A stretch of 64,000 bases of DNA from a virus, in IMG/VR virus record IMGVR_UViG_3300020160_000289, positions 1 through 64,000 of that record. One strand, given 5' to 3'. Positions 1 to 64,000 of the stretch are shown piece after piece. The notes beneath the pieces were generated by a model. It saw nothing but the letters and a program-made list of their open reading frames with translations. It was not told where the DNA came from and did no database searches. Both the position numbers and the translations under genes were made by a program. Numbering within the stretch: the stretch's first letter is position 1; each line of letters opens with the position of its first letter.

Positions 1-254
1 TAAATGCCTTGTTCCTGTGCGTGACGGATAATATTACCTGAACAGATATAACTCTTTCCTGCGCCACTTTCTCCAGCAAATACTGTAACTTTGCCAAGGG
101 GGACTCCCTTGTTGAAGTCCCCCGAGATCAAATAGTTAAGAGCATAGTTACCGGTGCTTATCCAGTCTGTAGGATCGTTAAATCCAATACCTAGTCCTTC
201 AATAGACTTGGTGATAGATTTACGAAACTTAGAGATATCAAATGCTTTTCCCAT
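1..254 (-). CDS. uvsX: UvsX RecA-like recombinase (N-terminal part, cut by window edge)
   Basis: Strand-exchange recombinase of T4-type phages, acting with gp32 in recombination-dependent replication and repair. The 84 visible residues contain a Walker A P-loop GESGAGKS at residues 61-68, in the expected position after a short N-terminal region with the sequence GNYALNYLISGDF. The ATG at 254 is preceded by AGGAGA (minus strand) at good spacing. It lies 14 bp downstream of gp32, so the two are probably co-transcribed. The rest of the ATPase core is outside the window. Assignment rests on the P-loop, the N-terminal sequence and the gp32 neighbour; another RecA-family protein is unlikely. Confidence 0.9.
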   Translation of the reverse strand, partial: MGKAFDISKFRKSITKSIEGLGIGFNDPTDWISTGNYALNYLISGDFNKGVPLGKVTVFAGESGAGKSYICSGNIIRHAQEQGI

Positions 255-268
255 TCTGATCTCCTAGA

Positions 269-1264
269 TTAAGCGGTTGCGTTACGTGCTTTGATCTTCG
301 CTAGAATATCTTGTGCTCGTGAACTTGCTTCGCTACCGCCAGTACTTACCGGTGCTGCCTTTGGAGCATCTGGTTCAAAAGGTGGATCTTCATCTTCTGC
401 TACAGGTGTAGCTACAGGTGCTGATACAGGAGTAGCTTTAACTGCTCTTGTGTTATCTGCTGAAGAATTGCCGCCGCCAAAGCCAGCTGGTTTGAAGTAT
501 TGTCCCCAACGTTCCATGTCAAATGCTTCACCGTCTACTGACGCTTCAAACATTTCTTTCATGACCTTGAGTTCTACTTCGCCTGGCTTCTTAGGTAAGA
601 AGTCCTTAAGATTAAAAGAACCATACTGTTTAACAGCACCTTGTTCTTCATCGTTTAGAGCACGTTCACGACGAGCCCATTGTGATGTAGAGTAGTCAGC
701 ATAGCCGCCTTTGCTAGTTTTAACAATACGGAAATCTACGCCACGCAGGCTGTCAGTTGGCATTTCTTCCATATCAGGATCAAGCAAAGCTGCCTTGATA
801 ATGTTGAAGATTTGACTGCCGATGATGAATCTACGGATTGGATTCTCTGGAGTCTTACCATCTTCCTTGTACTGGCTATCAACAACGAAGCCTTGGAATA
901 GATATGACTTTTTCTTCCAGTACTTACGACCCATGTCTTCCAAAGACTTGTCTTTGAACCATGGACGAACTTCTGTTAAGATTGGGCAAGTTTCTCCCCA
1001 CATTTCCATACAAGGAACTTGCACAGTTACGGGCTTGGAATTTGCTTCACCTTTAACGCCGGCGAAGGGCAATTTGATCATTGCTCGTTCAATCCAGAAG
1101 AAAGTGTTGTTTGGATCTGCGTCAGGTAAGAAACGAACCGTTGCGGTTTGTCCTTCTGCGATATTCCAATGGGGGTAAATTGCGTTGTCTCCGCCGGACG
1201 AGCCGCCGCCGTTTTGTTGAGATGCTTGTTGAAGTTTTGCTCGAATTTCTGCTAACGTTGCCAT
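269..1264 (-). CDS. 32: gp32 single-stranded DNA-binding protein
   Basis: Cooperative ssDNA-binding protein that coats single strands during replication and recombination and recruits UvsX. The 331-residue product (T4 gp32 is 301) has a short N-terminal segment MATLAEIRAKL followed by a Gly/Ser linker, a central OB-type core (from about residue 28, with HWNIAEG, TVRFLPD and MWGETCPIL), and an acidic C-terminal tail containing EDEDPPFEPD, as expected for the protein-interaction domain. Only one Cys pair near the T4 zinc site is visible (CMEMWGETC); the full T4 zinc ligand set is not obvious. Ribosome site AAGGAAA precedes ATG 1264. A late-type octamer lies about 93 bp upstream. Confidence 0.93.
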   Translation of the reverse strand: MATLAEIRAKLQQASQQNGGGSSGGDNAIYPHWNIAEGQTATVRFLPDADPNNTFFWIERAMIKLPFAGVKGEANSKPVTVQVPCMEMWGETCPILTEVRPWFKDKSLEDMGRKYWKKKSYLFQGFVVDSQYKEDGKTPENPIRRFIIGSQIFNIIKAALLDPDMEEMPTDSLRGVDFRIVKTSKGGYADYSTSQWARRERALNDEEQGAVKQYGSFNLKDFLPKKPGEVELKVMKEMFEASVDGEAFDMERWGQYFKPAGFGGGNSSADNTRAVKATPVSAPVATPVAEDEDPPFEPDAPKAAPVSTGGSEASSRAQDILAKIKARNATA

Positions 1265-1324
1265 AATGATTTCCTTATAAATGTTTTATTATGCCTCTTC
1301 TTTAAAGCCCACTGACTAAAAAGA

Positions 1325-1358
1325 AAAACTGTGCATAGCGTTAACTATACACAGTTTT
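1325..1358 (-). terminator. Hairpin terminator after the 641-aa virion-protein gene
   Basis: Two 14-nt arms (AAAACTGTG-ATAG type, one mismatch) enclose a 6-nt loop. On the minus strand the hairpin is followed by a T-rich run (TTTTTCTTTTT). It sits between the stop at 1397 and gp32, so it would separate late structural transcription from gp32/UvsX. Confidence 0.75.
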
Positions 1359-1365
1359 ATTTATC
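1358..1365 (-). promoter_or_regulatory. Late-promoter octamer GATAAATA upstream of gp32
   Basis: This matches the T4-type late -10 element (NATAAATA) on the minus strand, 93 nt before the gp32 ATG. It overlaps the outer edge of the preceding hairpin, so RNA starting about 6 nt downstream would lack part of the first arm and could escape that terminator. In T4, gp32 is expressed mainly from early and middle promoters, so a late start here is an inference. Confidence 0.5.
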
Positions 1366-1396
1366 AACGCAACCTCAACGGCTGCTATTTTTGATT

Positions 1397-3322
1397 TTAT
1401 TTCACCAAACCAGCAAGACGTCTAATGTCTTCGTATTGTTGTTGTGCGGCCATCATGCCTTCGCGGGCTTGACCTTGTTGGCTTAAATGAGCTACTAATC
1501 TTTCGGCTAATGCGCCGCCTTGATCGCCAAACATTTTCCTACAATGCGTAACCACTCCAGTTTCGCCTTTTGGAAACTTACCTGTTTCACGGTCGTAAAA
1601 TGATTTTACCACTTCAGCAATTTCTTTAGTGTTTGGTCTTTCTTGTTCTGGTTCAGCATTGGACATTGTTTCTTCGCCCATGTGCTGTAGTTCACTCATT
1701 GTATCGGATAGGAAGTCTTCATCATAGCTGATTAAATGTTTTGCCTGCTTTGGGCTCATTCCTAGTTCTTTAATTAGGACCATACCAATGGCGCTGATTA
1801 GATCTTTTTCTTTAGAAGGATCATATTCGATTCCCTTATCATGTAGAACTTTAGCAACTTGGAATGATGTACGATCTTCTGGAGATTCTGCCATTGGCTC
1901 TTCAACCGGAGCCATTGCCGGGTCTTCAACCGGAGCAGGTGCCGGAGCAGGTGCTGGGGGTTGTCCGCCGAATAACTCGTTTGCCGCCTCTGGATCTTCT
2001 TTTTGTAACCATGCTACGATAGTAGGTGTTGGATCTGACTCTGGGTTCAATTCTGCGGCTGCTTCTAATGCTGTTTCCAATGAATCGTTATGTACGCCAA
2101 TACCTTGTAATGCTTCAATAGCACTAACGGCGTCAGCACCCAAAGTTAATCCGCTGTCTAACAAATCTTTTAATGCCATAATTGTATCTGGCTCTAATGT
2201 GCCTTCAGATACAGAGTGCGCCCAAGATTCAAATTGACTGAAGTCGTCTGTTGTTTCGTTAACTTCTTCGCTATGAACAGGACACGTATCTTCATCTTTT
2301 TCGCAAGTACATTCTTCAGAACCTTCGTCTACATATTGTTCTAAATCAACAGTTCCTGCTTCTTGCATGATGCTATGTATTAATGGAAAATATTGTGCTA
2401 AATCTTCTTTAAAGTTTCTCACAGTAAACTTTGATTTATAATCTTCCATAGTAGCTTGATCCATTACAAATCCATCGTCTTGTTGAGGAGCATGGTTTTC
2501 ACAGTATGCTTCGTAAAACTTTTGTCCTGACATACACTCAACTGTCTTGCGTAATTGATTTAATTTACCTTGACTGCGTTCGATGATTTCATTTACTTCT
2601 TGGTTCATCTGATCGTGTTGACCAACATGACGCTTAAATGCTGTAAGTTGAGCAATTTGCTCGCTCATCCCAATAATAGAATTGCCAACATCATCATATG
2701 GACGACCGCCGTTGGCCACGTGACGTTGCATTGCTTTAGCGCCTGCTAGATGAATGAACGGATATTTGAAACGCTCGCCTTCTGAGTTTTCAATAAAAAT
2801 TGCGCTGATATTTCTGCTACGAGAACCTTTTTGGTTTTCGTCAACTACCTTGCTATGACGAACACGTAGAAGTGTATTTTCTAATTTGCGAAGACTTGTC
2901 TTTGGGCCTCCGTACATTGCAGACTCATTCATGTTATTTTCCTTAGTTCCGTTTTGGGCCAGATATTGATAATCATTTTTGTTTAGATTGCCCTTTGTAA
3001 TATCTCTTGTATCAAATCTCAGCAGTCTACGTTTAGCAAAGTATCGCATTTCTTTTAAGAAATCGTACCACATATCTAACGTAATACTATCAACTCCTTC
3101 AGTTATACCTTGGCTATAAAAAACTTTCAGGCTTCCTAATTCACCTAGCGAGATGCTAACGCGACCCAAGGTATTGCCTTCTACAGCAAAGTCGAAGTCA
3201 AAAAATCGTGCGTCTTTTGAGTTATTTGTAATAGACCCTGATTCATCGCCCATTTCTACATTTTCGAATCGGCCGCGAATTTTGTCAAAGACGTCTTGTG
3301 CTATAATTTCGATGATATTCAT
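1397..3322 (-). CDS. Uncharacterised putative internal virion protein, 641 aa
   Basis: Function not recognised. The start is taken at ATG 3322, 10 bp after the gp17 stop; an earlier in-frame ATG at 3373 would overlap gp17. The N-terminal half is mixed charged sequence. A Cys/Glu-rich patch (EECTCEKDEDTCP) is followed by a Pro/Ala linker with PAPAPAPAP and an acidic, helical C-terminal part containing FYDRETGKFPKGETG, and the protein ends in DIRRLAGLVK. The end resembles that of the scaffold gp22 (DIRKLAGLK). Size, acidity, the position between gp17 and gp32 and the shared end suggest a head-internal or core protein. This is inference; no enzyme motif is seen. Confidence 0.7.
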   Translation of the reverse strand: MNIIEIIAQDVFDKIRGRFENVEMGDESGSITNNSKDARFFDFDFAVEGNTLGRVSISLGELGSLKVFYSQGITEGVDSITLDMWYDFLKEMRYFAKRRLLRFDTRDITKGNLNKNDYQYLAQNGTKENNMNESAMYGGPKTSLRKLENTLLRVRHSKVVDENQKGSRSRNISAIFIENSEGERFKYPFIHLAGAKAMQRHVANGGRPYDDVGNSIIGMSEQIAQLTAFKRHVGQHDQMNQEVNEIIERSQGKLNQLRKTVECMSGQKFYEAYCENHAPQQDDGFVMDQATMEDYKSKFTVRNFKEDLAQYFPLIHSIMQEAGTVDLEQYVDEGSEECTCEKDEDTCPVHSEEVNETTDDFSQFESWAHSVSEGTLEPDTIMALKDLLDSGLTLGADAVSAIEALQGIGVHNDSLETALEAAAELNPESDPTPTIVAWLQKEDPEAANELFGGQPPAPAPAPAPVEDPAMAPVEEPMAESPEDRTSFQVAKVLHDKGIEYDPSKEKDLISAIGMVLIKELGMSPKQAKHLISYDEDFLSDTMSELQHMGEETMSNAEPEQERPNTKEIAEVVKSFYDRETGKFPKGETGVVTHCRKMFGDQGGALAERLVAHLSQQGQAREGMMAAQQQYEDIRRLAGLVK

Positions 3323-3329
3323 ATTAGCG

Positions 3330-3337
3330 TATTTATG
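3330..3337 (-). promoter_or_regulatory. Late-promoter-like octamer CATAAATA, 7 nt before ATG 3322
   Basis: Perfect NATAAATA match overlapping the gp17 stop. The spacer to the ATG is 7 nt and there is no Shine-Dalgarno sequence. If used, transcription would start at or next to the ATG (see the leaderless-mRNA finding). Confidence 0.4.
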
Positions 3338-4922
3338 TAAAACTATTGATAAAGATTGGCATAGGCAAATCAAGGTCTTCTAATGCCCTATCTTGTACCA
3401 TTCTGTCGTAGATTACAGGATCCCAATCACCTAGCATACTAACCATGCGTACTGCTAATAGCATACTTGATACAAGATCGTCCGTTTCGTTAACTTTTGC
3501 TTCAAAACTGATGCCTTTTGCGATATAAGTTTTGAGTTCGCTTATCAGAGCATTGCTGTGTATTTTTAATCGCTTTTGTTCAATTAGCTGTTTAAGTTTA
3601 GCACAGGCTGCGATTTTACTGATGTTAGTAGTGTTGAACCCCCTGCGGAATCGGCGCACGTGGCCTTTCTTAATAGGCTCACTTAGAAATAGTCCAGGGA
3701 TGCTTTCTTCACCCATTTCGTTAATTGCTACAAGGGCGGCTTCTCCTAGGGTGTTGTTTTCTACACTGTAATAAATCTGTCCTTTTAAGTCAGCACTAGA
3801 GCATTCTGCATCGAGAAACTTACATATATCTCTCATGATTCTAACTTGACTTTGTACAGGGGTAGTGTTATGACTCCACTCTCCTATCTGTTGAAAACTT
3901 GGAACTTCTAATACCTGTATAGCTGCCGGATCACCGCCCGTACCTAAACTAGGGTCTAGTGCTACTACGTAAATGCTGTTAGGATCGATCTTTTTATACC
4001 ATCGCACCTGTCCCATTTTCATCAAGGGTTCTATACCCTCCATTCCGGACAACACGATAGAGTCAATTAATGTTTCATCAAAGATCAAGAATTCGCATTC
4101 GTGTTCACGACGGAACCGTTCTTCGCCAATACGTGATTTTTCAGTATCGGCCCAGGCTTGGTCTCTATCAGGGTGTTCACTCCAATGTGCCCTGAACGGA
4201 AAGAATCCGTTCTTTCCTATCTCTTGTTCGTTGCCGTATTCGTCAAACTTTTTATTTGCTTCTTTCCAAATTGTAGCAAACTGATCCTCGTCACTGTTTG
4301 GCGTACTGGTGATAATTGCTTTACCACCAGTTGCTAGTGTAGGGCTGATAGAAGTCCAGAATTCTACAGCAATGTTTGGTTCAACGAACGCAAACTCGTC
4401 AGCATATAGTAGTGATAATGACATACCACGACCAGTTGTTGGAGTAGTTGTCTGCGCTACAATACGTGATCCATTGTCGAATTCAATACTTTGTTTGTTA
4501 TAACTTTTAACACCGCATCGAATATGGTCAGGACACAATTCATATGCGTAGCGTATACGACTCATAATTTCCTGAGCACCTGTGTACTTGTGCGCCGCTA
4601 CAAGAATAGTGCTATCAGGTATAAACATGGCAAACCACAAGAGATAACCTGCAGCAGTTGTTGTTTTACCTGTTTGTCGCGGAAGCAAATTAACATTAAA
4701 TCTGTGATCGTGATAAGAATCAATTAGCCTACGTTGATAATCAAACGCAACATACTTCATCTTTCCTTTAACAGGATGTTGGATATAAAAAAAGTTATCT
4801 AAGAAATAGTGAGGACCAACTGCTTGATCTTGACATTTCATCAAATCCTCAATATCTTGCTCACTCCACTTTTGTGTAGTATGAGGTTTCTTAATTAAGG
4901 TATCGAATTTATTAACGGCCAT
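3333..4922 (-). CDS. 17: Terminase large subunit gp17 (packaging ATPase-nuclease)
   Basis: DNA-packaging motor that docks on the portal, hydrolyses ATP and cuts concatemeric DNA. The 529 residues (T4: 610) show Walker A PRQTGKTT at 81-88, Walker B LLYADEF at 171-177, a coupling motif ITSTPNS, and RNase H-like nuclease features: an acidic strand in VVALDPSLGTGG, a central ENNTLGEAA and a C-terminal DDLVSSML. It is preceded by a terminator and a late-type octamer that ends 5 nt before the ATG; no Shine-Dalgarno sequence is evident. It follows the gp16 cluster, separated by two uncharacterised genes. Assignment is secure. Confidence 0.97.
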   Translation of the reverse strand: MAVNKFDTLIKKPHTTQKWSEQDIEDLMKCQDQAVGPHYFLDNFFYIQHPVKGKMKYVAFDYQRRLIDSYHDHRFNVNLLPRQTGKTTTAAGYLLWFAMFIPDSTILVAAHKYTGAQEIMSRIRYAYELCPDHIRCGVKSYNKQSIEFDNGSRIVAQTTTPTTGRGMSLSLLYADEFAFVEPNIAVEFWTSISPTLATGGKAIITSTPNSDEDQFATIWKEANKKFDEYGNEQEIGKNGFFPFRAHWSEHPDRDQAWADTEKSRIGEERFRREHECEFLIFDETLIDSIVLSGMEGIEPLMKMGQVRWYKKIDPNSIYVVALDPSLGTGGDPAAIQVLEVPSFQQIGEWSHNTTPVQSQVRIMRDICKFLDAECSSADLKGQIYYSVENNTLGEAALVAINEMGEESIPGLFLSEPIKKGHVRRFRRGFNTTNISKIAACAKLKQLIEQKRLKIHSNALISELKTYIAKGISFEAKVNETDDLVSSMLLAVRMVSMLGDWDPVIYDRMVQDRALEDLDLPMPIFINSFT

Positions 4923-4927
4923 ATTAT

Positions 4928-4935
4928 TATTTAAT
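4928..4935 (-). promoter_or_regulatory. Variant late octamer ATTAAATA, 5 nt before gp17 ATG
   Basis: Minus-strand ATTAAATA followed by ATAAT and the gp17 ATG. It lies immediately after the T-run of the terminator at 4941-4964. It differs from NATAAATA at the second position, so support comes mainly from placement. Confidence 0.4.
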
Positions 4936-4940
4936 GAAAA

Positions 4941-4964
4941 AAATAGCCTCCTAAGAGGCTATTT
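4941..4964 (-). terminator. Rho-independent terminator before gp17
   Basis: Perfect 10-bp stem (AAATAGCCTC / GAGGCTATTT) with a TTAG loop, followed on the minus strand by a T-run. It lies between the 409-aa gene and gp17 and would end transcripts coming from gp16 and its neighbours. Confidence 0.88.
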
Positions 4965-4981
4965 GGTTATACCATTTTAAA

Positions 4982-6211
4982 TTAACGCTTAATACCAGCG
5001 GCATTTAATGCGGCTGCTCTATCGGCGTAACCTTTAACACCTGGCTTAATATCTTTAGATGCTTTACCAATGGCAGCTTTTACCTTAGGAGAAGCGTCAC
5101 TAGCATTAACGTGTTTCATGGTAACATTAGCTTGATGACTTGCCTCATCATACTTATTGTATTTGTCTCTAACTTTATCTAAGTCTTTACCTTCGCGACC
5201 TGCTTTAGCCAGAGCCTGCATACCTGCCTTGCCATACTTTTCATGACCTTTGGCCGCACGACTCATAGTTCTTTGTTCGCTGTCTTCTTCAACAAACTTT
5301 TTGTACTCGTTCATTAATTTAGATTCAAAAGCGGCTAACGGGTCAACTGTTTCTTCTTTCTTGTTATCTGGCATTGGATTAGAGCCGCTGTTAGCAGGAG
5401 TTGTAGTCATGTCTGCTGAACGAACTTTATTAATAATATTGGCAAAATCGTTGCCATCACCGTAACCTTTTGTTTCTGGTTTTGGAGCATTATCATAGCT
5501 CTCGTCTTTTTCTTCTTCATCGCTAGCAGAAGGACCGTCGCCACCGATTTTGTTTAGCTTGTCAGTTGTGCCTTTGATGGGCTCGTCGCTTGTAACTTTA
5601 ACAGGCATGTCTGTAGTAATTTTAACAGGCTCTCCTGTTCTAATTTTCTTCATCATGTCAGCAAGCTCATCAGAACCGCTGTCGTCTACTGCTCCGTCAT
5701 CGTCGCCAAAAGTTGGACCGCTAACTGCTGGACCACCTGTTAACACATCGTCACGCTCCATGTCGTGTTCCATACCATGATCGGCCATGTCGTGATCACC
5801 GTCCCGATCTAGGTCGCCCATCATCTTAGGCATTGGTGCGCCCATTGTTGGCATCATAGATTGACTAGGAACATCACCTTTAGCTAGATCCATAATGCCG
5901 CGCATCATGGCAACAATTTCACCTGCGTTACCAGCACTCATGTTTAAGCTAGCTGGTAGTGACGGCATTGGTGCGCCCATAGGCATCATTCCGCACTCTG
6001 CGATTGTGGATTCTGTTAATTTTGTTTTAAAACCAGACAGCGCTCTTAGATCTCCGAGATTAGGTTCTGGTAATTTTGGAAGATTAATATCCTTCTTACC
6101 TTCAGTAATCATTTCATCAACGTGTGCTGTTTCGGCAACCATTGGATTAACTACATTTGGATTGCCCTTGTCTAAGTCGGCTAATCTTTTCATTACATCT
6201 ATCATTTGCAT
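4982..6211 (-). CDS. Uncharacterised acidic virion/core-like protein, 409 aa
   Basis: No known enzyme domain. The N-terminal third contains the segment DLRALSGFKTKLTES (54-68), with a possible gp21-type site L-T-E then S, and Met/Pro-rich MMPMGAPMP repeats. The middle is very acidic (DRDGDHDMADHG and nearby) with repeated 'PVKITTD / PVKVTSD / PIKGTTD' units. The C-terminal part is basic and helical, with KYGKAGMQALAKAGREGKD and KVRDKYNKYDE. Mixed acidic and basic low-complexity composition, and position between a CTS-like protein and gp17, suggest a protein packaged in the head. Good Shine-Dalgarno AAGGAAA before ATG 6211. Another ATG two codons downstream is equally possible. Confidence 0.7.
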   Translation of the reverse strand: MQMIDVMKRLADLDKGNPNVVNPMVAETAHVDEMITEGKKDINLPKLPEPNLGDLRALSGFKTKLTESTIAECGMMPMGAPMPSLPASLNMSAGNAGEIVAMMRGIMDLAKGDVPSQSMMPTMGAPMPKMMGDLDRDGDHDMADHGMEHDMERDDVLTGGPAVSGPTFGDDDGAVDDSGSDELADMMKKIRTGEPVKITTDMPVKVTSDEPIKGTTDKLNKIGGDGPSASDEEEKDESYDNAPKPETKGYGDGNDFANIINKVRSADMTTTPANSGSNPMPDNKKEETVDPLAAFESKLMNEYKKFVEEDSEQRTMSRAAKGHEKYGKAGMQALAKAGREGKDLDKVRDKYNKYDEASHQANVTMKHVNASDASPKVKAAIGKASKDIKPGVKGYADRAAALNAAGIKR

Positions 6212-6213
6212 AA

Positions 6214-6792
6214 TTATTTTCCTTTGCCGCTGATCGGGCTATGTGAGCTAGCTTCTGTGTCGGTACTGTATTTTGCGGCACCTTCTGACGCAACTACTTC
6301 GCCCCTAGCCTTACGTCTTTCAGCCGCATCGGACTGAAGAGATTTTAAAAACGTTGTGTTATATTTTGCGCCATAATAGTCTGTTGAATCTATTTTTGGT
6401 TGTTCAGAATAGTTAGGATCATTTAATAATGCTCCTGTGCGCTTTTCTGTTGGTGTTTGATATTCTTCAAGTGGTTCGCCTGGTTTGCGTACCACAATAT
6501 TTTCATTAGTGATTCTTAAACCGCTAGAGAGATACTCTGTTAATTCAAACTGTGTTGTTGGATATTCTAATGTTACTTCGTATATAGTAACTTCTATATT
6601 TTTTAATTTTGGAAAATCTAAAGGCAAGTCTTGTATTGGCGTTTTGCCTATTTTCTTGAAACCAGCTACGCTGAAACGTTCTAATAACCCCTTTAGCTTT
6701 GCTTCATGTTCAGTGGTGCACTCACCCGCAATTTTAATGCGAAAGTCGTACGTTTTTTTAGATTCTGTTAAATGTTCTTTAAATGATCTCAT
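6214..6792 (-). CDS. Putative head-internal protein with capsid-targeting-like N-terminus, 192 aa
   Basis: Function not established. It begins MRSFKEHLTES, which resembles the capsid-targeting peptide of T4 internal proteins (MKTYQEFIAEA) and carries a gp21-type cleavage consensus (L-T-E followed by S). The rest is a compact mixed alpha/beta region (residues 15-105, with EVTIYEVTLEYPTT) and a charged flexible tail ending in Ser/Gly/Lys. An AGGAAA ribosome site precedes ATG 6792, and a perfect late octamer lies 17 nt upstream. Its stop is 2 bp from the 409-aa gene, so the two are probably co-expressed. The targeting role is inferred from the N-terminal match only. Confidence 0.68.
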   Translation of the reverse strand: MRSFKEHLTESKKTYDFRIKIAGECTTEHEAKLKGLLERFSVAGFKKIGKTPIQDLPLDFPKLKNIEVTIYEVTLEYPTTQFELTEYLSSGLRITNENIVVRKPGEPLEEYQTPTEKRTGALLNDPNYSEQPKIDSTDYYGAKYNTTFLKSLQSDAAERRKARGEVVASEGAAKYSTDTEASSHSPISGKGK

Positions 6793-6808
6793 CGCGGTTT
6801 CCTATGCT

Positions 6809-7291
6809 TTATTTATTCATATTTTTAAGTTTTTCCAGGAGACTGTTACGATCTGTAATCAAATAACCTTCTGCCTGTATTGCCCCTTGCTCTTGATCGC
6901 CGTTCTTTTTATCTACAGCATATTTTTTAAGCTGTAGTTCTACCATTTTTAGCTTTTTATCAATCTTGTTAGATTTAGCTGTAATAGCGGCCTGTAGCAT
7001 AGTTCCTGCTACTTCAAACATTCGGGCGCCGTATCTTGCTTCTACATTCATGCCCAAATCCATTAGGTCGTCGTAGGCTTTTTCTGCTTTATTTGCTAGA
7101 GCATCTAGTTCAGCATCACTAATATCGCCTAGCCCTTTAACACGGGGAAGAGCTGATGAAATTTTGTCAAATTCTTCTAATTTTTCTTGTAATGATATTA
7201 CAGGAACATCGTGCGCTTCATTAGGAGACTCTACGGGCTCTGTAGTTTCTTCCGGGGGCAAATTAAAAAGTTCTTCAAGTTTCTTTGTCAT
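6809..7291 (-). CDS. 16: Terminase small subunit gp16
   Basis: Packaging-initiation partner of gp17. At 160 residues it matches T4 gp16 (164) in length and plan: a short acidic, Pro/Glu-rich N-terminus (residues 1-30), then a long helical hairpin core containing YDDLMDLGMNVEARYGARM and FEVAGTMLQAAI, then a basic helical tail. The family signature of a helical core with an 'R-x-x-E-V' type stretch is recognisable though diverged. It sits among gp4 and gp17 as expected for packaging genes. A degenerate octamer (GATAAGTA) lies 5 nt before the ATG with no Shine-Dalgarno sequence. Confidence 0.82.
   Translation of the reverse strand: MTKKLEELFNLPPEETTEPVESPNEAHDVPVISLQEKLEEFDKISSALPRVKGLGDISDAELDALANKAEKAYDDLMDLGMNVEARYGARMFEVAGTMLQAAITAKSNKIDKKLKMVELQLKKYAVDKKNGDQEQGAIQAEGYLITDRNSLLEKLKNMNK
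6810..6817 (-). promoter_or_regulatory. Late-promoter octamer AATAAATA before the 192-aa gene
   Basis: Perfect NATAAATA on the minus strand, overlapping the end of gp16, 17 nt before ATG 6792, with a normal ribosome site (AGGAAA) in between. This is a conventional late promoter arrangement. Confidence 0.65.
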
Positions 7292-7296
7292 AATAT

Positions 7297-7304
7297 TACT
7301 TATC
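7297..7304 (-). promoter_or_regulatory. Degenerate late octamer GATAAGTA, 5 nt before gp16 ATG
   Basis: One mismatch to NATAAATA. Spacing to the ATG is the same 5 nt as in several other genes here, and no ribosome-binding site is present. Weak on its own. Confidence 0.28.
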
Positions 7305-7740
7305 GCTTTTTACTGCCATTATGGAAAATATCACGCTCGCTAATAACTCTAAACTGTATTCCGTATTTTTTACACCAAGCTGTGGCAGCTTCCCATTTGG
7401 CTAAATTGCGTATATACTGTGCTTGATTTAATTTGTTTTTTCCCACAGCTTCTAATGTAGCTTGATTATTAGGTTTTATTTCTATCAGTTCTGCGTGTTT
7501 TTTTTGATTTCGATCCAAATATACAATTAAAAAATCTGGGACATAGACAGTATTTTTACCAGTTAACGGATCTCTATAGGGTATTTTTACACTTTCGCTA
7601 GCCCAATGTTCCACAGCAGGATTGTTATCACAAAACATCATAAAGGTAAGTTCCCAACTTGATCTATAAGTAGGGTCTCCCATACCTTGATATTTTTCTG
7701 GGTTCTTAGGTACAAATTTTCCTCTAGCAGTATTTCTCAT
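7300..7740 (-). CDS. 4: Head completion protein gp4
   Basis: Head completion/stabilisation protein that lets tails join DNA-filled heads. It is 146 residues (T4: 150) and starts with basic sequence GKFVPKNPEKYQG, followed by YRSSWELTFMMFCDNNP, then PDFLIVYLDR and ELIEIKPNNQ. The E..E-D..ExK arrangement (Glu in SSWE, PDF, then EIKP) is the TnsA-like nuclease-fold signature characteristic of gp4. The ATG at 7740 shares a base with the stop of the upstream gene (TAATG), indicating translational coupling. Assignment is secure. Confidence 0.93.
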   Translation of the reverse strand: MRNTARGKFVPKNPEKYQGMGDPTYRSSWELTFMMFCDNNPAVEHWASESVKIPYRDPLTGKNTVYVPDFLIVYLDRNQKKHAELIEIKPNNQATLEAVGKNKLNQAQYIRNLAKWEAATAWCKKYGIQFRVISERDIFHNGSKKR

Positions 7741-8111
7741 TATGCTAGTATGTTGCGTTTTACAGAATCAACCGGTGTTATACTTTGAATAGATCCTAAC
7801 ACACTGGTTTTAAATCTATTGTAATTTAATACCTCAGCGATAATTTGGCTTAGATCGTTCTCACCGAGGTTTTTCATGCTATCTAAAATAGTCAATGGAT
7901 TGTAATTATCTCGCTTTGCCTGGATCATGATCGTTATAGAAATTGACTCGGCAGCGTCTTCACTAAATCCTCTGTTTTCTAACATACCTTTCATCGCAGT
8001 TAGAACAGTTTGATCTAGCTCAACTGGAATGTCGTTGTATTGAGTAAATGTCTTGTTAGTAGCATCACTAGATGATACTGCTTGTTTTTTTATAGGTAGA
8101 TTAGTAAGCAT
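7740..8111 (-). CDS. Conserved small protein beside gp4, 123 aa (function unknown)
   Basis: A small, mostly helical protein of the type that accompanies head completion genes in marine T4-like phages. Visible features are a flexible N-terminus, then LDQTVLTAMKGMLENRGF, AAESISITIMIQAKRDNYNP and the C-terminal EVLNYNRFKTSVLG. No catalytic motif is seen. It overlaps gp4 by one base and starts 2 bp after the preceding gene, so it belongs to the same operon. The resemblance to environmental T4-like proteins is from memory; the function is not known to me. Confidence 0.75.
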   Translation of the reverse strand: MLTNLPIKKQAVSSSDATNKTFTQYNDIPVELDQTVLTAMKGMLENRGFSEDAAESISITIMIQAKRDNYNPLTILDSMKNLGENDLSQIIAEVLNYNRFKTSVLGSIQSITPVDSVKRNILA

Positions 8112-8113
8112 GA

Positions 8114-9724
8114 TTAATAATATTGTTGTGTAACAACTGTGTTATCTGTATAAGTTACGTTTGTTTGTCTTACTAGATCGGGATTTCCGGCAACATTATA
8201 AACATCTTCGCTACTAACACCAAGAGTAGTAGTATCAACGTTTAACGTTGAATTTGGAATTTCGATTGCTACGGCTTCAGCGATCATAGTATCTAATGCG
8301 ACAATATTTTGATTTACAGAATTAAGCTGTTCTGTTAATTTATTAGGATCGGTATAACCAGACGCATCAAGTTGATTATATATTGAATCTAACATTGCTG
8401 TATCGTTAGTCGCTTGGGCAACTGCGAGAGACTCAGCTACTCGATCTTGTATAGCTTGATTTGCTGCAATTTGTGCTGTTAGTGTGTCTGCTATCGCTGA
8501 CTGTTCTACTTGTACTGCTAACAGTCCGGCACTTGTTGAAGGCAACGATGCTGGTAATAATCCTTTTAGGGTATTTCCAATTTTTGAAATACCTGCTGAA
8601 AACCCTGCTGCCACATTTCCCAACGTTGCTCCGAGATTAAATCCTCCACCGCCGGCACCTTGTGATCTAGGTACTGCTGTTGTAGGCTGTTCTCCGGGTA
8701 GTGTTGCTAGACTTAAACCGGATGGGCTTGTTCCTGATAGCGCATCTGGGAGTTTACCTGTCCTTGCTACTTTATCTAATAAACCAAATCCTTCTGACAG
8801 TACACTTGCCCTAGTTATGTTTTTTACATTATTAACTAGACTAGTAGCACCTCTGGCTGTTCTAACTAGGCCAAATATACTTGTATCTCCGCTACTGCCG
8901 AATACTTCACCTAGCCCCGGGATAACACCGCCAGCGCCTAAAATACTATTGTTGCCGCCGCCGAAAATACTCAAGGGGCCTTGCTCATTATCGTAATGAA
9001 GGGTGGCAAAACCATTTGGCTCTCCCTTTTTAACTTTCCCGGTACCGTATAACACAGTTTCATATGCTACTGTCATTTTATTTTCTAGTAGTTTGCTTTG
9101 TGATTGATCCATTTGATCATGACTCCAGTCAGTGATGATTGGATTAACTAACACAAATCCTGTAAACTGTTGTCTGTTTAATTGATATATTTCTATGCTG
9201 TTAAAAAACGGGTCCGTTTGATTATTATTAAGACCATACGTAGTACTCTCGTTAACGCTAGTACCTAGTGTTTTATATTTTGTATCAGTGAAACTTTTAG
9301 GAACGCTTAAACCATTTGTATTTTTACCGTCGGCAAAATAGTAATTGTAATAGGCTTTCCAGAGCCCGGTTGTGGTATTATTGTGATCATCATGGAACGA
9401 AATATTAACTGGCTGATAATCAATTTTACTTTGTACAATAGTCTTCTTATTATACTGATTCATAGTTTCAGTTGACATTTTAAACTTTGGAAGATCTGAT
9501 GCTTTTACTAGGACACCTAGTTCTCTACCGTTCCTGTCCATGTATTCTTGGATGATAGGATTGTTGTTCCTGTTAATATTAAAAACAACATAGTAAAGGA
9601 AGCCAGCCTTTGGCGCTAGTCTAAAATAATCATCAACATATAACCTTGCGGCATGTCGATAATCTTTAACCTGCGTATTAGAGCTGAGTGTTTGCCCTAA
9701 AAAGTTTGTAAATGCGTTTGACAT
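8114..9724 (-). CDS. Putative tail-tube-like / baseplate-tube structural protein, 536 aa
   Basis: Follows the tail tube gene gp19. Residues 1-220 look like a tube-type beta domain: FLYYVVFNINRN, SDLPKFKMSTETMNQY, then KIDYQPVNISFHDDHNNT and FVLVNPIITDWSHDQ, the order seen in tail-tube and tube-initiator folds. The C-terminal half is Gly/Ser/Ala-rich with a helical end. It could correspond to T4 gp54 or gp48, but I cannot decide between them. ATG 9724 (MSNAFTNF) is chosen because the upstream ATG at 9754 lies inside a terminator hairpin. A late octamer variant sits 5 nt before it. Confidence 0.72.
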   Translation of the reverse strand: MSNAFTNFLGQTLSSNTQVKDYRHAARLYVDDYFRLAPKAGFLYYVVFNINRNNNPIIQEYMDRNGRELGVLVKASDLPKFKMSTETMNQYNKKTIVQSKIDYQPVNISFHDDHNNTTTGLWKAYYNYYFADGKNTNGLSVPKSFTDTKYKTLGTSVNESTTYGLNNNQTDPFFNSIEIYQLNRQQFTGFVLVNPIITDWSHDQMDQSQSKLLENKMTVAYETVLYGTGKVKKGEPNGFATLHYDNEQGPLSIFGGGNNSILGAGGVIPGLGEVFGSSGDTSIFGLVRTARGATSLVNNVKNITRASVLSEGFGLLDKVARTGKLPDALSGTSPSGLSLATLPGEQPTTAVPRSQGAGGGGFNLGATLGNVAAGFSAGISKIGNTLKGLLPASLPSTSAGLLAVQVEQSAIADTLTAQIAANQAIQDRVAESLAVAQATNDTAMLDSIYNQLDASGYTDPNKLTEQLNSVNQNIVALDTMIAEAVAIEIPNSTLNVDTTTLGVSSEDVYNVAGNPDLVRQTNVTYTDNTVVTQQYY

Positions 9725-9729
9725 AGTAA

Positions 9730-9737
9730 TATTTAGT
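9730..9737 (-). promoter_or_regulatory. Variant late octamer ACTAAATA, 5 nt before ATG 9724
   Basis: ACTAAATA then TTACT then ATG. It lies 4 nt after the terminator stem at 9742-9769 and no Shine-Dalgarno sequence is present. The CTAAATA variant recurs upstream of gp18, gp13 and the 342-aa gene. Confidence 0.45.
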
Positions 9738-9741
9738 CGTA

Positions 9742-9769
9742 AAAAAAGACCCATAAAAGGGTCTTTTTT
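9742..9769 (-). terminator. Terminator between gp19 and the tube-like gene (bidirectional form)
   Basis: Stem AAAAAAGACCC / GGGTCTTTTTT with a 6-nt loop, A-run on one side and T-run on the other. It lies 13 bp downstream of the gp19 stop and would end the gp18-gp19 transcript. Confidence 0.9.
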
Positions 9770-9782
9770 CTAGCTTCTGTTA

Positions 9783-10421
9783 TTAACCAGTTGCTAAGGA
9801 AGATAGTGTTCTTCCTACTGTAGCTCCGAGTCCCACTGGTGCGCCTGTTGCGCCTACCTGTAGTGCGTTATCGAACACGATTGTTAAAGCGATTTCCATT
9901 GGAGCACTTTCAGCATAAGCTAATTCGTTATAATTAACCTGCTGTAGATAGCATCCATAGCATTCCCATGTTTCTAAAACATTAGGTGCCCATGTGCCGT
10001 TATCTCCGTTACCACCGTCTAACATTTCGATTCTTGTTAGGAATTTGTATTCGGCTCCTGATGCAGCACTTGCCTGCTCGAAGAAGTCGAATTGTTTCTG
10101 TAACTGTTCGCCAATTAGCTTGGTTACGTTTCCGCCGACGTCATCACGGATACTAATTGTCATTGGTTGCCATGAGTGCTTACCAGCATAGTGGATCTGG
10201 CTGTTGTAAACGTGAATAACCTGATCTTCAAACTGTACTTGCGGTCTTGCGGCAGTTACGACTTGCTTAGTTAGTTCTGTCGTAGGCTTTGTTACACCAA
10301 AGTTTTCTAATGATACTCTAAAACGATATTTCAGCTTTGGCATCAATAGACCTTGGCTGGTGCTACTTTGACCACCTGCTGCCAACGGTACTGTGAATTT
10401 ACTTAAACTTGCAATTGCCAT
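9783..10421 (-). CDS. 19: Tail tube protein gp19
   Basis: Polymerises into the inner tail tube under the gp18 sheath. At 212 residues it is longer than T4 gp19 (163). The core shows LKYRFRVSLENFG, a region with IHYAGKHSWQPMTISIRDD typical of the tube fold, and a C-terminal ECYGCYLQQVNYNELAYAES followed by a beta strand (EIALTIVFDNA). The N-terminal 25 residues and Gly-rich C-terminal 20 residues are extra. A strong ribosome site (AGGAGC) precedes ATG 10421. It is directly downstream of gp18 (34 bp), the classic sheath-tube pair, with a terminator after it. Confidence 0.95.
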   Translation of the reverse strand: MAIASLSKFTVPLAAGGQSSTSQGLLMPKLKYRFRVSLENFGVTKPTTELTKQVVTAARPQVQFEDQVIHVYNSQIHYAGKHSWQPMTISIRDDVGGNVTKLIGEQLQKQFDFFEQASAASGAEYKFLTRIEMLDGGNGDNGTWAPNVLETWECYGCYLQQVNYNELAYAESAPMEIALTIVFDNALQVGATGAPVGLGATVGRTLSSLATG

Positions 10422-10444
10422 CTTATTTGCTCCTTGTCCTTATA

Positions 10445-10452
10445 TATTTACC
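10445..10452 (-). promoter_or_regulatory. Weak late-type octamer GGTAAATA before gp19
   Basis: Shares the TAAATA core but not the second position. It lies 23 nt before the gp19 ATG with a good ribosome site between. It might add tube transcripts to those from gp18. Confidence 0.25.
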
Positions 10453-10454
10453 CA

Positions 10455-13400
10455 TTATAGTCCGGCCTTGATGTCACCAGTATTTTTCAAGCGTAGAGGA
10501 ATGTAAATAAATTCCACTGCTTTTACTGGTTCGACGGCAATGTCTAACCATAGTTCTGAACGATCAATTCTTGTAGGTGTGTTGTTTGATTCATCACATA
10601 CTACTAAGAAGTCGTACAATGCTCTTTGTCCTACTAACTCTAATAGGAAACTTTCTGTTGCTTGTTTGATTTCGTTACGTGTAATTCTGTCGTTAGGTTC
10701 AAACAAGAATGGTTTGACCAATAACGCCATTTGTCTACGTAAGTACGCAACTAATCGGGATACATTAATTCTATCTAGAGCACTTGCGTTTCTAGCGCGA
10801 GTGTATTGTCCAAAGTTAACAATGCCAGCACCTGGAATTGTTGCGATTGGGTTAACCTTAACTCCTGCTAGTACGTCACGCAGGCTTTGTGGTAGAGCTG
10901 TTGTTTTGAACTCTCCGTTTAGCAAGTAACCTACTGCTGTAGCATTGTCAACACCGCCACGACGTGTTCCTGCTGGAGCAAACCATTGGAAGCTCTTCTG
11001 ATCGCTCATTGCGATTGTACGTAGCATCATGTGACTTGGTGGAACAACAATGAAGTTTCCGCTGTTGTCGTTTGTGTAACCACTTGGATAGAACATAGCC
11101 ATGTATTCGTCATAGCTAACTGCGCCATCTTCACCGTTGTCAAACGCTAGGGCTGTGTTGCTACCCCAGTTGTTTAGTTCTGTGCCGCTTGGCTGTAATC
11201 TAAACGGTGTGTCACCGATTACAAACGCTGTTAATCCGCGATCTGTATTTAGAGCAACCATGTTTTGAATTGCTTCTGGATATCCAGGAGTAGCAATCAA
11301 GTTAAAGATTACTGTGTCAGTGTCACGAACACTTTGATTTGTGTCAATTACACTCTTCAATGCCGCAACAATAAATCCGCGTTGAGCAAAGCGACCGAAG
11401 CTACCTTGACCGACTGCGTTGTTAGGGCTTACTGTGATCCAACGATCTGAAACGTATGGAGTAGTTGAGTTAGAGCCGTCCATTTGTTCGTCGCCAAAGC
11501 GCGAGTTCTTACCGTCTGTAGCATTGATGTTGATATGATCAACAACATACTTCTTGACGTTGAAACCGCTACGGCGTAGATTCCATAACTTCATACCACG
11601 TGGGTATAATGCTGGATCTGGAGCGTCTGGGTCTAGATAATTGCTAGTTAGCAAGTCTGTGATAGCTGACATCTCTGCGCTTGTACCAGAAGTACCCCAA
11701 CGTGCGTCAGCAAACAACCAACCGTTTGGTGTTGTTTGATCAGCAGTATCTTGTAATACCCACTTACCATCTTTACGTACATATACGTCCATGCCGTACA
11801 TGTCAATGTCAGCTGTGCTGATCCAAATATCATTGTCAACTAAAGGATCGCCGTTTACCTGTGTTGTTGGAGCAACACTGGCAATCTGAGGACCAGTAGC
11901 ATCTGTTGTTGGATATAGACTTCTATAACCCTTCCATGTAGTTCCGTTGTGGACCATGATATCTACTTCGTCAACAACTGAACTATACCATAATTGGCCG
12001 TCAGCTGGTGTTGTTTCAGGAGCCTGTAGTTTAGCTTCGTAAACTAATGGTTTCCAGTTACTTGCGAAGTAAGTGATGTTTCTAGCATCGTTCGTTACCT
12101 TGGCATACAAATTCTTTGTGCCTGTTTCTATTCCGGCGTTATCTCTTGCCCAAGCTGAATATCCTAAGAAACTGTTCAATGGAGTAGCAGTTCCATCTGT
12201 TAATAGAATTTCGCCACCCTTTTTGTGTTGAATAGTTAGACTTGTAGCGTTTCCACTAGTGTCATATGATGCAGCAATCGCTTCAACGTTGGTCATATTC
12301 AAGTTATTGATTGCGCTAATGATTTGATCAACAGTATTGCCAGCTGTTAAAGTTACAGGATAAGCTGTGCTAAAATCAGCGACGCCGTCTACTGAAGTTG
12401 CTAGGCCTTCATATAACGTAAATGATGAGCTAGTAGACACTGTTCCGGTTGTTGCTACAGAAGTAATTTTTGTAAAGCCTGTAGCATTTCTACGCCATAC
12501 TTTAAATTCTACCAATGATGGTGTGTTTGTAGTTGTAGAAGATGTGCCTGCTCCTAGCATAGCATTCTGTTGGACATAAACTGAACCAACAGCAATATCA
12601 CCTGTAGAGTTAATTGCGTTGATGGCGCTTTGTGGCTCGGCATAAATTGGAGCAGATTTTAGTGTCCACTCACTTGTTGCTTCGTTATAAACTTTAACAT
12701 ACCAATCGGCGCCGCTGTTAGGACTTGTTGTCTTAACATATACAGAACCACTTGCTTTGTCTGTAAAGTCTGGAAACTTAAAATGTGGTCCTTGGAATAG
12801 TTCTACTTTGTCAAAAGTTCCAGCTGTCAATCCAACTGCTGTTAACATGGCAAGTAGGCCTGTTCCGACTTCAATTTTAACTTTACCGTCAATTAGAGTA
12901 CCGTTGCTCTTAGCACGAGCATCTGCGTAGATTTCTAAGAAGCCAGCAGTATTAATCTTAGCACCAACTCCTCTTGTACGCATTGCAGTGTTGATAGCTG
13001 TTACTAGGTCACTTAGGTTATTACCACTTAGTGTAATTTCTTGTCCGTTGATTTTTAAGTTACTACCAGAGTAGGACACTAACGCACCAGATGCTACAGT
13101 CTTAGTACCTGTAACGACTGGCCAGCTGGTCTTCCAGCAGGTGCTGGTAAATGTCACACTTGAAGTAAATCCTAATTCAACATCAGAACCAACTTGTACC
13201 CAATTACCATTTGTATTTTTATACCATAGTGTATTATCATTGTTGCTGGTTACAACAATTGCATACTGTCCGTTAGAACCATAGCTTGGCTTAGGTGTTA
13301 CACCTAGACCGCTAACTGTAGCAGTTGCTAAATTTGTGTTATCAATGACTAATGGAGTTTTAGCAGTAAAAGCACCATCTGTCTTGTTCCATTGGAATAC

Positions 13401-13835
13401 TCCAAATTTTGTATTTGATGTATCAACCCAATATGTACCATTAACAGGAGTTCCTACTGGCTCGCTAGCAGTAGCAACTAATTGACTTGTGTCAATATTA
13501 GCACGAGCAATAAAAGCACGACTACTTACCCCAAGCAAGCTATAAGCCGCTTGTAGTCCGTATTCGTTCAGCTCGCCACCGTGTACTGGATTGCCGTTGG
13601 CATCAGTGTAAAATTGTGGTGTTCCGAATGTGTCGGTTAAATCACGCTGGCTTGTGATTAAATACACTTTACCAGCATTTGCCGCTGTAGTACCAGGTGC
13701 TGTTCCTGTGCCACTAGCATTTTGTTTGTCGGCTGCGGATGTGACAAAGATCAAAGGTACGGTGCTTGGAGCAGCCGGTAGATAGAAACTTTCGTCGATT
13801 ACGCTTACTTGTACGCCTGGTGAACTTAGAGCCAT
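10455..13835 (-). CDS. 18: Tail sheath protein gp18 with a large inserted region
   Basis: Contractile sheath subunit. The product is 1126 aa against 659 in T4. Residues 1-120 (SSPGVQVSVIDES, VYLITSQRDL, LNEYGLQAAYSLLG) and about 750-1126 (RRSGFNVKKYV, DTVIFNLIATPGYP, GFTTALPQS-like and RNEIKQATESFLLEL, ending RLKNTGDIKAGL) are conserved sheath core. About 600 residues in between hold repeated beta units of the type 'G-x-x-W-x-x-T ... V-Y-x-x-x-G-x-W' (GTYWVDTSNT, GSVYVKTTSP, DGQLWYSSV, DNDIWISTAD). The insert probably forms surface domains on the sheath exterior. Ribosome site GGGAGAT; late octamer variant 35 nt upstream. Confidence 0.95.
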   Translation of the reverse strand: MALSSPGVQVSVIDESFYLPAAPSTVPLIFVTSAADKQNASGTGTAPGTTAANAGKVYLITSQRDLTDTFGTPQFYTDANGNPVHGGELNEYGLQAAYSLLGVSSRAFIARANIDTSQLVATASEPVGTPVNGTYWVDTSNTKFGVFQWNKTDGAFTAKTPLVIDNTNLATATVSGLGVTPKPSYGSNGQYAIVVTSNNDNTLWYKNTNGNWVQVGSDVELGFTSSVTFTSTCWKTSWPVVTGTKTVASGALVSYSGSNLKINGQEITLSGNNLSDLVTAINTAMRTRGVGAKINTAGFLEIYADARAKSNGTLIDGKVKIEVGTGLLAMLTAVGLTAGTFDKVELFQGPHFKFPDFTDKASGSVYVKTTSPNSGADWYVKVYNEATSEWTLKSAPIYAEPQSAINAINSTGDIAVGSVYVQQNAMLGAGTSSTTTNTPSLVEFKVWRRNATGFTKITSVATTGTVSTSSSFTLYEGLATSVDGVADFSTAYPVTLTAGNTVDQIISAINNLNMTNVEAIAASYDTSGNATSLTIQHKKGGEILLTDGTATPLNSFLGYSAWARDNAGIETGTKNLYAKVTNDARNITYFASNWKPLVYEAKLQAPETTPADGQLWYSSVVDEVDIMVHNGTTWKGYRSLYPTTDATGPQIASVAPTTQVNGDPLVDNDIWISTADIDMYGMDVYVRKDGKWVLQDTADQTTPNGWLFADARWGTSGTSAEMSAITDLLTSNYLDPDAPDPALYPRGMKLWNLRRSGFNVKKYVVDHININATDGKNSRFGDEQMDGSNSTTPYVSDRWITVSPNNAVGQGSFGRFAQRGFIVAALKSVIDTNQSVRDTDTVIFNLIATPGYPEAIQNMVALNTDRGLTAFVIGDTPFRLQPSGTELNNWGSNTALAFDNGEDGAVSYDEYMAMFYPSGYTNDNSGNFIVVPPSHMMLRTIAMSDQKSFQWFAPAGTRRGGVDNATAVGYLLNGEFKTTALPQSLRDVLAGVKVNPIATIPGAGIVNFGQYTRARNASALDRINVSRLVAYLRRQMALLVKPFLFEPNDRITRNEIKQATESFLLELVGQRALYDFLVVCDESNNTPTRIDRSELWLDIAVEPVKAVEFIYIPLRLKNTGDIKAGL

Positions 13836-13870
13836 TTGTTAATCTCCCATAAATGGTTTTTTATTAAACA

Positions 13871-13878
13871 TATTTAGT
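13871..13878 (-). promoter_or_regulatory. Late octamer variant ACTAAATA upstream of gp18
   Basis: Minus strand, 35 nt before the gp18 ATG, with GGGAGAT ribosome site in between. It is in the 103-bp divergent gap shared with the plus-strand HNH-like gene. Confidence 0.5.
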
Positions 13879-13938
13879 GTGAATGGAGGAAAAATACCCG
13901 CTTAAATACAAGATAAAAGGGAACTAAAAGGGCGGTGT

Positions 13939-14274
13939 ATGCGGGATCTATGTAAAAAATGTCAAAGAAGACCTGTTGCTATCAACTATCGTAAAGAAGG
14001 TAAAATATTCTTTAGATCAATGTGTGATCACTGTGCTAAGAATTACAAGACGGCTCGACCCACTTGGCTTTCTACTGGATATAAAAAGAAAACCACATGC
14101 GATAGATGTGGTTTTGTAGGAACTGAGTCAGAGCAGTTCGATGTTTATCACGCAGATGGTGATATTAATAATTGTAAATACAGTAACTTAAAAACTGTAT
14201 GTGCCAATTGTCAGAGACTTTTACACAAACTCAAGGTACCGTGGCGCAGGGGAGACCTTACACCTGATTTTTAA
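13939..14274 (+). CDS. HNH/zinc-ribbon-like protein, 111 aa
   Basis: Small plus-strand gene with four Cys pairs: C5/C8, C29/C32, C54/C57 and C88/C91. Residues 54-91 fit an HNH-type fold: CDRCGF, then a Asp-x-x-His-Ala-Asp-Gly-Asp segment (H71), then NNC, NLKTVC and ANCQ, with H71 and N77/N78/N83 as candidate active-site residues and Cys as structural zinc ligands. It may be a small HNH endonuclease (homing or packaging-related) or only a zinc-binding protein. It overlaps the end of the convergent dNMP kinase gene by 17 bp and is divergent from gp18. No intron or split gene is visible nearby. Confidence 0.75.
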   Translation: MRDLCKKCQRRPVAINYRKEGKIFFRSMCDHCAKNYKTARPTWLSTGYKKKTTCDRCGFVGTESEQFDVYHADGDINNCKYSNLKTVCANCQRLLHKLKVPWRRGDLTPDF

Positions 14275-14884
14275 TTGCTAGAAAAAGTTCGTCGATTGAT
14301 CCGTCATTAGTGATAGTAACATCAATGTCGCCGCCTACCCAAGCAGTTTCGCTTGCGTGTATTTTTAAAGTTTCTAACCGTTTTTTACCAATTGCCCAGC
14401 CCATGTATTTGTCACCGGCGTTAGCATTAGCGGCATCATCATACCACTCGGGTTCAGGCCCTCGCTTGATGCGTATTACTTTGCCGCCAGCATTGTGGAT
14501 GGCTTTGATTTCATTTGGGAATCGAACATCACTAATAACAATATTGTCTTTTGAATTGCGAAGTTTACTTTCTAAGCTGGCAATCCAAATGTCATCATGG
14601 AATGCTTTGCGACAAACTTCAGTACCCCAATATTGTAGGATCCAGCGTGGTGTTAGATTGGGCATTTTAAGACGTTCTGCCCACCAAGGATCTACTTGTT
14701 CACGCCATTCACGGGCCATTTTTGTGCGGCCTTCGAGCATGGTACGGTCCCAACCGAATACAGCGGCTACAGCATCTTTTAATGTGTTAGCAAACGAGTC
14801 ACGTCTAAATTCGTGAAAGTTAACCAAATAGTCTGCGGCAGTATCTTTGCCTGAACCGATAAAACCTACAAAACCAATAATCAT
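14258..14884 (-). CDS. 1: Deoxynucleoside monophosphate kinase (gp1-like)
   Basis: Phosphorylates dNMPs to dNDPs, supplying phage DNA synthesis. The 208-residue protein (T4 gp1: 241) has P-loop GFIGSGKDT at 7-15, an early substrate-binding region with DSFANTLKDAV, then GWDRTMLEG, REWREQVDPWW, a ILQYWGTEVCR segment and VISDVRFPNE (Walker B-like/NMP-binding). These are typical of the phage dNMP kinase family. Ribosome site GGGGGAT precedes ATG 14884. It ends inside the 3' end of the HNH-like gene on the opposite strand. It is the only clear nucleotide-metabolism enzyme in the structural region apart from the Nudix protein. Confidence 0.88.
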   Translation of the reverse strand: MIIGFVGFIGSGKDTAADYLVNFHEFRRDSFANTLKDAVAAVFGWDRTMLEGRTKMAREWREQVDPWWAERLKMPNLTPRWILQYWGTEVCRKAFHDDIWIASLESKLRNSKDNIVISDVRFPNEIKAIHNAGGKVIRIKRGPEPEWYDDAANANAGDKYMGWAIGKKRLETLKIHASETAWVGGDIDVTITNDGSIDELFLAIKNQV

Positions 14885-14914
14885 AGCATCCCCCAGTAGA
14901 TACTATATTTTATC

Positions 14915-15673
14915 TTATCCTATGACAAATGTCAATGGTTGTTGGTTATCTTTGTTATTAATTAGATCCAATTCGAGCATATCAATTTCGGCTTTGCCTT
15001 CGGATTTTAGGGCAGTTCCGTTTAGGCTTGTTCCACCTTGTGGACTTGCGATAGTCTGAAACTTTTCGCGAGCTTCACCTAACATCATTTTACAAGTTGC
15101 TAGAGCATAGTCACGCAACCATATGCCAGAGTTAGGATCTTGGAATAGTACAAAATCTGGTTTGTGATTGTACATCCATAGTAAAACATGTTCTTCGCCC
15201 CTAGGACGTTGGGTAATTCTTAAACGCTTACTAGTCGGGTTCCAATCAAAGTTGATATAAGAACCAAACATTTTACCAACTTCTTTTTGGTAACTTGCGA
15301 ACATGTAGTAGGTGCTCAGACCGCCCATGTTACTGGAACTCATCAAATAGGTATTAGTGTAGGCCAAGTTAAACGGTTCAAATAAAGTACCGCCATCGCC
15401 GCCGCCTGTTCTAGAACCAATACTTCGTCTAAAAACTTGACGAACTTGCATTACTTCTTGTGATAAAGTATATTCATTTACGTCAGTTTGTAAAGTTAAA
15501 AATCCAAAACTCTCTTCAACGCTGTTACTACTACGTTGACGATATTTTAATAATGCTCTATCTATAGCAGTATTGTAATGTTTAGGATCTAGTTCAACAT
15601 CGACCATGCCGTCGCCGAGCATAGTACGGACGTATTCTATGACTTTTTGTTTTTCTGTTTCAAGTTCGCTCAT
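14915..15673 (-). CDS. 13: Neck / head completion protein gp13
   Basis: Forms, with gp14, the neck ring joining head and tail. 252 residues (T4: 309). Recognisable elements are KVIEYVRTMLGDGMVDVEL, HYNTAIDRALLKYRQRSS, VNEYTLSQEVMQVRQVFRR near the N-terminus, and LLWMYNHKP, WLRDYALATCKMMLGEAREKF toward the C-terminus. It is divergent from gp14 with only 28 bp between the two ATGs. The minus-strand octamer GCTAAATA ends 5 nt before its ATG (spacer TTGAC) and no ribosome site is visible. Confidence 0.92.
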   Translation of the reverse strand: MSELETEKQKVIEYVRTMLGDGMVDVELDPKHYNTAIDRALLKYRQRSSNSVEESFGFLTLQTDVNEYTLSQEVMQVRQVFRRSIGSRTGGGDGGTLFEPFNLAYTNTYLMSSSNMGGLSTYYMFASYQKEVGKMFGSYINFDWNPTSKRLRITQRPRGEEHVLLWMYNHKPDFVLFQDPNSGIWLRDYALATCKMMLGEAREKFQTIASPQGGTSLNGTALKSEGKAEIDMLELDLINNKDNQQPLTFVIG

Positions 15674-15678
15674 GTCAA

Positions 15679-15686
15679 TATTTAGC
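15679..15686 (-). promoter_or_regulatory. Late octamer variant GCTAAATA for gp13
   Basis: Minus strand; abuts the plus-strand TATAAATA at 15687. Spacer to the gp13 ATG is 5 nt (TTGAC), identical in length to the spacer at gene 61607 (TTGAT). Confidence 0.55.
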
Positions 15687-15694
15687 TATAAATA
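15687..15694 (+). promoter_or_regulatory. Late promoter TATAAATA for gp14
   Basis: Exact T4 late -10 consensus on the plus strand, with a 7-nt spacer before the gp14 ATG at 15702. Together with the adjoining minus-strand octamer it forms a near-palindromic 16-bp divergent promoter pair. Confidence 0.7.
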
Positions 15695-15701
15695 TAAGAC
15701 T

Positions 15702-16904
15702 ATGCCAAGACTCTCACTTTACCGTCCTGAAAAGGGACCCGATTTCCGCTTCCTAGATCGAACCATTAACGAACAGTTTCAGGTTGGGGGCACCGATATC
15801 TTAATTCATAAGTATCTGGGACCGCAAGATCCTTTAGACGGGACCGCAACACCTGCGACACCTGTTAATGGAAACCCTATTCCTGAACTAGGAATACAGG
15901 ATGTTCTGTTCATGGAAAACAGAGATAGGAAATACGCCAAAGATATCTACGTGTCTCGTGGAATTTATACCATGCAAGACATAGATTTTAATCTAAGTCA
16001 GTTTGGATTTTTCCTATCTAACGATAACATAATGATCACGTTTCATTTAAGAAGTACTGTAGAGTTATTGGGACGTAAAATTATGGCAGGCGATGTACTA
16101 GAATTGCCGCACTTAAAGGACGAATACGCTTTAGACGATGCCAGCGTGGCACTAAAACGTTTTTATGTTGTTACCGATGTAGCAAGGCCTGCTACAGGTT
16201 ACAGTCAAACTTGGTATCCACACTTGCTACGTGCGAAATGTGAGCCATTAGTAGACACACAAGAGTTTGCTCAAATACTTGATCAGCCTGCTGAAGACGG
16301 CACTGATAATACTTTGAGAGATGTATTGTCGATCTACAATAAAAATATTGAAATTAACAATCAAATTCTTGCCCAGGCAGAAGAAGATGCCGGTCTTAGC
16401 GGTTACGATACTCAGCAATTTTATACACTTCCTGTAAATGATCAAGGATTGTTAGACATTGCCGATGTAACAGATGACCGAGATGCCAGCGAAGATGATC
16501 ATACAGTAGATGCTAGTTCAGTATATGTAAATCCTATGAAGGATGTTTACGTAGGATACTTAACAGGTGACGGTATTCCTCCAAACGGAGCACCGTATAC
16601 CTTTGGAATATCTTTTCCTTTTGGACCAACCGAAGGAGCGTTTCATTTACGAACAGATCACTTACCCAACAGATTGTTTAGATTTAACGGAAACACTTGG
16701 GTATTTGTTGAAAGTAACGTTAGAACCACAATGACTAATAAGCCAGTCAACGGATTACCGGCGGCACCTGCGTTAACTAGACATAATCAAGTTGGAAGTT
16801 TTATTAACAATAATAATACCGCTACTATTGCCGGAAAAGTTGTTGAAGAAAGACAGAGTCTTAGCAAAGCACTAAAGAAACAAAAACCACAGGCAGATAA
16901 TTAA
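15702..16904 (+). CDS. 14: Neck protein gp14
   Basis: Neck component that works with gp13 at the head-tail junction. 400 residues (T4: 256). Start chosen at MPRLSLYRPEKG; a longer in-frame reading from 15606 would overlap gp13. Conserved core: VGGTDILIHKYLGP, RGIYTMQDIDFNLSQFGF, then the DVLELPHLKDEYALDD and FYVVTDV region, which parallels T4 gp14 from 'FFSNFGM' through 'GDLIYFP' to 'INWVEPYDPFY'. The C-terminal 100 residues are an addition with a FRFNGNTWVFVE beta motif. Its stop shares one base with the gp15 ATG (TAATG). Confidence 0.88.
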   Translation: MPRLSLYRPEKGPDFRFLDRTINEQFQVGGTDILIHKYLGPQDPLDGTATPATPVNGNPIPELGIQDVLFMENRDRKYAKDIYVSRGIYTMQDIDFNLSQFGFFLSNDNIMITFHLRSTVELLGRKIMAGDVLELPHLKDEYALDDASVALKRFYVVTDVARPATGYSQTWYPHLLRAKCEPLVDTQEFAQILDQPAEDGTDNTLRDVLSIYNKNIEINNQILAQAEEDAGLSGYDTQQFYTLPVNDQGLLDIADVTDDRDASEDDHTVDASSVYVNPMKDVYVGYLTGDGIPPNGAPYTFGISFPFGPTEGAFHLRTDHLPNRLFRFNGNTWVFVESNVRTTMTNKPVNGLPAAPALTRHNQVGSFINNNNTATIAGKVVEERQSLSKALKKQKPQADN

Positions 16905-18331
16905 TGGAACATTTTTACGACGGGCAGATTCGCCGATACTTAAATCAATTTATGAGGCTTATGAGCGGCTTTGGGTATAAAGACGGTCGTGGCAATATTG
17001 TACAAATTCCTGTTAGATATGGTGACATGTCCAGGCAGGTTGCCAGTGTCTTGAAAAAGAATAGTGAAAATATTTTAAACTCTGCTCCTTTTATTGCCTG
17101 CTATATTAAGACTTTAGATTTTGCTAGAGATAGATTACAAGATCCAACATACATAGGTAAAATGCACATTCGTGAAAGACAGTTTGGATACATTGATGAG
17201 AATCCCAACAGTCCTACGTTTGGTCAAACGATAGAAGATTACGCTAATGTACAGGGAGAAAATTATACTGTTGAAAGATTAATGCCGAGTCCCTATAATA
17301 TAACGTTTTCAGCAGACATATGGTCAACTAACACTGATCAAAAGTTACAAATTTTAGAACAGATACTAGTATTGTTTCGTCCTGCCATGGAGATACAAAC
17401 TACCAGTAACTATATTGACTGGACTAGTTTAAGCTATGTTGAACTAACTGGAGTTAATTGGTCTAGCAGACAGATTCCCCAGGGTACAGAAAACGATATA
17501 GATATCGCTACACTAACATTCACAACTCCTGTATGGATTACTCCTCCTGCTAAAGTTAAAAAATTAGGAATCATTACCAAGATTATTGCCAACGTGTTTG
17601 TAGAACCAACAGGAACAATTGGTACTGGTGATCTTGTGTTTAGTAATCCGGTCGCTCCTGTAGTTGTTACTCCTGGTAATTTTTCTATATTGTTATCAAA
17701 CAACACAGGAAAGTTAATGGCACCGGGTGAAAATTTAATCATTAATGAATTGGGCACTATTCCTGTTAAAGGTGGAGTTAAAGTCAATTGGCAAACATTG
17801 CTTGATTTATATCCGGGTAACTTTAGAGCAGGCTTAAGCCACATAGAACTTACTAAACCCGATGGTGGGAAAATCGTAGGTTATCTAAGCATGAATCCGC
17901 TCGACGAATCAGACATGGAAATAATGAGCATTACATTTGACGGAGAAACATTGTTAAATTCTGATATTGCTGATTTAACAAGTTCTATAACTCGAGGATC
18001 AATAAACGCCATCATTGATCCTACTACATTTAATCCTGGTCAAACACCGAGTATAGATACTCGATATCTTATTTTAGAAGACATCGTAGCAACAGTTGAC
18101 GGTCCGTCTGCGTGGCAAGAGGGGCAAGGTCAACCATTTAATGCCACAGCCAATGACATCATACAATTTGACGGCACAAAATGGAATGTTATTTTCAATT
18201 CATCAACAGTCACCGACGTTACATATATAACTAACTCATATACAGGTATACAATACAAATGGGACGGAGAACAATGGTCCAAGAGTATCGACGGCATGTA
18301 TGACCCAGGAGAATGGCGTTTAGTTTTATGA
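16904..18331 (+). CDS. 15: Tail sheath stabiliser / terminator gp15
   Basis: Caps the tail sheath and tube and joins the neck. 475 residues (T4: 272). Residues 1-220 match gp15: FYDGQIRRYLNQFMRLM near the start (T4 has FYNSSFRRYATLM), VQIPVRYGDM, RLMPSPYNITFSADIW, QKLQILEQILVLFRP and TLTFTTPVWITPPAKVKK. The remaining 250 residues are an extension with Ig-like/beta character, ending in a NDIIQFDGTKWNVIF motif of the same kind as the gp18 insert. It overlaps gp14 by one base and the Nudix gene by four (ATGA), so the three form a coupled plus-strand operon. Confidence 0.88.
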   Translation: MEHFYDGQIRRYLNQFMRLMSGFGYKDGRGNIVQIPVRYGDMSRQVASVLKKNSENILNSAPFIACYIKTLDFARDRLQDPTYIGKMHIRERQFGYIDENPNSPTFGQTIEDYANVQGENYTVERLMPSPYNITFSADIWSTNTDQKLQILEQILVLFRPAMEIQTTSNYIDWTSLSYVELTGVNWSSRQIPQGTENDIDIATLTFTTPVWITPPAKVKKLGIITKIIANVFVEPTGTIGTGDLVFSNPVAPVVVTPGNFSILLSNNTGKLMAPGENLIINELGTIPVKGGVKVNWQTLLDLYPGNFRAGLSHIELTKPDGGKIVGYLSMNPLDESDMEIMSITFDGETLLNSDIADLTSSITRGSINAIIDPTTFNPGQTPSIDTRYLILEDIVATVDGPSAWQEGQGQPFNATANDIIQFDGTKWNVIFNSSTVTDVTYITNSYTGIQYKWDGEQWSKSIDGMYDPGEWRLVL

Positions 18332-18756
18332 CAGAAATTATTTGTAGCGGTGGTTTGTTCTTTGCTAAAGATACGAAAAGATTTTTATTTCTTTTACGTA
18401 ATCAAGGAAAGACAGCAGGCACATGGGGCATTGTTGGCGGCAAAAAAGAACCCGAAGATGCTACAGTTTATGATGGCCTAAAAAGAGAGATTGAAGAAGA
18501 AGTAGGTAAGACTCCTACTATTAAAAAAGTTATTCCGCTTGAATTATTCACTAGCGAAGATCAACATTTCCAATTTAATACATATATGTTGATAGTTGAA
18601 AAAGAATTTATTCCTGTGCTGAACGACGAGCATGTGGGATATGCTTGGTGTGATTTAAACTACTGGCCTAAGCCCTTACATCAGGGTGTAAAAAGAAGTC
18701 TGTCAAATAAAACTAACAGAACAAAAATAGAATTGCTATTAGAAATCCTTAGTTAA
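18328..18756 (+). CDS. Nudix hydrolase
   Basis: Hydrolyses nucleoside-diphosphate-linked substrates; exact substrate cannot be told. 142 residues from ATG 18328, which overlaps the gp15 stop (ATGA). The fold is typical: MTEIICSGGLFF, then LRNQGKTAGTWGIVGGKKEP and the Nudix box with helix YDGLKREIEEEVGK. The box has D in place of the first Glu and one extra residue before REIEEE; the metal-binding REIEEE core is intact. It is the last gene of the plus-strand island and meets the next minus-strand gene tail to tail with no gap. Placement after neck genes is unusual for a house-cleaning enzyme. Confidence 0.9.
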   Translation: MTEIICSGGLFFAKDTKRFLFLLRNQGKTAGTWGIVGGKKEPEDATVYDGLKREIEEEVGKTPTIKKVIPLELFTSEDQHFQFNTYMLIVEKEFIPVLNDEHVGYAWCDLNYWPKPLHQGVKRSLSNKTNRTKIELLLEILS

Positions 18757-19080
18757 TTACCAAGGTTTGTTTAGTGTAACAGTTGCCGGAACTACCTGTT
18801 GTTGGATTTGATTTGCTAGGTTATCTTTAAAGTCTTGTAGTACTTCTTCTCCTAGCGCAGATTCAACCCAGACTTGTACGAGATTTTGTGTTAGATAATT
18901 GAATTCTCTAAACTCCATAGAGTCGGGTTCTGATATTCCTACATTTCCAAAAAGTTGAGCGCCGTGACCTTCACCGTCTGTTGCGGATAGGATGTATTCA
19001 ACATTGTGAACAACATTAGACATCCCGTTTAATGTTGGATGAGCTAGAAATCGGGGAAATTCCCATGTGTAAGTAATCAT
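18757..19080 (-). CDS. Small virion-associated paralogue A, 107 aa
   Basis: Begins MITYTWEFPRF at ATG 19080; a longer reading from 19116 would run into the hydroxylase gene. It shares a plan with the genes at 19662 and 20301: an N-terminal 'T-Y-T-W' strand, a central V-x-x-V-x-Y/W strand pair, then E-F-x-x-[FY]-x-x-L-T, a V-x-x-W-V helix (VQVWVESALGEE) and a final helix ending in TVTLNKPW. Function unknown; such proteins occur near fibre genes in other phages. A GGAG ribosome site and the octamer GATAAATA overlap just upstream. Confidence 0.75.
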   Translation of the reverse strand: MITYTWEFPRFLAHPTLNGMSNVVHNVEYILSATDGEGHGAQLFGNVGISEPDSMEFREFNYLTQNLVQVWVESALGEEVLQDFKDNLANQIQQQVVPATVTLNKPW

Positions 19081-19085
19081 AATTT

Positions 19086-19093
19086 TATTTATC
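19086..19093 (-). promoter_or_regulatory. Late octamer GATAAATA, 5 nt before ATG 19080
   Basis: Perfect octamer overlapping the hydroxylase stop codon. It coincides with a GGAGA ribosome site, so the match may reflect ribosome binding plus A/T richness rather than a promoter. Confidence 0.4.
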
Positions 19094-19655
19094 TCCAGTG
19101 AGCACCTTCGTACCACCCTGCTAGACTGTATCTAATACCAGATGTTACCGGCTTAACTTCGTGATATATTAAACTGGGAAACACGCAAACGGTGCCCTTT
19201 GCTCTTAAATTTTCTGCGTTTGGTTTATGGTTTACATCTATAAACTCTAGATCTCCGCCATCGTAACTAGTTGGGTCAGATAACTGTACAGTAAAACTTA
19301 ATTTCCTATGTGTTTTTAAAGGACTTATAAAGTGTGTATCTTTATGCTGTTTATAGCATCCTTGGTTTTTAGAGTCGTAAGAAGCAAATTGTATTTCTGG
19401 CAAATATCTGTAGTCTACGCCGAACCAGGAATTATTAGCTGCCGCTACTAGTTTGTCTAGTTCGCTGTATAACCAGTTCCATTCGTTTGATCTACGTATC
19501 CATCTTACAGAGCTTCTGCGATAATCGTCGCTGGTACGAGTACTTTGAGGGCCTAGTGTAGCAGGCTCTTCAGTAATTTCTAAAGATTTTTTAATTATTT
19601 TGTCGCAAATTTCTGAACTAAAATGTTCTTTAAAATACGACCACTCGCCGATCAT
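19089..19655 (-). CDS. 2-oxoglutarate/Fe(II)-dependent hydroxylase (prolyl 4-hydroxylase-like)
   Basis: Predicted non-heme iron dioxygenase of the prolyl-4-hydroxylase-like (PiuC/P4H) group. 188 residues contain the facial triad: H104-x-D106 in QHKDTHF, distal H165 in LIYHEV, and 2-oxoglutarate-binding R175 in SGIRYSLAGW. The FTVQLSDPTSYDGGDLEF segment is typical of the double-stranded beta helix of this group. It lies among small virion genes, about 1.1 kb downstream of the collagen-like fibre gene. The gap to the upstream gene is 6 bp and no ribosome site is visible, suggesting coupling. Substrate is unknown; modification of a phage structural protein is a hypothesis. Confidence 0.92.
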   Translation of the reverse strand: MIGEWSYFKEHFSSEICDKIIKKSLEITEEPATLGPQSTRTSDDYRRSSVRWIRRSNEWNWLYSELDKLVAAANNSWFGVDYRYLPEIQFASYDSKNQGCYKQHKDTHFISPLKTHRKLSFTVQLSDPTSYDGGDLEFIDVNHKPNAENLRAKGTVCVFPSLIYHEVKPVTSGIRYSLAGWYEGAHWR

Positions 19656-19661
19656 CGTCTA

Positions 19662-20030
19662 TTATGGAGTTACAGGACCGTCTGCCTCTGCCTTAGATAT
19701 CGCAATTTGTTCAGTGACAGTGACATTAGTTGTTGTACTATCAGCAAAAGAAAGAGTCTTTATGTTAGGCATTAGCGAATTTTCAATTACTGTGACGGCA
19801 ACTTTTGATTTAACCCATTCAATGATTTGTTCTTTAGTTACCTGGTCAGCTGGTCTGAAATCTGTGATATTATCGATATCTAATTCAACTACACCCATTT
19901 GGCTTTTTGTTTTTCCCGAATCGGATGTAGCTGTGCACTGCCAGACAACACGATATACTACATCCTCATTTCCTTCATGAGAATCTAGTAAATCTACATT
20001 TTGTAATGACCATGTATAGGTTGTTGCCAT
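19662..20030 (-). CDS. Small virion-associated paralogue B, 122 aa
   Basis: Starts MATTYTWSLQNVDLLD and follows the same pattern as the genes at 18757 and 20301: 'T-Y-T-W', a VVYRVVWQCTAT strand, then DFRPADQVTKEQIIEWVKSK and a C-terminal beta/helix tail. No catalytic residues are evident. Ribosome site GGAGATAAG is close to the ATG, with a perfect late octamer 25 nt upstream. It immediately precedes the hydroxylase. Function unknown. Confidence 0.78.
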   Translation of the reverse strand: MATTYTWSLQNVDLLDSHEGNEDVVYRVVWQCTATSDSGKTKSQMGVVELDIDNITDFRPADQVTKEQIIEWVKSKVAVTVIENSLMPNIKTLSFADSTTTNVTVTEQIAISKAEADGPVTP

Positions 20031-20055
20031 TTCTTATCTCCAGTAATTAAGCTAA

Positions 20056-20063
20056 TATTTATC
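20056..20063 (-). promoter_or_regulatory. Late promoter octamer GATAAATA before gene 20030
   Basis: Perfect octamer overlapping the stop of the 63-aa gene, 25 nt before ATG 20030, with a normal ribosome site between. Confidence 0.65.
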
Positions 20064-20250
20064 CTTCTGAACCGGGTCCCATTGGGCCGTTACCGGAAGG
20101 TTGTTGTTGCTGTACTTGTGGTCCAGCCTGTTGACGAATAGCATCGACCACTAAAAAACATGTTTCGTACGGCAGTTTGCCTAGGCCGGCCATTACGGTG
20201 TTTAGTTCATTAAGGTCTAATGTTAAAGTGATTTTTTGTTCTTGTGTCAT
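20059..20250 (-). CDS. Small conserved phage protein, 63 aa (function unknown)
   Basis: Short protein: a beta/helix start (KITLTLDLNELNTVMAGLG), then KLPYETCFLVVDAIRQQAG and a Gln/Pro/Gly-rich flexible tail. The 'LTLDLNELNxVxxGLxxLPY' pattern recurs in small proteins of many large phages, in my recollection without known function. Good AGGAG ribosome site and its own late octamer 24 nt upstream support real expression. Confidence 0.75.
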   Translation of the reverse strand: MTQEQKITLTLDLNELNTVMAGLGKLPYETCFLVVDAIRQQAGPQVQQQQPSGNGPMGPGSEG

Positions 20251-20274
20251 GTTGGAAAACTCCTGTTATAGTAT

Positions 20275-20282
20275 TATTTATA
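20275..20282 (-). promoter_or_regulatory. Late promoter TATAAATA before the 63-aa gene
   Basis: Exact consensus on the minus strand, 24 nt before ATG 20250, with AGGAG in between. Confidence 0.72.
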
Positions 20283-20300
20283 TACGCAGTTAATAGGTGT

Positions 20301-20747
20301 TTAAATATCGGTTCTAGCAGGTTCTGCTACTGTAGGGATCGGAGTTACATTTGGATCCTGCCATGGCATTCTTTGAACTTGACGTTTGATATTTAAGTTT
20401 ACGCCAATTTTTGCGGCGATTGAGTCGTTAATGTGAGCGCGATAATTTGGCTCTTCAGCTATTGGTTGAATCCAACTTAGTACCATTTCTTCTGTTAACT
20501 CGTCGTAAGGTACAAATTCGCCTTCGGGAACATCGACAGATGTAAAAGGTGTAGCACCGTCAAATTTTCCTTCATTTCCGTTTTCGTCCGTACCAGTTTT
20601 ACGCCAGTAAGTTTGTACCACCGCGTTGCTGTTTGAGCCCTCATCTGAAACTTTCATCCCAGTTACTTCCCATTTAAATGTGACGGTAGAAGTTATGCCC
20701 CCTGGCCAACTCATTACGATTGATGCTGTTGTTGCTGTTGTTGACAC
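20301..20747 (-). CDS. Small virion-associated paralogue C, 148 aa (GTG start)
   Basis: Starts with GTG at 20747, preceded by a strong CAGGAGA ribosome site that overlaps the fibre gene end. Same family as 18757 and 19662: TFKWEVTGMKV, VVQTYWRKTGTDENGNEG, FVPYDELTEEMVLSWIQP, plus a longer C-terminal tail. The 'Y-W-x-K-T-G-T-D-x-x-G' strand followed by 'F-x-P-Y-x-x-L-T-E-x-x-V-x-x-W' is the clearest version of the family pattern here. It is the first gene after the large S74 fibre and could be a fibre-associated or virion accessory protein. Function unknown. Confidence 0.78.
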   Translation of the reverse strand: MSTTATTASIVMSWPGGITSTVTFKWEVTGMKVSDEGSNSNAVVQTYWRKTGTDENGNEGKFDGATPFTSVDVPEGEFVPYDELTEEMVLSWIQPIAEEPNYRAHINDSIAAKIGVNLNIKRQVQRMPWQDPNVTPIPTVAEPARTDI

Positions 20748-20761
20748 AATAGTCTCCTGAT

Positions 20762-28282
<7,521 letters not shown>

Positions 28283-28303
28283 AGCTTATGACTTGTTATC
28301 CAA

Positions 28304-28311
28304 TATTTATC
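28304..28311 (-). promoter_or_regulatory. Late promoter octamer GATAAATA for the S74 fibre gene
   Basis: Perfect octamer, 21 nt before ATG 28282 in a 36-bp gap. Confidence 0.68.
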
Positions 28312-28318
28312 TGTAAAT

Positions 28319-29017
28319 TTATGTTGTGATTTCCACAGTTTCGACTCTTGCTACAAACCTTACAGGGTTTGAATCTGCGGCAGTTGCTACTACTTGAAGT
28401 CCTCCGTATACTGTATCTGCTATGACATTGACGTCATAGGCAGCATTGCTTGACCAAATTTTTGTTTTGTTTACTACTTTTACAGCAGTAGAAGCAGTTC
28501 CTGTTACTTTAGAAATTATTCCATTAAATTCCCAAGCACCTTCGTTAGCAGATGTTGTGGCTTTTGCTGTAACTAAAATTTTAAAAGAAAACGCAGAATT
28601 ATTTGGTAGTATAATTTGATTAGTCGTTCCTGCCGCAGTTCCATCTGTAGTTAATGCGGTTGCTATTGCGGCGGCTACTTGTCTACGTAGTATATAAAAT
28701 CCTGCTTGAGCATCTCCGTCAAACTGGAAATTGCCCGAAGAGATTATATGAGCATAGTTAATGTTTCTAGTAATAGCACCAGGGCCTACTACAAGATTGC
28801 CAGCGATACCGGCTCCGCCATACACAACCAATCCGCCTGTAGCAGTACTAGTAGCATTTGTAGAAGTAGTTACAATTACTCTTTTAGCAGTAAACGGATC
28901 TAAGCTGGTAATTGCTGATTGAATCTGCCAGGCGTTGCCGTTCCAGACCCAGGTCCTGGTTCCTATATTATAGGTATCGCCTACATTGGGATTTGAGGGA
29001 AAATTTAAATCTGCCAT
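28319..29017 (-). CDS. Fibre/structural protein with WNG-type N-terminus, 232 aa
   Basis: N-terminal NFPSNPNVGDTYNIGTRTW and VWNGNAWQI form the short 'PxVGDTYxxGxxTWxWNGxAW' attachment-type unit common in phage fibre-associated proteins. Next comes one copy of the Gly-rich repeat (TGGLVVYGGAGIAGNLVVG) shared with the 1858-, 1088- and 581-aa proteins. Residues 100-232 are a beta-rich C-terminal domain (FSFKILVTAKATTS, VRFVARVETVEITT). Probably a virion structural or fibre-hinge protein. ATG 29017 has a weak ribosome site; a GTTAAATA octamer is 16 nt upstream. Confidence 0.78.
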   Translation of the reverse strand: MADLNFPSNPNVGDTYNIGTRTWVWNGNAWQIQSAITSLDPFTAKRVIVTTSTNATSTATGGLVVYGGAGIAGNLVVGPGAITRNINYAHIISSGNFQFDGDAQAGFYILRRQVAAAIATALTTDGTAAGTTNQIILPNNSAFSFKILVTAKATTSANEGAWEFNGIISKVTGTASTAVKVVNKTKIWSSNAAYDVNVIADTVYGGLQVVATAADSNPVRFVARVETVEITT

Positions 29018-29033
29018 AATTAATTAACCGTTC

Positions 29034-29041
29034 TATTTAAC
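29034..29041 (-). promoter_or_regulatory. Variant late octamer GTTAAATA before gene 29017
   Basis: 16 nt upstream of the ATG, in a 25-bp gap; differs from consensus at position two. Confidence 0.3.
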
Positions 29042-29042
29042 A

Positions 29043-32000
29043 TTACATGGCTCCTGTAAATTGGATCCAATAGTACCGTGTACCACTCCATATCCACTGA
29101 TACTCAACGCCAATGCTTGGATCAATCCAAAAATCGCCCAACCTGTTAGTTGATGTTGTAGGTGGAGTAGTTGATACTGTTACCCTTGGTGTATATAACG
29201 GTGTTCCCCCTTGACTATAAACATCTCCTTGTATATAAACATCACCTGTAACGCCTATACCGCCCGATACTTGGACAGCATTACCTGCTACAGTTGATGT
29301 AGAATTGCCTGTGTTTGTAAACGAAACTATATTCGTAGTTGTAGCGCCACGGTTTGTTATACTCTGTAACGTGCTTGTATTCCATACAGTAACCGCGCCA
29401 GTTGAAGTGCTAATCGCTGTATCTGTTCCAGCAGTTATGAAGCTTACATAACTACCAACACCGCCTGTTCCTGATGTTAAAACTTCGTATCCAGCAACGA
29501 ATAATTTTTCACCAATATAAACTGTTCCGCCAATGCCTGCCCCGCCAATGATAGTTATTGCTCCGGTCAGTGTGCTTGTTGCCGAAGTAGAGTTGACTAA
29601 TTCTAAAGAACCAAATTTAGCAGATCCCCATGTTCCTGTATTAGAGAAAGCAGCCGGATAGTTTTCAACTCCGCCGGGATAGACATTAGTTTTATAAACT
29701 AATTTTTGAGTAGCATTATCCATACCTAAGAAGGCATGGTTATCATAGGCAGTATTAAGTGTGCTTGTTGTGTTATAGTGAAGTACTAGACCTCTATCGT
29801 ACCCGTCGTTAATGCCTAATAGCGTATCGTTGGCACCAGCGCCTAACTCGATAACAGGATCAGTTATATAAGTTTGTGTAGAATTTACAAAAGTTTGACT
29901 ACCAAATACCTGTAACGAACCATTAATTACTGCGTTACCGTTGACATTTAGTGCCCCGCCAATACCTACGCCACCAGTTACAACTAATGCTCCGTTGGTT
30001 GTAGCAGTACTTGCCGTAGCATTAGTAATACGAATAGCGTTATTAGTTGTAGATCCTCTATTCGTGACACTTTGTAAAGTACTAGTATTCGAGATTGTAA
30101 TAGTACCGGTATTGGATGTAACTGAAAGATCAGCACCTGCTGTTAGAGTTTGAACACCTAAGTTAGTAATGGTAACAATACCGGTACCGGAATTTACACC
30201 TATATAGGTCGAACCTTGTATAGCAATTACACCGGTGTTGTCAATAGTAAATGAAGTTGCTGTGCCAACAGTGACAGCACCGGATCTAATACTAATTCCT
30301 GTTCCGCCAACTGGGGTAACACTTGTTACGACTCGATTTGATTGATCGTAAAGGGCACCTGCGAATACGTTTCCTGCTATTCCTGCGCCACCTGCTATAA
30401 TTACAGCACCGGTACTTGTGCTTATTGAAGCAGTAGTAGCAGTTACATTAAGAATGCCGGAAACGTTAACAGTATTTAGATTTGAAGTAAGGAGAACGTC
30501 TAGAGTATTACCAATAGTTGCGTTACCTTGCGGAATGCTAAGTCCGCCAATAATGATTGAATTAGTGGTAGAATTTCCTCTGGAGGTAACAGCGGTAAGG
30601 TCGTCAATACTTTGAATTATTACGTTACCGGTACTGGTATTAATAGAAATACCGCCACCCGATGCTGTGTTAATAGATGTTACACCATAAGTTCCTAGGG
30701 TAGCATTTGTAATTACTAAACTTCCATTAGCATAGATGTTGTTAGCTTTAATATCTCCACCAACTTCTAGCTGTGCAGTAGCAGTGGTTACATTGATACC
30801 AACAAAATTTGAACCAAATCCTCCTTGTTGGACACGAATAACTTCATTTGGTCCAAGTGCTAAACCTAAAGCACTGTTTACATTTAGAGAAAAATATCCT
30901 GTTGAATTTGTTCCTGTAAAGTATAGATCTAATAATCCGCCAGTTGAATCGTTCCATGATTGGAGACGATAATTTCCGTTTACGTTTAATGGGGATCTCG
31001 AATCAACGCCACCGTCTCCAACAGTTACTTCTCCAGTTACATACGTTCGTTTAGCAACATACAATCCGCCGGATAACTGTACGGCAAATTGACTTCCGTT
31101 AATTGTAGCTTGAGATGTATTAGAGAATGTTATTGCTCTATCAGTTGTTGCCCCGCGCTGTGTAACTAATTGAAGAGTATCAGTTTCTGTCGTTAATGTC
31201 TTAACGCCATTTGAGTAAATGTCCTTGGCCCAAATGTCTCCAGTGACTCCGATACCGCCTGCTACTGTTAGTGCTCCAGTAGTAGTAGAAGTAGACGACG
31301 TAGCATTAGTAATGTTTATAGCATTAGTAGTAGTAAATCCTCTACCGGTCACTGTCTGCAAGGTGCTATTATTCCAAACATACACTTGTCCAGTTTGACT
31401 ACTTACCGAAGTATCAGTGCCGGCATATAGTGCTGTTATACCTAAACTGCCGATGCTACCTTGAGTAACAACTAAGCTACCGTCTGAATAGAGATTGGCA
31501 CCGTAAATATCGCCGCCGACACCTAATCCGCCAACTATAGTGACCGCACCAGTTACTGTACTAGTTGCCTGAGAAGTATTTGTAAATTGTACTACAACGT
31601 TAGTAGAACTTCCTCTACTGGTTACGGTCTGTAATGTGCTTGTAGTCCATACGGTTACTGCTCCAGTTGAAGTGTTTACCGCGGTATCTGTTCCGGCAGT
31701 AAGAGTTGTTACAGCATACTGAGGAATAGTTACAATAGAAATTAACTTGCCGTCGACGTCATAAAAGTTAGCGCCGCTATAAACTCTCTTGGCAAAGTAT
31801 GCTCCACCGTTGGATATTAGTGAGCCAGAACCACTACCGCTAGAATCGCCAGTACTTTCTAATTTTAGTGTACCAAATCTTGCGGCACCCCACGTTCCTA
31901 AACTAAGGAATGAAGGAGTAATTTGACTAAATGGTCCAGTGGCTACTCCAGTTTTAAAGATCAACGTTTCTGATGCGTTGTCCATACCAAAGAAGCTTCG

Positions 32001-34619
32001 TCTGTATGTTGCTGTGCTAATGACCGCGCTAGGATTATAGTGGAATAATAAACCTCGATCAAATCCGTCGTTTATTAAGATATCAGAATTGTCTGGGTTA
32101 GTACCTAAATCTATTACAGGGTCTGCGATAGAAGTCTGAGTACTGTTCACTATTGTGGTCGTACCTTTAACAGTTAGGTTACCAACAACAGTAGCACTTC
32201 CACCCACATAGATATCTTTGCCAATACCTACGCCACCGTTAACAACAATAGCACCGGTGGTGGTCGATACAGCATTATCCATGCTGGTAGCAAACAACTG
32301 ATTAGTAAAGTTTAAACTGCCGTTTACCTGTAGATCGCTTTCGATTGTGGTCAATGACCCCGATGGATCTAATACAAGATTACCGCTAATTGTTTGAACT
32401 CTGTTTGACGAGAATAATAATGAACCAACCTGAATACTTGTTGGCTGAAGCACTGACGCATTAACGCCGTCACTGATTGTTAAACTTGATAACGGTCCTA
32501 ATCTAAAGTTGGCCGTTCCAAAATCCACGTTGCCTGAACGCTGATTAATACGGAACTGATCGCCGACACGGAAATCTCCAAGTTGATCAACTGTTTGATA
32601 GTAAACTTTTGCGCCGTTTAGTTTGACAATTTCATTATCTTGTACAGTTAGTGTCGGATCGTTGGTAAAATCTTTTCCTGAGCCAATGAAGCTCATGTTA
32701 AACGCAATGGCTTTTATGTCAATACCTTCACCGTCGGCATAGATACCATAATTTCCGTAGCAGGCTGCGCTGCCGATACATCTTAACTCACCACCAAACT
32801 GTCTGTAGTCTGCTAGAGTAATCTGAAGGGCGCTGGCAACAACTGTGGCTGTATAAGAAGCAGTTGTTGAATAGATATTTTGTGCGCCCTGCCCATCATC
32901 TTTAAAATCTATACTGGTAGTGGCTCCATCTGCGTGGATCAATATTGTAGTATAAACATCAGAATTATAAGCAGTAGTGCTAGGAGTAAACGTGGTGGTG
33001 TTTCTACAAATGTTACTAACACGGATTTCATCCATGTAACCCTTTAACGATACACTAGGTACTACTCCGTTACCACCAATTTCTAAAGCATCGCTGTTAG
33101 TGATACTGGCTGTTGCTGTGGTAGTTCCTTCTAGAACACCGTTAACAAACAATCTGTTGGTGTTAAACGCATCTCGAGACATTTGCACATGATACCAACT
33201 GCCTGCGCTCAATGCTGTAGTTGCTGTGAATAGGATAGTACCGTGTTGGCCGACTAGCTTATTGTCGGCTCCAATGTACATACCAAAGGTAGTCGAAGGT
33301 GCCGACCCTTTGTTAAACAGTTGTTGTTTAGCATTAATGGAATCTAAATAGACCCAAGATTCTAACGTGTAGGCGTTTAGGCCGTACTGTAAATCACTGT
33401 CACTAACAATGTTTAATAAGTCGCCGTTGGTTGTAAAATGTGCTGATGCTGTTCCAATTTTACGTTGGAAGCTGTCCATTGCTACATTACCGTAGACATT
33501 AATTACTTTGCCGCTACGATCTTGTGCTTCAACAAAGCCGCTGGCCTTGCCAGTTAGATATATGTATTCTGGAGTTACTTCATTAATAACGCCACTAGCC
33601 GCTACGGTACCTGTAGAGCTGATGTAATATAAATTATGCCCTACGGTGAATGTACCTGTGCTGTTGGCTAATCGTAATCGTGTACGGCCGGCGCCGCCCC
33701 AACCGGCTGATCCACTTTCGTAATGGATTCCTTTGTTGGCAAAATAGCTAAAGCCGTTTAGTAACTCTACTCGTGTACCGTTAGTAACATATACTGCGGT
33801 AGCATTTGGAGTAATGAATGTTGCTTCGTTGAATAAAAATGCCGCTTCAAGACTGGTAGAATCTACAAGAGCACCATCTAAGTATGCGCCGCCACCAGCA
33901 TCTGTGCTGTCGTAGCCATATGGATCGCCTGATACAGGATTAGATCCTTTTGTAATAACACTAACTCGTTCTACATAGGGACTACGTGTTGTAATTTTCA
34001 TTCCAGGATCGTATTCAAACGCATAACCTGGTTTATAAAATCCGCCAACTGTAAGGTCGCTGATTGTAGTTTCGCCATTTAATAAAAATGCTGAACTGGT
34101 ATTTGTTGCTGTAGTAGGTTTTACATATACTTGTCGAAGGCCTGCGCCACGAACACTGACTCCGGTAGGAACAGTTAGTGGAAATTGTTCAGTATAGGTA
34201 CCAGCAAGGATGTGTACAACTGCATTTTCTCCCACTGCGCCCGCAAGCTCTAAACCTTGCTTAATTGTTTGTACTGCGCTCTGAGGAATTTTTCCGTTAG
34301 CAGTATCATCACCTTGTTCGGAAACATAAAATACATGTTGGTCGGCTCGAAGGATATCCGTACCTTGTATTCTTAGTGTTCCGCCAATGTTTACATCACT
34401 GGAAAAGCCAACGCCGCCTAAAACTGTTAGGGCACCAGAAGTTGAATTCGTCGAAGAAGTAGTGGAAACAATGTTTAGCGGGCCGCCAAACGTAGATTGG
34501 CCAGATAGGCCTATGCCCCCTTTGATTATTAGGGCACCTGTAGTTGTGCTTGTCGATGTGGCAGTTAATCCGTTAAGGACTACCGCACCGTTTTTAACGA
34601 TGAAATCACTTTGTGCCAT
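29043..34619 (-). CDS. Giant fibre/adhesin: Gly-rich repeats, pectin-lyase-like and LamG-like domains, 1858 aa
   Basis: Predicted receptor-binding or fibre protein. Order: two copies of the TGALIIKGGIGLSG-type repeat (residues 25-80); a right-handed beta-helix-like domain from about 94 (FYVSEQGDDTANG, VHILAGTYTEQFPLTVP, GVSVRGAGL); a LamG/ConA-like domain at about 413-545 (LESWVYLDS, WYHVQMSRD, LFVNGVLEGT, GYMDEIRVSNICR), likely sugar-binding; a 'DQLGDFRVG' motif shared with the two largest paralogues; then many Gly-rich repeats and two 'DPVI-LG ... YDRGL-HYN' modules. Ends in a short WIDPSIGVEYQWIWSG domain. Good ribosome site GGAAAGGGAAAC; late octamer 39 nt upstream. Confidence 0.88.
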   Translation of the reverse strand: MAQSDFIVKNGAVVLNGLTATSTSTTTGALIIKGGIGLSGQSTFGGPLNIVSTTSSTNSTSGALTVLGGVGFSSDVNIGGTLRIQGTDILRADQHVFYVSEQGDDTANGKIPQSAVQTIKQGLELAGAVGENAVVHILAGTYTEQFPLTVPTGVSVRGAGLRQVYVKPTTATNTSSAFLLNGETTISDLTVGGFYKPGYAFEYDPGMKITTRSPYVERVSVITKGSNPVSGDPYGYDSTDAGGGAYLDGALVDSTSLEAAFLFNEATFITPNATAVYVTNGTRVELLNGFSYFANKGIHYESGSAGWGGAGRTRLRLANSTGTFTVGHNLYYISSTGTVAASGVINEVTPEYIYLTGKASGFVEAQDRSGKVINVYGNVAMDSFQRKIGTASAHFTTNGDLLNIVSDSDLQYGLNAYTLESWVYLDSINAKQQLFNKGSAPSTTFGMYIGADNKLVGQHGTILFTATTALSAGSWYHVQMSRDAFNTNRLFVNGVLEGTTTATASITNSDALEIGGNGVVPSVSLKGYMDEIRVSNICRNTTTFTPSTTAYNSDVYTTILIHADGATTSIDFKDDGQGAQNIYSTTASYTATVVASALQITLADYRQFGGELRCIGSAACYGNYGIYADGEGIDIKAIAFNMSFIGSGKDFTNDPTLTVQDNEIVKLNGAKVYYQTVDQLGDFRVGDQFRINQRSGNVDFGTANFRLGPLSSLTISDGVNASVLQPTSIQVGSLLFSSNRVQTISGNLVLDPSGSLTTIESDLQVNGSLNFTNQLFATSMDNAVSTTTGAIVVNGGVGIGKDIYVGGSATVVGNLTVKGTTTIVNSTQTSIADPVIDLGTNPDNSDILINDGFDRGLLFHYNPSAVISTATYRRSFFGMDNASETLIFKTGVATGPFSQITPSFLSLGTWGAARFGTLKLESTGDSSGSGSGSLISNGGAYFAKRVYSGANFYDVDGKLISIVTIPQYAVTTLTAGTDTAVNTSTGAVTVWTTSTLQTVTSRGSSTNVVVQFTNTSQATSTVTGAVTIVGGLGVGGDIYGANLYSDGSLVVTQGSIGSLGITALYAGTDTSVSSQTGQVYVWNNSTLQTVTGRGFTTTNAINITNATSSTSTTTGALTVAGGIGVTGDIWAKDIYSNGVKTLTTETDTLQLVTQRGATTDRAITFSNTSQATINGSQFAVQLSGGLYVAKRTYVTGEVTVGDGGVDSRSPLNVNGNYRLQSWNDSTGGLLDLYFTGTNSTGYFSLNVNSALGLALGPNEVIRVQQGGFGSNFVGINVTTATAQLEVGGDIKANNIYANGSLVITNATLGTYGVTSINTASGGGISINTSTGNVIIQSIDDLTAVTSRGNSTTNSIIIGGLSIPQGNATIGNTLDVLLTSNLNTVNVSGILNVTATTASISTSTGAVIIAGGAGIAGNVFAGALYDQSNRVVTSVTPVGGTGISIRSGAVTVGTATSFTIDNTGVIAIQGSTYIGVNSGTGIVTITNLGVQTLTAGADLSVTSNTGTITISNTSTLQSVTNRGSTTNNAIRITNATASTATTNGALVVTGGVGIGGALNVNGNAVINGSLQVFGSQTFVNSTQTYITDPVIELGAGANDTLLGINDGYDRGLVLHYNTTSTLNTAYDNHAFLGMDNATQKLVYKTNVYPGGVENYPAAFSNTGTWGSAKFGSLELVNSTSATSTLTGAITIIGGAGIGGTVYIGEKLFVAGYEVLTSGTGGVGSYVSFITAGTDTAISTSTGAVTVWNTSTLQSITNRGATTTNIVSFTNTGNSTSTVAGNAVQVSGGIGVTGDVYIQGDVYSQGGTPLYTPRVTVSTTPPTTSTNRLGDFWIDPSIGVEYQWIWSGTRYYWIQFTGAM

Positions 34620-34658
34620 TCAGTTTCCCTTTCCACGTGAAGGCGGCTTTAATAGAAA

Positions 34659-34666
34659 TATTTATC
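34659..34666 (-). promoter_or_regulatory. Late promoter octamer GATAAATA for the 1858-aa gene
   Basis: Perfect octamer, 39 nt before ATG 34619 and 12 nt after the terminator hairpin at 34679-34696. Confidence 0.68.
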
Positions 34667-34678
34667 CGTATGTTAAAA

Positions 34679-34696
34679 AGGGCTCCTAAGAGCCCT
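34679..34696 (-). terminator. Terminator after the 1088-aa gene
   Basis: 7-bp perfect stem AGGGCTC / GAGCCCT with a 4-nt loop, followed on the minus strand by TTTTAA. It lies 6 bp beyond the gene's stop. Confidence 0.78.
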
Positions 34697-34701
34697 AAGT
34701 G

Positions 34702-37700
34702 TTAGGTTACAATAGCCATTCGTAACGCTCGTATGTTCATACTCACCGGAGTATAGTTAGGAGTAAAGACCACTTGTATATCACCTGTGTTATAGCTAAC
34801 ATCAAATGCTCCAAGTTCTCCTGTGTTGGTAAGAATGCCATACTGACTGATGTACACGCCATTTTGTGTTGCGCTTCCGTCGTAAGTTACCATCAACTCT
34901 ACTACATGGAATTTATTAGGTGTACCAGTATCAGTCACTTGAACTAGATATTTTGCTGTTGTAAATTGATTTCCTACATAAGTATCGATCAATACTGGAC
35001 TAGTATCATTTTTACCCGCTACTTTAGAAGAACTAATTTTGTTAGAATCAGCCGCTGTTCCAGTACCAATTAATAGAGACCCTGCTTTAGCATAGCCGCC
35101 GGCAGTAATGTTTCCGCTGATACCTACGCCACCAAATACCTGTAATGCTCCAGTTGCTGTAGTACCGTCGTTTCCGCTAGATGTATTGATCCTTACATCA
35201 CCGTTGGAAACGTATAATGCCCATTTCTTAGTAGCAGTTGCGCCGCCAGTAAATGTTGGAGCATTATCGATATATAATGTGGTAGCATTGTCCCAGTTAG
35301 GCGCAAGTGTACCAAGTATTGTCGGTTGACCCAAACTGTGAATTGCTAAAGTACCGGCATTTGCTCCGATTGTTGTTAAATCAACATATGAAGAAGCAGG
35401 CAATGATAAACCTGCGCCAGTTGTTCCAATGACAGATTTTGATACTGTGCCGTTTCTTGTGATAGATCCGCCAATGTAAACATCTTTAGCAATGCCCGCA
35501 CCGCCATCAACAATTATCGCACCGCTATTTGTTCCAATGGATGTTGTTGTAGACTGTACACGTATGTTTCCGCCGATCCAAACATCTTGTCCAATACCTA
35601 CTCCGCCAACAACAGTTAAATCTCCTGTAGTCGTCGATACAGCATTTGATCCGCTGGTGATACTAGCAGTCTCAATATTGATTCTGGTAGCATTAATGGT
35701 CTTGCCAACGCCCAATCCACCGGCAATTACAATGGCACCTGTAGTTTTATCAGTACTATCAATAGTACTTAATACATCTAAACGTTCAACAGTCAATGTA
35801 TTAACAACACTAACCAATCCACCAACGTTTAAATCACCGTAAATGCCTGCGCCACCTTGTACAACCAATGCGCCTGTGTCGGAACTAGTGCTTTCTGTAG
35901 CATCGTATATTCTTGTTTGGCCGCCAACATTAAGTCTCTTGCCAATGCCAACACCGCCATCAACTACTAACGCACCGCTAGCGGTATTATAGGACTCTGT
36001 TAGATTGTAAACATGTATCGTACCTGTAGTAGTTACACTGCCGCCAATGTTAAGATCTTGACCAATACCAACGCCACCATTAATAATAACAGCACCGGTG
36101 CTAGTACCATATGACGGAGTTTGATTCGAGAAGTAGAATGTATTGGTAAATTCACCGCCAATTCCTGCGTTAACTGTACCGGTTGTTAAAATTTGTGCGC
36201 CGTTGATCCAGCCTTGATCGGCTACATACAAATACTTTGTGCCAATGCCGCCGTCTGGAACTTTTATAGCATTATTTTCAATGCTGGTTATGCTCCAATG
36301 CTCGGCTGTATTTGTTACAGTATTGGCAAATATAGAATTATTGCCAAAGTATGCTCCGCCTGTTACTCTTAAGGTGCCTGTTAAGTTGTCTGTTGAAACA
36401 TTATTGTCTCGTAAAACTAAACTACCAGCTTCTAAAGTACTCCAGGTCCCTGAGTTGTAGTAATCACCATACGGATCGTTACCGCCTACATCTGAATCGA
36501 TGCCTTGTTTAAAAATAAAGCGTTGTGTAGTATTTTCTAAACCTAAGAAAGCTCTAAAATCACTTGCTGTGTTGACAGCAGTTTGATAATGAATTAATAA
36601 ACCCTTGTCATAGATATCTGGTACTGTTAAGATACCTTTATTAGGAGCACCGCCAATATCAATTACAGGATCAACAATATATGTATTTGTAGAATTAACT
36701 GTTACCTGTGTACCTTGACCTAATAGTAATAAGTCGCCTTCAATTATGGCGCTGCCTTTAACTGTTAGATCTCTACCTACCCAAGCACCTCCAGCAACTA
36801 CTAATGCATTTGACGCTTCTGTTCCTGTAGAAGTAGCAGTACTTCCAATGATTAAATTCTTACCTATTCCAACGCCACCTGCTACAGTAAAAGGTGCTGT
36901 CGCAGAATCAGTAGCAATGGTATCATTAACAACTTTAATTGTATCGGCTGTTAAGTTTCTTCCAACAGCAACACCACCAGTTACTACTAATGCGCCTACA
37001 CCTTGACCTATTGAGTCCGTATTATCGGAAATTTGTATAAGACTTTCGAATCTCGATGGACCAGCAACTCCAATACCACCAGAAGTTATTTGAACAGCAT
37101 TGCCGCCTACAGTTGATGTACTGCCTTGATTAGATGTAAAGAATCCTCGTTGAGCCCATATGTCTTGTCCAACTCCGAGGCCGCCGTTAATAACAAGTGC
37201 GCCTGTTGAAGTTGATACAGCATTTTGTGTACTTTGAATAGTGGCCGTAGTTAGGACAGCAAGATAGCCACCAACATAAACATTACCGCTGATGCCTGCT
37301 CCACCGCCTTTAGACAGTATCAACGCACCGGTTTGTGTACTAACTGCCTGCGTACTTGTGGAAATTAAGATACCGTCGGGGAATTCTGCCAAACCTACGT
37401 TTGCTGTAGCACGAGTTAAAATTTCGCTGTCGTTTAATTGGAACGGACCGTAAAAGCTGCCGCCGCCTTGACCGTAAATTCCGTTACCAAAACTAATACC
37501 GCCATTAACCTGTAGGGCTTGGCCTGCTGCAGTTGATGTACTGCCTTTTGTTTCGCCGATGAAGACTGTACCAGAAGTAATATAAACTGACCAGGCTTTT
37601 TCAATTGTTAAATTGGCGCCACCTGTTGGTGCGCCTTTAATATATAAACTTGTTGCGTTTGTATAGGTTGCGTTTTCACTAACTGCGTCTAAAACACTGC

Positions 37701-37968
37701 TACCAAAGTAGTTTACAACGCCCCAGGCTGTTCTACCAGATGTTAAACTATCTGTAAATGTGGCATCGCCTAAGGCAAATTGGGCACCCAGGTTATGATT
37801 AATACCAGTTACATTACCTGTTCGTTTGATGGAACCTGCAATGTTAACATCTTTTGCGATTCCTGCTCCGCCGTAGACAATTAAAGCGCCGCTAGTAGTG
37901 TTGGTAGATTGGGTTACCCCTTCTATCTGCAGGCCTTCCTTGACAACGAAATCTTTATATAGTGCCAT
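34702..37968 (-). CDS. Repeat-built fibre protein, 1088 aa (about 16 Gly-rich repeats)
   Basis: Built largely of about 16 copies of a roughly 22-residue unit of the form S-T-x-T-G-A-[LI]-[VI]-[VI]-x-G-G-x-G-[IV]-x-x-[DN]-[VL]-x-[IV]-G-G, for example TGALVVDGGVGIGKRLNVGG and SGAIIVDGGAGIAKDVYIGG, spaced 40-90 residues apart. One 'DPVIDIGG ... YDKGLLIHYQ' module (about residues 420-460) is shared with the 1858-aa protein. The C-terminal domain (YLVQVTDTGTPNKFHVVEL, QNGVYISQYGIL) also ends the 581-aa protein. Likely a trimeric shaft with a C-terminal foldon-like tip. Ribosome site AAGGAT; terminator follows. Confidence 0.85.
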   Translation of the reverse strand: MALYKDFVVKEGLQIEGVTQSTNTTSGALIVYGGAGIAKDVNIAGSIKRTGNVTGINHNLGAQFALGDATFTDSLTSGRTAWGVVNYFGSSVLDAVSENATYTNATSLYIKGAPTGGANLTIEKAWSVYITSGTVFIGETKGSTSTAAGQALQVNGGISFGNGIYGQGGGSFYGPFQLNDSEILTRATANVGLAEFPDGILISTSTQAVSTQTGALILSKGGGAGISGNVYVGGYLAVLTTATIQSTQNAVSTSTGALVINGGLGVGQDIWAQRGFFTSNQGSTSTVGGNAVQITSGGIGVAGPSRFESLIQISDNTDSIGQGVGALVVTGGVAVGRNLTADTIKVVNDTIATDSATAPFTVAGGVGIGKNLIIGSTATSTGTEASNALVVAGGAWVGRDLTVKGSAIIEGDLLLLGQGTQVTVNSTNTYIVDPVIDIGGAPNKGILTVPDIYDKGLLIHYQTAVNTASDFRAFLGLENTTQRFIFKQGIDSDVGGNDPYGDYYNSGTWSTLEAGSLVLRDNNVSTDNLTGTLRVTGGAYFGNNSIFANTVTNTAEHWSITSIENNAIKVPDGGIGTKYLYVADQGWINGAQILTTGTVNAGIGGEFTNTFYFSNQTPSYGTSTGAVIINGGVGIGQDLNIGGSVTTTGTIHVYNLTESYNTASGALVVDGGVGIGKRLNVGGQTRIYDATESTSSDTGALVVQGGAGIYGDLNVGGLVSVVNTLTVERLDVLSTIDSTDKTTGAIVIAGGLGVGKTINATRINIETASITSGSNAVSTTTGDLTVVGGVGIGQDVWIGGNIRVQSTTTSIGTNSGAIIVDGGAGIAKDVYIGGSITRNGTVSKSVIGTTGAGLSLPASSYVDLTTIGANAGTLAIHSLGQPTILGTLAPNWDNATTLYIDNAPTFTGGATATKKWALYVSNGDVRINTSSGNDGTTATGALQVFGGVGISGNITAGGYAKAGSLLIGTGTAADSNKISSSKVAGKNDTSPVLIDTYVGNQFTTAKYLVQVTDTGTPNKFHVVELMVTYDGSATQNGVYISQYGILTNTGELGAFDVSYNTGDIQVVFTPNYTPVSMNIRALRMAIVT

Positions 37969-37988
37969 TTCTTTTTAATCCTTAAAGT

Positions 37989-39734
37989 TTACCTACTGAT
38001 GCCGGTTTTTATAACCTTAACCTGTTTAACTGAAGCCTGATTTGCCGTGAACAACAATCTTACTAGCCCATTTCCACTTATGTTATAATCCACGTCAAAC
38101 ACTCCAACTGCCCCTCCTGTAGTAATAATACCGTATTCTGACTTATAAACGTTGCCATCGTTGTCCACTAATACGACTATTTCAACTACGTGAAATTTTG
38201 CCCCAGGTCCTACGCCATCAGCTATTTGAATTAAGTTCTTGGAAGTCCTATAACTCGAAGCAGGAAAACTGTCTATTACCGTAGTACTTGTGTTATTTAT
38301 GCTGGTACTGCGTGTAAACAGCTGACCGTCTCCAAAACGGATGCTTCCCGAGACCTGTAATTTGTCTACGCCATTGTCGATCTGTGGGCCTAATAGTAAA
38401 TTTCCGCTTGATTTTACAACTGCTAGCCTGACGGTGTTGGCAGTATCGCTGTAAAGTGTTAAACCACCTTCGAATAGATTGGTGCCGCCCTGTCCTGAAA
38501 AGTTATTTCCGCCAACTTGCCATGTGTAACTCTGTCCGTTTGTGGCAGTATTACGCATTCTAAAGTAGACTCTGTCTGTTGCTATGTTACTTTCTAAAGT
38601 AATGCTTTTTCCAACAAATAAATCACCGCCAATTCCAACTCCGCCCCATACTTGGACGGCTCCAGTTTGCGTACTTGTAGCTAGAGCAGGGTTGTTAACT
38701 TTGAATGGAGCAGTAATTGTACCACCATTCCAATATAGATTGTCTAACGGAACGCCTTCGGAGAAATATCGTTGAGCAAAAACATCGCCATTAACACCAA
38801 GTCCGCCGCCAACTTGTAGTGCTCCAGTAAAGGTACTTGTGGCAGATGTAAGGTCGTATATTTTTACTGGGCCGCCAATATTCATGTTGCCGCCAATACC
38901 TACGCCGCCGGCAACTACTAACGCACCACTATCTGTAGTTGTTGATGTTTCTGTGCTGGTTAATCTTAGTTTACTAGCCTGAAAAGTTCCAGTTGAAGAA
39001 ATTTCAGTAAAGAAACCTTTTCCAGGAATTTTAACACCAATGTCAGTTGCGTTAATTTGTTTATTTGTAATGTCCTGACTTAAGGTATCGCCTACTAATT
39101 GAAACCAGTAAACAGGATCTGTATCTAAAATTTCTTGTTCAGTAAACGTAGTATAATAATATCTACCCTTGTACAGAGTACCGTTAGATACGTAAACTAT
39201 AGCACCAGATAGTTTAGCAGATGTATTAGCATCTGTTGATCTTGTCCAAGTTCCGTTTGTGCCAATTCCTAAATTAGAAACTATATAGATACCATTTTCA
39301 ACAGGATCGTCCTGCTGAGAAACTAAAACACGATCATCTTTTAATAAAGAAACTCCGTCAACTTCAATAGGAGCACCTCCTACCAAGTCAATCGTTCCGG
39401 TAGTTGCGGCTTTTACTGGACCTTTGAACGCAGTAACTGCATTTAATTGAGGAATGCTTACAGGCCCGTTGATAGTAAATGTTCCGGTCCCGTTTGGATT
39501 GTAAACTACATCCCCATTTGGTATTAAGCTCTGTATGAATGTTGCCGTTGTAGTTGCGCTAAAGTTAATAAATCCTAAACTAGTTGCGTAGGTAGTTTGA
39601 GAATTTACTGTAACGATTGTAAAACCAGTAGACGTACTCGGAGTATTACCCAACGCAGCCTGAGTTTGTTGTAGTGTAATAAACCCGGTCGGTGATGTAG
39701 GGTTTCTAACTGATCCGCTTAATAATATTGCCAC
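37989..39734 (-). CDS. Fibre protein with 'DGV-L--DRVLV' domain and Gly-rich repeats, 581 aa (GTG start)
   Basis: GTG start at 39734, one base after the upstream stop (TAACGTG), so translation is probably coupled. Residues about 108-210 form a familiar phage fibre domain: IDLVGGAPIEVDGVSLLKDD, VLVSQQDD, NGIYIVSNLG, WTRSTDAN and AIVYVSNGT. Three or more Gly-rich repeats follow (SGALVVAGGVGIGGNMNIGG, TGALQVGGGLGVNGDVFAQR, TGAVQVWGGVGIGGDLFVGK). The C-terminal region (NLIQIADGVGPGAKFHVVEI, KSEYGIITT) matches the tip of the 1088-aa protein, so the two may have the same end domain. Confidence 0.84.
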   Translation of the reverse strand: MAILLSGSVRNPTSPTGFITLQQTQAALGNTPSTSTGFTIVTVNSQTTYATSLGFINFSATTTATFIQSLIPNGDVVYNPNGTGTFTINGPVSIPQLNAVTAFKGPVKAATTGTIDLVGGAPIEVDGVSLLKDDRVLVSQQDDPVENGIYIVSNLGIGTNGTWTRSTDANTSAKLSGAIVYVSNGTLYKGRYYYTTFTEQEILDTDPVYWFQLVGDTLSQDITNKQINATDIGVKIPGKGFFTEISSTGTFQASKLRLTSTETSTTTDSGALVVAGGVGIGGNMNIGGPVKIYDLTSATSTFTGALQVGGGLGVNGDVFAQRYFSEGVPLDNLYWNGGTITAPFKVNNPALATSTQTGAVQVWGGVGIGGDLFVGKSITLESNIATDRVYFRMRNTATNGQSYTWQVGGNNFSGQGGTNLFEGGLTLYSDTANTVRLAVVKSSGNLLLGPQIDNGVDKLQVSGSIRFGDGQLFTRSTSINNTSTTVIDSFPASSYRTSKNLIQIADGVGPGAKFHVVEIVVLVDNDGNVYKSEYGIITTGGAVGVFDVDYNISGNGLVRLLFTANQASVKQVKVIKTGISR

Positions 39735-39735
39735 G

Positions 39736-42700
39736 TTATGCTCCTACCACCAAGATGAACGGTGTCATAGTTGCGTACAAACTCTTTTCAAAGGTTCGTC
39801 CAGCAAGTACACCAGTACTCTGACTAATAACTAATGTTGGTCCGATTCTAAAATCTCCGTTTTGGTCTGTTGATGTAAAGAACACCTTACCGTTATTTAA
39901 TTGAACCACTTCTTTGTTCTGTTGTGGGTCAGCAGTACCTACTTGAGGCAGAGCACCGTATTGTGTACCAGCACCTACATACTCAAATAAGTATCCAGAC
40001 GCTGAAATGTAACTCTGTTGATAGAATCTTACTGTAGCACCATCGATGAATAATGTTGGGTCTGTTACGTTTTGTTCTAGTCGAACAATGTGATACTGTC
40101 CTTTTCGATTAAAGTAACCGTTACCTGTGTTTACAGAATTATAATTTCCACCGTATATTAAATCGTATCCTACCGCATCAATGATTGCTCCAACATCTCG
40201 ATAACACTTATCTTTAGGATAATTTGGAGCGTCGGTAAACGCAGTATCAATATACGCAATAACTTCAGCTTTGATAAAATCTCTATTTGCCAATAGTAAG
40301 TCAAATGCGTTGATAACTTGAGTACTTGTACTTGCTACTTGACTAATTGGTTGTTTTGCTGGTGCTACTCCGGGACCATTGTTAATAATATTTGTAATAT
40401 TATCTATTTTATCTTGTACTAAGGAAACTTCGATACTAGTTCCAGTTGACGCAGATAATACTTGCGGAACTTTAAATTGGTAAGTGTTATCTAATGATGT
40501 TCCGGTAATAATATTACCGACTATGGTCTTAATATAGTCATACGCGGCAGTTGTTTGAGGAATTTGATCGTCAATGGCAGTATCAGCGGCATTAAATCCG
40601 TAGTAGTATACGCCGCTGGTAATACTTTGCCTGTTGCCGCCGTGTAATAGATCAAAACTTAATGAATCGACTATGTACCCAACATCTCTATAACAAATTT
40701 CTCTATCGTAACTAAACTCTTGATTATCTAAATCTATACGAGCAATAACTTCATCTTGAATAAATGCTTTATTAGCTCTTAATATATCGTAACTTGCTAG
40801 TATATTGGTGCTAGTTGAAACTACTCCGTTTGGAACAATTAAGTCAGTTACTCCAGTAGTTCCACCTGTCAATATTGACAGAATTAAATCAACATTATTT
40901 TGTACTGTTTGAGAAATCTTAACAGTACCCGTAGATAAATTTAACACTTGTGCTGTAGAAGTTGTAGCATCTACCGGTTCGTTGACTATGACTTTGCCTA
41001 CTAATTCTTTAATATATCTTATAGCATTTGTAGTTGTTGTTAGTTGTGAAATTATTTCTCCAGTATAGGCATCTTGGTTCCAGTACTGTAATCCGGCAAA
41101 CGTGCTTTCAGTTGTACCTTCGTACAACAAATCAAAAGCAATACTATCGATAATTAAACCAGTGTCTCTCTTACATTTTGTTTTATCATATAAAAATCCA
41201 GTGTTGTAAGTGTTATTAATATAGGCAATAGTTTCTGCTCTAATAAAATCTCTATTAGCATTTAATAGTTTAACAGCGTTGACAGTAGAAGTGCTGGTGC
41301 TTGCTGTTACAGAAATTGATTCTTTAACCGTAACTTCGTCTGGACCGCGCTCAATAATATTATTAATTAAATTAACATTATTCTTAACTATTTGTGCTTC
41401 GACTGTTGTTCCAGTCTGTGTACTAATAACCTGAGTGATTAATGTTTGTTGTGGGTCCGTAATTAAAGTTCCCGTAACAATATTTTCAACAATACTTTCA
41501 ATGAAATTATAAGCACTGGTAGTCTGTGGAATTTCTTTAGGTATTGCTGTGTCTTCTCCGTTATATCCGTAATAGTATACACCGCTTTGAACAGCTTGTT
41601 TGTTACCACCGTAGAGTAAATCAACGCTTACGCTGTCGATCATATAACCTATATCTCGGAAACATTTTTCTTTGTCGTAAACAAACCCTGTAAAATTACT
41701 GTTAATATAAGAAACAATTTCGTCTTGAATAAATGTTCTATTGGCTAACAATAAATCAAAAGCATAAGTTGAGTTAATGTCACTGCTCGCAGTTAAACTA
41801 ATAGAAGTTAATGTTCCGGCAATCGCAGGTCCATTGTTGATAATATTTGTGATTTTATCAACCTTTGCTTTGGCCTTTGTTATTGTAGTACTATTAGCAG
41901 GCAACATATAAGTTATCTGATTTGTAGTATTTCCTGCGCTAGGAATAATTTCAACTCCGCTGATAATATTACCAAGTATGTCTTTTAGTCGATTATAAGC
42001 GGCTGTAGTTTGGGGAATTTCATTTAAAATAGCTGTAGACGTACTAATATATCCGTAATACAACACTCCGCTCTGAATACTCTGCTTATTGCCGCCGTGT
42101 AGTAGATCAAATGCCACACTGTCAATCATGTATCCTGCGTCTCTTTGGCATTTAGCAGAGTCGTAAGTAAATCCACTTGTCTTAGTAGTTTCAACATAGG
42201 CAATAACTTCAGCTATTAGATATTCTTTGTTAGAAAGTAACAAATTATAAGCATAGTTTGTATTTGTAGAAGAACGTCTTTTTCCGTTAGGAACAATAAT
42301 ATCAGTGACTCCGTTAGTTCCGGTGTTTAAAATATCAATAATAAAACCAAAGTTATTTCCAACAACAGCCGATTCGTTTGATGTTGCCACTAATGTTGAA
42401 GTAGTTTGTGTAACGGTACTTTGATATCTTGTGCCGCTCTGATTATTAACTACAACTTTTTGCGCCAATGAGCTAAGGTATATAATAGCGTTAGTAGTAG
42501 TTGTTATTTCGTTGGCAATATTTCCAACATAACTATTTTGATTCCAATATTGGATTCCGGCAAATGTACTTTGACTATCGTTAGTTGACGGATATAATAG
42601 ATCAAACGCAATACTGTCAACAATTAATCCTGTATCTCTCAAACACTTGGCCTGATCATATACAAAGTTAGATGTTTGATCAACATAGGCAACAACTTCA

Positions 42701-45700
42701 TGTTGTAGATATTCCTTATTTGCCTGAAGTAAAGTATATGCCGAAATTGTTGAAGTGGACGTACTCGCAGTTATTCCGTTTGGTACAATTATGTCTGTTA
42801 CGCCTTCGGTACCGTTTTCAAGAATAGTTAAGATTACATCAAAATCCTTCCCTACATTGGCAGCAACAATTGATGTGGAACTAGTTATTGTACTAGTCAC
42901 TTGAGTAACAGTACTTTGATATCTATATCCAGATGTATTATTACGAACAACTTGTTGTGCTAGAGACTTTAAGTAACTAATTGCTCTAGTTGTAGTGGTT
43001 TCTTCACCAGGAATAACACTTGCGTTTTGGTTCCAATATTGAAGGCCGGCAAATGTACTCTGGCTTGTTCCTTGGAATAATAAATCCTGTGCTAGAGAAT
43101 CAACGATCAGTCCTGTATCTCGACTGCACTTAGCAGGATCGTAACTAAATTTACTTGGCCATAGATCGTCAACAAATGCTACAGTTTCTTCTTGGATAAA
43201 TCTTCTATTCTTATCAAGCAACTTTTTAGCATTTAATATATTGATGTTAGGGTCAACATATTGTCTAGGTCGAGTAATTTCTGGACTACTAGTAGATCCG
43301 TCTTTGATTATATTAGCGATAATGTCAAATTTAGATCCTAGAGATCCGACAGCATCGATTCCGCCAGTTAAAGTTGAATCAAATATCTGTGAATACGCAG
43401 TTTGATACGTTCCAAGATCGTTGGTAGAATTAATATAGGCAATTACTTCTTCTTGGATAAATGATCGATTAGCTTGTAAGGCAAGATACGCATTATAATC
43501 TTCCGGAATTAACGATTCTGTTAAAGAAACAGGAACCTTAGCGTTGGCCGCATTGGGTCCGTTGTTAATAATATCAACAATAAGATCAATGCTATCTTGT
43601 AATTTTGTTACTTCTGTTATTGTGGCAGTAGAAATATTTGTTATTTGAGGAACAAAAGTCTGATAAGTAGAAGTTGTTATTCCTTGTACTACATACGGAA
43701 TTAATTGTCGGATATAATTATAGGCCGCAGTAGTTGCTGGGATCTCATTAGCTATCGCAGTTGAAGAAGAATTGTATCCGTAGTAACTAACGCCACTTTG
43801 AATAGCCTGTCTGTTACTCGACACATCTCCGTACGGATGTAGCAAATCAAACGCTACGCTGTCAATCATATACCCTACGTCTCGATAGCAAAGGCCGGCA
43901 TCGTAAGTAAATCCAGAAGTTTTTGTTGTTTCAACATAGGCAATCGCTTCTTCTTGGATATATGTTTTATTACCTAATAATAAATTATAAGCCTTTGTTC
44001 TTTCTTCTGTTCCTGATATTTCACCGTTAGGAATAATTTTATCAGTTACTCCTGCAACTCCATCAACGATGATATCTAATATTACCTCAAAATCATTTCC
44101 TACGATTGTAGCGGCTACGATCGAAGCAGGTGGCGGAGAAATATTTTGTGTAACAGTAGATTGGTAACGAGTTCCTGAGCTAACGCTACCTGTTATATTT
44201 TGAACAATTTCTTGTGCTAACTGCTTAACATACCTAATGGCATTAGTAGTAGTGGTCAGTTCGTTGGCAATGGTGCCAATATACTGATCTTGATTCCAGT
44301 ATTGAAGACCGCTAAAATTACTCTGACTTAGTTCAGTTGTTGGGTATAACAGATCTACGGCAATAGAGTCAATTATTAGTCCAGTGTCTCTCTTACATTT
44401 TGCCTGATTATATACTAATCCGGCGACCGGTTCATTTTGTATTACTCGAAGAGCGAGATTTTTAGCATAGCTAACTGCTAAAGATGTGGTTGTTTCTTGG
44501 CCAGGAACAAGTGTCACTTGATTTGTAACAGTTGACGACAATGACTCGTCGACTATACTTGACAATACTGTATAATATGCGTTACCACAGAAATATAAAT
44601 TAAAAAACGCATCGTAATTTAAGTCTTGATACCCGGATACTATTGGACGGTCTAAAGTTATCGATCTAAAATTGACATCAATTACCTGTGTACCAGTAGT
44701 GATATAAGGAATGCCTGTATCTGGATTTACAGAGTTTCCAAAAACATCAGTCACATAAAGTGTATGACCGACTGCGACGTCAGTTACATCGATATCATTG
44801 ATAGTGTAACTGTTAGTAACAAGGGTGTTAGTGTTAATTGTGGCAATCAGGTATCCTGGATATCCTGCTGAATTAACGTAAGGAACCCTATCACCATTGT
44901 AATCAAGGTAAGTATCAGGGGCAACAACTTCCATAACTTGCCCGATGTGTGGACGATCTCTATCGTTAGGAATAAAGACTTCCATTCTTTGTTTGTTTGG
45001 CCAAAAACCTAATGGGTAGAAATCACTGTTAGGTACGTTTGTAGGATACGCAGGGTTTCTAACAAATCCTGCGAATGCCAATTTGCCTAAACCTTTTGCC
45101 GTTAAACAAGTATCACCAAAGTTTGCGTTAGAGTTAGTAATAGAAGCAATGCCGCCGTTCTCAACAATAACAGCCTGACTACACATAATAGTAAACACAG
45201 AAACTAACTGTGCGTATCCGTTATTAATAATGTGGACTCCGATACCGCCTTGTGTAACTTGCGTGAACGCATCAAACACAAAAGATTGAATAGGTGATCG
45301 TATACTCGGAGCGTTCCCGTCAACTAATGCGCCACCCCCAGACCCTATAGGATCAAGTCTACGATCAGCATACTTGTCTCCGTCATTTACAGTCCATGCT
45401 GTGGGTATATCAGCATCTAAGAACGGATATACCGAAGTTTCTCCAAAATAGATTGTTGCGTTATCGCTAGGACTTACAGTAGGAGAACTTAATGTAATTA
45501 AGTATACATTATCTGACACGGTTGTGATCGCAGTTATTGTAGACGCATTATTAACGCCATTGGGACTTAGACCAGTTGGATATATTAATCCGTAAAGATC
45601 TTCTTTAGGATTTGGAACACTGCTTTCGCCGCTTTGGATGATTGATGAAATTAAATTAAAACTTTCAATTATTCTAGTATTAACAACTTGACCGTTGTCT

Positions 45701-47070
45701 AAATTTAAATTGATAACCTGGAAGGTAGAAGTATCAAATAAATTAGTTACAGTATTATTGACAATAATATCTACTGATAAATCTCTAATATAATTAATTG
45801 CCGCGATTGTTTGAAATTGTTCTCCGGAAATTAAACTGGTATTCCCGGACCAATAGGCTAGCCCTGCTTCGATACTTCTTTTGTTCCCGCCGAATCGAGC
45901 GTCACCAGCAACCGCATCAACGATATATCCTACATCGCGATAACACTTAACTTGATTATATACTAAATCTGGAAATTGATCTTCTACGAATGCAACAGCT
46001 TGTGTTTGTAGAAATATCCTATTCTTTTCTAGTAACAACTGAGCATTTCTATATCCTTCGTTGGCAGCATCATTGACTGCCATACCTACAGAAATAGTAC
46101 CTGTATATACAGAAACTACAATTTGATTTTGATCTGCTGTCCAGGTTGATGTTCCTGCGGCTAACGGAATTTGTATTGTTTGATTTGGGTTAAACATTGT
46201 CCCGTCTTTCAACCACGGACCACTTTGATTGGTACAGTTTTGAATGTACGGAGAATGATATAAATCTATAGGATTTTCTAAGTTAGGAGGAAACGCACAC
46301 ATGTATGCGCCAGTTGTGTATGTACCTTGACCTCCGGGAGCATATCTTTCAACACTTCCTCTACGTAGATTACGCATTTGCATTTGTGCAATGTATACAC
46401 CAGAATTAACATGGAATAAATCTAAATCTTTATTCAATGGTTCAACAAAAGTAGTTCTTAAGTCATTACCAACCACCGAAGTGTATGCCTTTAGAGGTAT
46501 TGGGTTATCTTCAAAATAAGTACCTGCGGCAACTCTAATTGTTGTGCCTTCGGTATACAATGGACTACGAACAGCTCCACTGATTGTTCTACATGCTCTT
46601 GTAGAATCAAGCGCAGATCCGTCATTATTATCATTTCCGTTTGGAGTAACATATAGGGTCAACGGATTAATTGGAAATGTTCCTAGAGGAATACCGCTTA
46701 CAGTAAAATCCCCGGTTACCGAACCGTCGCCAGTTACTGCTAAATCTTGTTCAATGTCTACATCACCTGCTATTTGAACTTTCTGAAATGGTGTTAGTAT
46801 AATATTTGAGTTAGAGTCTACACCGTTAATTTCAATTTCAGTGCCATTTTGCGTGGATCTAATAACCTGACTTGTGAAACTTAGTTTACCTAAAGTATTT
46901 GTAAAAGTAGCTTTACCACTATCGTCTGTTTGTAACGTATAACCAGTATTAGACTCCGGAGCAACGCCGAGCGCAGGCTGAGCATTATCTACTCCTAGAT
47001 AATCCCATCTATCTGGTTTTAAATTCTCTGGGCGAGGAACCGGTTTTCTATTACTTAATAAACGTGGCAT
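39736..47070 (-). CDS. Giant beta-helix protein with ten Cys-Arg-Asp modules, 2444 aa
   Basis: Paralogue of the 2190-aa protein. Residues 139-215 form a pectin-lyase-like opening (LYVTPNGNDNNDG, TIRVAAGTYFEDNPI), followed by IQNCTNQSGPWL. A GSGGGALVDGNAPS / VFDAFTQVTQGGIGVHI block follows. About residue 330 onward holds ten copies of a helical module centred on 'KCxRDxGxxxDSxxxDLLxGGNxxS', in two alternating flavours ending YYGYN or YWNQ. The C-terminal 60 residues (VVQLNNGKVFF, DQNGDFRIG, FEKSLYATMTPFIL) are shared with the paralogue. Probably a baseplate-proximal or fibre protein. No catalytic lyase residues are evident. Confidence 0.86.
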   Translation of the reverse strand: MPRLLSNRKPVPRPENLKPDRWDYLGVDNAQPALGVAPESNTGYTLQTDDSGKATFTNTLGKLSFTSQVIRSTQNGTEIEINGVDSNSNIILTPFQKVQIAGDVDIEQDLAVTGDGSVTGDFTVSGIPLGTFPINPLTLYVTPNGNDNNDGSALDSTRACRTISGAVRSPLYTEGTTIRVAAGTYFEDNPIPLKAYTSVVGNDLRTTFVEPLNKDLDLFHVNSGVYIAQMQMRNLRRGSVERYAPGGQGTYTTGAYMCAFPPNLENPIDLYHSPYIQNCTNQSGPWLKDGTMFNPNQTIQIPLAAGTSTWTADQNQIVVSVYTGTISVGMAVNDAANEGYRNAQLLLEKNRIFLQTQAVAFVEDQFPDLVYNQVKCYRDVGYIVDAVAGDARFGGNKRSIEAGLAYWSGNTSLISGEQFQTIAAINYIRDLSVDIIVNNTVTNLFDTSTFQVINLNLDNGQVVNTRIIESFNLISSIIQSGESSVPNPKEDLYGLIYPTGLSPNGVNNASTITAITTVSDNVYLITLSSPTVSPSDNATIYFGETSVYPFLDADIPTAWTVNDGDKYADRRLDPIGSGGGALVDGNAPSIRSPIQSFVFDAFTQVTQGGIGVHIINNGYAQLVSVFTIMCSQAVIVENGGIASITNSNANFGDTCLTAKGLGKLAFAGFVRNPAYPTNVPNSDFYPLGFWPNKQRMEVFIPNDRDRPHIGQVMEVVAPDTYLDYNGDRVPYVNSAGYPGYLIATINTNTLVTNSYTINDIDVTDVAVGHTLYVTDVFGNSVNPDTGIPYITTGTQVIDVNFRSITLDRPIVSGYQDLNYDAFFNLYFCGNAYYTVLSSIVDESLSSTVTNQVTLVPGQETTTSLAVSYAKNLALRVIQNEPVAGLVYNQAKCKRDTGLIIDSIAVDLLYPTTELSQSNFSGLQYWNQDQYIGTIANELTTTTNAIRYVKQLAQEIVQNITGSVSSGTRYQSTVTQNISPPPASIVAATIVGNDFEVILDIIVDGVAGVTDKIIPNGEISGTEERTKAYNLLLGNKTYIQEEAIAYVETTKTSGFTYDAGLCYRDVGYMIDSVAFDLLHPYGDVSSNRQAIQSGVSYYGYNSSSTAIANEIPATTAAYNYIRQLIPYVVQGITTSTYQTFVPQITNISTATITEVTKLQDSIDLIVDIINNGPNAANAKVPVSLTESLIPEDYNAYLALQANRSFIQEEVIAYINSTNDLGTYQTAYSQIFDSTLTGGIDAVGSLGSKFDIIANIIKDGSTSSPEITRPRQYVDPNINILNAKKLLDKNRRFIQEETVAFVDDLWPSKFSYDPAKCSRDTGLIVDSLAQDLLFQGTSQSTFAGLQYWNQNASVIPGEETTTTRAISYLKSLAQQVVRNNTSGYRYQSTVTQVTSTITSSTSIVAANVGKDFDVILTILENGTEGVTDIIVPNGITASTSTSTISAYTLLQANKEYLQHEVVAYVDQTSNFVYDQAKCLRDTGLIVDSIAFDLLYPSTNDSQSTFAGIQYWNQNSYVGNIANEITTTTNAIIYLSSLAQKVVVNNQSGTRYQSTVTQTTSTLVATSNESAVVGNNFGFIIDILNTGTNGVTDIIVPNGKRRSSTNTNYAYNLLLSNKEYLIAEVIAYVETTKTSGFTYDSAKCQRDAGYMIDSVAFDLLHGGNKQSIQSGVLYYGYISTSTAILNEIPQTTAAYNRLKDILGNIISGVEIIPSAGNTTNQITYMLPANSTTITKAKAKVDKITNIINNGPAIAGTLTSISLTASSDINSTYAFDLLLANRTFIQDEIVSYINSNFTGFVYDKEKCFRDIGYMIDSVSVDLLYGGNKQAVQSGVYYYGYNGEDTAIPKEIPQTTSAYNFIESIVENIVTGTLITDPQQTLITQVISTQTGTTVEAQIVKNNVNLINNIIERGPDEVTVKESISVTASTSTSTVNAVKLLNANRDFIRAETIAYINNTYNTGFLYDKTKCKRDTGLIIDSIAFDLLYEGTTESTFAGLQYWNQDAYTGEIISQLTTTTNAIRYIKELVGKVIVNEPVDATTSTAQVLNLSTGTVKISQTVQNNVDLILSILTGGTTGVTDLIVPNGVVSTSTNILASYDILRANKAFIQDEVIARIDLDNQEFSYDREICYRDVGYIVDSLSFDLLHGGNRQSITSGVYYYGFNAADTAIDDQIPQTTAAYDYIKTIVGNIITGTSLDNTYQFKVPQVLSASTGTSIEVSLVQDKIDNITNIINNGPGVAPAKQPISQVASTSTQVINAFDLLLANRDFIKAEVIAYIDTAFTDAPNYPKDKCYRDVGAIIDAVGYDLIYGGNYNSVNTGNGYFNRKGQYHIVRLEQNVTDPTLFIDGATVRFYQQSYISASGYLFEYVGAGTQYGALPQVGTADPQQNKEVVQLNNGKVFFTSTDQNGDFRIGPTLVISQSTGVLAGRTFEKSLYATMTPFILVVGA
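40150..46010 (-). repeat. Ten tandem-like copies of the Cys-Arg-Asp module
   Basis: Each copy follows the order: A-x-x-L-L-x-A-N-[KR]-x-F-I-x-x-E-[VT]-[IV]-A-Y, then Y-D-x-x-K-C-x-R-D-[VTAI]-G-x-[IM]-[IV]-D-[SA], then a YYGYN or YWNQ segment, then T-x-A-[IY], then V-T-Q or P-Q-V. Examples: KCSRDTGLIVDSLAQDLL and ICYRDVGYIVDSLSFDLL. Copies alternate irregularly between the two flavours. Confidence 0.85.
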
Positions 47071-47091
47071 CGTTTTCTCTTATGTTTTATT

Positions 47092-47478
47092 TTAATTGTT
47101 TGCTGTTTCTAACACGCTTAATACAAGTTTACACGAGCCGGCTGCGTCTGAATAAGCTCTGATACTATCTTGACTTTCGAGAATCATCTTGCCAGTAATT
47201 AACGATGCTGAGTCATTGGGCGGAATTGGGAAGTTCATTACCAACTCCGATGTTGTATTTGGCTCTTGTGCGTTATTACCTTGGGCGTCAGGAAGAACTC
47301 TAAATCTTCTATGATGACTGAAAGTAACAGTATGTGTAGCTTGACTATCAACGTTGGCCACCTGTGCCATCAAGATAATAGAAGTAACTCCGATTGGTGC
47401 TACATAAACAGTAGCAGTAGTATTAGTATCTAAAATCTTTGTCTTTGTCTTAAACGTGTTTAATGGAATTAATGCCAT
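47092..47478 (-). CDS. Small virion-associated beta protein, 128 aa
   Basis: Lies between the two giant paralogues and is probably assembled with them. All-beta in appearance: ATVYVAPIGVTSIILMAQVA, HTVTFSHHRRFRV, NFPIPPNDSASLI and GSCKLVLSVLET. The same 'Y-V-A-P-x-G ... I-I-L ... V-x-N' and 'I-P-x-x-x ... L ... D-S-[IV]' pattern is seen in the 105-aa protein at 54917, so the two may share a fold. Strong AAGGAGAAA ribosome site. Function unknown. Confidence 0.76.
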   Translation of the reverse strand: MALIPLNTFKTKTKILDTNTTATVYVAPIGVTSIILMAQVANVDSQATHTVTFSHHRRFRVLPDAQGNNAQEPNTTSELVMNFPIPPNDSASLITGKMILESQDSIRAYSDAAGSCKLVLSVLETANN

Positions 47479-47489
47479 GTATTTCTCCT

Positions 47490-50400
47490 TTATTCGCTGC
47501 CGCCCGCTTCAACAGCTAAGATGAATGGTGTCATCTGGGCAAACAAGCTCTTTTCAAATGTCCTGCCAGACAACACACCTGTTGCCTGACTAATCACTAA
47601 TGTTGGACCGATACGGAAATCTCCGTTTTGGTCTGTTGAAGTAAAGAACACCTTACCATTATTTAACTGAACAACTTCTTTGGTCTGTTCGGGGTCAACT
47701 CTTCCTACTTGAGGCAAGGCACCGTATTGTGTTCCTGCTCCGCAATATTCAAACAAGTAGCCTGACGCACTTTGATAACTTCGTTGATAGAAGTTAACTG
47801 TACTACCGTCAACAAATAACAATTGATTTCTTACGTTATCTTCCAAAGTAGCGATATGGTAAGTACCTTCTCTTGTGTAATATGTCTTAGCTGCCTCGAC
47901 ACTCCTAAAGTTGCCCCCAGTTTGTAAATCCGCTATGAGAGCATCGATCATTAAGCCGGCATCTCTTCGACATTTTTGTTTATTGTATACAAACGTTTGA
48001 GGGAACGTTTCATTGATATAGGCAATCGTTTCTGCTTTGATAAATTCTTTATTAGCAAGTAATAACGCAAATGCTTTTAATCTATTCGGATTAGCATTTT
48101 GTACAAGACCAACTGGTACCTTTTCGCCTGCTTCGTCTGGGCCGTTTCTAATAATATCAGTTATAATATCAACCTTTGACTGAAGTACTGCAGCTTCTGC
48201 TAAAGTGGCAGGGTTTAAATTAGTTACCTGAGGTACTGCTGTTTGGAAATTTGGAGATGTTGGAGTACCAGTTACAATATCTCCAACAATGGCTTTGATA
48301 AAATTATAGGCAGCTTCTGTTTGTGGAATTTGATTATCAATCGCAGAGTCGGCAGGGTTAAATCCGTAGTAGTAAACTCCTGACATGATACTTTGTCTGT
48401 TACCGCCATGAAGCATATCAAAGCAAACTGAGTCTACAATATATCCAACATCTCGGCGACACTTAGTTTCATCGTAGCTAAAACCGCCGCCGTAAGTTGA
48501 AGTTATGTAGTTAATAACTTGTGTTTTGTAAGATTCTTTGCTTGCTTGGACGTTGGCTACTGCTGTCAATGCTGTAAAGTCAGTAGTTTTAAAACCGTTT
48601 GGAACGATATCATCTGATATTCCAACAATTCCGTTATCTAATATGTCAAGTATGTTGTCAAAACGTTGGCCAGCAACTACACCTGGTGCGCCGCCAGCAG
48701 TTGATACTACTAACGATTTTAGATAAGCAATCGCGCCCCTAGTCTGTACGATTTGATCAATAATATCTCCAGTATAGCTGTCTTGATTCCAATATTGTAA
48801 TCCAGCAAATGTACTTTGAGAAATGCTATCGTAAAGCATGTCAATAGCAATACTGTCAACAATCAACCCTGTATCTCTTGAACACTTGGCTTCATCGTAA
48901 GTAAATCCTCCGTAGATAGCATCTACATAGCTTACAGTTTCGTTCATTAGAAAGATTTTATTCTTTTTAAGCAAAGCAATAGCATCATTTTTTCCAGCAA
49001 CTGCAGTTCCTGTAGTCTTAACTTGCGGTGCGGCCTGTGGTCCAGCTAGTATTACTCCTGTAATAATACCTAGACTATCACTAATAAATCCAGTTGAATT
49101 ATTTCCTGACGGAAAACCATTGTCAATAGTTTGAGCTACACTAGTGCTGTATGTAGCAGTCATTAAAATATTTGATACTACATTGTTAGATATGTCTCTT
49201 AGATAGTTAATAGCGTCAATTGTTTCGGTCTCTTGGCCTAATATTTTACTTTGACCAGTTGGATACGGACTAGTAACTGTTTTGCTACTTAAAATGTTAT
49301 AGTATGCGTTTCCACAGCAATAGATATTAAAATAATTTCCGTTGCCGTATTGGCCGCCACCTTGTAGAATAGGGTTACTCAGTGTAATTGATTGATAATT
49401 AACTTCGGTGATTGTCGTACCTGTTGTTAAGTAAGCAACTCCGTCACCGTTATCATCTGCTTCATATCCAAACTGATCTCTTATATAAACAGTCTGTCCT
49501 ACTGAAACTCCCGTTACATCAATTCCATCAACTGTATAACTGCTGGTCGTTAAACTAGATGTGTTGACAATGGCTGTTAAAAATCCCGGAAATCCTTGTT
49601 CGTTAATGTACGGAACAGTTATTCCGTCGTAGTTTACATATTCGTCTGGAGGAACAACTTCCATCACTAAACTAATGTGTGGTCTATTGGCAGGATCTGG
49701 CACAAACACACATACCTGCTGGCTAGTAGGGAAATAGCCTTGTGGATAATATTCGTTAGCTTCAAAGCTATTTGTTAACTCGTTATAGGCAACGTTGGCC
49801 GGATTGTAAATTGTTCCTCCAAATTTACGTCTTCCATACCCTCGAGATAAAAGACATAAGTCACCAAAGTTATTATTTGAGTTGGTAATAGAAGCAATAC
49901 CGCCGGCATCAGTTTCAACAGCAATGTTACAGAAAATTGTAAACACAGATACTAACTGAGCATAGCCTTCATTGATAATATGAATTCCTCTTCCACCTTG
50001 GGTAATTTGTGTAAACGCATCAAACACAAAAGATTGAATTGGACTTCTAGTAGATGGCGCAAATCCGTCGACGAGAGCACCGCCACCGGAGCCGTTAGGA
50101 TCAATTCTTCTATCAGCAAATCCGTCAAGACTCCATTCGCCTGGCATATTTTTATCTTCTTCTGGGTATACTGTCGTATAACCAATATACATAATATCAT
50201 TTGTTGCTGACGCAATCGTTGAAGTACTTAGATGTAGAATGAACTGAGTTAATGTGGAATTTGTACTAGGAGGTGCGAAAGGTGGACCATTTTCTATAAT
50301 AGTAGCGATAGCATCAAAATTGTTTCTTACTAAATCTCTAGCAACATAACCGCCATTCAATTGACTGTTAATAAGTTGCGGTACAACGATTGTAGCAGTA

Positions 50401-53400
50401 GTTGAGCTTGAACCAGGGACTGTAATTTGTTTGGATGTTTGGTATAAAGAAGTTACTGGATTATTAGCAATAACTTCTAATGCTAGATTTTTAAAATATA
50501 AGATAGCGCCAGCAGTTTCTTTTGTTTGTCCTTCGATTACACTAACCGCATTATCCCAGTAGGCATATCCTGCTTCTAAAGATTTAATATTTGATCGATT
50601 AACAATATCTTGAGCAACAGCATCCACGATTAACCCAACATCTCTAAAACATTTTTCTTCATTGTACTTGAATACGTAAGGGTTGATAAATGTAGTATTA
50701 ACAAACTCAACTACTTCGGCAACAATAAAATCTCTGTTTGCTACTAGTAGATCATATGCTCGAAGAACTGATGTTGATGTGCTAATATCTAAACCTATCG
50801 ATGATAGCTCCGGAGCAGCCGATGGTCCGTATTTTATAATTTTTCTAATTAAGTCAATGTTATCGCCAACCGCTCGAGACTCATCAGCAGTTGCTGCCAG
50901 ATAGTCTGTATTTTGTAAAATATTAGGCTGATATGTTCTTGTAGCAGTTATACGTTGAACAACTTTGTCAACTAACGCTTTCATGTACTTGTAAGCCGCC
51001 ATGGTCTGCGGTATTTCATTTATAAGAACTGTGCTGGTGGAGTTATATCCGTAATAAGAAACTCCTGCTTGTACGCTTTGTCTATTGCCGCCGCGTAATA
51101 AATCCATAGTAACGCTGTTTACTATGTACCCAGCATCTCTTCTACATTTTGTTTGATCGTATACAAAACCGCTTGGTTTATTTGCTTCAACATACGCCAC
51201 TACCTCATCTTGAATAAATGACTTATTATTTTTTAAAGTTTGAACAGCATATAATACATCAACATCTGTAGATACAGCACCGTTTGGTACGATTGTATCA
51301 GTGACCCCTGCTGTACCAACTGTTAAAATATTCAATATTACATCATATTTGTCAACAAGATCAGACACGACTGTGACACTAGTAGCCGTTACTGAGGTAT
51401 CTTGTATAGCTGTGCTTAGTTTGCTAACAGTAAAATTTTGTACTATTTGTTCTGATATCTGTTTAGCATAATTAAAAGCATTTCTTGTAATAGTCTCTTC
51501 GCCAGGTATCTCAGTTGTGCCTTGATTCCAATATTGTAGTCCGGCAAAAGTTGATTGGCTTGATCCTCCATATACTAGATCTAACGTTAAGCCGTCTAAA
51601 ATTAATCCAGTATCTCGTTCGCAATGTGATTCATTGTAAACAAAATCTAATTTTGTAAAAGTAGTATCAACATAGGCCACTACTTCGTGTTGTAAGAATT
51701 CTTTATTAGCTACTAAAAGATCGTAGCTGTTAACAATTTCCGATATTGTGCTAGGATTAACACTATTAGAAACTAAAGATGAAGTTTGCTTTCCTTGAAT
51801 TCGGCGATTGATTAATACAATATTCCTGCTAACAAGTTCAACGGCAGCATTTGTGCCGGTAGTTAAATTGACAATCTGTGTAACTGTTGATTGATAACTG
51901 TCTAATAGTTGATTTTTTAATATTACATCTCTAACGATTGAACCTAGATAAGTTATTGCTGAAACTGTTTCGTCTATTTGGTTCGCTATTACTGCTCCGT
52001 TAGAGTAACTTGCGCCAGCGGCAGTTGATTGCTCATTGCCACCATATAGCAAGTCAGTTGCTAAGGCATCGATTAATAGTCCAGTATCTCTAAAACATTT
52101 TGATCTATCGTAGGTAAAACTTGGAATTGATTGTCCTACGTAAGTTTCATTTACAAATGATACTACTTCCGCTTGTAAGAATCCTCTATTAGCATTTAAC
52201 AATGCCGCGGCATTTTCGTAACCTGGTTGATTTTCTAGAATGTCTACTAGTAAACTAATCGAGTTATCAATTCCGCCTACTACTACTGAGCCGCCATTAG
52301 ATGCTGTATTAAATGATTGAAATGCTATCGTACCTGTAGTTTTTGTAACAGTTACATTAGATACGATATCTTTAGCAATAACTCCAATCCTATTAAACGC
52401 TGCAATAGTTGCAGTAGTTTCGTTGCCTAAAATTTGAACATTGTTTACATAATAAGATTTACCAGCAGTAACAATACTTTCGTTGCCGCCTAAAATAACA
52501 TCATTAACAAGAGCATCTACAACATAACCAACGTCTCTTCTACATTTTACTCTGTCATAAACAAGATCTGAATAAAAGAAATCTACATATGAAACAACTT
52601 CGTCTTGTATAAAAGATTTATTATCTACTAATAATCCTTTAGCAGTTTGAAAATTTGGATCAGGATTTTCAATAGCGTCAATAGTGGCGACTAGTATATC
52701 TGGATCAATTAAAATACCTTTTCCGTTAATAGACATTCCTATCTCGGGCATCTGACCTGAAATTTCAGGGAGTATGTTTACAGTTATAACCGTGGTGTTG
52801 ATTACGTATGTGGATGTAGCAACTACTAATGGAACTTGAACTGTTTGATTTGGCACAAACATTGTTCCATCAAACAGCCACGGACCTGATTGATTAGTAC
52901 AGTTTTGAATATAGGGACTGTGAAATACGTCAATTGGATTATCTAGCTTAGGTGGAAAGGCAACACAATACGCACCGGTTGTGTATGTGCCAGCACCGCC
53001 CGGCACGTAGCGAGTAACTTCTCCTCGACGAAGGTCTCGCATGGTCATCCCAGTAATATAAACACCGCTGTTTACATGGAACAAATCAACTGCGTTGTTT
53101 AATGGAAATACAAAAACTCCCCTTAAGCTGTCTCCATATACAGATGTGTAAGGCAACAATTCAATAGGATTGTCTTCGTAATATTTTCCAGGAGCAACTT
53201 TAATAACAGTACCTTGTTTGTAATAAGGACTTTTAGTTGCTCCACTAATCGTACGGCAAGCACGGCTTGAGTCCATGGCTCTACCATCATTTTCGTCACT
53301 ACCGTTTTCGTTTACGTATAGTATATTATTAACAACAGGGGCAGTTCCAATTGGATTTCCGCCGTAGACTCGAATGTCTCCGTTAATTTGTACGCTCTTG

Positions 53401-54062
53401 TTTAGGGTTCTTTCTAGTAGAGGTATATCTGGAAAGAATTGAACGTTAGTATATGTACCAACAGTATCTACTTGCTTAGTAAAAATATTTTCTAAGTAAG
53501 CACTCTTCCAGTAAGAAGTAGTATTACCGATACTGTAATCAGAAATAATATTAGTATTGGTAATAAATTCTGTTACTGTAAATCCGTTAGTAACTGTGGT
53601 AACAAATGTCCCGGAACTTAGATAGGGTAATAGATCAGTATCAATCTCTCCAAGTAGACTAATCGTGTCGCTTGATGTAGTATCGCCTAATTTAATATTT
53701 CCTTGGGCAAAGAAATTTCCTGTAGCAAATACATCACCGTCAACTCGTAGGTCAGAGTTGATAAATGTATCATCTGTACCGCCTGGTGTAATATTAAATG
53801 GACCGTAGATGGTCGAAACTGTGCTACTAGATGTTGAGCTTTCTATGGTTATTAAACCGATAGTAGCGGTATTAAGGATTATTTTGGCAGCTCTAATTGT
53901 GCCTGTGTTAACATCTAACTCGTATGCCGGAGCAGATTGTCTAATACCAATTCGGCCGTTTACAACGTCAACATATAGCAAATCATCGTCAATTGCTATG
54001 TCTATGCCGTCTCGTCGCAAGTTGCTTGCGAGTAACGGACCAGTAATGCGACCAATGGCCAT
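47490..54062 (-). CDS. Giant beta-helix protein with eight Cys-Arg-Asp modules, 2190 aa
   Basis: N-terminus MAIGRITGPLLASNLRRDG and VNGRIGIRQSAPAYELDV resembles phage fibre attachment ends. A pectin-lyase-like region starts near residue 248 (LYVNENGSDENDG, VIKVAPGKYYEDNPI). The GSGGGALVDGFAPS / VFDAFTQITQGG block is shared with the 2444-aa paralogue. Eight copies of the Cys-Arg-Asp module follow (for example KCRRDVGYIVDSVCFDML, KCSRDTGLIVDSIAIDML). The C-terminus ends VFFTSTDQNGDFRIG ... FEKSLFAQMTPFIL plus AVEAGGSE. Very likely a tail or baseplate structural protein. Strong AAGGAGC ribosome site; late octamer 90 nt upstream. Confidence 0.86.
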   Translation of the reverse strand: MAIGRITGPLLASNLRRDGIDIAIDDDLLYVDVVNGRIGIRQSAPAYELDVNTGTIRAAKIILNTATIGLITIESSTSSSTVSTIYGPFNITPGGTDDTFINSDLRVDGDVFATGNFFAQGNIKLGDTTSSDTISLLGEIDTDLLPYLSSGTFVTTVTNGFTVTEFITNTNIISDYSIGNTTSYWKSAYLENIFTKQVDTVGTYTNVQFFPDIPLLERTLNKSVQINGDIRVYGGNPIGTAPVVNNILYVNENGSDENDGRAMDSSRACRTISGATKSPYYKQGTVIKVAPGKYYEDNPIELLPYTSVYGDSLRGVFVFPLNNAVDLFHVNSGVYITGMTMRDLRRGEVTRYVPGGAGTYTTGAYCVAFPPKLDNPIDVFHSPYIQNCTNQSGPWLFDGTMFVPNQTVQVPLVVATSTYVINTTVITVNILPEISGQMPEIGMSINGKGILIDPDILVATIDAIENPDPNFQTAKGLLVDNKSFIQDEVVSYVDFFYSDLVYDRVKCRRDVGYVVDALVNDVILGGNESIVTAGKSYYVNNVQILGNETTATIAAFNRIGVIAKDIVSNVTVTKTTGTIAFQSFNTASNGGSVVVGGIDNSISLLVDILENQPGYENAAALLNANRGFLQAEVVSFVNETYVGQSIPSFTYDRSKCFRDTGLLIDALATDLLYGGNEQSTAAGASYSNGAVIANQIDETVSAITYLGSIVRDVILKNQLLDSYQSTVTQIVNLTTGTNAAVELVSRNIVLINRRIQGKQTSSLVSNSVNPSTISEIVNSYDLLVANKEFLQHEVVAYVDTTFTKLDFVYNESHCERDTGLILDGLTLDLVYGGSSQSTFAGLQYWNQGTTEIPGEETITRNAFNYAKQISEQIVQNFTVSKLSTAIQDTSVTATSVTVVSDLVDKYDVILNILTVGTAGVTDTIVPNGAVSTDVDVLYAVQTLKNNKSFIQDEVVAYVEANKPSGFVYDQTKCRRDAGYIVNSVTMDLLRGGNRQSVQAGVSYYGYNSTSTVLINEIPQTMAAYKYMKALVDKVVQRITATRTYQPNILQNTDYLAATADESRAVGDNIDLIRKIIKYGPSAAPELSSIGLDISTSTSVLRAYDLLVANRDFIVAEVVEFVNTTFINPYVFKYNEEKCFRDVGLIVDAVAQDIVNRSNIKSLEAGYAYWDNAVSVIEGQTKETAGAILYFKNLALEVIANNPVTSLYQTSKQITVPGSSSTTATIVVPQLINSQLNGGYVARDLVRNNFDAIATIIENGPPFAPPSTNSTLTQFILHLSTSTIASATNDIMYIGYTTVYPEEDKNMPGEWSLDGFADRRIDPNGSGGGALVDGFAPSTRSPIQSFVFDAFTQITQGGRGIHIINEGYAQLVSVFTIFCNIAVETDAGGIASITNSNNNFGDLCLLSRGYGRRKFGGTIYNPANVAYNELTNSFEANEYYPQGYFPTSQQVCVFVPDPANRPHISLVMEVVPPDEYVNYDGITVPYINEQGFPGFLTAIVNTSSLTTSSYTVDGIDVTGVSVGQTVYIRDQFGYEADDNGDGVAYLTTGTTITEVNYQSITLSNPILQGGGQYGNGNYFNIYCCGNAYYNILSSKTVTSPYPTGQSKILGQETETIDAINYLRDISNNVVSNILMTATYSTSVAQTIDNGFPSGNNSTGFISDSLGIITGVILAGPQAAPQVKTTGTAVAGKNDAIALLKKNKIFLMNETVSYVDAIYGGFTYDEAKCSRDTGLIVDSIAIDMLYDSISQSTFAGLQYWNQDSYTGDIIDQIVQTRGAIAYLKSLVVSTAGGAPGVVAGQRFDNILDILDNGIVGISDDIVPNGFKTTDFTALTAVANVQASKESYKTQVINYITSTYGGGFSYDETKCRRDVGYIVDSVCFDMLHGGNRQSIMSGVYYYGFNPADSAIDNQIPQTEAAYNFIKAIVGDIVTGTPTSPNFQTAVPQVTNLNPATLAEAAVLQSKVDIITDIIRNGPDEAGEKVPVGLVQNANPNRLKAFALLLANKEFIKAETIAYINETFPQTFVYNKQKCRRDAGLMIDALIADLQTGGNFRSVEAAKTYYTREGTYHIATLEDNVRNQLLFVDGSTVNFYQRSYQSASGYLFEYCGAGTQYGALPQVGRVDPEQTKEVVQLNNGKVFFTSTDQNGDFRIGPTLVISQATGVLSGRTFEKSLFAQMTPFILAVEAGGSE
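47880..52600 (-). repeat. Eight copies of the Cys-Arg-Asp module
   Basis: Same pattern as in the 2444-aa paralogue. Copies include KCRRDVGYVVDALVNDVI (first) through KCRRDAGLMIDALIADLQ (last). The central copies carry YYGYN or YWNQ endings. Approximate boundaries. Confidence 0.83.
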
Positions 54063-54130
54063 TCTAGCTCCTTATACACCGAGTTTCACGGATAACCACC
54101 TTGCATTGCGGGTTTACCACAGTATAATCC

Positions 54131-54146
54131 TGCCAAAAATTTGGCA
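54131..54146. other. 16-bp palindrome in the gap before the 2190-aa gene
   Basis: TGCCAAA-AA-TTTGGCA, with 7-nt arms. It lies 6 nt downstream of the late octamer at 54153, so the transcript would begin in or next to it, giving a small 5' hairpin. It has no T-run, so it does not look like a terminator. The rest of this 127-bp gap holds only the ribosome site. Confidence 0.5.
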
Positions 54147-54152
54147 TCGTTG

Positions 54153-54160
54153 TATTTATT
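54153..54160 (-). promoter_or_regulatory. Late promoter octamer AATAAATA for the 2190-aa gene
   Basis: Perfect octamer on the minus strand, 90 nt before ATG 54062, in a 127-bp intergenic gap. Confidence 0.6.
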
Positions 54161-54189
54161 TGGAAAGCAATATTTGTGCCGTATAGGCG

Positions 54190-54912
54190 TTAGCCTGGAG
54201 GGAAATATCCGTCGTATCCAAGCATTGCTACTACTGGCTTTGCTGGCACTGGTCCGGAGAAAGTTATATAACTTCCAGTATTAAATGTAAATGTTAATGC
54301 TGTACCTTCTGTCAGTGTTCCAGTTAACGCATTAGAGATTGTAATGTTAAATGTATTGTCTAAAGTTCCTAACACCACAGTTCCGTTTGGTATAGACGAG
54401 TCGCCTGTGACTGTTGTTCCTGGTTGAACGTTAAACACATTGTCGAGTTGTAGTATTGTATTTCCGGCAGTAGTTGTTGCTGTAGTTGTAGCCGAAGCTG
54501 GGTTAGGATCTGTTGTTAGATCGTAGTTAGTTCCGGGAATTTGAAATACGTTATCAACATAGACCATAACGTTTTGAGCGCCGGCATCGTATGACGGTTG
54601 ATAATCTTGGTTTAATGGTCCAAACAAATTGCTATAATAATTTCCACTTCCTAAATTTTGAGCCACGATCGTAGCCGGTCGTACCATTCTAACTCTTTCC
54701 CAAACATTATTTGATAGAGCTTCAAACTCTAGCATTGTTAAATTATGTCTAATTTGGCCCGGAGTTACGTCAAGCGGAAGTTCTTGAGTTGTTCCAGATG
54801 GCAGTCTTAAACTTTGTGTGGTATCGATAATAGCACGGCCATCTTGCTCTACAGCAAGAGTATTGCTTTGCGGACTATGAGAATCTAAATTTAGTCTTTT
54901 ATAAAATTTCAT
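54190..54912 (-). CDS. Fibre-associated structural protein, 240 aa
   Basis: N-terminal half has a phage structural pattern: SLRLPSGTTQELP, TPGQIRHNLTMLEFEALSNN and VWERVR, typical of proteins that open with a short beta region and 'PG-x-I-R-x-N'. Then NVMVYVDNVFQIPGTNYDL, a motif of fibre-linked proteins. The C-terminal part is Thr-rich beta sequence ending VVAMLGYDGYFPPG. Function unknown beyond being a likely virion component; it is 4 bp downstream of the 105-aa gene. Confidence 0.76.
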   Translation of the reverse strand: MKFYKRLNLDSHSPQSNTLAVEQDGRAIIDTTQSLRLPSGTTQELPLDVTPGQIRHNLTMLEFEALSNNVWERVRMVRPATIVAQNLGSGNYYSNLFGPLNQDYQPSYDAGAQNVMVYVDNVFQIPGTNYDLTTDPNPASATTTATTTAGNTILQLDNVFNVQPGTTVTGDSSIPNGTVVLGTLDNTFNITISNALTGTLTEGTALTFTFNTGSYITFSGPVPAKPVVAMLGYDGYFPPG

Positions 54913-54916
54913 AGTA

Positions 54917-55234
54917 TTAACCTACTAGAACATAGCTACATGTGCAGGTAATAATTGTATTTTGACTTGCCTGAGCTTGCACGCTGTCACCGTCTTGTAA
55001 AATAAATCTTTCTGTGTCCATGCTAAAAGTTTCTCCGGCCGGAACAGAAATTTGATTTAAAATTATATTTGCGTCACCTGCGGCAATAGCAGACGGTACC
55101 ATCCATACGCTCACTGTTGCGTCAACAGTTAAACTTGAATTACAAAATATTAAGCAGGTAACAGCGTTTTCTCCGTTGGCTACAAAGACTTCTGTTTTTT
55201 GTGATGCGCTTAATTGCGAGTTAGTGATTGCCAT
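54917..55234 (-). CDS. Small virion-associated beta protein, 105 aa
   Basis: All-beta sequence with KTEVFVANGENAVTCLIFCN, ATVSVWMVPS, ISVPAGETFSMDTE and QDGDSVQAQAS. The pattern 'V-F-V-A-N-x-x-N-A-V-T ... L-x-F-C-N' then 'I-x-V-P-A-G-E-T' resembles the 128-aa protein, so they may be paralogous accessory subunits. Ribosome site AAGGAA; coupled to neighbours with 4-9 bp gaps. Function unknown. Confidence 0.76.
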   Translation of the reverse strand: MAITNSQLSASQKTEVFVANGENAVTCLIFCNSSLTVDATVSVWMVPSAIAAGDANIILNQISVPAGETFSMDTERFILQDGDSVQAQASQNTIITCTCSYVLVG

Positions 55235-55243
55235 ATAAATTCC

Positions 55244-56272
55244 TTATCCAAATATAATGCTGTATACCAATGCTTTTCTAGCCGATACTAGTTCACCTGT
55301 AACTGTAACGTCTGGATTAGCACCCACGTCAATTGTTTTAAAGAACAATCCAGTGCCGCCTGCTCCAGGAGTTGATGTTGTATAAACTTTAACTACACCG
55401 TATTCTGCTTGAGGCGGTGTGTTAGACATTCCGACTGACAGTCCATTATTTACAACTGTTGTACCTGTTCCGATAGTTGTCAAGAACAAGTTTGCGTTTG
55501 GTGCTAGTGTTCTAAGAGTTGTTCCTACAACTGCTAGGCTTCCTAATTGGATACTACTGCCTTGAACAATCATAGTTCCTACACCATCAATGTAGGTTGT
55601 TATTTTACTAGGTACACCTGTAACGCTATCGTCTGCGACAGTGATATAAGTATTACCTTGTCTTAATTCTAAAGATGTTAGAGCATTAGTAGCGGTGCCT
55701 CGTAAAGCCGAGTTATCAACGTAGTATTTGTTTGGAATGTCATCGTCATGGACAACACGACTAGCGTAATTAGTTTGGCCTGCTACAGATAACACCGCGG
55801 CTGATCCTCGACCTAAGAAGTTAAGGGTGCGTCTATTAAATCCGTCTAGCGGAGCACTACTTGATAGTACGATTCCACCAACTTCGATCGCTGTACCAGT
55901 GCTTCCAGACTTTATTGTCCAAAGTCCTTGAGTTGTTTTATTAGTTTGCGTAGAAGCAACAATTGACCAAGACCTAGCATCGTCATATAAGAACGTAGCG
56001 GCTGTAATTAAACTACCGTTATTTCCTCTATCAACTAAAATACCAGCTTGTCCTAGTGTTACGTAGTTGTTACTTTCACCAGAGTTTAAAACTAAGATGT
56101 TATCTCTAACATTGGTATTTGTAGACGAGATAGCTGTTTGAACGCCACGGACGTCAAGGTTTCCTGTAATAATTACAGTACCGGTATTAACACCAGTGTC
56201 AAGAGTCAGTATACCGGCATTGCCAGTTTTGATCTTTAGATCACCAGAATATGATAAAACGTCTAAGGCCAT
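55244..56272 (-). CDS. Fibre/structural protein, 342 aa
   Basis: Beta-rich. The N-terminal part LKIKTGNAGILTLDTGVNTG and VIITGNLDVRG leads to a 'STNTNVRDNILVLN' segment, which matches the 'NSTxTxIxDPVIxLG' module of the 1858- and 1088-aa proteins. Central NKYYVDNSALRG is a common fibre motif ('N-K-x-Y-V-D'). The C-terminal region has YGVVKVYTTSTPG, GTGLFFKT and VSARKALVYSIIFG. Probably a fibre or tail-associated protein, first gene of the fibre block after the capsid genes. Ribosome site AAGGAAG; octamer GCTAAATA 18 nt upstream, just after a terminator. Confidence 0.8.
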   Translation of the reverse strand: MALDVLSYSGDLKIKTGNAGILTLDTGVNTGTVIITGNLDVRGVQTAISSTNTNVRDNILVLNSGESNNYVTLGQAGILVDRGNNGSLITAATFLYDDARSWSIVASTQTNKTTQGLWTIKSGSTGTAIEVGGIVLSSSAPLDGFNRRTLNFLGRGSAAVLSVAGQTNYASRVVHDDDIPNKYYVDNSALRGTATNALTSLELRQGNTYITVADDSVTGVPSKITTYIDGVGTMIVQGSSIQLGSLAVVGTTLRTLAPNANLFLTTIGTGTTVVNNGLSVGMSNTPPQAEYGVVKVYTTSTPGAGGTGLFFKTIDVGANPDVTVTGELVSARKALVYSIIFG

Positions 56273-56290
56273 GTATTCTTCCTTTATACA

Positions 56291-56298
56291 TATTTAGC
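56291..56298 (-). promoter_or_regulatory. Late octamer variant GCTAAATA before the 342-aa gene
   Basis: 18 nt before ATG 56272, with an AAGGAAG ribosome site between, and 8 nt after the terminator stem. Confidence 0.5.
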
Positions 56299-56306
56299 AG
56301 ATCATA

Positions 56307-56330
56307 AGAAAAGGGCCAAAGCCCTTTTCT
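56307..56330 (-). terminator. Terminator after the 238-aa gene
   Basis: Perfect 10-bp stem AGAAAAGGGC / GCCCTTTTCT with a 4-nt loop and T-rich downstream side, 16 bp beyond the stop at 56347. Confidence 0.88.
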
Positions 56331-56346
56331 GTTGTGCTAATACAAA

Positions 56347-57063
56347 TTAATTATTAGCCAAAGTAACGGTGTCATTGGTTACTGCAGTAGTGATATTCCA
56401 CTTGACCCAAGACTCGTCAGCAAATTCGTGACCAGCTGAACCATATTGTTTTAGTTTTGCCTTGCGGCCATTTAACTTCATAACATAGTATGTTTTACCG
56501 GCATAGTCAGTTGCTGTTAAATCAGCTTCGCCGGCTGCGTCGGCAACACCATCATACACTAATTTAACACGGCCAACACCTTCTGATGTAGCTACTAGAT
56601 ATTTGTTACTGCCTGTTTGACGGATAATATCGCCTAATAGACGTGCTGTTCCACCAGTACCGGATACTAGACCAGCGGTACCACTAGCAGGAATATAAGC
56701 ATATATAGCAAGACCGTTAGCACGAGCAGCCGCTGTTAAACCAATTGCGTATGTGGCAGCAGATCCAGTTGTTGCTGGACTTACTGTTACAGTAACACTA
56801 CCTGTTGAAGTATAACCACTACCTGCGTTTCCGACACTAAATGCTGTTACGCGACGATCGGTTCCGATAGTTAATGTACCAGTGGCAGCTTGGCCGCCGG
56901 CAATTTGAGGTGTTGAACCTGCCCATGTATAGTTTGTTGTAGTAGAATATAGTGTACCTGTTGTAACTACCGCTACTGAAGCAAATCCTTCTCCGCCTAC
57001 GCCTTCACCGTCTAACGCTACGTTAGTGTTGGCAAAAAATTTCTTTTGAATTGGACGTCCCAT
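56347..57063 (-). CDS. Putative virion protein next to gp23, 238 aa
   Basis: Begins MGRPIQKKFFANTNVALDG, as do other marine phage proteins that sit beside capsid genes (from memory). Middle is Thr/Gly/Ala-rich beta sequence (VSVGNAGSGYTSTGS-type region), and the C-terminal half has DIIRQTGSNKYLVATSEGVG and VKLVYDGVADAAGEA, KTYYVMKLNGRKAKL. It has a strong AAGGAGA ribosome site and is bracketed by terminators at both ends, so it can be expressed on its own, as an abundant structural protein would be. A capsid decoration role is a guess from position. Confidence 0.74.
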   Translation of the reverse strand: MGRPIQKKFFANTNVALDGEGVGGEGFASVAVVTTGTLYSTTTNYTWAGSTPQIAGGQAATGTLTIGTDRRVTAFSVGNAGSGYTSTGSVTVTVSPATTGSAATYAIGLTAAARANGLAIYAYIPASGTAGLVSGTGGTARLLGDIIRQTGSNKYLVATSEGVGRVKLVYDGVADAAGEADLTATDYAGKTYYVMKLNGRKAKLKQYGSAGHEFADESWVKWNITTAVTNDTVTLANN

Positions 57064-57134
57064 TTTTTTCTCCTTATTTGGCTACAGGGCGTTCTATGCC
57101 CATACGCGGTGGGGACCGCATAACTGTAGTCGTG

Positions 57135-57142
57135 TATTTAAC
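57135..57142 (-). promoter_or_regulatory. Variant late octamer GTTAAATA abutting the gp23 terminator
   Basis: Directly adjoins the terminator stem at 57143. It is 71 nt before ATG 57063. Position two differs from consensus. Confidence 0.35.
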
Positions 57143-57168
57143 AAAAAACCCGCCGAAGCGGGTTTTTT
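57143..57168 (-). terminator. gp23 terminator
   Basis: Perfect 11-bp stem AAAAAACCCGC / GCGGGTTTTTT with a 4-nt loop, ending in a T-run, 25 bp after the gp23 stop. Confidence 0.95.
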
Positions 57169-57193
57169 GATTGGTTTAAAGTAACTTTTCGAA

Positions 57194-58372
57194 TTAACGG
57201 AAAGAAACGTTTGCGCTTGTGATAGCAACTTTGCCTAGGTAGTCAGCTGCATTACCTAGAGAAGAAGCAGTGTTTGTCAACTCAACATAGCCGTAGCGTG
57301 TTAAGAAGCCAACTACTGGTTCGAATGTTGCTGGGTCTAGAACAACACCAGAACTCATTAGAGGAATGTAAGGGCAATAGAATGCCGCTGCATCAGCCTC
57401 GGAAGGTCCTTTGTAACCAATTAGACATTGGTTGTTGTCGTCTGTATCGCTTAGATAAGCATCAACATAGATTCTCATGCTGTTATTCAATGTACCAACA
57501 AACTTAGTGTTTGTAGGAGCTTCGAATGTACCTTCTGTTGTACGAGCAAATGCGCTTGTAGTAGCAGATTGTAGGATTGTCAAAGCCTGGTTAGAAATAA
57601 CTGCCCAGTTAGCAGAACCACGACGTGTACGCTGAGCGATCAAGTTAGCAACACGGTTGATCTGAACTGCCAATGCGGCATGCTCGTCACCAACGAATGT
57701 AGCTGTACCAGATACAGCGGCTTGGTCATAAGTTTGTTCAACTGTGCCTAGAGCACGTAAAGAACCTAGAATTTCTTGGTCGATTTCAGCAGTAATTTCT
57801 TGTGCTAAAGCGGCCATGATTTCTGCTTCGATGTCAATACCTTGCATAGCTTGAGCATCTTGTGCTGCCTCGAAAGTCCAACGAGCGCTTAGTTTACGAG
57901 ACTTAGCTTCGACTGGTGCTTTCAAGATTTGAATGCTCATACGCTTGCCTGGTTGGCCTTCTAAGATAGAAGTTGTTTGAGCTTTCGGTGTTGCATTGTT
58001 GTTACCGGAGTAACCAGCTGCAATCTTGAATGGGCTTAGTGCCTCATCTCCAGCTACCACGGAATCGCCGCTTGATGTATCAGCGTAACGAACACGTAGA
58101 GTATGGATTTGTGCTACTGGGCCTGTCATTGGTTGAACACCAACGATTTCGTTAGCAATAACGGTTGGCATAACACGACGAATAACTGGAAGAATAACGC
58201 GGTTTAAAGTTGCGATATTACCAGTGCTTGTAGCACCTGCGGATGCAGATTCTGCCAAGTACTTGCGTGTGTTTTCCAAGCAAACTGCCATTGAAGACTT
58301 ACGTGTACCGGATAGGCCTTCAAGCAGAGCTTCTTTGGTCTCTGACCATCTTTCATTTAATAATTGTGACAT
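57194..58372 (-). CDS. 23: Major capsid protein gp23 (short form)
   Basis: Forms the head shell after gp21 processing. 392 residues (T4: 521; cyanophage forms are usually nearer 460-470). The N-terminal propeptide probably runs to residue 41, where LAE then SASAG fits the gp21 consensus L/I-x-E. The core starts GNIATLNRVILPVIRRVMPTV and contains ANEIVGVQPMTGPV, KMSIQIL-like KRMSIQILKAPVEAKSRKLS, TFEAAQDAQAMQGIDIEAE and EITAEIDQEIL. The stretch between RVRYADTSSG and GKRMSIQ is only about 50 residues, so the T4 insertion domain appears missing. Strong AAGGAGA ribosome site; good terminator. Confidence 0.96.
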   Translation of the reverse strand: MSQLLNERWSETKEALLEGLSGTRKSSMAVCLENTRKYLAESASAGATSTGNIATLNRVILPVIRRVMPTVIANEIVGVQPMTGPVAQIHTLRVRYADTSSGDSVVAGDEALSPFKIAAGYSGNNNATPKAQTTSILEGQPGKRMSIQILKAPVEAKSRKLSARWTFEAAQDAQAMQGIDIEAEIMAALAQEITAEIDQEILGSLRALGTVEQTYDQAAVSGTATFVGDEHAALAVQINRVANLIAQRTRRGSANWAVISNQALTILQSATTSAFARTTEGTFEAPTNTKFVGTLNNSMRIYVDAYLSDTDDNNQCLIGYKGPSEADAAAFYCPYIPLMSSGVVLDPATFEPVVGFLTRYGYVELTNTASSLGNAADYLGKVAITSANVSFR

Positions 58373-58398
58373 TTTATGTCTTCTCCTTGAATATTAAA

Positions 58399-59499
58399 TT
58401 ATTTTAGTCCCGCTAATTTGCGGATATCTAAAATATTATCTGAGCCTACCTGTGGCTGTTTGTTTTCACGATCTCCAGTTACAACTGCGCTTTCAGATAG
58501 CATTTCTGGGGCTTTCGCCTTTACTGCTTTCTTCATACCGCCTTCCATAACTGCTGGTAGGTATTTGTCAAATGCTTCATTCAGTTTTGCAGTCTGTACA
58601 GACTCTAGCAATTCTTTCATGATTCCCTTTTTGTCAGCACTTAGTGGTGCTAACAATTCCGCCATTACTTCTTTGCGATTAGCAACGTCATGAGCAACGC
58701 GGATTTCGCGGTCTTTAGACTCTACTAATTTTGCCTTTTCAGTAACAACAGATCTTGCTTCAGCTAGCTCTAGCTCTTTCTTTTCGATAACCTTTAACAG
58801 TTTTGATGTTTCAGATTTTTCGTTCAAGTAGCTTGTGCTGAACTCTTGAGCAAACGCTTCAAATAAACGACGACCGAATGAGTTTTCACGAGCTGAGTCG
58901 ATGTCTTCCTTGAGCTGTTTCATCTCTTTGGTCAATGTCTTCTTAACTGTTTCTTCAACAATTCCGGCGCTACGTTTAATAAACTTAGCTCTAACTTCTT
59001 CAAATTTGCCTTTAGCTTCGCGGACTAGACGAACTTTAGCTTCAGCTAAATCGCGCTTGTCTACAGCAAACTCGTTTATTTCTCTTGCTAGAGCAGTTAC
59101 AATGAACTGTTCTAACTTAGCAAAATTCTCACTAACTTTCTTACGATCGCTTTGGAACTCTACCATTTCCTTACCTAGCTGTTTTAGAATAAATGATTCC
59201 ATAACTTTGGCATCACTACCCATCTTGCGTTGATAAGCAACCTTAGCTTCCGCTAATGCTTTTTTATCTTCAGCAAGTTCAGCCATTTCAACGGCCAATC
59301 TCTCACCGACCATCTTGTCAAGTGCTTCAACCATTACGCTCTTATCATGAGAATAACGTTGAGCAAACTCTTCACGAAGTTCAGCAGTGACTTGGTCGCG
59401 ATTCTCTTGAATCTTCTGATTTAAAGCAGATTCAATCATAGACTTATCGTCTTCTGACATCATGCCACTTTCGACCAGCTTATTGAATGCGTCCAACAT
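58399..59499 (-). CDS. 22: Prohead scaffolding core protein gp22
   Basis: Scaffold of the prohead, removed by gp21. 366 residues (T4: 269), almost entirely charged heptad-like helix (for example EKKELELAEARSVVTEKAKL), with a N-terminal MLDAFNKLVESGMMSED and a C-terminal region with PEMLSESAVVTGD, which contains a gp21-type L-S-E then S site, and the terminal DIRKLAGLK. It is between gp21 and gp23 as in T4. Ribosome site GGAGACA. Assignment by position and coiled-coil composition. Confidence 0.9.
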   Translation of the reverse strand: MLDAFNKLVESGMMSEDDKSMIESALNQKIQENRDQVTAELREEFAQRYSHDKSVMVEALDKMVGERLAVEMAELAEDKKALAEAKVAYQRKMGSDAKVMESFILKQLGKEMVEFQSDRKKVSENFAKLEQFIVTALAREINEFAVDKRDLAEAKVRLVREAKGKFEEVRAKFIKRSAGIVEETVKKTLTKEMKQLKEDIDSARENSFGRRLFEAFAQEFSTSYLNEKSETSKLLKVIEKKELELAEARSVVTEKAKLVESKDREIRVAHDVANRKEVMAELLAPLSADKKGIMKELLESVQTAKLNEAFDKYLPAVMEGGMKKAVKAKAPEMLSESAVVTGDRENKQPQVGSDNILDIRKLAGLK

Positions 59500-59511
59500 C
59501 GCTTTGTCTCC

Positions 59512-60144
59512 TTAGGGTTTTAACCCATTAATAATATTAAGCATCGCCTCGCGGAGATACTTCTGGGCCTTTGGATCTTGTTTTACCTCTTGCGCCACCC
59601 TAAACGCTCTACTACCGCCTCTCATATTCATAAGATGCTCGTAGACTGGTGTAGGATAAGCTCCTGGCGCACTTGGCTGGGCAACAATGTCGACTGTGAT
59701 AATCTCAAATTCGGATACTTTACCGCTAGCCTCGTCAACGTTTCCGCTGCCTCGACTGCTGACGCCAAGTTTTACACCGGCTTCAAGCATAGTACGAACT
59801 AAATTGCCCATCGGAGTAGGAAGGACTTTCATCTTTCCATAACCATTAGGACCGTCCATCCACATATCTGTTATCATGTGTGACACACGGTCTAAATTTA
59901 CTTTTAAGTCATCTGGATGATCAACTTCGCCTAGAACACTATAACCATTTTGAATCTGGTCATTTAAAGTTTTAACGGCATTTGTAATTTCATCTACAGG
60001 ATACACACGCTGGTTAGCATTGCGTATACCGCCTTGGATAGCAATACCTTTTAGAAAAAGGTTCTTGCCATCTTTGTCGTCAGATTCTAAAACTACTCTA
60101 GCTTGATCAAAACTTAAATGTTCTCTTAGGTATGATAATTTCAT
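59512..60144 (-). CDS. 21: Prohead protease gp21
   Basis: Serine protease that processes capsid and core proteins during head maturation. 210 residues (T4: 212). Candidate catalytic residues are H76 in GEVDHPDD and S129/S130 in LGVSSRGSGNV, in the order His then Ser of the herpes-like prohead proteases. Additional family sequence: IQGGIRNANQRVYPVDEI and EIITVDIVAQPSAPGAY. Ribosome site GGAAATC precedes ATG 60144. It sits between the gp67-like gene and gp22. Assignment is secure. Confidence 0.96.
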   Translation of the reverse strand: MKLSYLREHLSFDQARVVLESDDKDGKNLFLKGIAIQGGIRNANQRVYPVDEITNAVKTLNDQIQNGYSVLGEVDHPDDLKVNLDRVSHMITDMWMDGPNGYGKMKVLPTPMGNLVRTMLEAGVKLGVSSRGSGNVDEASGKVSEFEIITVDIVAQPSAPGAYPTPVYEHLMNMRGGSRAFRVAQEVKQDPKAQKYLREAMLNIINGLKP

Positions 60145-60157
60145 CCCGATTTCCTAA

Positions 60158-61183
60158 TTAAGCGTTACGATTAGGAGCACCATTTAATGGGCTCTTTACA
60201 ACACCAACGCTTGTCTGTCCTGCTTTGTCACCTGATCCAGAACCAACTGGGCCTGCTGACTTGTTATTACCTGGATATCCAGAGCCTTGCTTGCTTGTAG
60301 CAGAACCGCTCTTCATGCTTGAGGAAGAACTGCTAGAGATGTTCTTTTCAACACCTTTAGTGAATTCACCTTTTGTAGCGCCTAAAAGACCACGTGAGCC
60401 TTTGTCAGCGTTAGGGCTTGTACCAGTATTGCTACTAGTGTCAGCACCTTTACCACCTAGGATATTGTGTGCTGATGCGCCTGTAGTAGGCTTGCCTTTA
60501 CCAGAACTTACTGGGCTTTTTGTATCAGATACAGAAGTTTGACCAGCCATTTCGCCTTTACCAGAACCTACTGGACCTGGAGTCTTCATGCTGTTCTTTT
60601 CCCAGTCGTTACCTACTTTTTCACGGTATTCACGAGTCATTTGACGTGATTCAAATTGACCCATACCCATGGATTCGTCTTCATCTTCTTCGTCTGCTTC
60701 TTCGTCATCAGCTTCTTCGCCGTCTTCTTCGCCGCCAAAATCAGGATCTTCTTCACCATCATTGTGCTCTGGCTCATTTTGTTCATCAGCCATTAGTGCT
60801 TCAAATTCAGCTTTTAGTTCTTCTAGAGCATCCTCTAGATCGGAAATTCTTTCTTCTTCGGTTCCCTCAGCGTCATCACCGATATCGCCGGCCATGTCAC
60901 CTTCGTCACCCATATCGCCCATAGCGGAAGGGTCACTTAGATCGCCGACCATGTCGTCGGTTTCGTCGCCACCAATTTCTAGGGTAGTTTCTTCTTCGAT
61001 GGATTCATCATCTTCTTCATCAGAAGCTTCTTCCATTTCTTCCTCTTCCTTTGCTTCTTCAGCAATCATATTTTCGTATATTTCTCTAGACTTCTCAACA
61101 ACGATTTCATGGAACAATTCATTTGCCTTGTCCATTTCCTCGTTGACTAGAAGATCTAATAGTTGTTCAAACTTGTTAGACAT
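60158..61183 (-). CDS. 67: Prohead core protein, gp67-like with long extension, 341 aa
   Basis: Residues 1-45 (LLDLLVNEEMDKANELFHEI, KSREIYENMIAEEAKEEEE) follow the plan of T4 gp67 (80 aa), a short helix followed by an acidic run. Residues 45-180 are extremely acidic. Residues 195-341 are Gly/Ser/Lys-rich with repeated 'GPVGSGKGEMAGQTSVSDTK' type units (TKSPVSSGKGKP, GPVGSGSGDKAGQTSVG), not present in T4 gp67. It lies just upstream of gp21 as expected for a core protein. A gp21-type I-A-E site occurs in NMIAEE. Ribosome site GGAGAAT. The symbol rests on the N-terminal resemblance and position. Confidence 0.78.
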   Translation of the reverse strand: MSNKFEQLLDLLVNEEMDKANELFHEIVVEKSREIYENMIAEEAKEEEEMEEASDEEDDESIEEETTLEIGGDETDDMVGDLSDPSAMGDMGDEGDMAGDIGDDAEGTEEERISDLEDALEELKAEFEALMADEQNEPEHNDGEEDPDFGGEEDGEEADDEEADEEDEDESMGMGQFESRQMTREYREKVGNDWEKNSMKTPGPVGSGKGEMAGQTSVSDTKSPVSSGKGKPTTGASAHNILGGKGADTSSNTGTSPNADKGSRGLLGATKGEFTKGVEKNISSSSSSSMKSGSATSKQGSGYPGNNKSAGPVGSGSGDKAGQTSVGVVKSPLNGAPNRNA

Positions 61184-61225
61184 TGCGGTATTCTCCTTTA
61201 ATTAGATGCGGCAAGGCTGTCGATG

Positions 61226-61233
61226 TATTTACA
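61226..61233 (-). promoter_or_regulatory. Weak late-type octamer TGTAAATA before the gp67-like gene
   Basis: Lies in the 181-bp gap 61184-61364, 42 nt before ATG 61183. Only the TAAATA core matches. Confidence 0.25.
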
Positions 61234-61329
61234 GCCAAGATGTAATACTTATGTGAAATGGGTCGAAAACGGTCAATTCCGACAAAAGGTGACAGAGTTT
61301 TAACTCTTTTTTGATTTGTTTTGTAAAAA

Positions 61330-61337
61330 TATTTAAC
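61330..61337 (-). promoter_or_regulatory. Variant late octamer GTTAAATA in the 181-bp gap
   Basis: Second candidate in the gap 61184-61364, 146 nt before ATG 61183. The gap is A/T-rich, contains no credible gene, and probably carries the promoter for the capsid cassette. Confidence 0.3.
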
Positions 61338-61364
61338 GATTTATTAGAAAAATTAACTAATAAG

Positions 61365-61607
61365 TTATTGAGCCATCTCGGGAGGAGGCGGTGCGTACAT
61401 CACTTTTACAAACTCTAAATGTTCTTTTTGCTCTTTCTCTCGAGCATCTCCAGCTTTTCGTAAATCATTTAACATACGTAAAGTTAATCGTGTCTTACGT
61501 GTGTCTTTAGCACTTACAATAGATTTGTCGTCAAACGGATTGTACCTATCATCATTGTCTAGGGCACTTTCGGTTTCTTTAAAGTAAATAAATTCGTTTA
61601 GCAACAT
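61365..61607 (-). CDS. Small conserved protein between portal and core genes, 80 aa
   Basis: Function unknown. Sequence features: NEFIYFKETESALDN, YNPFDDKSIVSAKDTRKTRL, TLRMLNDLRKAGDAREKEQ and a Pro-rich tail YAPPPPEMAQ. The 'SV-S-DTRKTRLTL--LN-LRKA' region is of the type found in a small gene in this place in marine T4-like phages (from memory). It occupies the gp67/gp68 position but does not itself resemble gp67. The octamer GATAAATA ends 5 nt before the ATG (spacer TTGAT), with no ribosome site. Confidence 0.78.
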   Translation of the reverse strand: MLLNEFIYFKETESALDNDDRYNPFDDKSIVSAKDTRKTRLTLRMLNDLRKAGDAREKEQKEHLEFVKVMYAPPPPEMAQ

Positions 61608-61612
61608 ATCAA

Positions 61613-61620
61613 TATTTATC
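61613..61620 (-). promoter_or_regulatory. Late promoter octamer GATAAATA, 5 nt before ATG 61607
   Basis: Perfect octamer; spacer TTGAT then ATG. The same geometry and nearly the same spacer as gp13 (TTGAC). Confidence 0.6.
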
Positions 61621-61625
61621 CAAAT

Positions 61626-63332
61626 TTATGCCGTAGGAGCCGGTGCGCCGTTGCCCATATCAGTAGGTGCTCCGCCTGCCTCAGCGCCAGGTTCGGGAGC
61701 AAGTTCTCCTGCCTGTCCTAGATTTTCCATATCGCTCTGCATACCACCGCTAGTAACTCCGCCTGAACGTAGTTCTGAACTAGCACTTGGTGCTTTCATA
61801 CTTAAACCGTTTTCTTCTTTCCACATTTCTTCGTTTTCTGCCATTTCTTCTTGTGTTAGACCTAAGTAGCGTTTTAAAGCAAAGCGTTTGCTGATATGTG
61901 GAATAGTTACAATGGTTCCAAAGCTACTAATTCTAGCAGTATCCATTTCAGTTTGACGATATGCGGCAAAGTTTTGTGGAGGATTAAACTGTAATTCAAA
62001 TACATTAGGGTCAAAGTTAATGCCTTTGTCCTGTAGATATTCCTTGAATCCTACATCAAATTTCTCATTTAACAGGCTTTGTAATCGCTCGCAGTACTTG
62101 TTAAATCTTAATTCCTGTATGTAAGCAGTACCGACTCTGCCATCATTGAAACTGCTTCCTCCGTCATCTGGTCCAGTAGGTAAGTAGCTACTAGGAATAC
62201 GTAAAGCACGGAACAACTTGTTAGTAAAATAACGTAAATCATCAATTTCTCCTAGGTTAGTGCCACCTGGTAAAATTTCAACTTTACTGCCTCGACCTTC
62301 GCTTGTCTGTGGAAAAAAGTAGTCTTCGTTAATGCTTAACGGGTTGTAGCTACTGTCCACAACAGTTTGTCCACCTCCAGTAACTGAAGGAATTCGTCGC
62401 TGATTAACTTCGTTTTTAACACGCTCAACAAAAGACATAGCAAGGTGACTTGGCATATTACCAACGTCAATATAAAATACCCTTCGTTCTGGAGCACGTT
62501 GGACGCGGTAGATAATGATAGCATCTTCTAGTAATTCCTTTTGCTTGTAAACTTTAAAAATACTTTCTAAAAGACTGTTTCCAAAAGGAAAGTTATTGTC
62601 TAACCCTTCACTCATTGACAAATGAACTACGTGTTTAGCATCAATTGCCCATTGAGTTTGATTGACTCCAAACCTGTTTCCTACGTTTGTAGGATAGGAG
62701 CCTGTCATCGATCTGCCGGTGCCGCCAGAGGTACTAACGTTTCCATTAGGAGGCCCGCCGTTTGTAGCATTAGGTGCGATCTGTGTCACACTTAAATTTA
62801 AAAAATTAGGATTTAGATCACGGATTACATACTGTTCAGGATGCTTTCCATCGCTTTCATTGACGATAATCTTGTCAACTTTTTGCGGATCTACATAAAA
62901 CCAAGCCTGTGTTTCTGGGTCTCTAACAAAGAAACAATCGCCATATTTGAATGCGTTTCTTACAATTTTAAAGATGCGTGTTTGAAATTTATTAAGTTTT
63001 GTCCACTGCTGTAGATACTTTTTAATAACTTTTACTTCAGTAGGAGTAGCTTGATCTTTAAAGAAAATTTGGAACGGAGTACCGTTTTCTTCATTTAGTT
63101 GGCAACAAAACTCTGCTAAAATATCAAGAGCGGCATTTACTTCACTGTCGCTGTCCATGGTATCGTACTGCTGATATCGATCAAGACGATTTGGATGTCC
63201 TGAATAAACATCTGGTAGATAAGAACTATAATTAGATCGGCTACCTGTTGGGCGGTCAGCACCACCGCCACTTAATGGACTAAGTGCTCCTGAAGTATTT
63301 GCTACTGGTGTAAAGTATTTTTTCCAAGACAT
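61626..63332 (-). CDS. 20: Portal protein gp20
   Basis: Dodecameric portal at the head vertex, docking site for terminase and neck. 568 residues (T4: 524). The N-terminal end MSWKKYFTPV and the conserved DRYQQYDTMDSDSEVNAALD, ILAEFCCQLNEENG, FKIVRNAFKYGDCFFVRD and WFYVDPQKVDKIIV are typical. IIYRVQRAPERRVFYIDVGN and SYLPTGPDDGGSSFNDGR also match. The C-terminal tail is Pro/Ala/Gly-rich and disordered-looking. It starts 1 bp after the stop of the upstream gene (TAATATG) without a ribosome site, implying coupling. Confidence 0.96.
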   Translation of the reverse strand: MSWKKYFTPVANTSGALSPLSGGGADRPTGSRSNYSSYLPDVYSGHPNRLDRYQQYDTMDSDSEVNAALDILAEFCCQLNEENGTPFQIFFKDQATPTEVKVIKKYLQQWTKLNKFQTRIFKIVRNAFKYGDCFFVRDPETQAWFYVDPQKVDKIIVNESDGKHPEQYVIRDLNPNFLNLSVTQIAPNATNGGPPNGNVSTSGGTGRSMTGSYPTNVGNRFGVNQTQWAIDAKHVVHLSMSEGLDNNFPFGNSLLESIFKVYKQKELLEDAIIIYRVQRAPERRVFYIDVGNMPSHLAMSFVERVKNEVNQRRIPSVTGGGQTVVDSSYNPLSINEDYFFPQTSEGRGSKVEILPGGTNLGEIDDLRYFTNKLFRALRIPSSYLPTGPDDGGSSFNDGRVGTAYIQELRFNKYCERLQSLLNEKFDVGFKEYLQDKGINFDPNVFELQFNPPQNFAAYRQTEMDTARISSFGTIVTIPHISKRFALKRYLGLTQEEMAENEEMWKEENGLSMKAPSASSELRSGGVTSGGMQSDMENLGQAGELAPEPGAEAGGAPTDMGNGAPAPTA

Positions 63333-63333
63333 A

Positions 63334-64000
63334 TTATTGGTATAGGTTTCCGTTTAGCGATCTAGTTGCATCAAGCTGTCTTTCATCAAATTCAACAGCT
63401 CGCTTAATTAAGCCGAGCGTTTGTCTAGATATGTTATTTAACGTTTGCAGCTCTTCTAGCAATTTTTCACTGCCGCCTATACCTAGGGCACTGGCTGCTC
63501 CTTGTACACCTTGACGAGCATCTTGAACTAACGGATCGGCCGCCCTGGCTAGTTTTTGTCCAAATTCAGTTACTGCCTTAGTTGCGTCAGCCAAGGCCGC
63601 TTGTGGATTGTTTGCTACGTTTTGGATCTTAGTAGATACTTCGCTAGCAGATGGTAATCCGCTGATAAACTCTTTTATAGAACTTCGTGTTATGCCGCCT
63701 CCGCCTAACGGAACAACTGCTTCGTTGCCGTGTAATCGCACATCGTACCCAGTTTTTGGTCCATTAAAAACTCCGCCAGTGCGTGCAGCAGGAGGTACTT
63801 TCTTAGCTTCCTCGGCATCTTTTCTCTTTAGCTCTTCAACTTTTTTAGCTAGCGAACCCAACGTAACATCCTTGCCCTCTTTCATTAGGTCTTCTTGGGC
63901 TCGATTTCTGTACTGATTGTCATTCATCTTTTGCTGAGTTTGAGCAGCCGGTGCCCTAGCTTGAGGAGCAACAGCATTGCCTGCTGTACCCTTTCTAGCT
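63334..64000 (-). CDS. C-terminal part of a tape-measure-like / tail-associated protein (partial)
   Basis: The frame stays open to the window edge, so the start is outside; the first internal ATG is at 63927. Visible C-terminal part: a basic/helical stretch, then GGVFNGPKTGYDVRLHGNEA and VVPLGGGG. This 'G-x-x-x-G-P-x-x-G-Y-x-x-x-L-H-G-x-E-A-V-x-P-L' motif is characteristic of the C-terminal end of phage tape-measure proteins. It is followed by helical, Ala/Gln-rich sequence to NGNLYQ. In T4 a tail protein before gp20 would be gp19, so this is a rearranged neighbourhood. Identity beyond tape-measure-like is uncertain. Confidence 0.65.
   Translation of the reverse strand, partial: ARKGTAGNAVAPQARAPAAQTQQKMNDNQYRNRAQEDLMKEGKDVTLGSLAKKVEELKRKDAEEAKKVPPAARTGGVFNGPKTGYDVRLHGNEAVVPLGGGGITRSSIKEFISGLPSASEVSTKIQNVANNPQAALADATKAVTEFGQKLARAADPLVQDARQGVQGAASALGIGGSEKLLEELQTLNNISRQTLGLIKRAVEFDERQLDATRSLNGNLYQ

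Follow-up and report, generated by a model that had tools for sequence, protein, structure and literature searches.

Do two uncharacterised proteins, encoded between a gp16-like gene and gp17 of a T4-like phage, belong inside its head? The initial annotation had suggested so, with ejection along with the DNA as a possibility, for a 192-aa protein whose start, MRSFKEHLTES, resembles the capsid targeting sequence (CTS) of T4 internal proteins, and for a 409-aa protein with the same kind of L/I-x-E site for the gp21 protease. We analysed the locus in a window of 64,000 nucleotides (the whole stretch of DNA studied here), which lies within a 91,548-base virus record of this phage. Both open reading frames were recovered, the first with the length and N-terminal peptide originally given and the second with RALSGFKTKLTES, in which LTES occupies residues 65-68 (a slash marks a predicted cut throughout):

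6214-6792, minus strand: 192-aa head protein of the PHROG 14802 family, predicted to be CTS-tagged (open reading frame, PHROG match, conservation)
6763-6792, minus strand: predicted CTS, residues 1-10, MRSFKEHLTE (conservation of residues 4, 7, 8 and 10; model helix 4-10)
6760-6771, minus strand: predicted gp21 cleavage site L8-T9-E10/S11 of the 192-aa protein (conservation and likeness to the gp23 and gp22 sites)
4982-6211, minus strand: 409-aa acidic head-protein candidate, immediately downstream of the 192-aa gene (open reading frame and family alignment)

In the direction of transcription, the minus strand carries gp18 (tail sheath by PHROG), gp19 (tail tube), genes for a 546-aa and a 123-aa protein, gp4 (head closure), the gene for a 160-aa gp16-like protein, the 192-aa and 409-aa genes, gp17, the gene for a 641-aa protein and gp32 (single-strand DNA-binding protein). 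The gp16-like protein was named from its place and from a weak match to the small-terminase family PHROG 445 (E 0.0044). A Shine-Dalgarno-like AGGA precedes the start of the 192-aa frame. Elsewhere in the window (20762-54062) lie genes for very long repetitive structural-type proteins, one of 2506 aa with a collagen-like G-x-T/G-A-T region and others of 1858-2444 aa. Outside the window, the same record encodes a 273-aa Ala/Gly/Gln-rich protein (G000:C1:67106-67927) whose start, MNIKELISEQQTDEG, is another possible short targeting N-terminus.

The N-terminus and family of the 192-aa protein

In T4 IPIII, targeting is reported to be governed mainly by residues 4 and 7 of the CTS and processing by residues 8 and 10, with Asp at position 10 blocking processing and not targeting (PMC9026906). 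In the T4 record, IPIII and IPII start with MKTYQEFIAE/A and IPI with MKTFKEF. The 192-aa family, with the consensus MKSFKEYLTE/S, keeps the same four positions that stand out in the IPIII mutational results. Among 90 distinct members, position 4 is Phe in 84 and Leu in 6, position 7 is Tyr in 75, His in 6 and Ile in 6 with other residues in the remainder, position 8 is Leu in 88 and Ile in 2, position 10 is Glu in 87 and Asp in 3, and position 11 is Ser in 85. Residues 5, 6 and 9 are variable in the same sequences, residue 9 varying between the near-invariant L8 and E10.

Since one of the peptide patterns used for fetching family loci included E10-S11, conservation was recounted on loci found without any 192-aa sequence, namely 41 distinct members (own copy included) whose loci were fetched solely by patterns from the 409-aa protein. 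In this unbiased sample [L/I]8-x-E10 is present in 38 of 41 members and D10 in 3 of 41 (two lineages), and after thinning at 70% identity 18 of 20 members keep [LI]8-x-E10. Residue 4 is Phe or Leu and residue 7 is Tyr, His or Ile in all 41, the window copy having F4 and H7. The three D10 members carry the residue that in T4 permits targeting without processing. The N-terminus is also retained as the rest of the protein diverges: in 768 pairs with bodies 20-30% identical, residues 2-11 average 60% identity.

A search for the motif in other proteins of related phages, proposed in the initial annotation, covered 1520 distinct proteins predicted from the fetched virus loci and returned the complete CTS pattern in 72, of which 71 belong to the 192-aa family; shuffled N-termini of non-family proteins gave 0.79 matches on average. 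The single match outside the family is the start of an unrelated 535-aa protein (L134:10439-12046, MKSLRDYLEES). Another unrelated protein, of 278 aa (L203:1501 onwards), has the CTS-like start MKTFKDYLREA, with no clear ribosome-binding site upstream. A search of 19 virus records for the CTS at the DNA level found nine places, seven in genes of the 192-aa family, one in the 278-aa gene and one in a gene for a 253-aa protein (L207, probably chance), and the reversed control gave one place. With the L203 and L207 matches to be set beside that control, it is chiefly the L134 protein, a thin basis, that suggests that such a tag may be portable between proteins.

We also compared eight named jumbo phages, taking for Atu_ph07 the ATG at L164:6001, which has GAGG upstream and lies 29 codons ahead of the deposited start, and for Phosso the second Met. 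Positions 4 and 7 hold a hydrophobic or aromatic residue in every one of these phages. L/I8-x-E10 is present in Atu_ph07, in 121Q and in CBB and GAP32, whose proteins are nearly identical, and E10 is absent from the other four (PA5oct, XaC1, SNUABM_47 and Phosso), PA5oct being without both L8 and E10. As for the Atu_ph07 gene itself (AUZ94910.1 in MF403008.1), its deposited start is probably 29 codons late, so the deposited protein misses its CTS-like start.

The 192-aa protein matches PHROG 14802 over residues 1-117 (HMM, E 1.2e-7), and the same family is matched by CBB_210 (9e-107), 121Q 557 (8e-106), Phosso (4e-16), PA5oct EST35_0202 (7e-8) and Atu_ph07 (0.002). The initial annotation had called the protein not previously assigned, which is only partly right, as this PHROG already carries the label virion structural protein, head and packaging. 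A tblastn search found it in 33 named phage records of 284-378 kb, every match beginning at residue 1. The order gp4, one more gene, the 192-aa homologue and then genes often called structural is kept in PA5oct, 121Q, CBB, XaC1, SNUABM_47 and GAP32.

Homologues occur in purified particles of two other phages. In CBB virions, Table 4 of PMC5259590 gives CBB_210 with 13 unique peptides and 60.5% coverage; CBB_211 (the gene right after it) and CBB_212 are missing from that table, and CBB_213, a possible counterpart of the 409-aa protein, appears there with 5 peptides. In the PA5oct record, an ESI-MS/MS note stands on EST35_0202 (the 192-aa homologue), EST35_0203 (in the position of the 409-aa gene) and EST35_0206 (the 641-aa homologue). 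Of the two phages, PA5oct is the one whose homologue has neither L8 nor E10. Because of this presence in particles, the 192-aa protein is probably an internal head protein that has been overlooked in such phages. The likeness of its N-terminus to a T4 CTS, noticed in the initial annotation, is borne out by the IPIII residue pattern, by a conserved L-x-E/S like those of gp23 and gp22, and by homologues in these two virions. The protein is nevertheless not a small basic one of the T4 IPI/IPII/IPIII class, as beyond residue 10 its charges balance (27 K+R versus 27 D+E).

An AlphaFold2 model built with 54 sequences has a mean pLDDT of 77.3 and a pTM of 0.51, with a poorly modelled tail. Its N-terminus forms a short helix (residues 4-10), with a mean pLDDT of 65 for residues 1-10 versus 89-94 in blocks of residues 11-50. 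Behind it lies one domain:

6487-6750, minus strand: predicted ferredoxin-like domain of the 192-aa protein, residues 15-102 (AlphaFold2 model and fold search)

The best Foldseek match of the model is ribosomal protein S6 (E 2e-4), and the best VIA-align row has Z 8.1 and rmsd 3.2 over 79 residues. Fold searches with this generic ferredoxin-like fold gave no function and no effector hint; above E 0.001 they returned phage proteins only, none with a named function. A weak row for an Ip7 internal protein (E 3.3e-3) was set aside.

Candidate gp21 sites and the 409-aa protein

The window encodes the protease that would process such a protein, next to its usual substrates, and the gp23 and gp22 sites named in the initial annotation are where it had placed them:

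59512-60144, minus strand: gp21-type head maturation protease (PHROG 207, E 1.1e-57)
58399-59499, minus strand: gp22-type scaffold, between gp21 and gp23 (PHROG 10922, to which PHROGs assigns no function; the homologues in 121Q, MIJ3 and BF are annotated as scaffolding protein)
58489-58500, minus strand: candidate gp21 site LSE/S of gp22, residues 334-337 (sequence)
58247-58258, minus strand: candidate gp23 maturation site LAE/S, 41/42 (sequence)

A bare [LI]xE[SAGT] is common, being found within the first 110 residues of 12 of the 55 record genes of at least 80 aa and within the first 20 residues of 4 of them; it therefore carries little weight alone, and we dropped the bare motif as evidence. 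The predicted gp23 sites of the window and four related loci read YLAE/S (twice), YLSE/T, YLTE/S and YLGE/A, that is [KR]YL[ASTG]E/[STA], and the usual form in the 192-aa family is YL[TAS]E/S. By its letters, the L-x-E/S of the 192-aa protein fits the candidate sites of the phage's own gp23 and gp22. In seven jumbo phages (SNUABM_12 standing in for SNUABM_47, CBB left out) gp23 and gp22 have predicted L-x-E sites at like places. As E10 is lost in four of the eight named jumbo phages though gp23 keeps L-x-E in the seven read, cleavage cannot be essential in every member of the 192-aa family.

The 409-aa protein is built differently:

6140-6211, minus strand: conserved N-terminal segment of the 409-aa protein, residues 1-24, MQMIDVMKRLADLD... 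(alignment; no CTS pattern)
6008-6019, minus strand: candidate gp21 site LTE/S, residues 65-68, within RALSGFKTKLTES (sequence, linker counts)

Its family comprises 41 distinct members, the copy in the window among them, and a 192-aa homologue is encoded at the locus of every one. They share a conserved N-terminal MQMIDVMKRLAELD, followed by a linker of variable length and then by a conserved ECG...SIN..A..G.E...ML..IM.LAG. The CTS pattern is found at the N-terminus of none of the 41 distinct sequences, the window copy starting with MQMIDVMKRLADLD. KLTES sits in the linker, which is much shorter in many homologues, and its place is not conserved.

Some site is nonetheless over-represented there. 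[LI]xE[SAGT] occurs in 22 of 41 linkers versus 5.2 expected from shuffles (13 of 30 versus 3.4 after thinning), and [LIV]xE[SAGT] in 31 of 41 versus 8.8, with 10 of 41 lacking any; these shuffle figures overstate independence, as the sequences are kin, and the wider site definitions were picked after viewing the data. A control stretch of equal length after ECG contains a site in 0 of 41 members. The excess supports cleavage somewhere in the linker and not at a particular place. Of the proposal that the 409-aa protein is a like head protein with a gp21 site, the over-represented site thus survives, while a CTS and a fixed position for KLTES do not. We put the chances that the 409-aa protein is a gp21 substrate at about even.

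Outside its own family the 409-aa protein had no match in tblastn against named phages or in Pfam and PHROG scans. Five jumbo-phage proteins, the CBB_213 group, were compared with a profile of 12 short 409-family members and gave a weak match (probability 18.9%, pair E 0.0012, 39 C-terminal columns). A similar YKKF tail and a short box described below suggest orthology, but with so weak a profile score we do not claim it. A C-terminal module, SRAAKGxEKYGKxGMxALAKAGREGxxLDxxRxKYxKY (residues ~317-357 of the 409-aa protein), recurs in the 641-aa family and in other proteins (L107, L109, L134 and others).

The LAG box

A second short motif, [I/L]xxL[A/S]G[L/I], which we call the LAG box, is common to the C-terminus of gp22, the C-terminus of the 641-aa protein and the linker of the 409-aa protein:

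58405-58425, minus strand: C-terminal LAG box IRKLAGL of gp22 (sequence)
1397-3322, minus strand: 641-aa head-protein candidate (PHROG 13484, virion structural protein; internal ATG at 3322, 658 aa if the upstream TTG is used)
1406-1426, minus strand: C-terminal LAG box IRRLAGL of the 641-aa protein (sequence)
6029-6049, minus strand: LSG box LRALSGF of the 409-aa protein, linker residues 55-61 (a similar box lies in the linkers of 21 of the 41 members)

The C-terminus of gp22 reads DIRKLAGLK, and a like box ends all 21 gp22 matches (12 distinct); in jumbo-phage gp22 it is present in six of seven, XaC1 being divergent. In the 12 distinct gp22 tails a predicted [LI]xE[SAGT] site always lies 24-31 residues ahead of the box (25 residues for LSE/S in the window), and a cut at this candidate site would release the C-terminal box. 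Among the 71 distinct frames listed for the 641-aa family (some cut by contig ends), many have the box at their end, preceded by C-terminal modules of very different kinds, and others lack it there; in the tails of 34 distinct complete frames that end in the box, no regular gp21 site lies ahead of it. In the 409-aa family, the box overlaps or directly precedes an L-x-E/S or L-x-E/G site in 15 of the 21 box-bearing linkers, as judged by eye. Nine best rows of a search with the 641-aa model against a viral library name no function save one "large polyvalent protein-associated domain".

At the C-terminus the pattern is found in 46 of 1520 proteins, 34 from the 641-aa family and 12 gp22, with 0.4 expected. 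Anywhere in the sequence it occurs in 117 of 1520, of which 95 match the 641-aa, 409-aa or gp22 queries (C-terminal module included) and 22 do not. In 30 shuffles of all 1520 proteins the box appeared in 15.2 on average and 22 at most, so outside the three groups it is near chance. Several small proteins start with a LAG box (MDELAQLKRLAGVN, MDIERLKILAGLE and similar; L110:5605-5820, L125:5990-6220, L127:1681-1899 and L128:2336-2554), as does the product of a 113-aa gene of Atu_ph07 (L164:9005-9346).

To our knowledge the LAG box has not been described before, and our searches of the open-access literature turned up no report of it or of a CTS in the 192-aa family. We infer that it may dock on the prohead. 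A broader and tentative idea, which we would not yet favour, is that head assembly in these phages employs two portable tags: the CTS at the N-terminus, and the LAG box, which would dock proteins on the scaffold-tail site of the prohead, with gp21 freeing the box in gp22 and the 409-aa protein. Should the LAG box prove to be such a tag, head cargo could be predicted and engineered in a new way.

Possible roles and known systems

We consider it rather probable that the 192-aa protein is a CTS-tagged head protein, probably processed by gp21. Its targeting, its cleavage and its location inside the head are what we infer from sequence pattern, conservation, conserved gene neighbourhood and family assignment; virion presence comes from the homologues in CBB and PA5oct. 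Residues 1-10 would act as a T4-type CTS that recruits the protein into the prohead core during assembly, with residues 4 and 7 responsible for targeting. The gp21 protease would then cut after E10 (L8-T9-E10/S11), and the freed ferredoxin-like domain and disordered tail would remain in the mature head. The 409-aa protein would be a second head-core component, probably clipped by gp21 within the linker that joins the conserved N-terminal segment to the ECG domain, with KLTE/S as the likeliest cut site in this phage.

The retention of the protein in the four named jumbo phages without E10 would also suit an N-terminus that is never cleaved, an ordinary helix of the folded protein conserved because the structure, or contact with a partner like the terminase or portal, requires it; its likeness to L-x-E/S sites would then be coincidental. 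Residues 12-24 are about as conserved as residues 2-11, and the gene lies in the packaging operon beside gp4, the gp16-like gene and gp17, both as this account would have it. It is made unlikely by the variation of residue 9 between near-invariant L8 and E10, where small residues stand as they do in gp23 and gp22, by the lower model confidence of residues 1-10 than of the domain, and, as thin examples, by the like N-terminus of the unrelated 535-aa protein and perhaps of the 278-aa protein. The same neighbourhood of gp4, the gp16-like gene and gp17 could instead mean that the 192-aa and 409-aa proteins are not internal but, in the manner of gp4, gp13 and gp14, join the head after packaging to complete it or to form its neck. 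Gene position alone does not separate this reading from an internal location; neck proteins would need neither a CTS nor a gp21 site, and no [LI]xE[SAGT] occurs within the first 110 residues of either gp4 or the gp16-like protein of this phage, which leaves a neck role very improbable.

The two proteins might, in a variant compatible with our preferred reading, be effectors injected to act upon the host, like IPI and Alt of T4, the CTS being described as the T4 route for packaging injected proteins (PMC9026906, PMC3012670). We rate this as improbable, given a family and gene order that are conserved, versus the plasticity of T-even internal proteins, a neutral charge and a generic fold. Indeed, the conservation of sequence and gene order across the family, and the neutral charge of the member here, set the 192-aa protein apart from T4 internal proteins and give it the look of an invariable component of the head, not of an exchangeable effector for injection. 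Read as a CTS-tagged head protein, it would give a probable role to a family conserved across CBB-, 121Q- and PA5oct-related jumbo phages and uncultured relatives, and would extend T4 capsid targeting to a conserved packaging-operon protein.

With IPI, IPII and IPIII of T4 the 192-aa protein shares an N-terminal tag of ~10 residues with key positions 4, 7, 8 and 10 and a gp21-type L/I-x-E site. It differs in its body, which is unrelated in the searches made, in its neutral charge and in being conserved in sequence and in place between the gp16-like gene and gp17, whereas the T4 internal proteins are described as basic and poorly conserved (PMC9026906) and their genes sit elsewhere in T4. PHROG 14802 is the same family, with a like gene neighbourhood in PA5oct, 121Q and CBB, but it names no function, tag or cleavage, and several of its jumbo members are without E10. 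In the T4 record gp24 starts with MAKINELLRES, and it is cleaved there. T4 gp23, gp22 and gp24, which are matured by gp21 with a cut after L/I-x-E (PMC9026906), are shell, scaffold and vertex proteins, unlike the 192-aa protein. Head proteins of phiKZ and SPN3US, as described in PMC7411985 and PMC9026906, likewise have jumbo-phage N-terminal propeptides removed after Glu, but these phages belong to a different group and their propeptides are long (124-130 residues in SPN3US gp53, gp54 and gp75).
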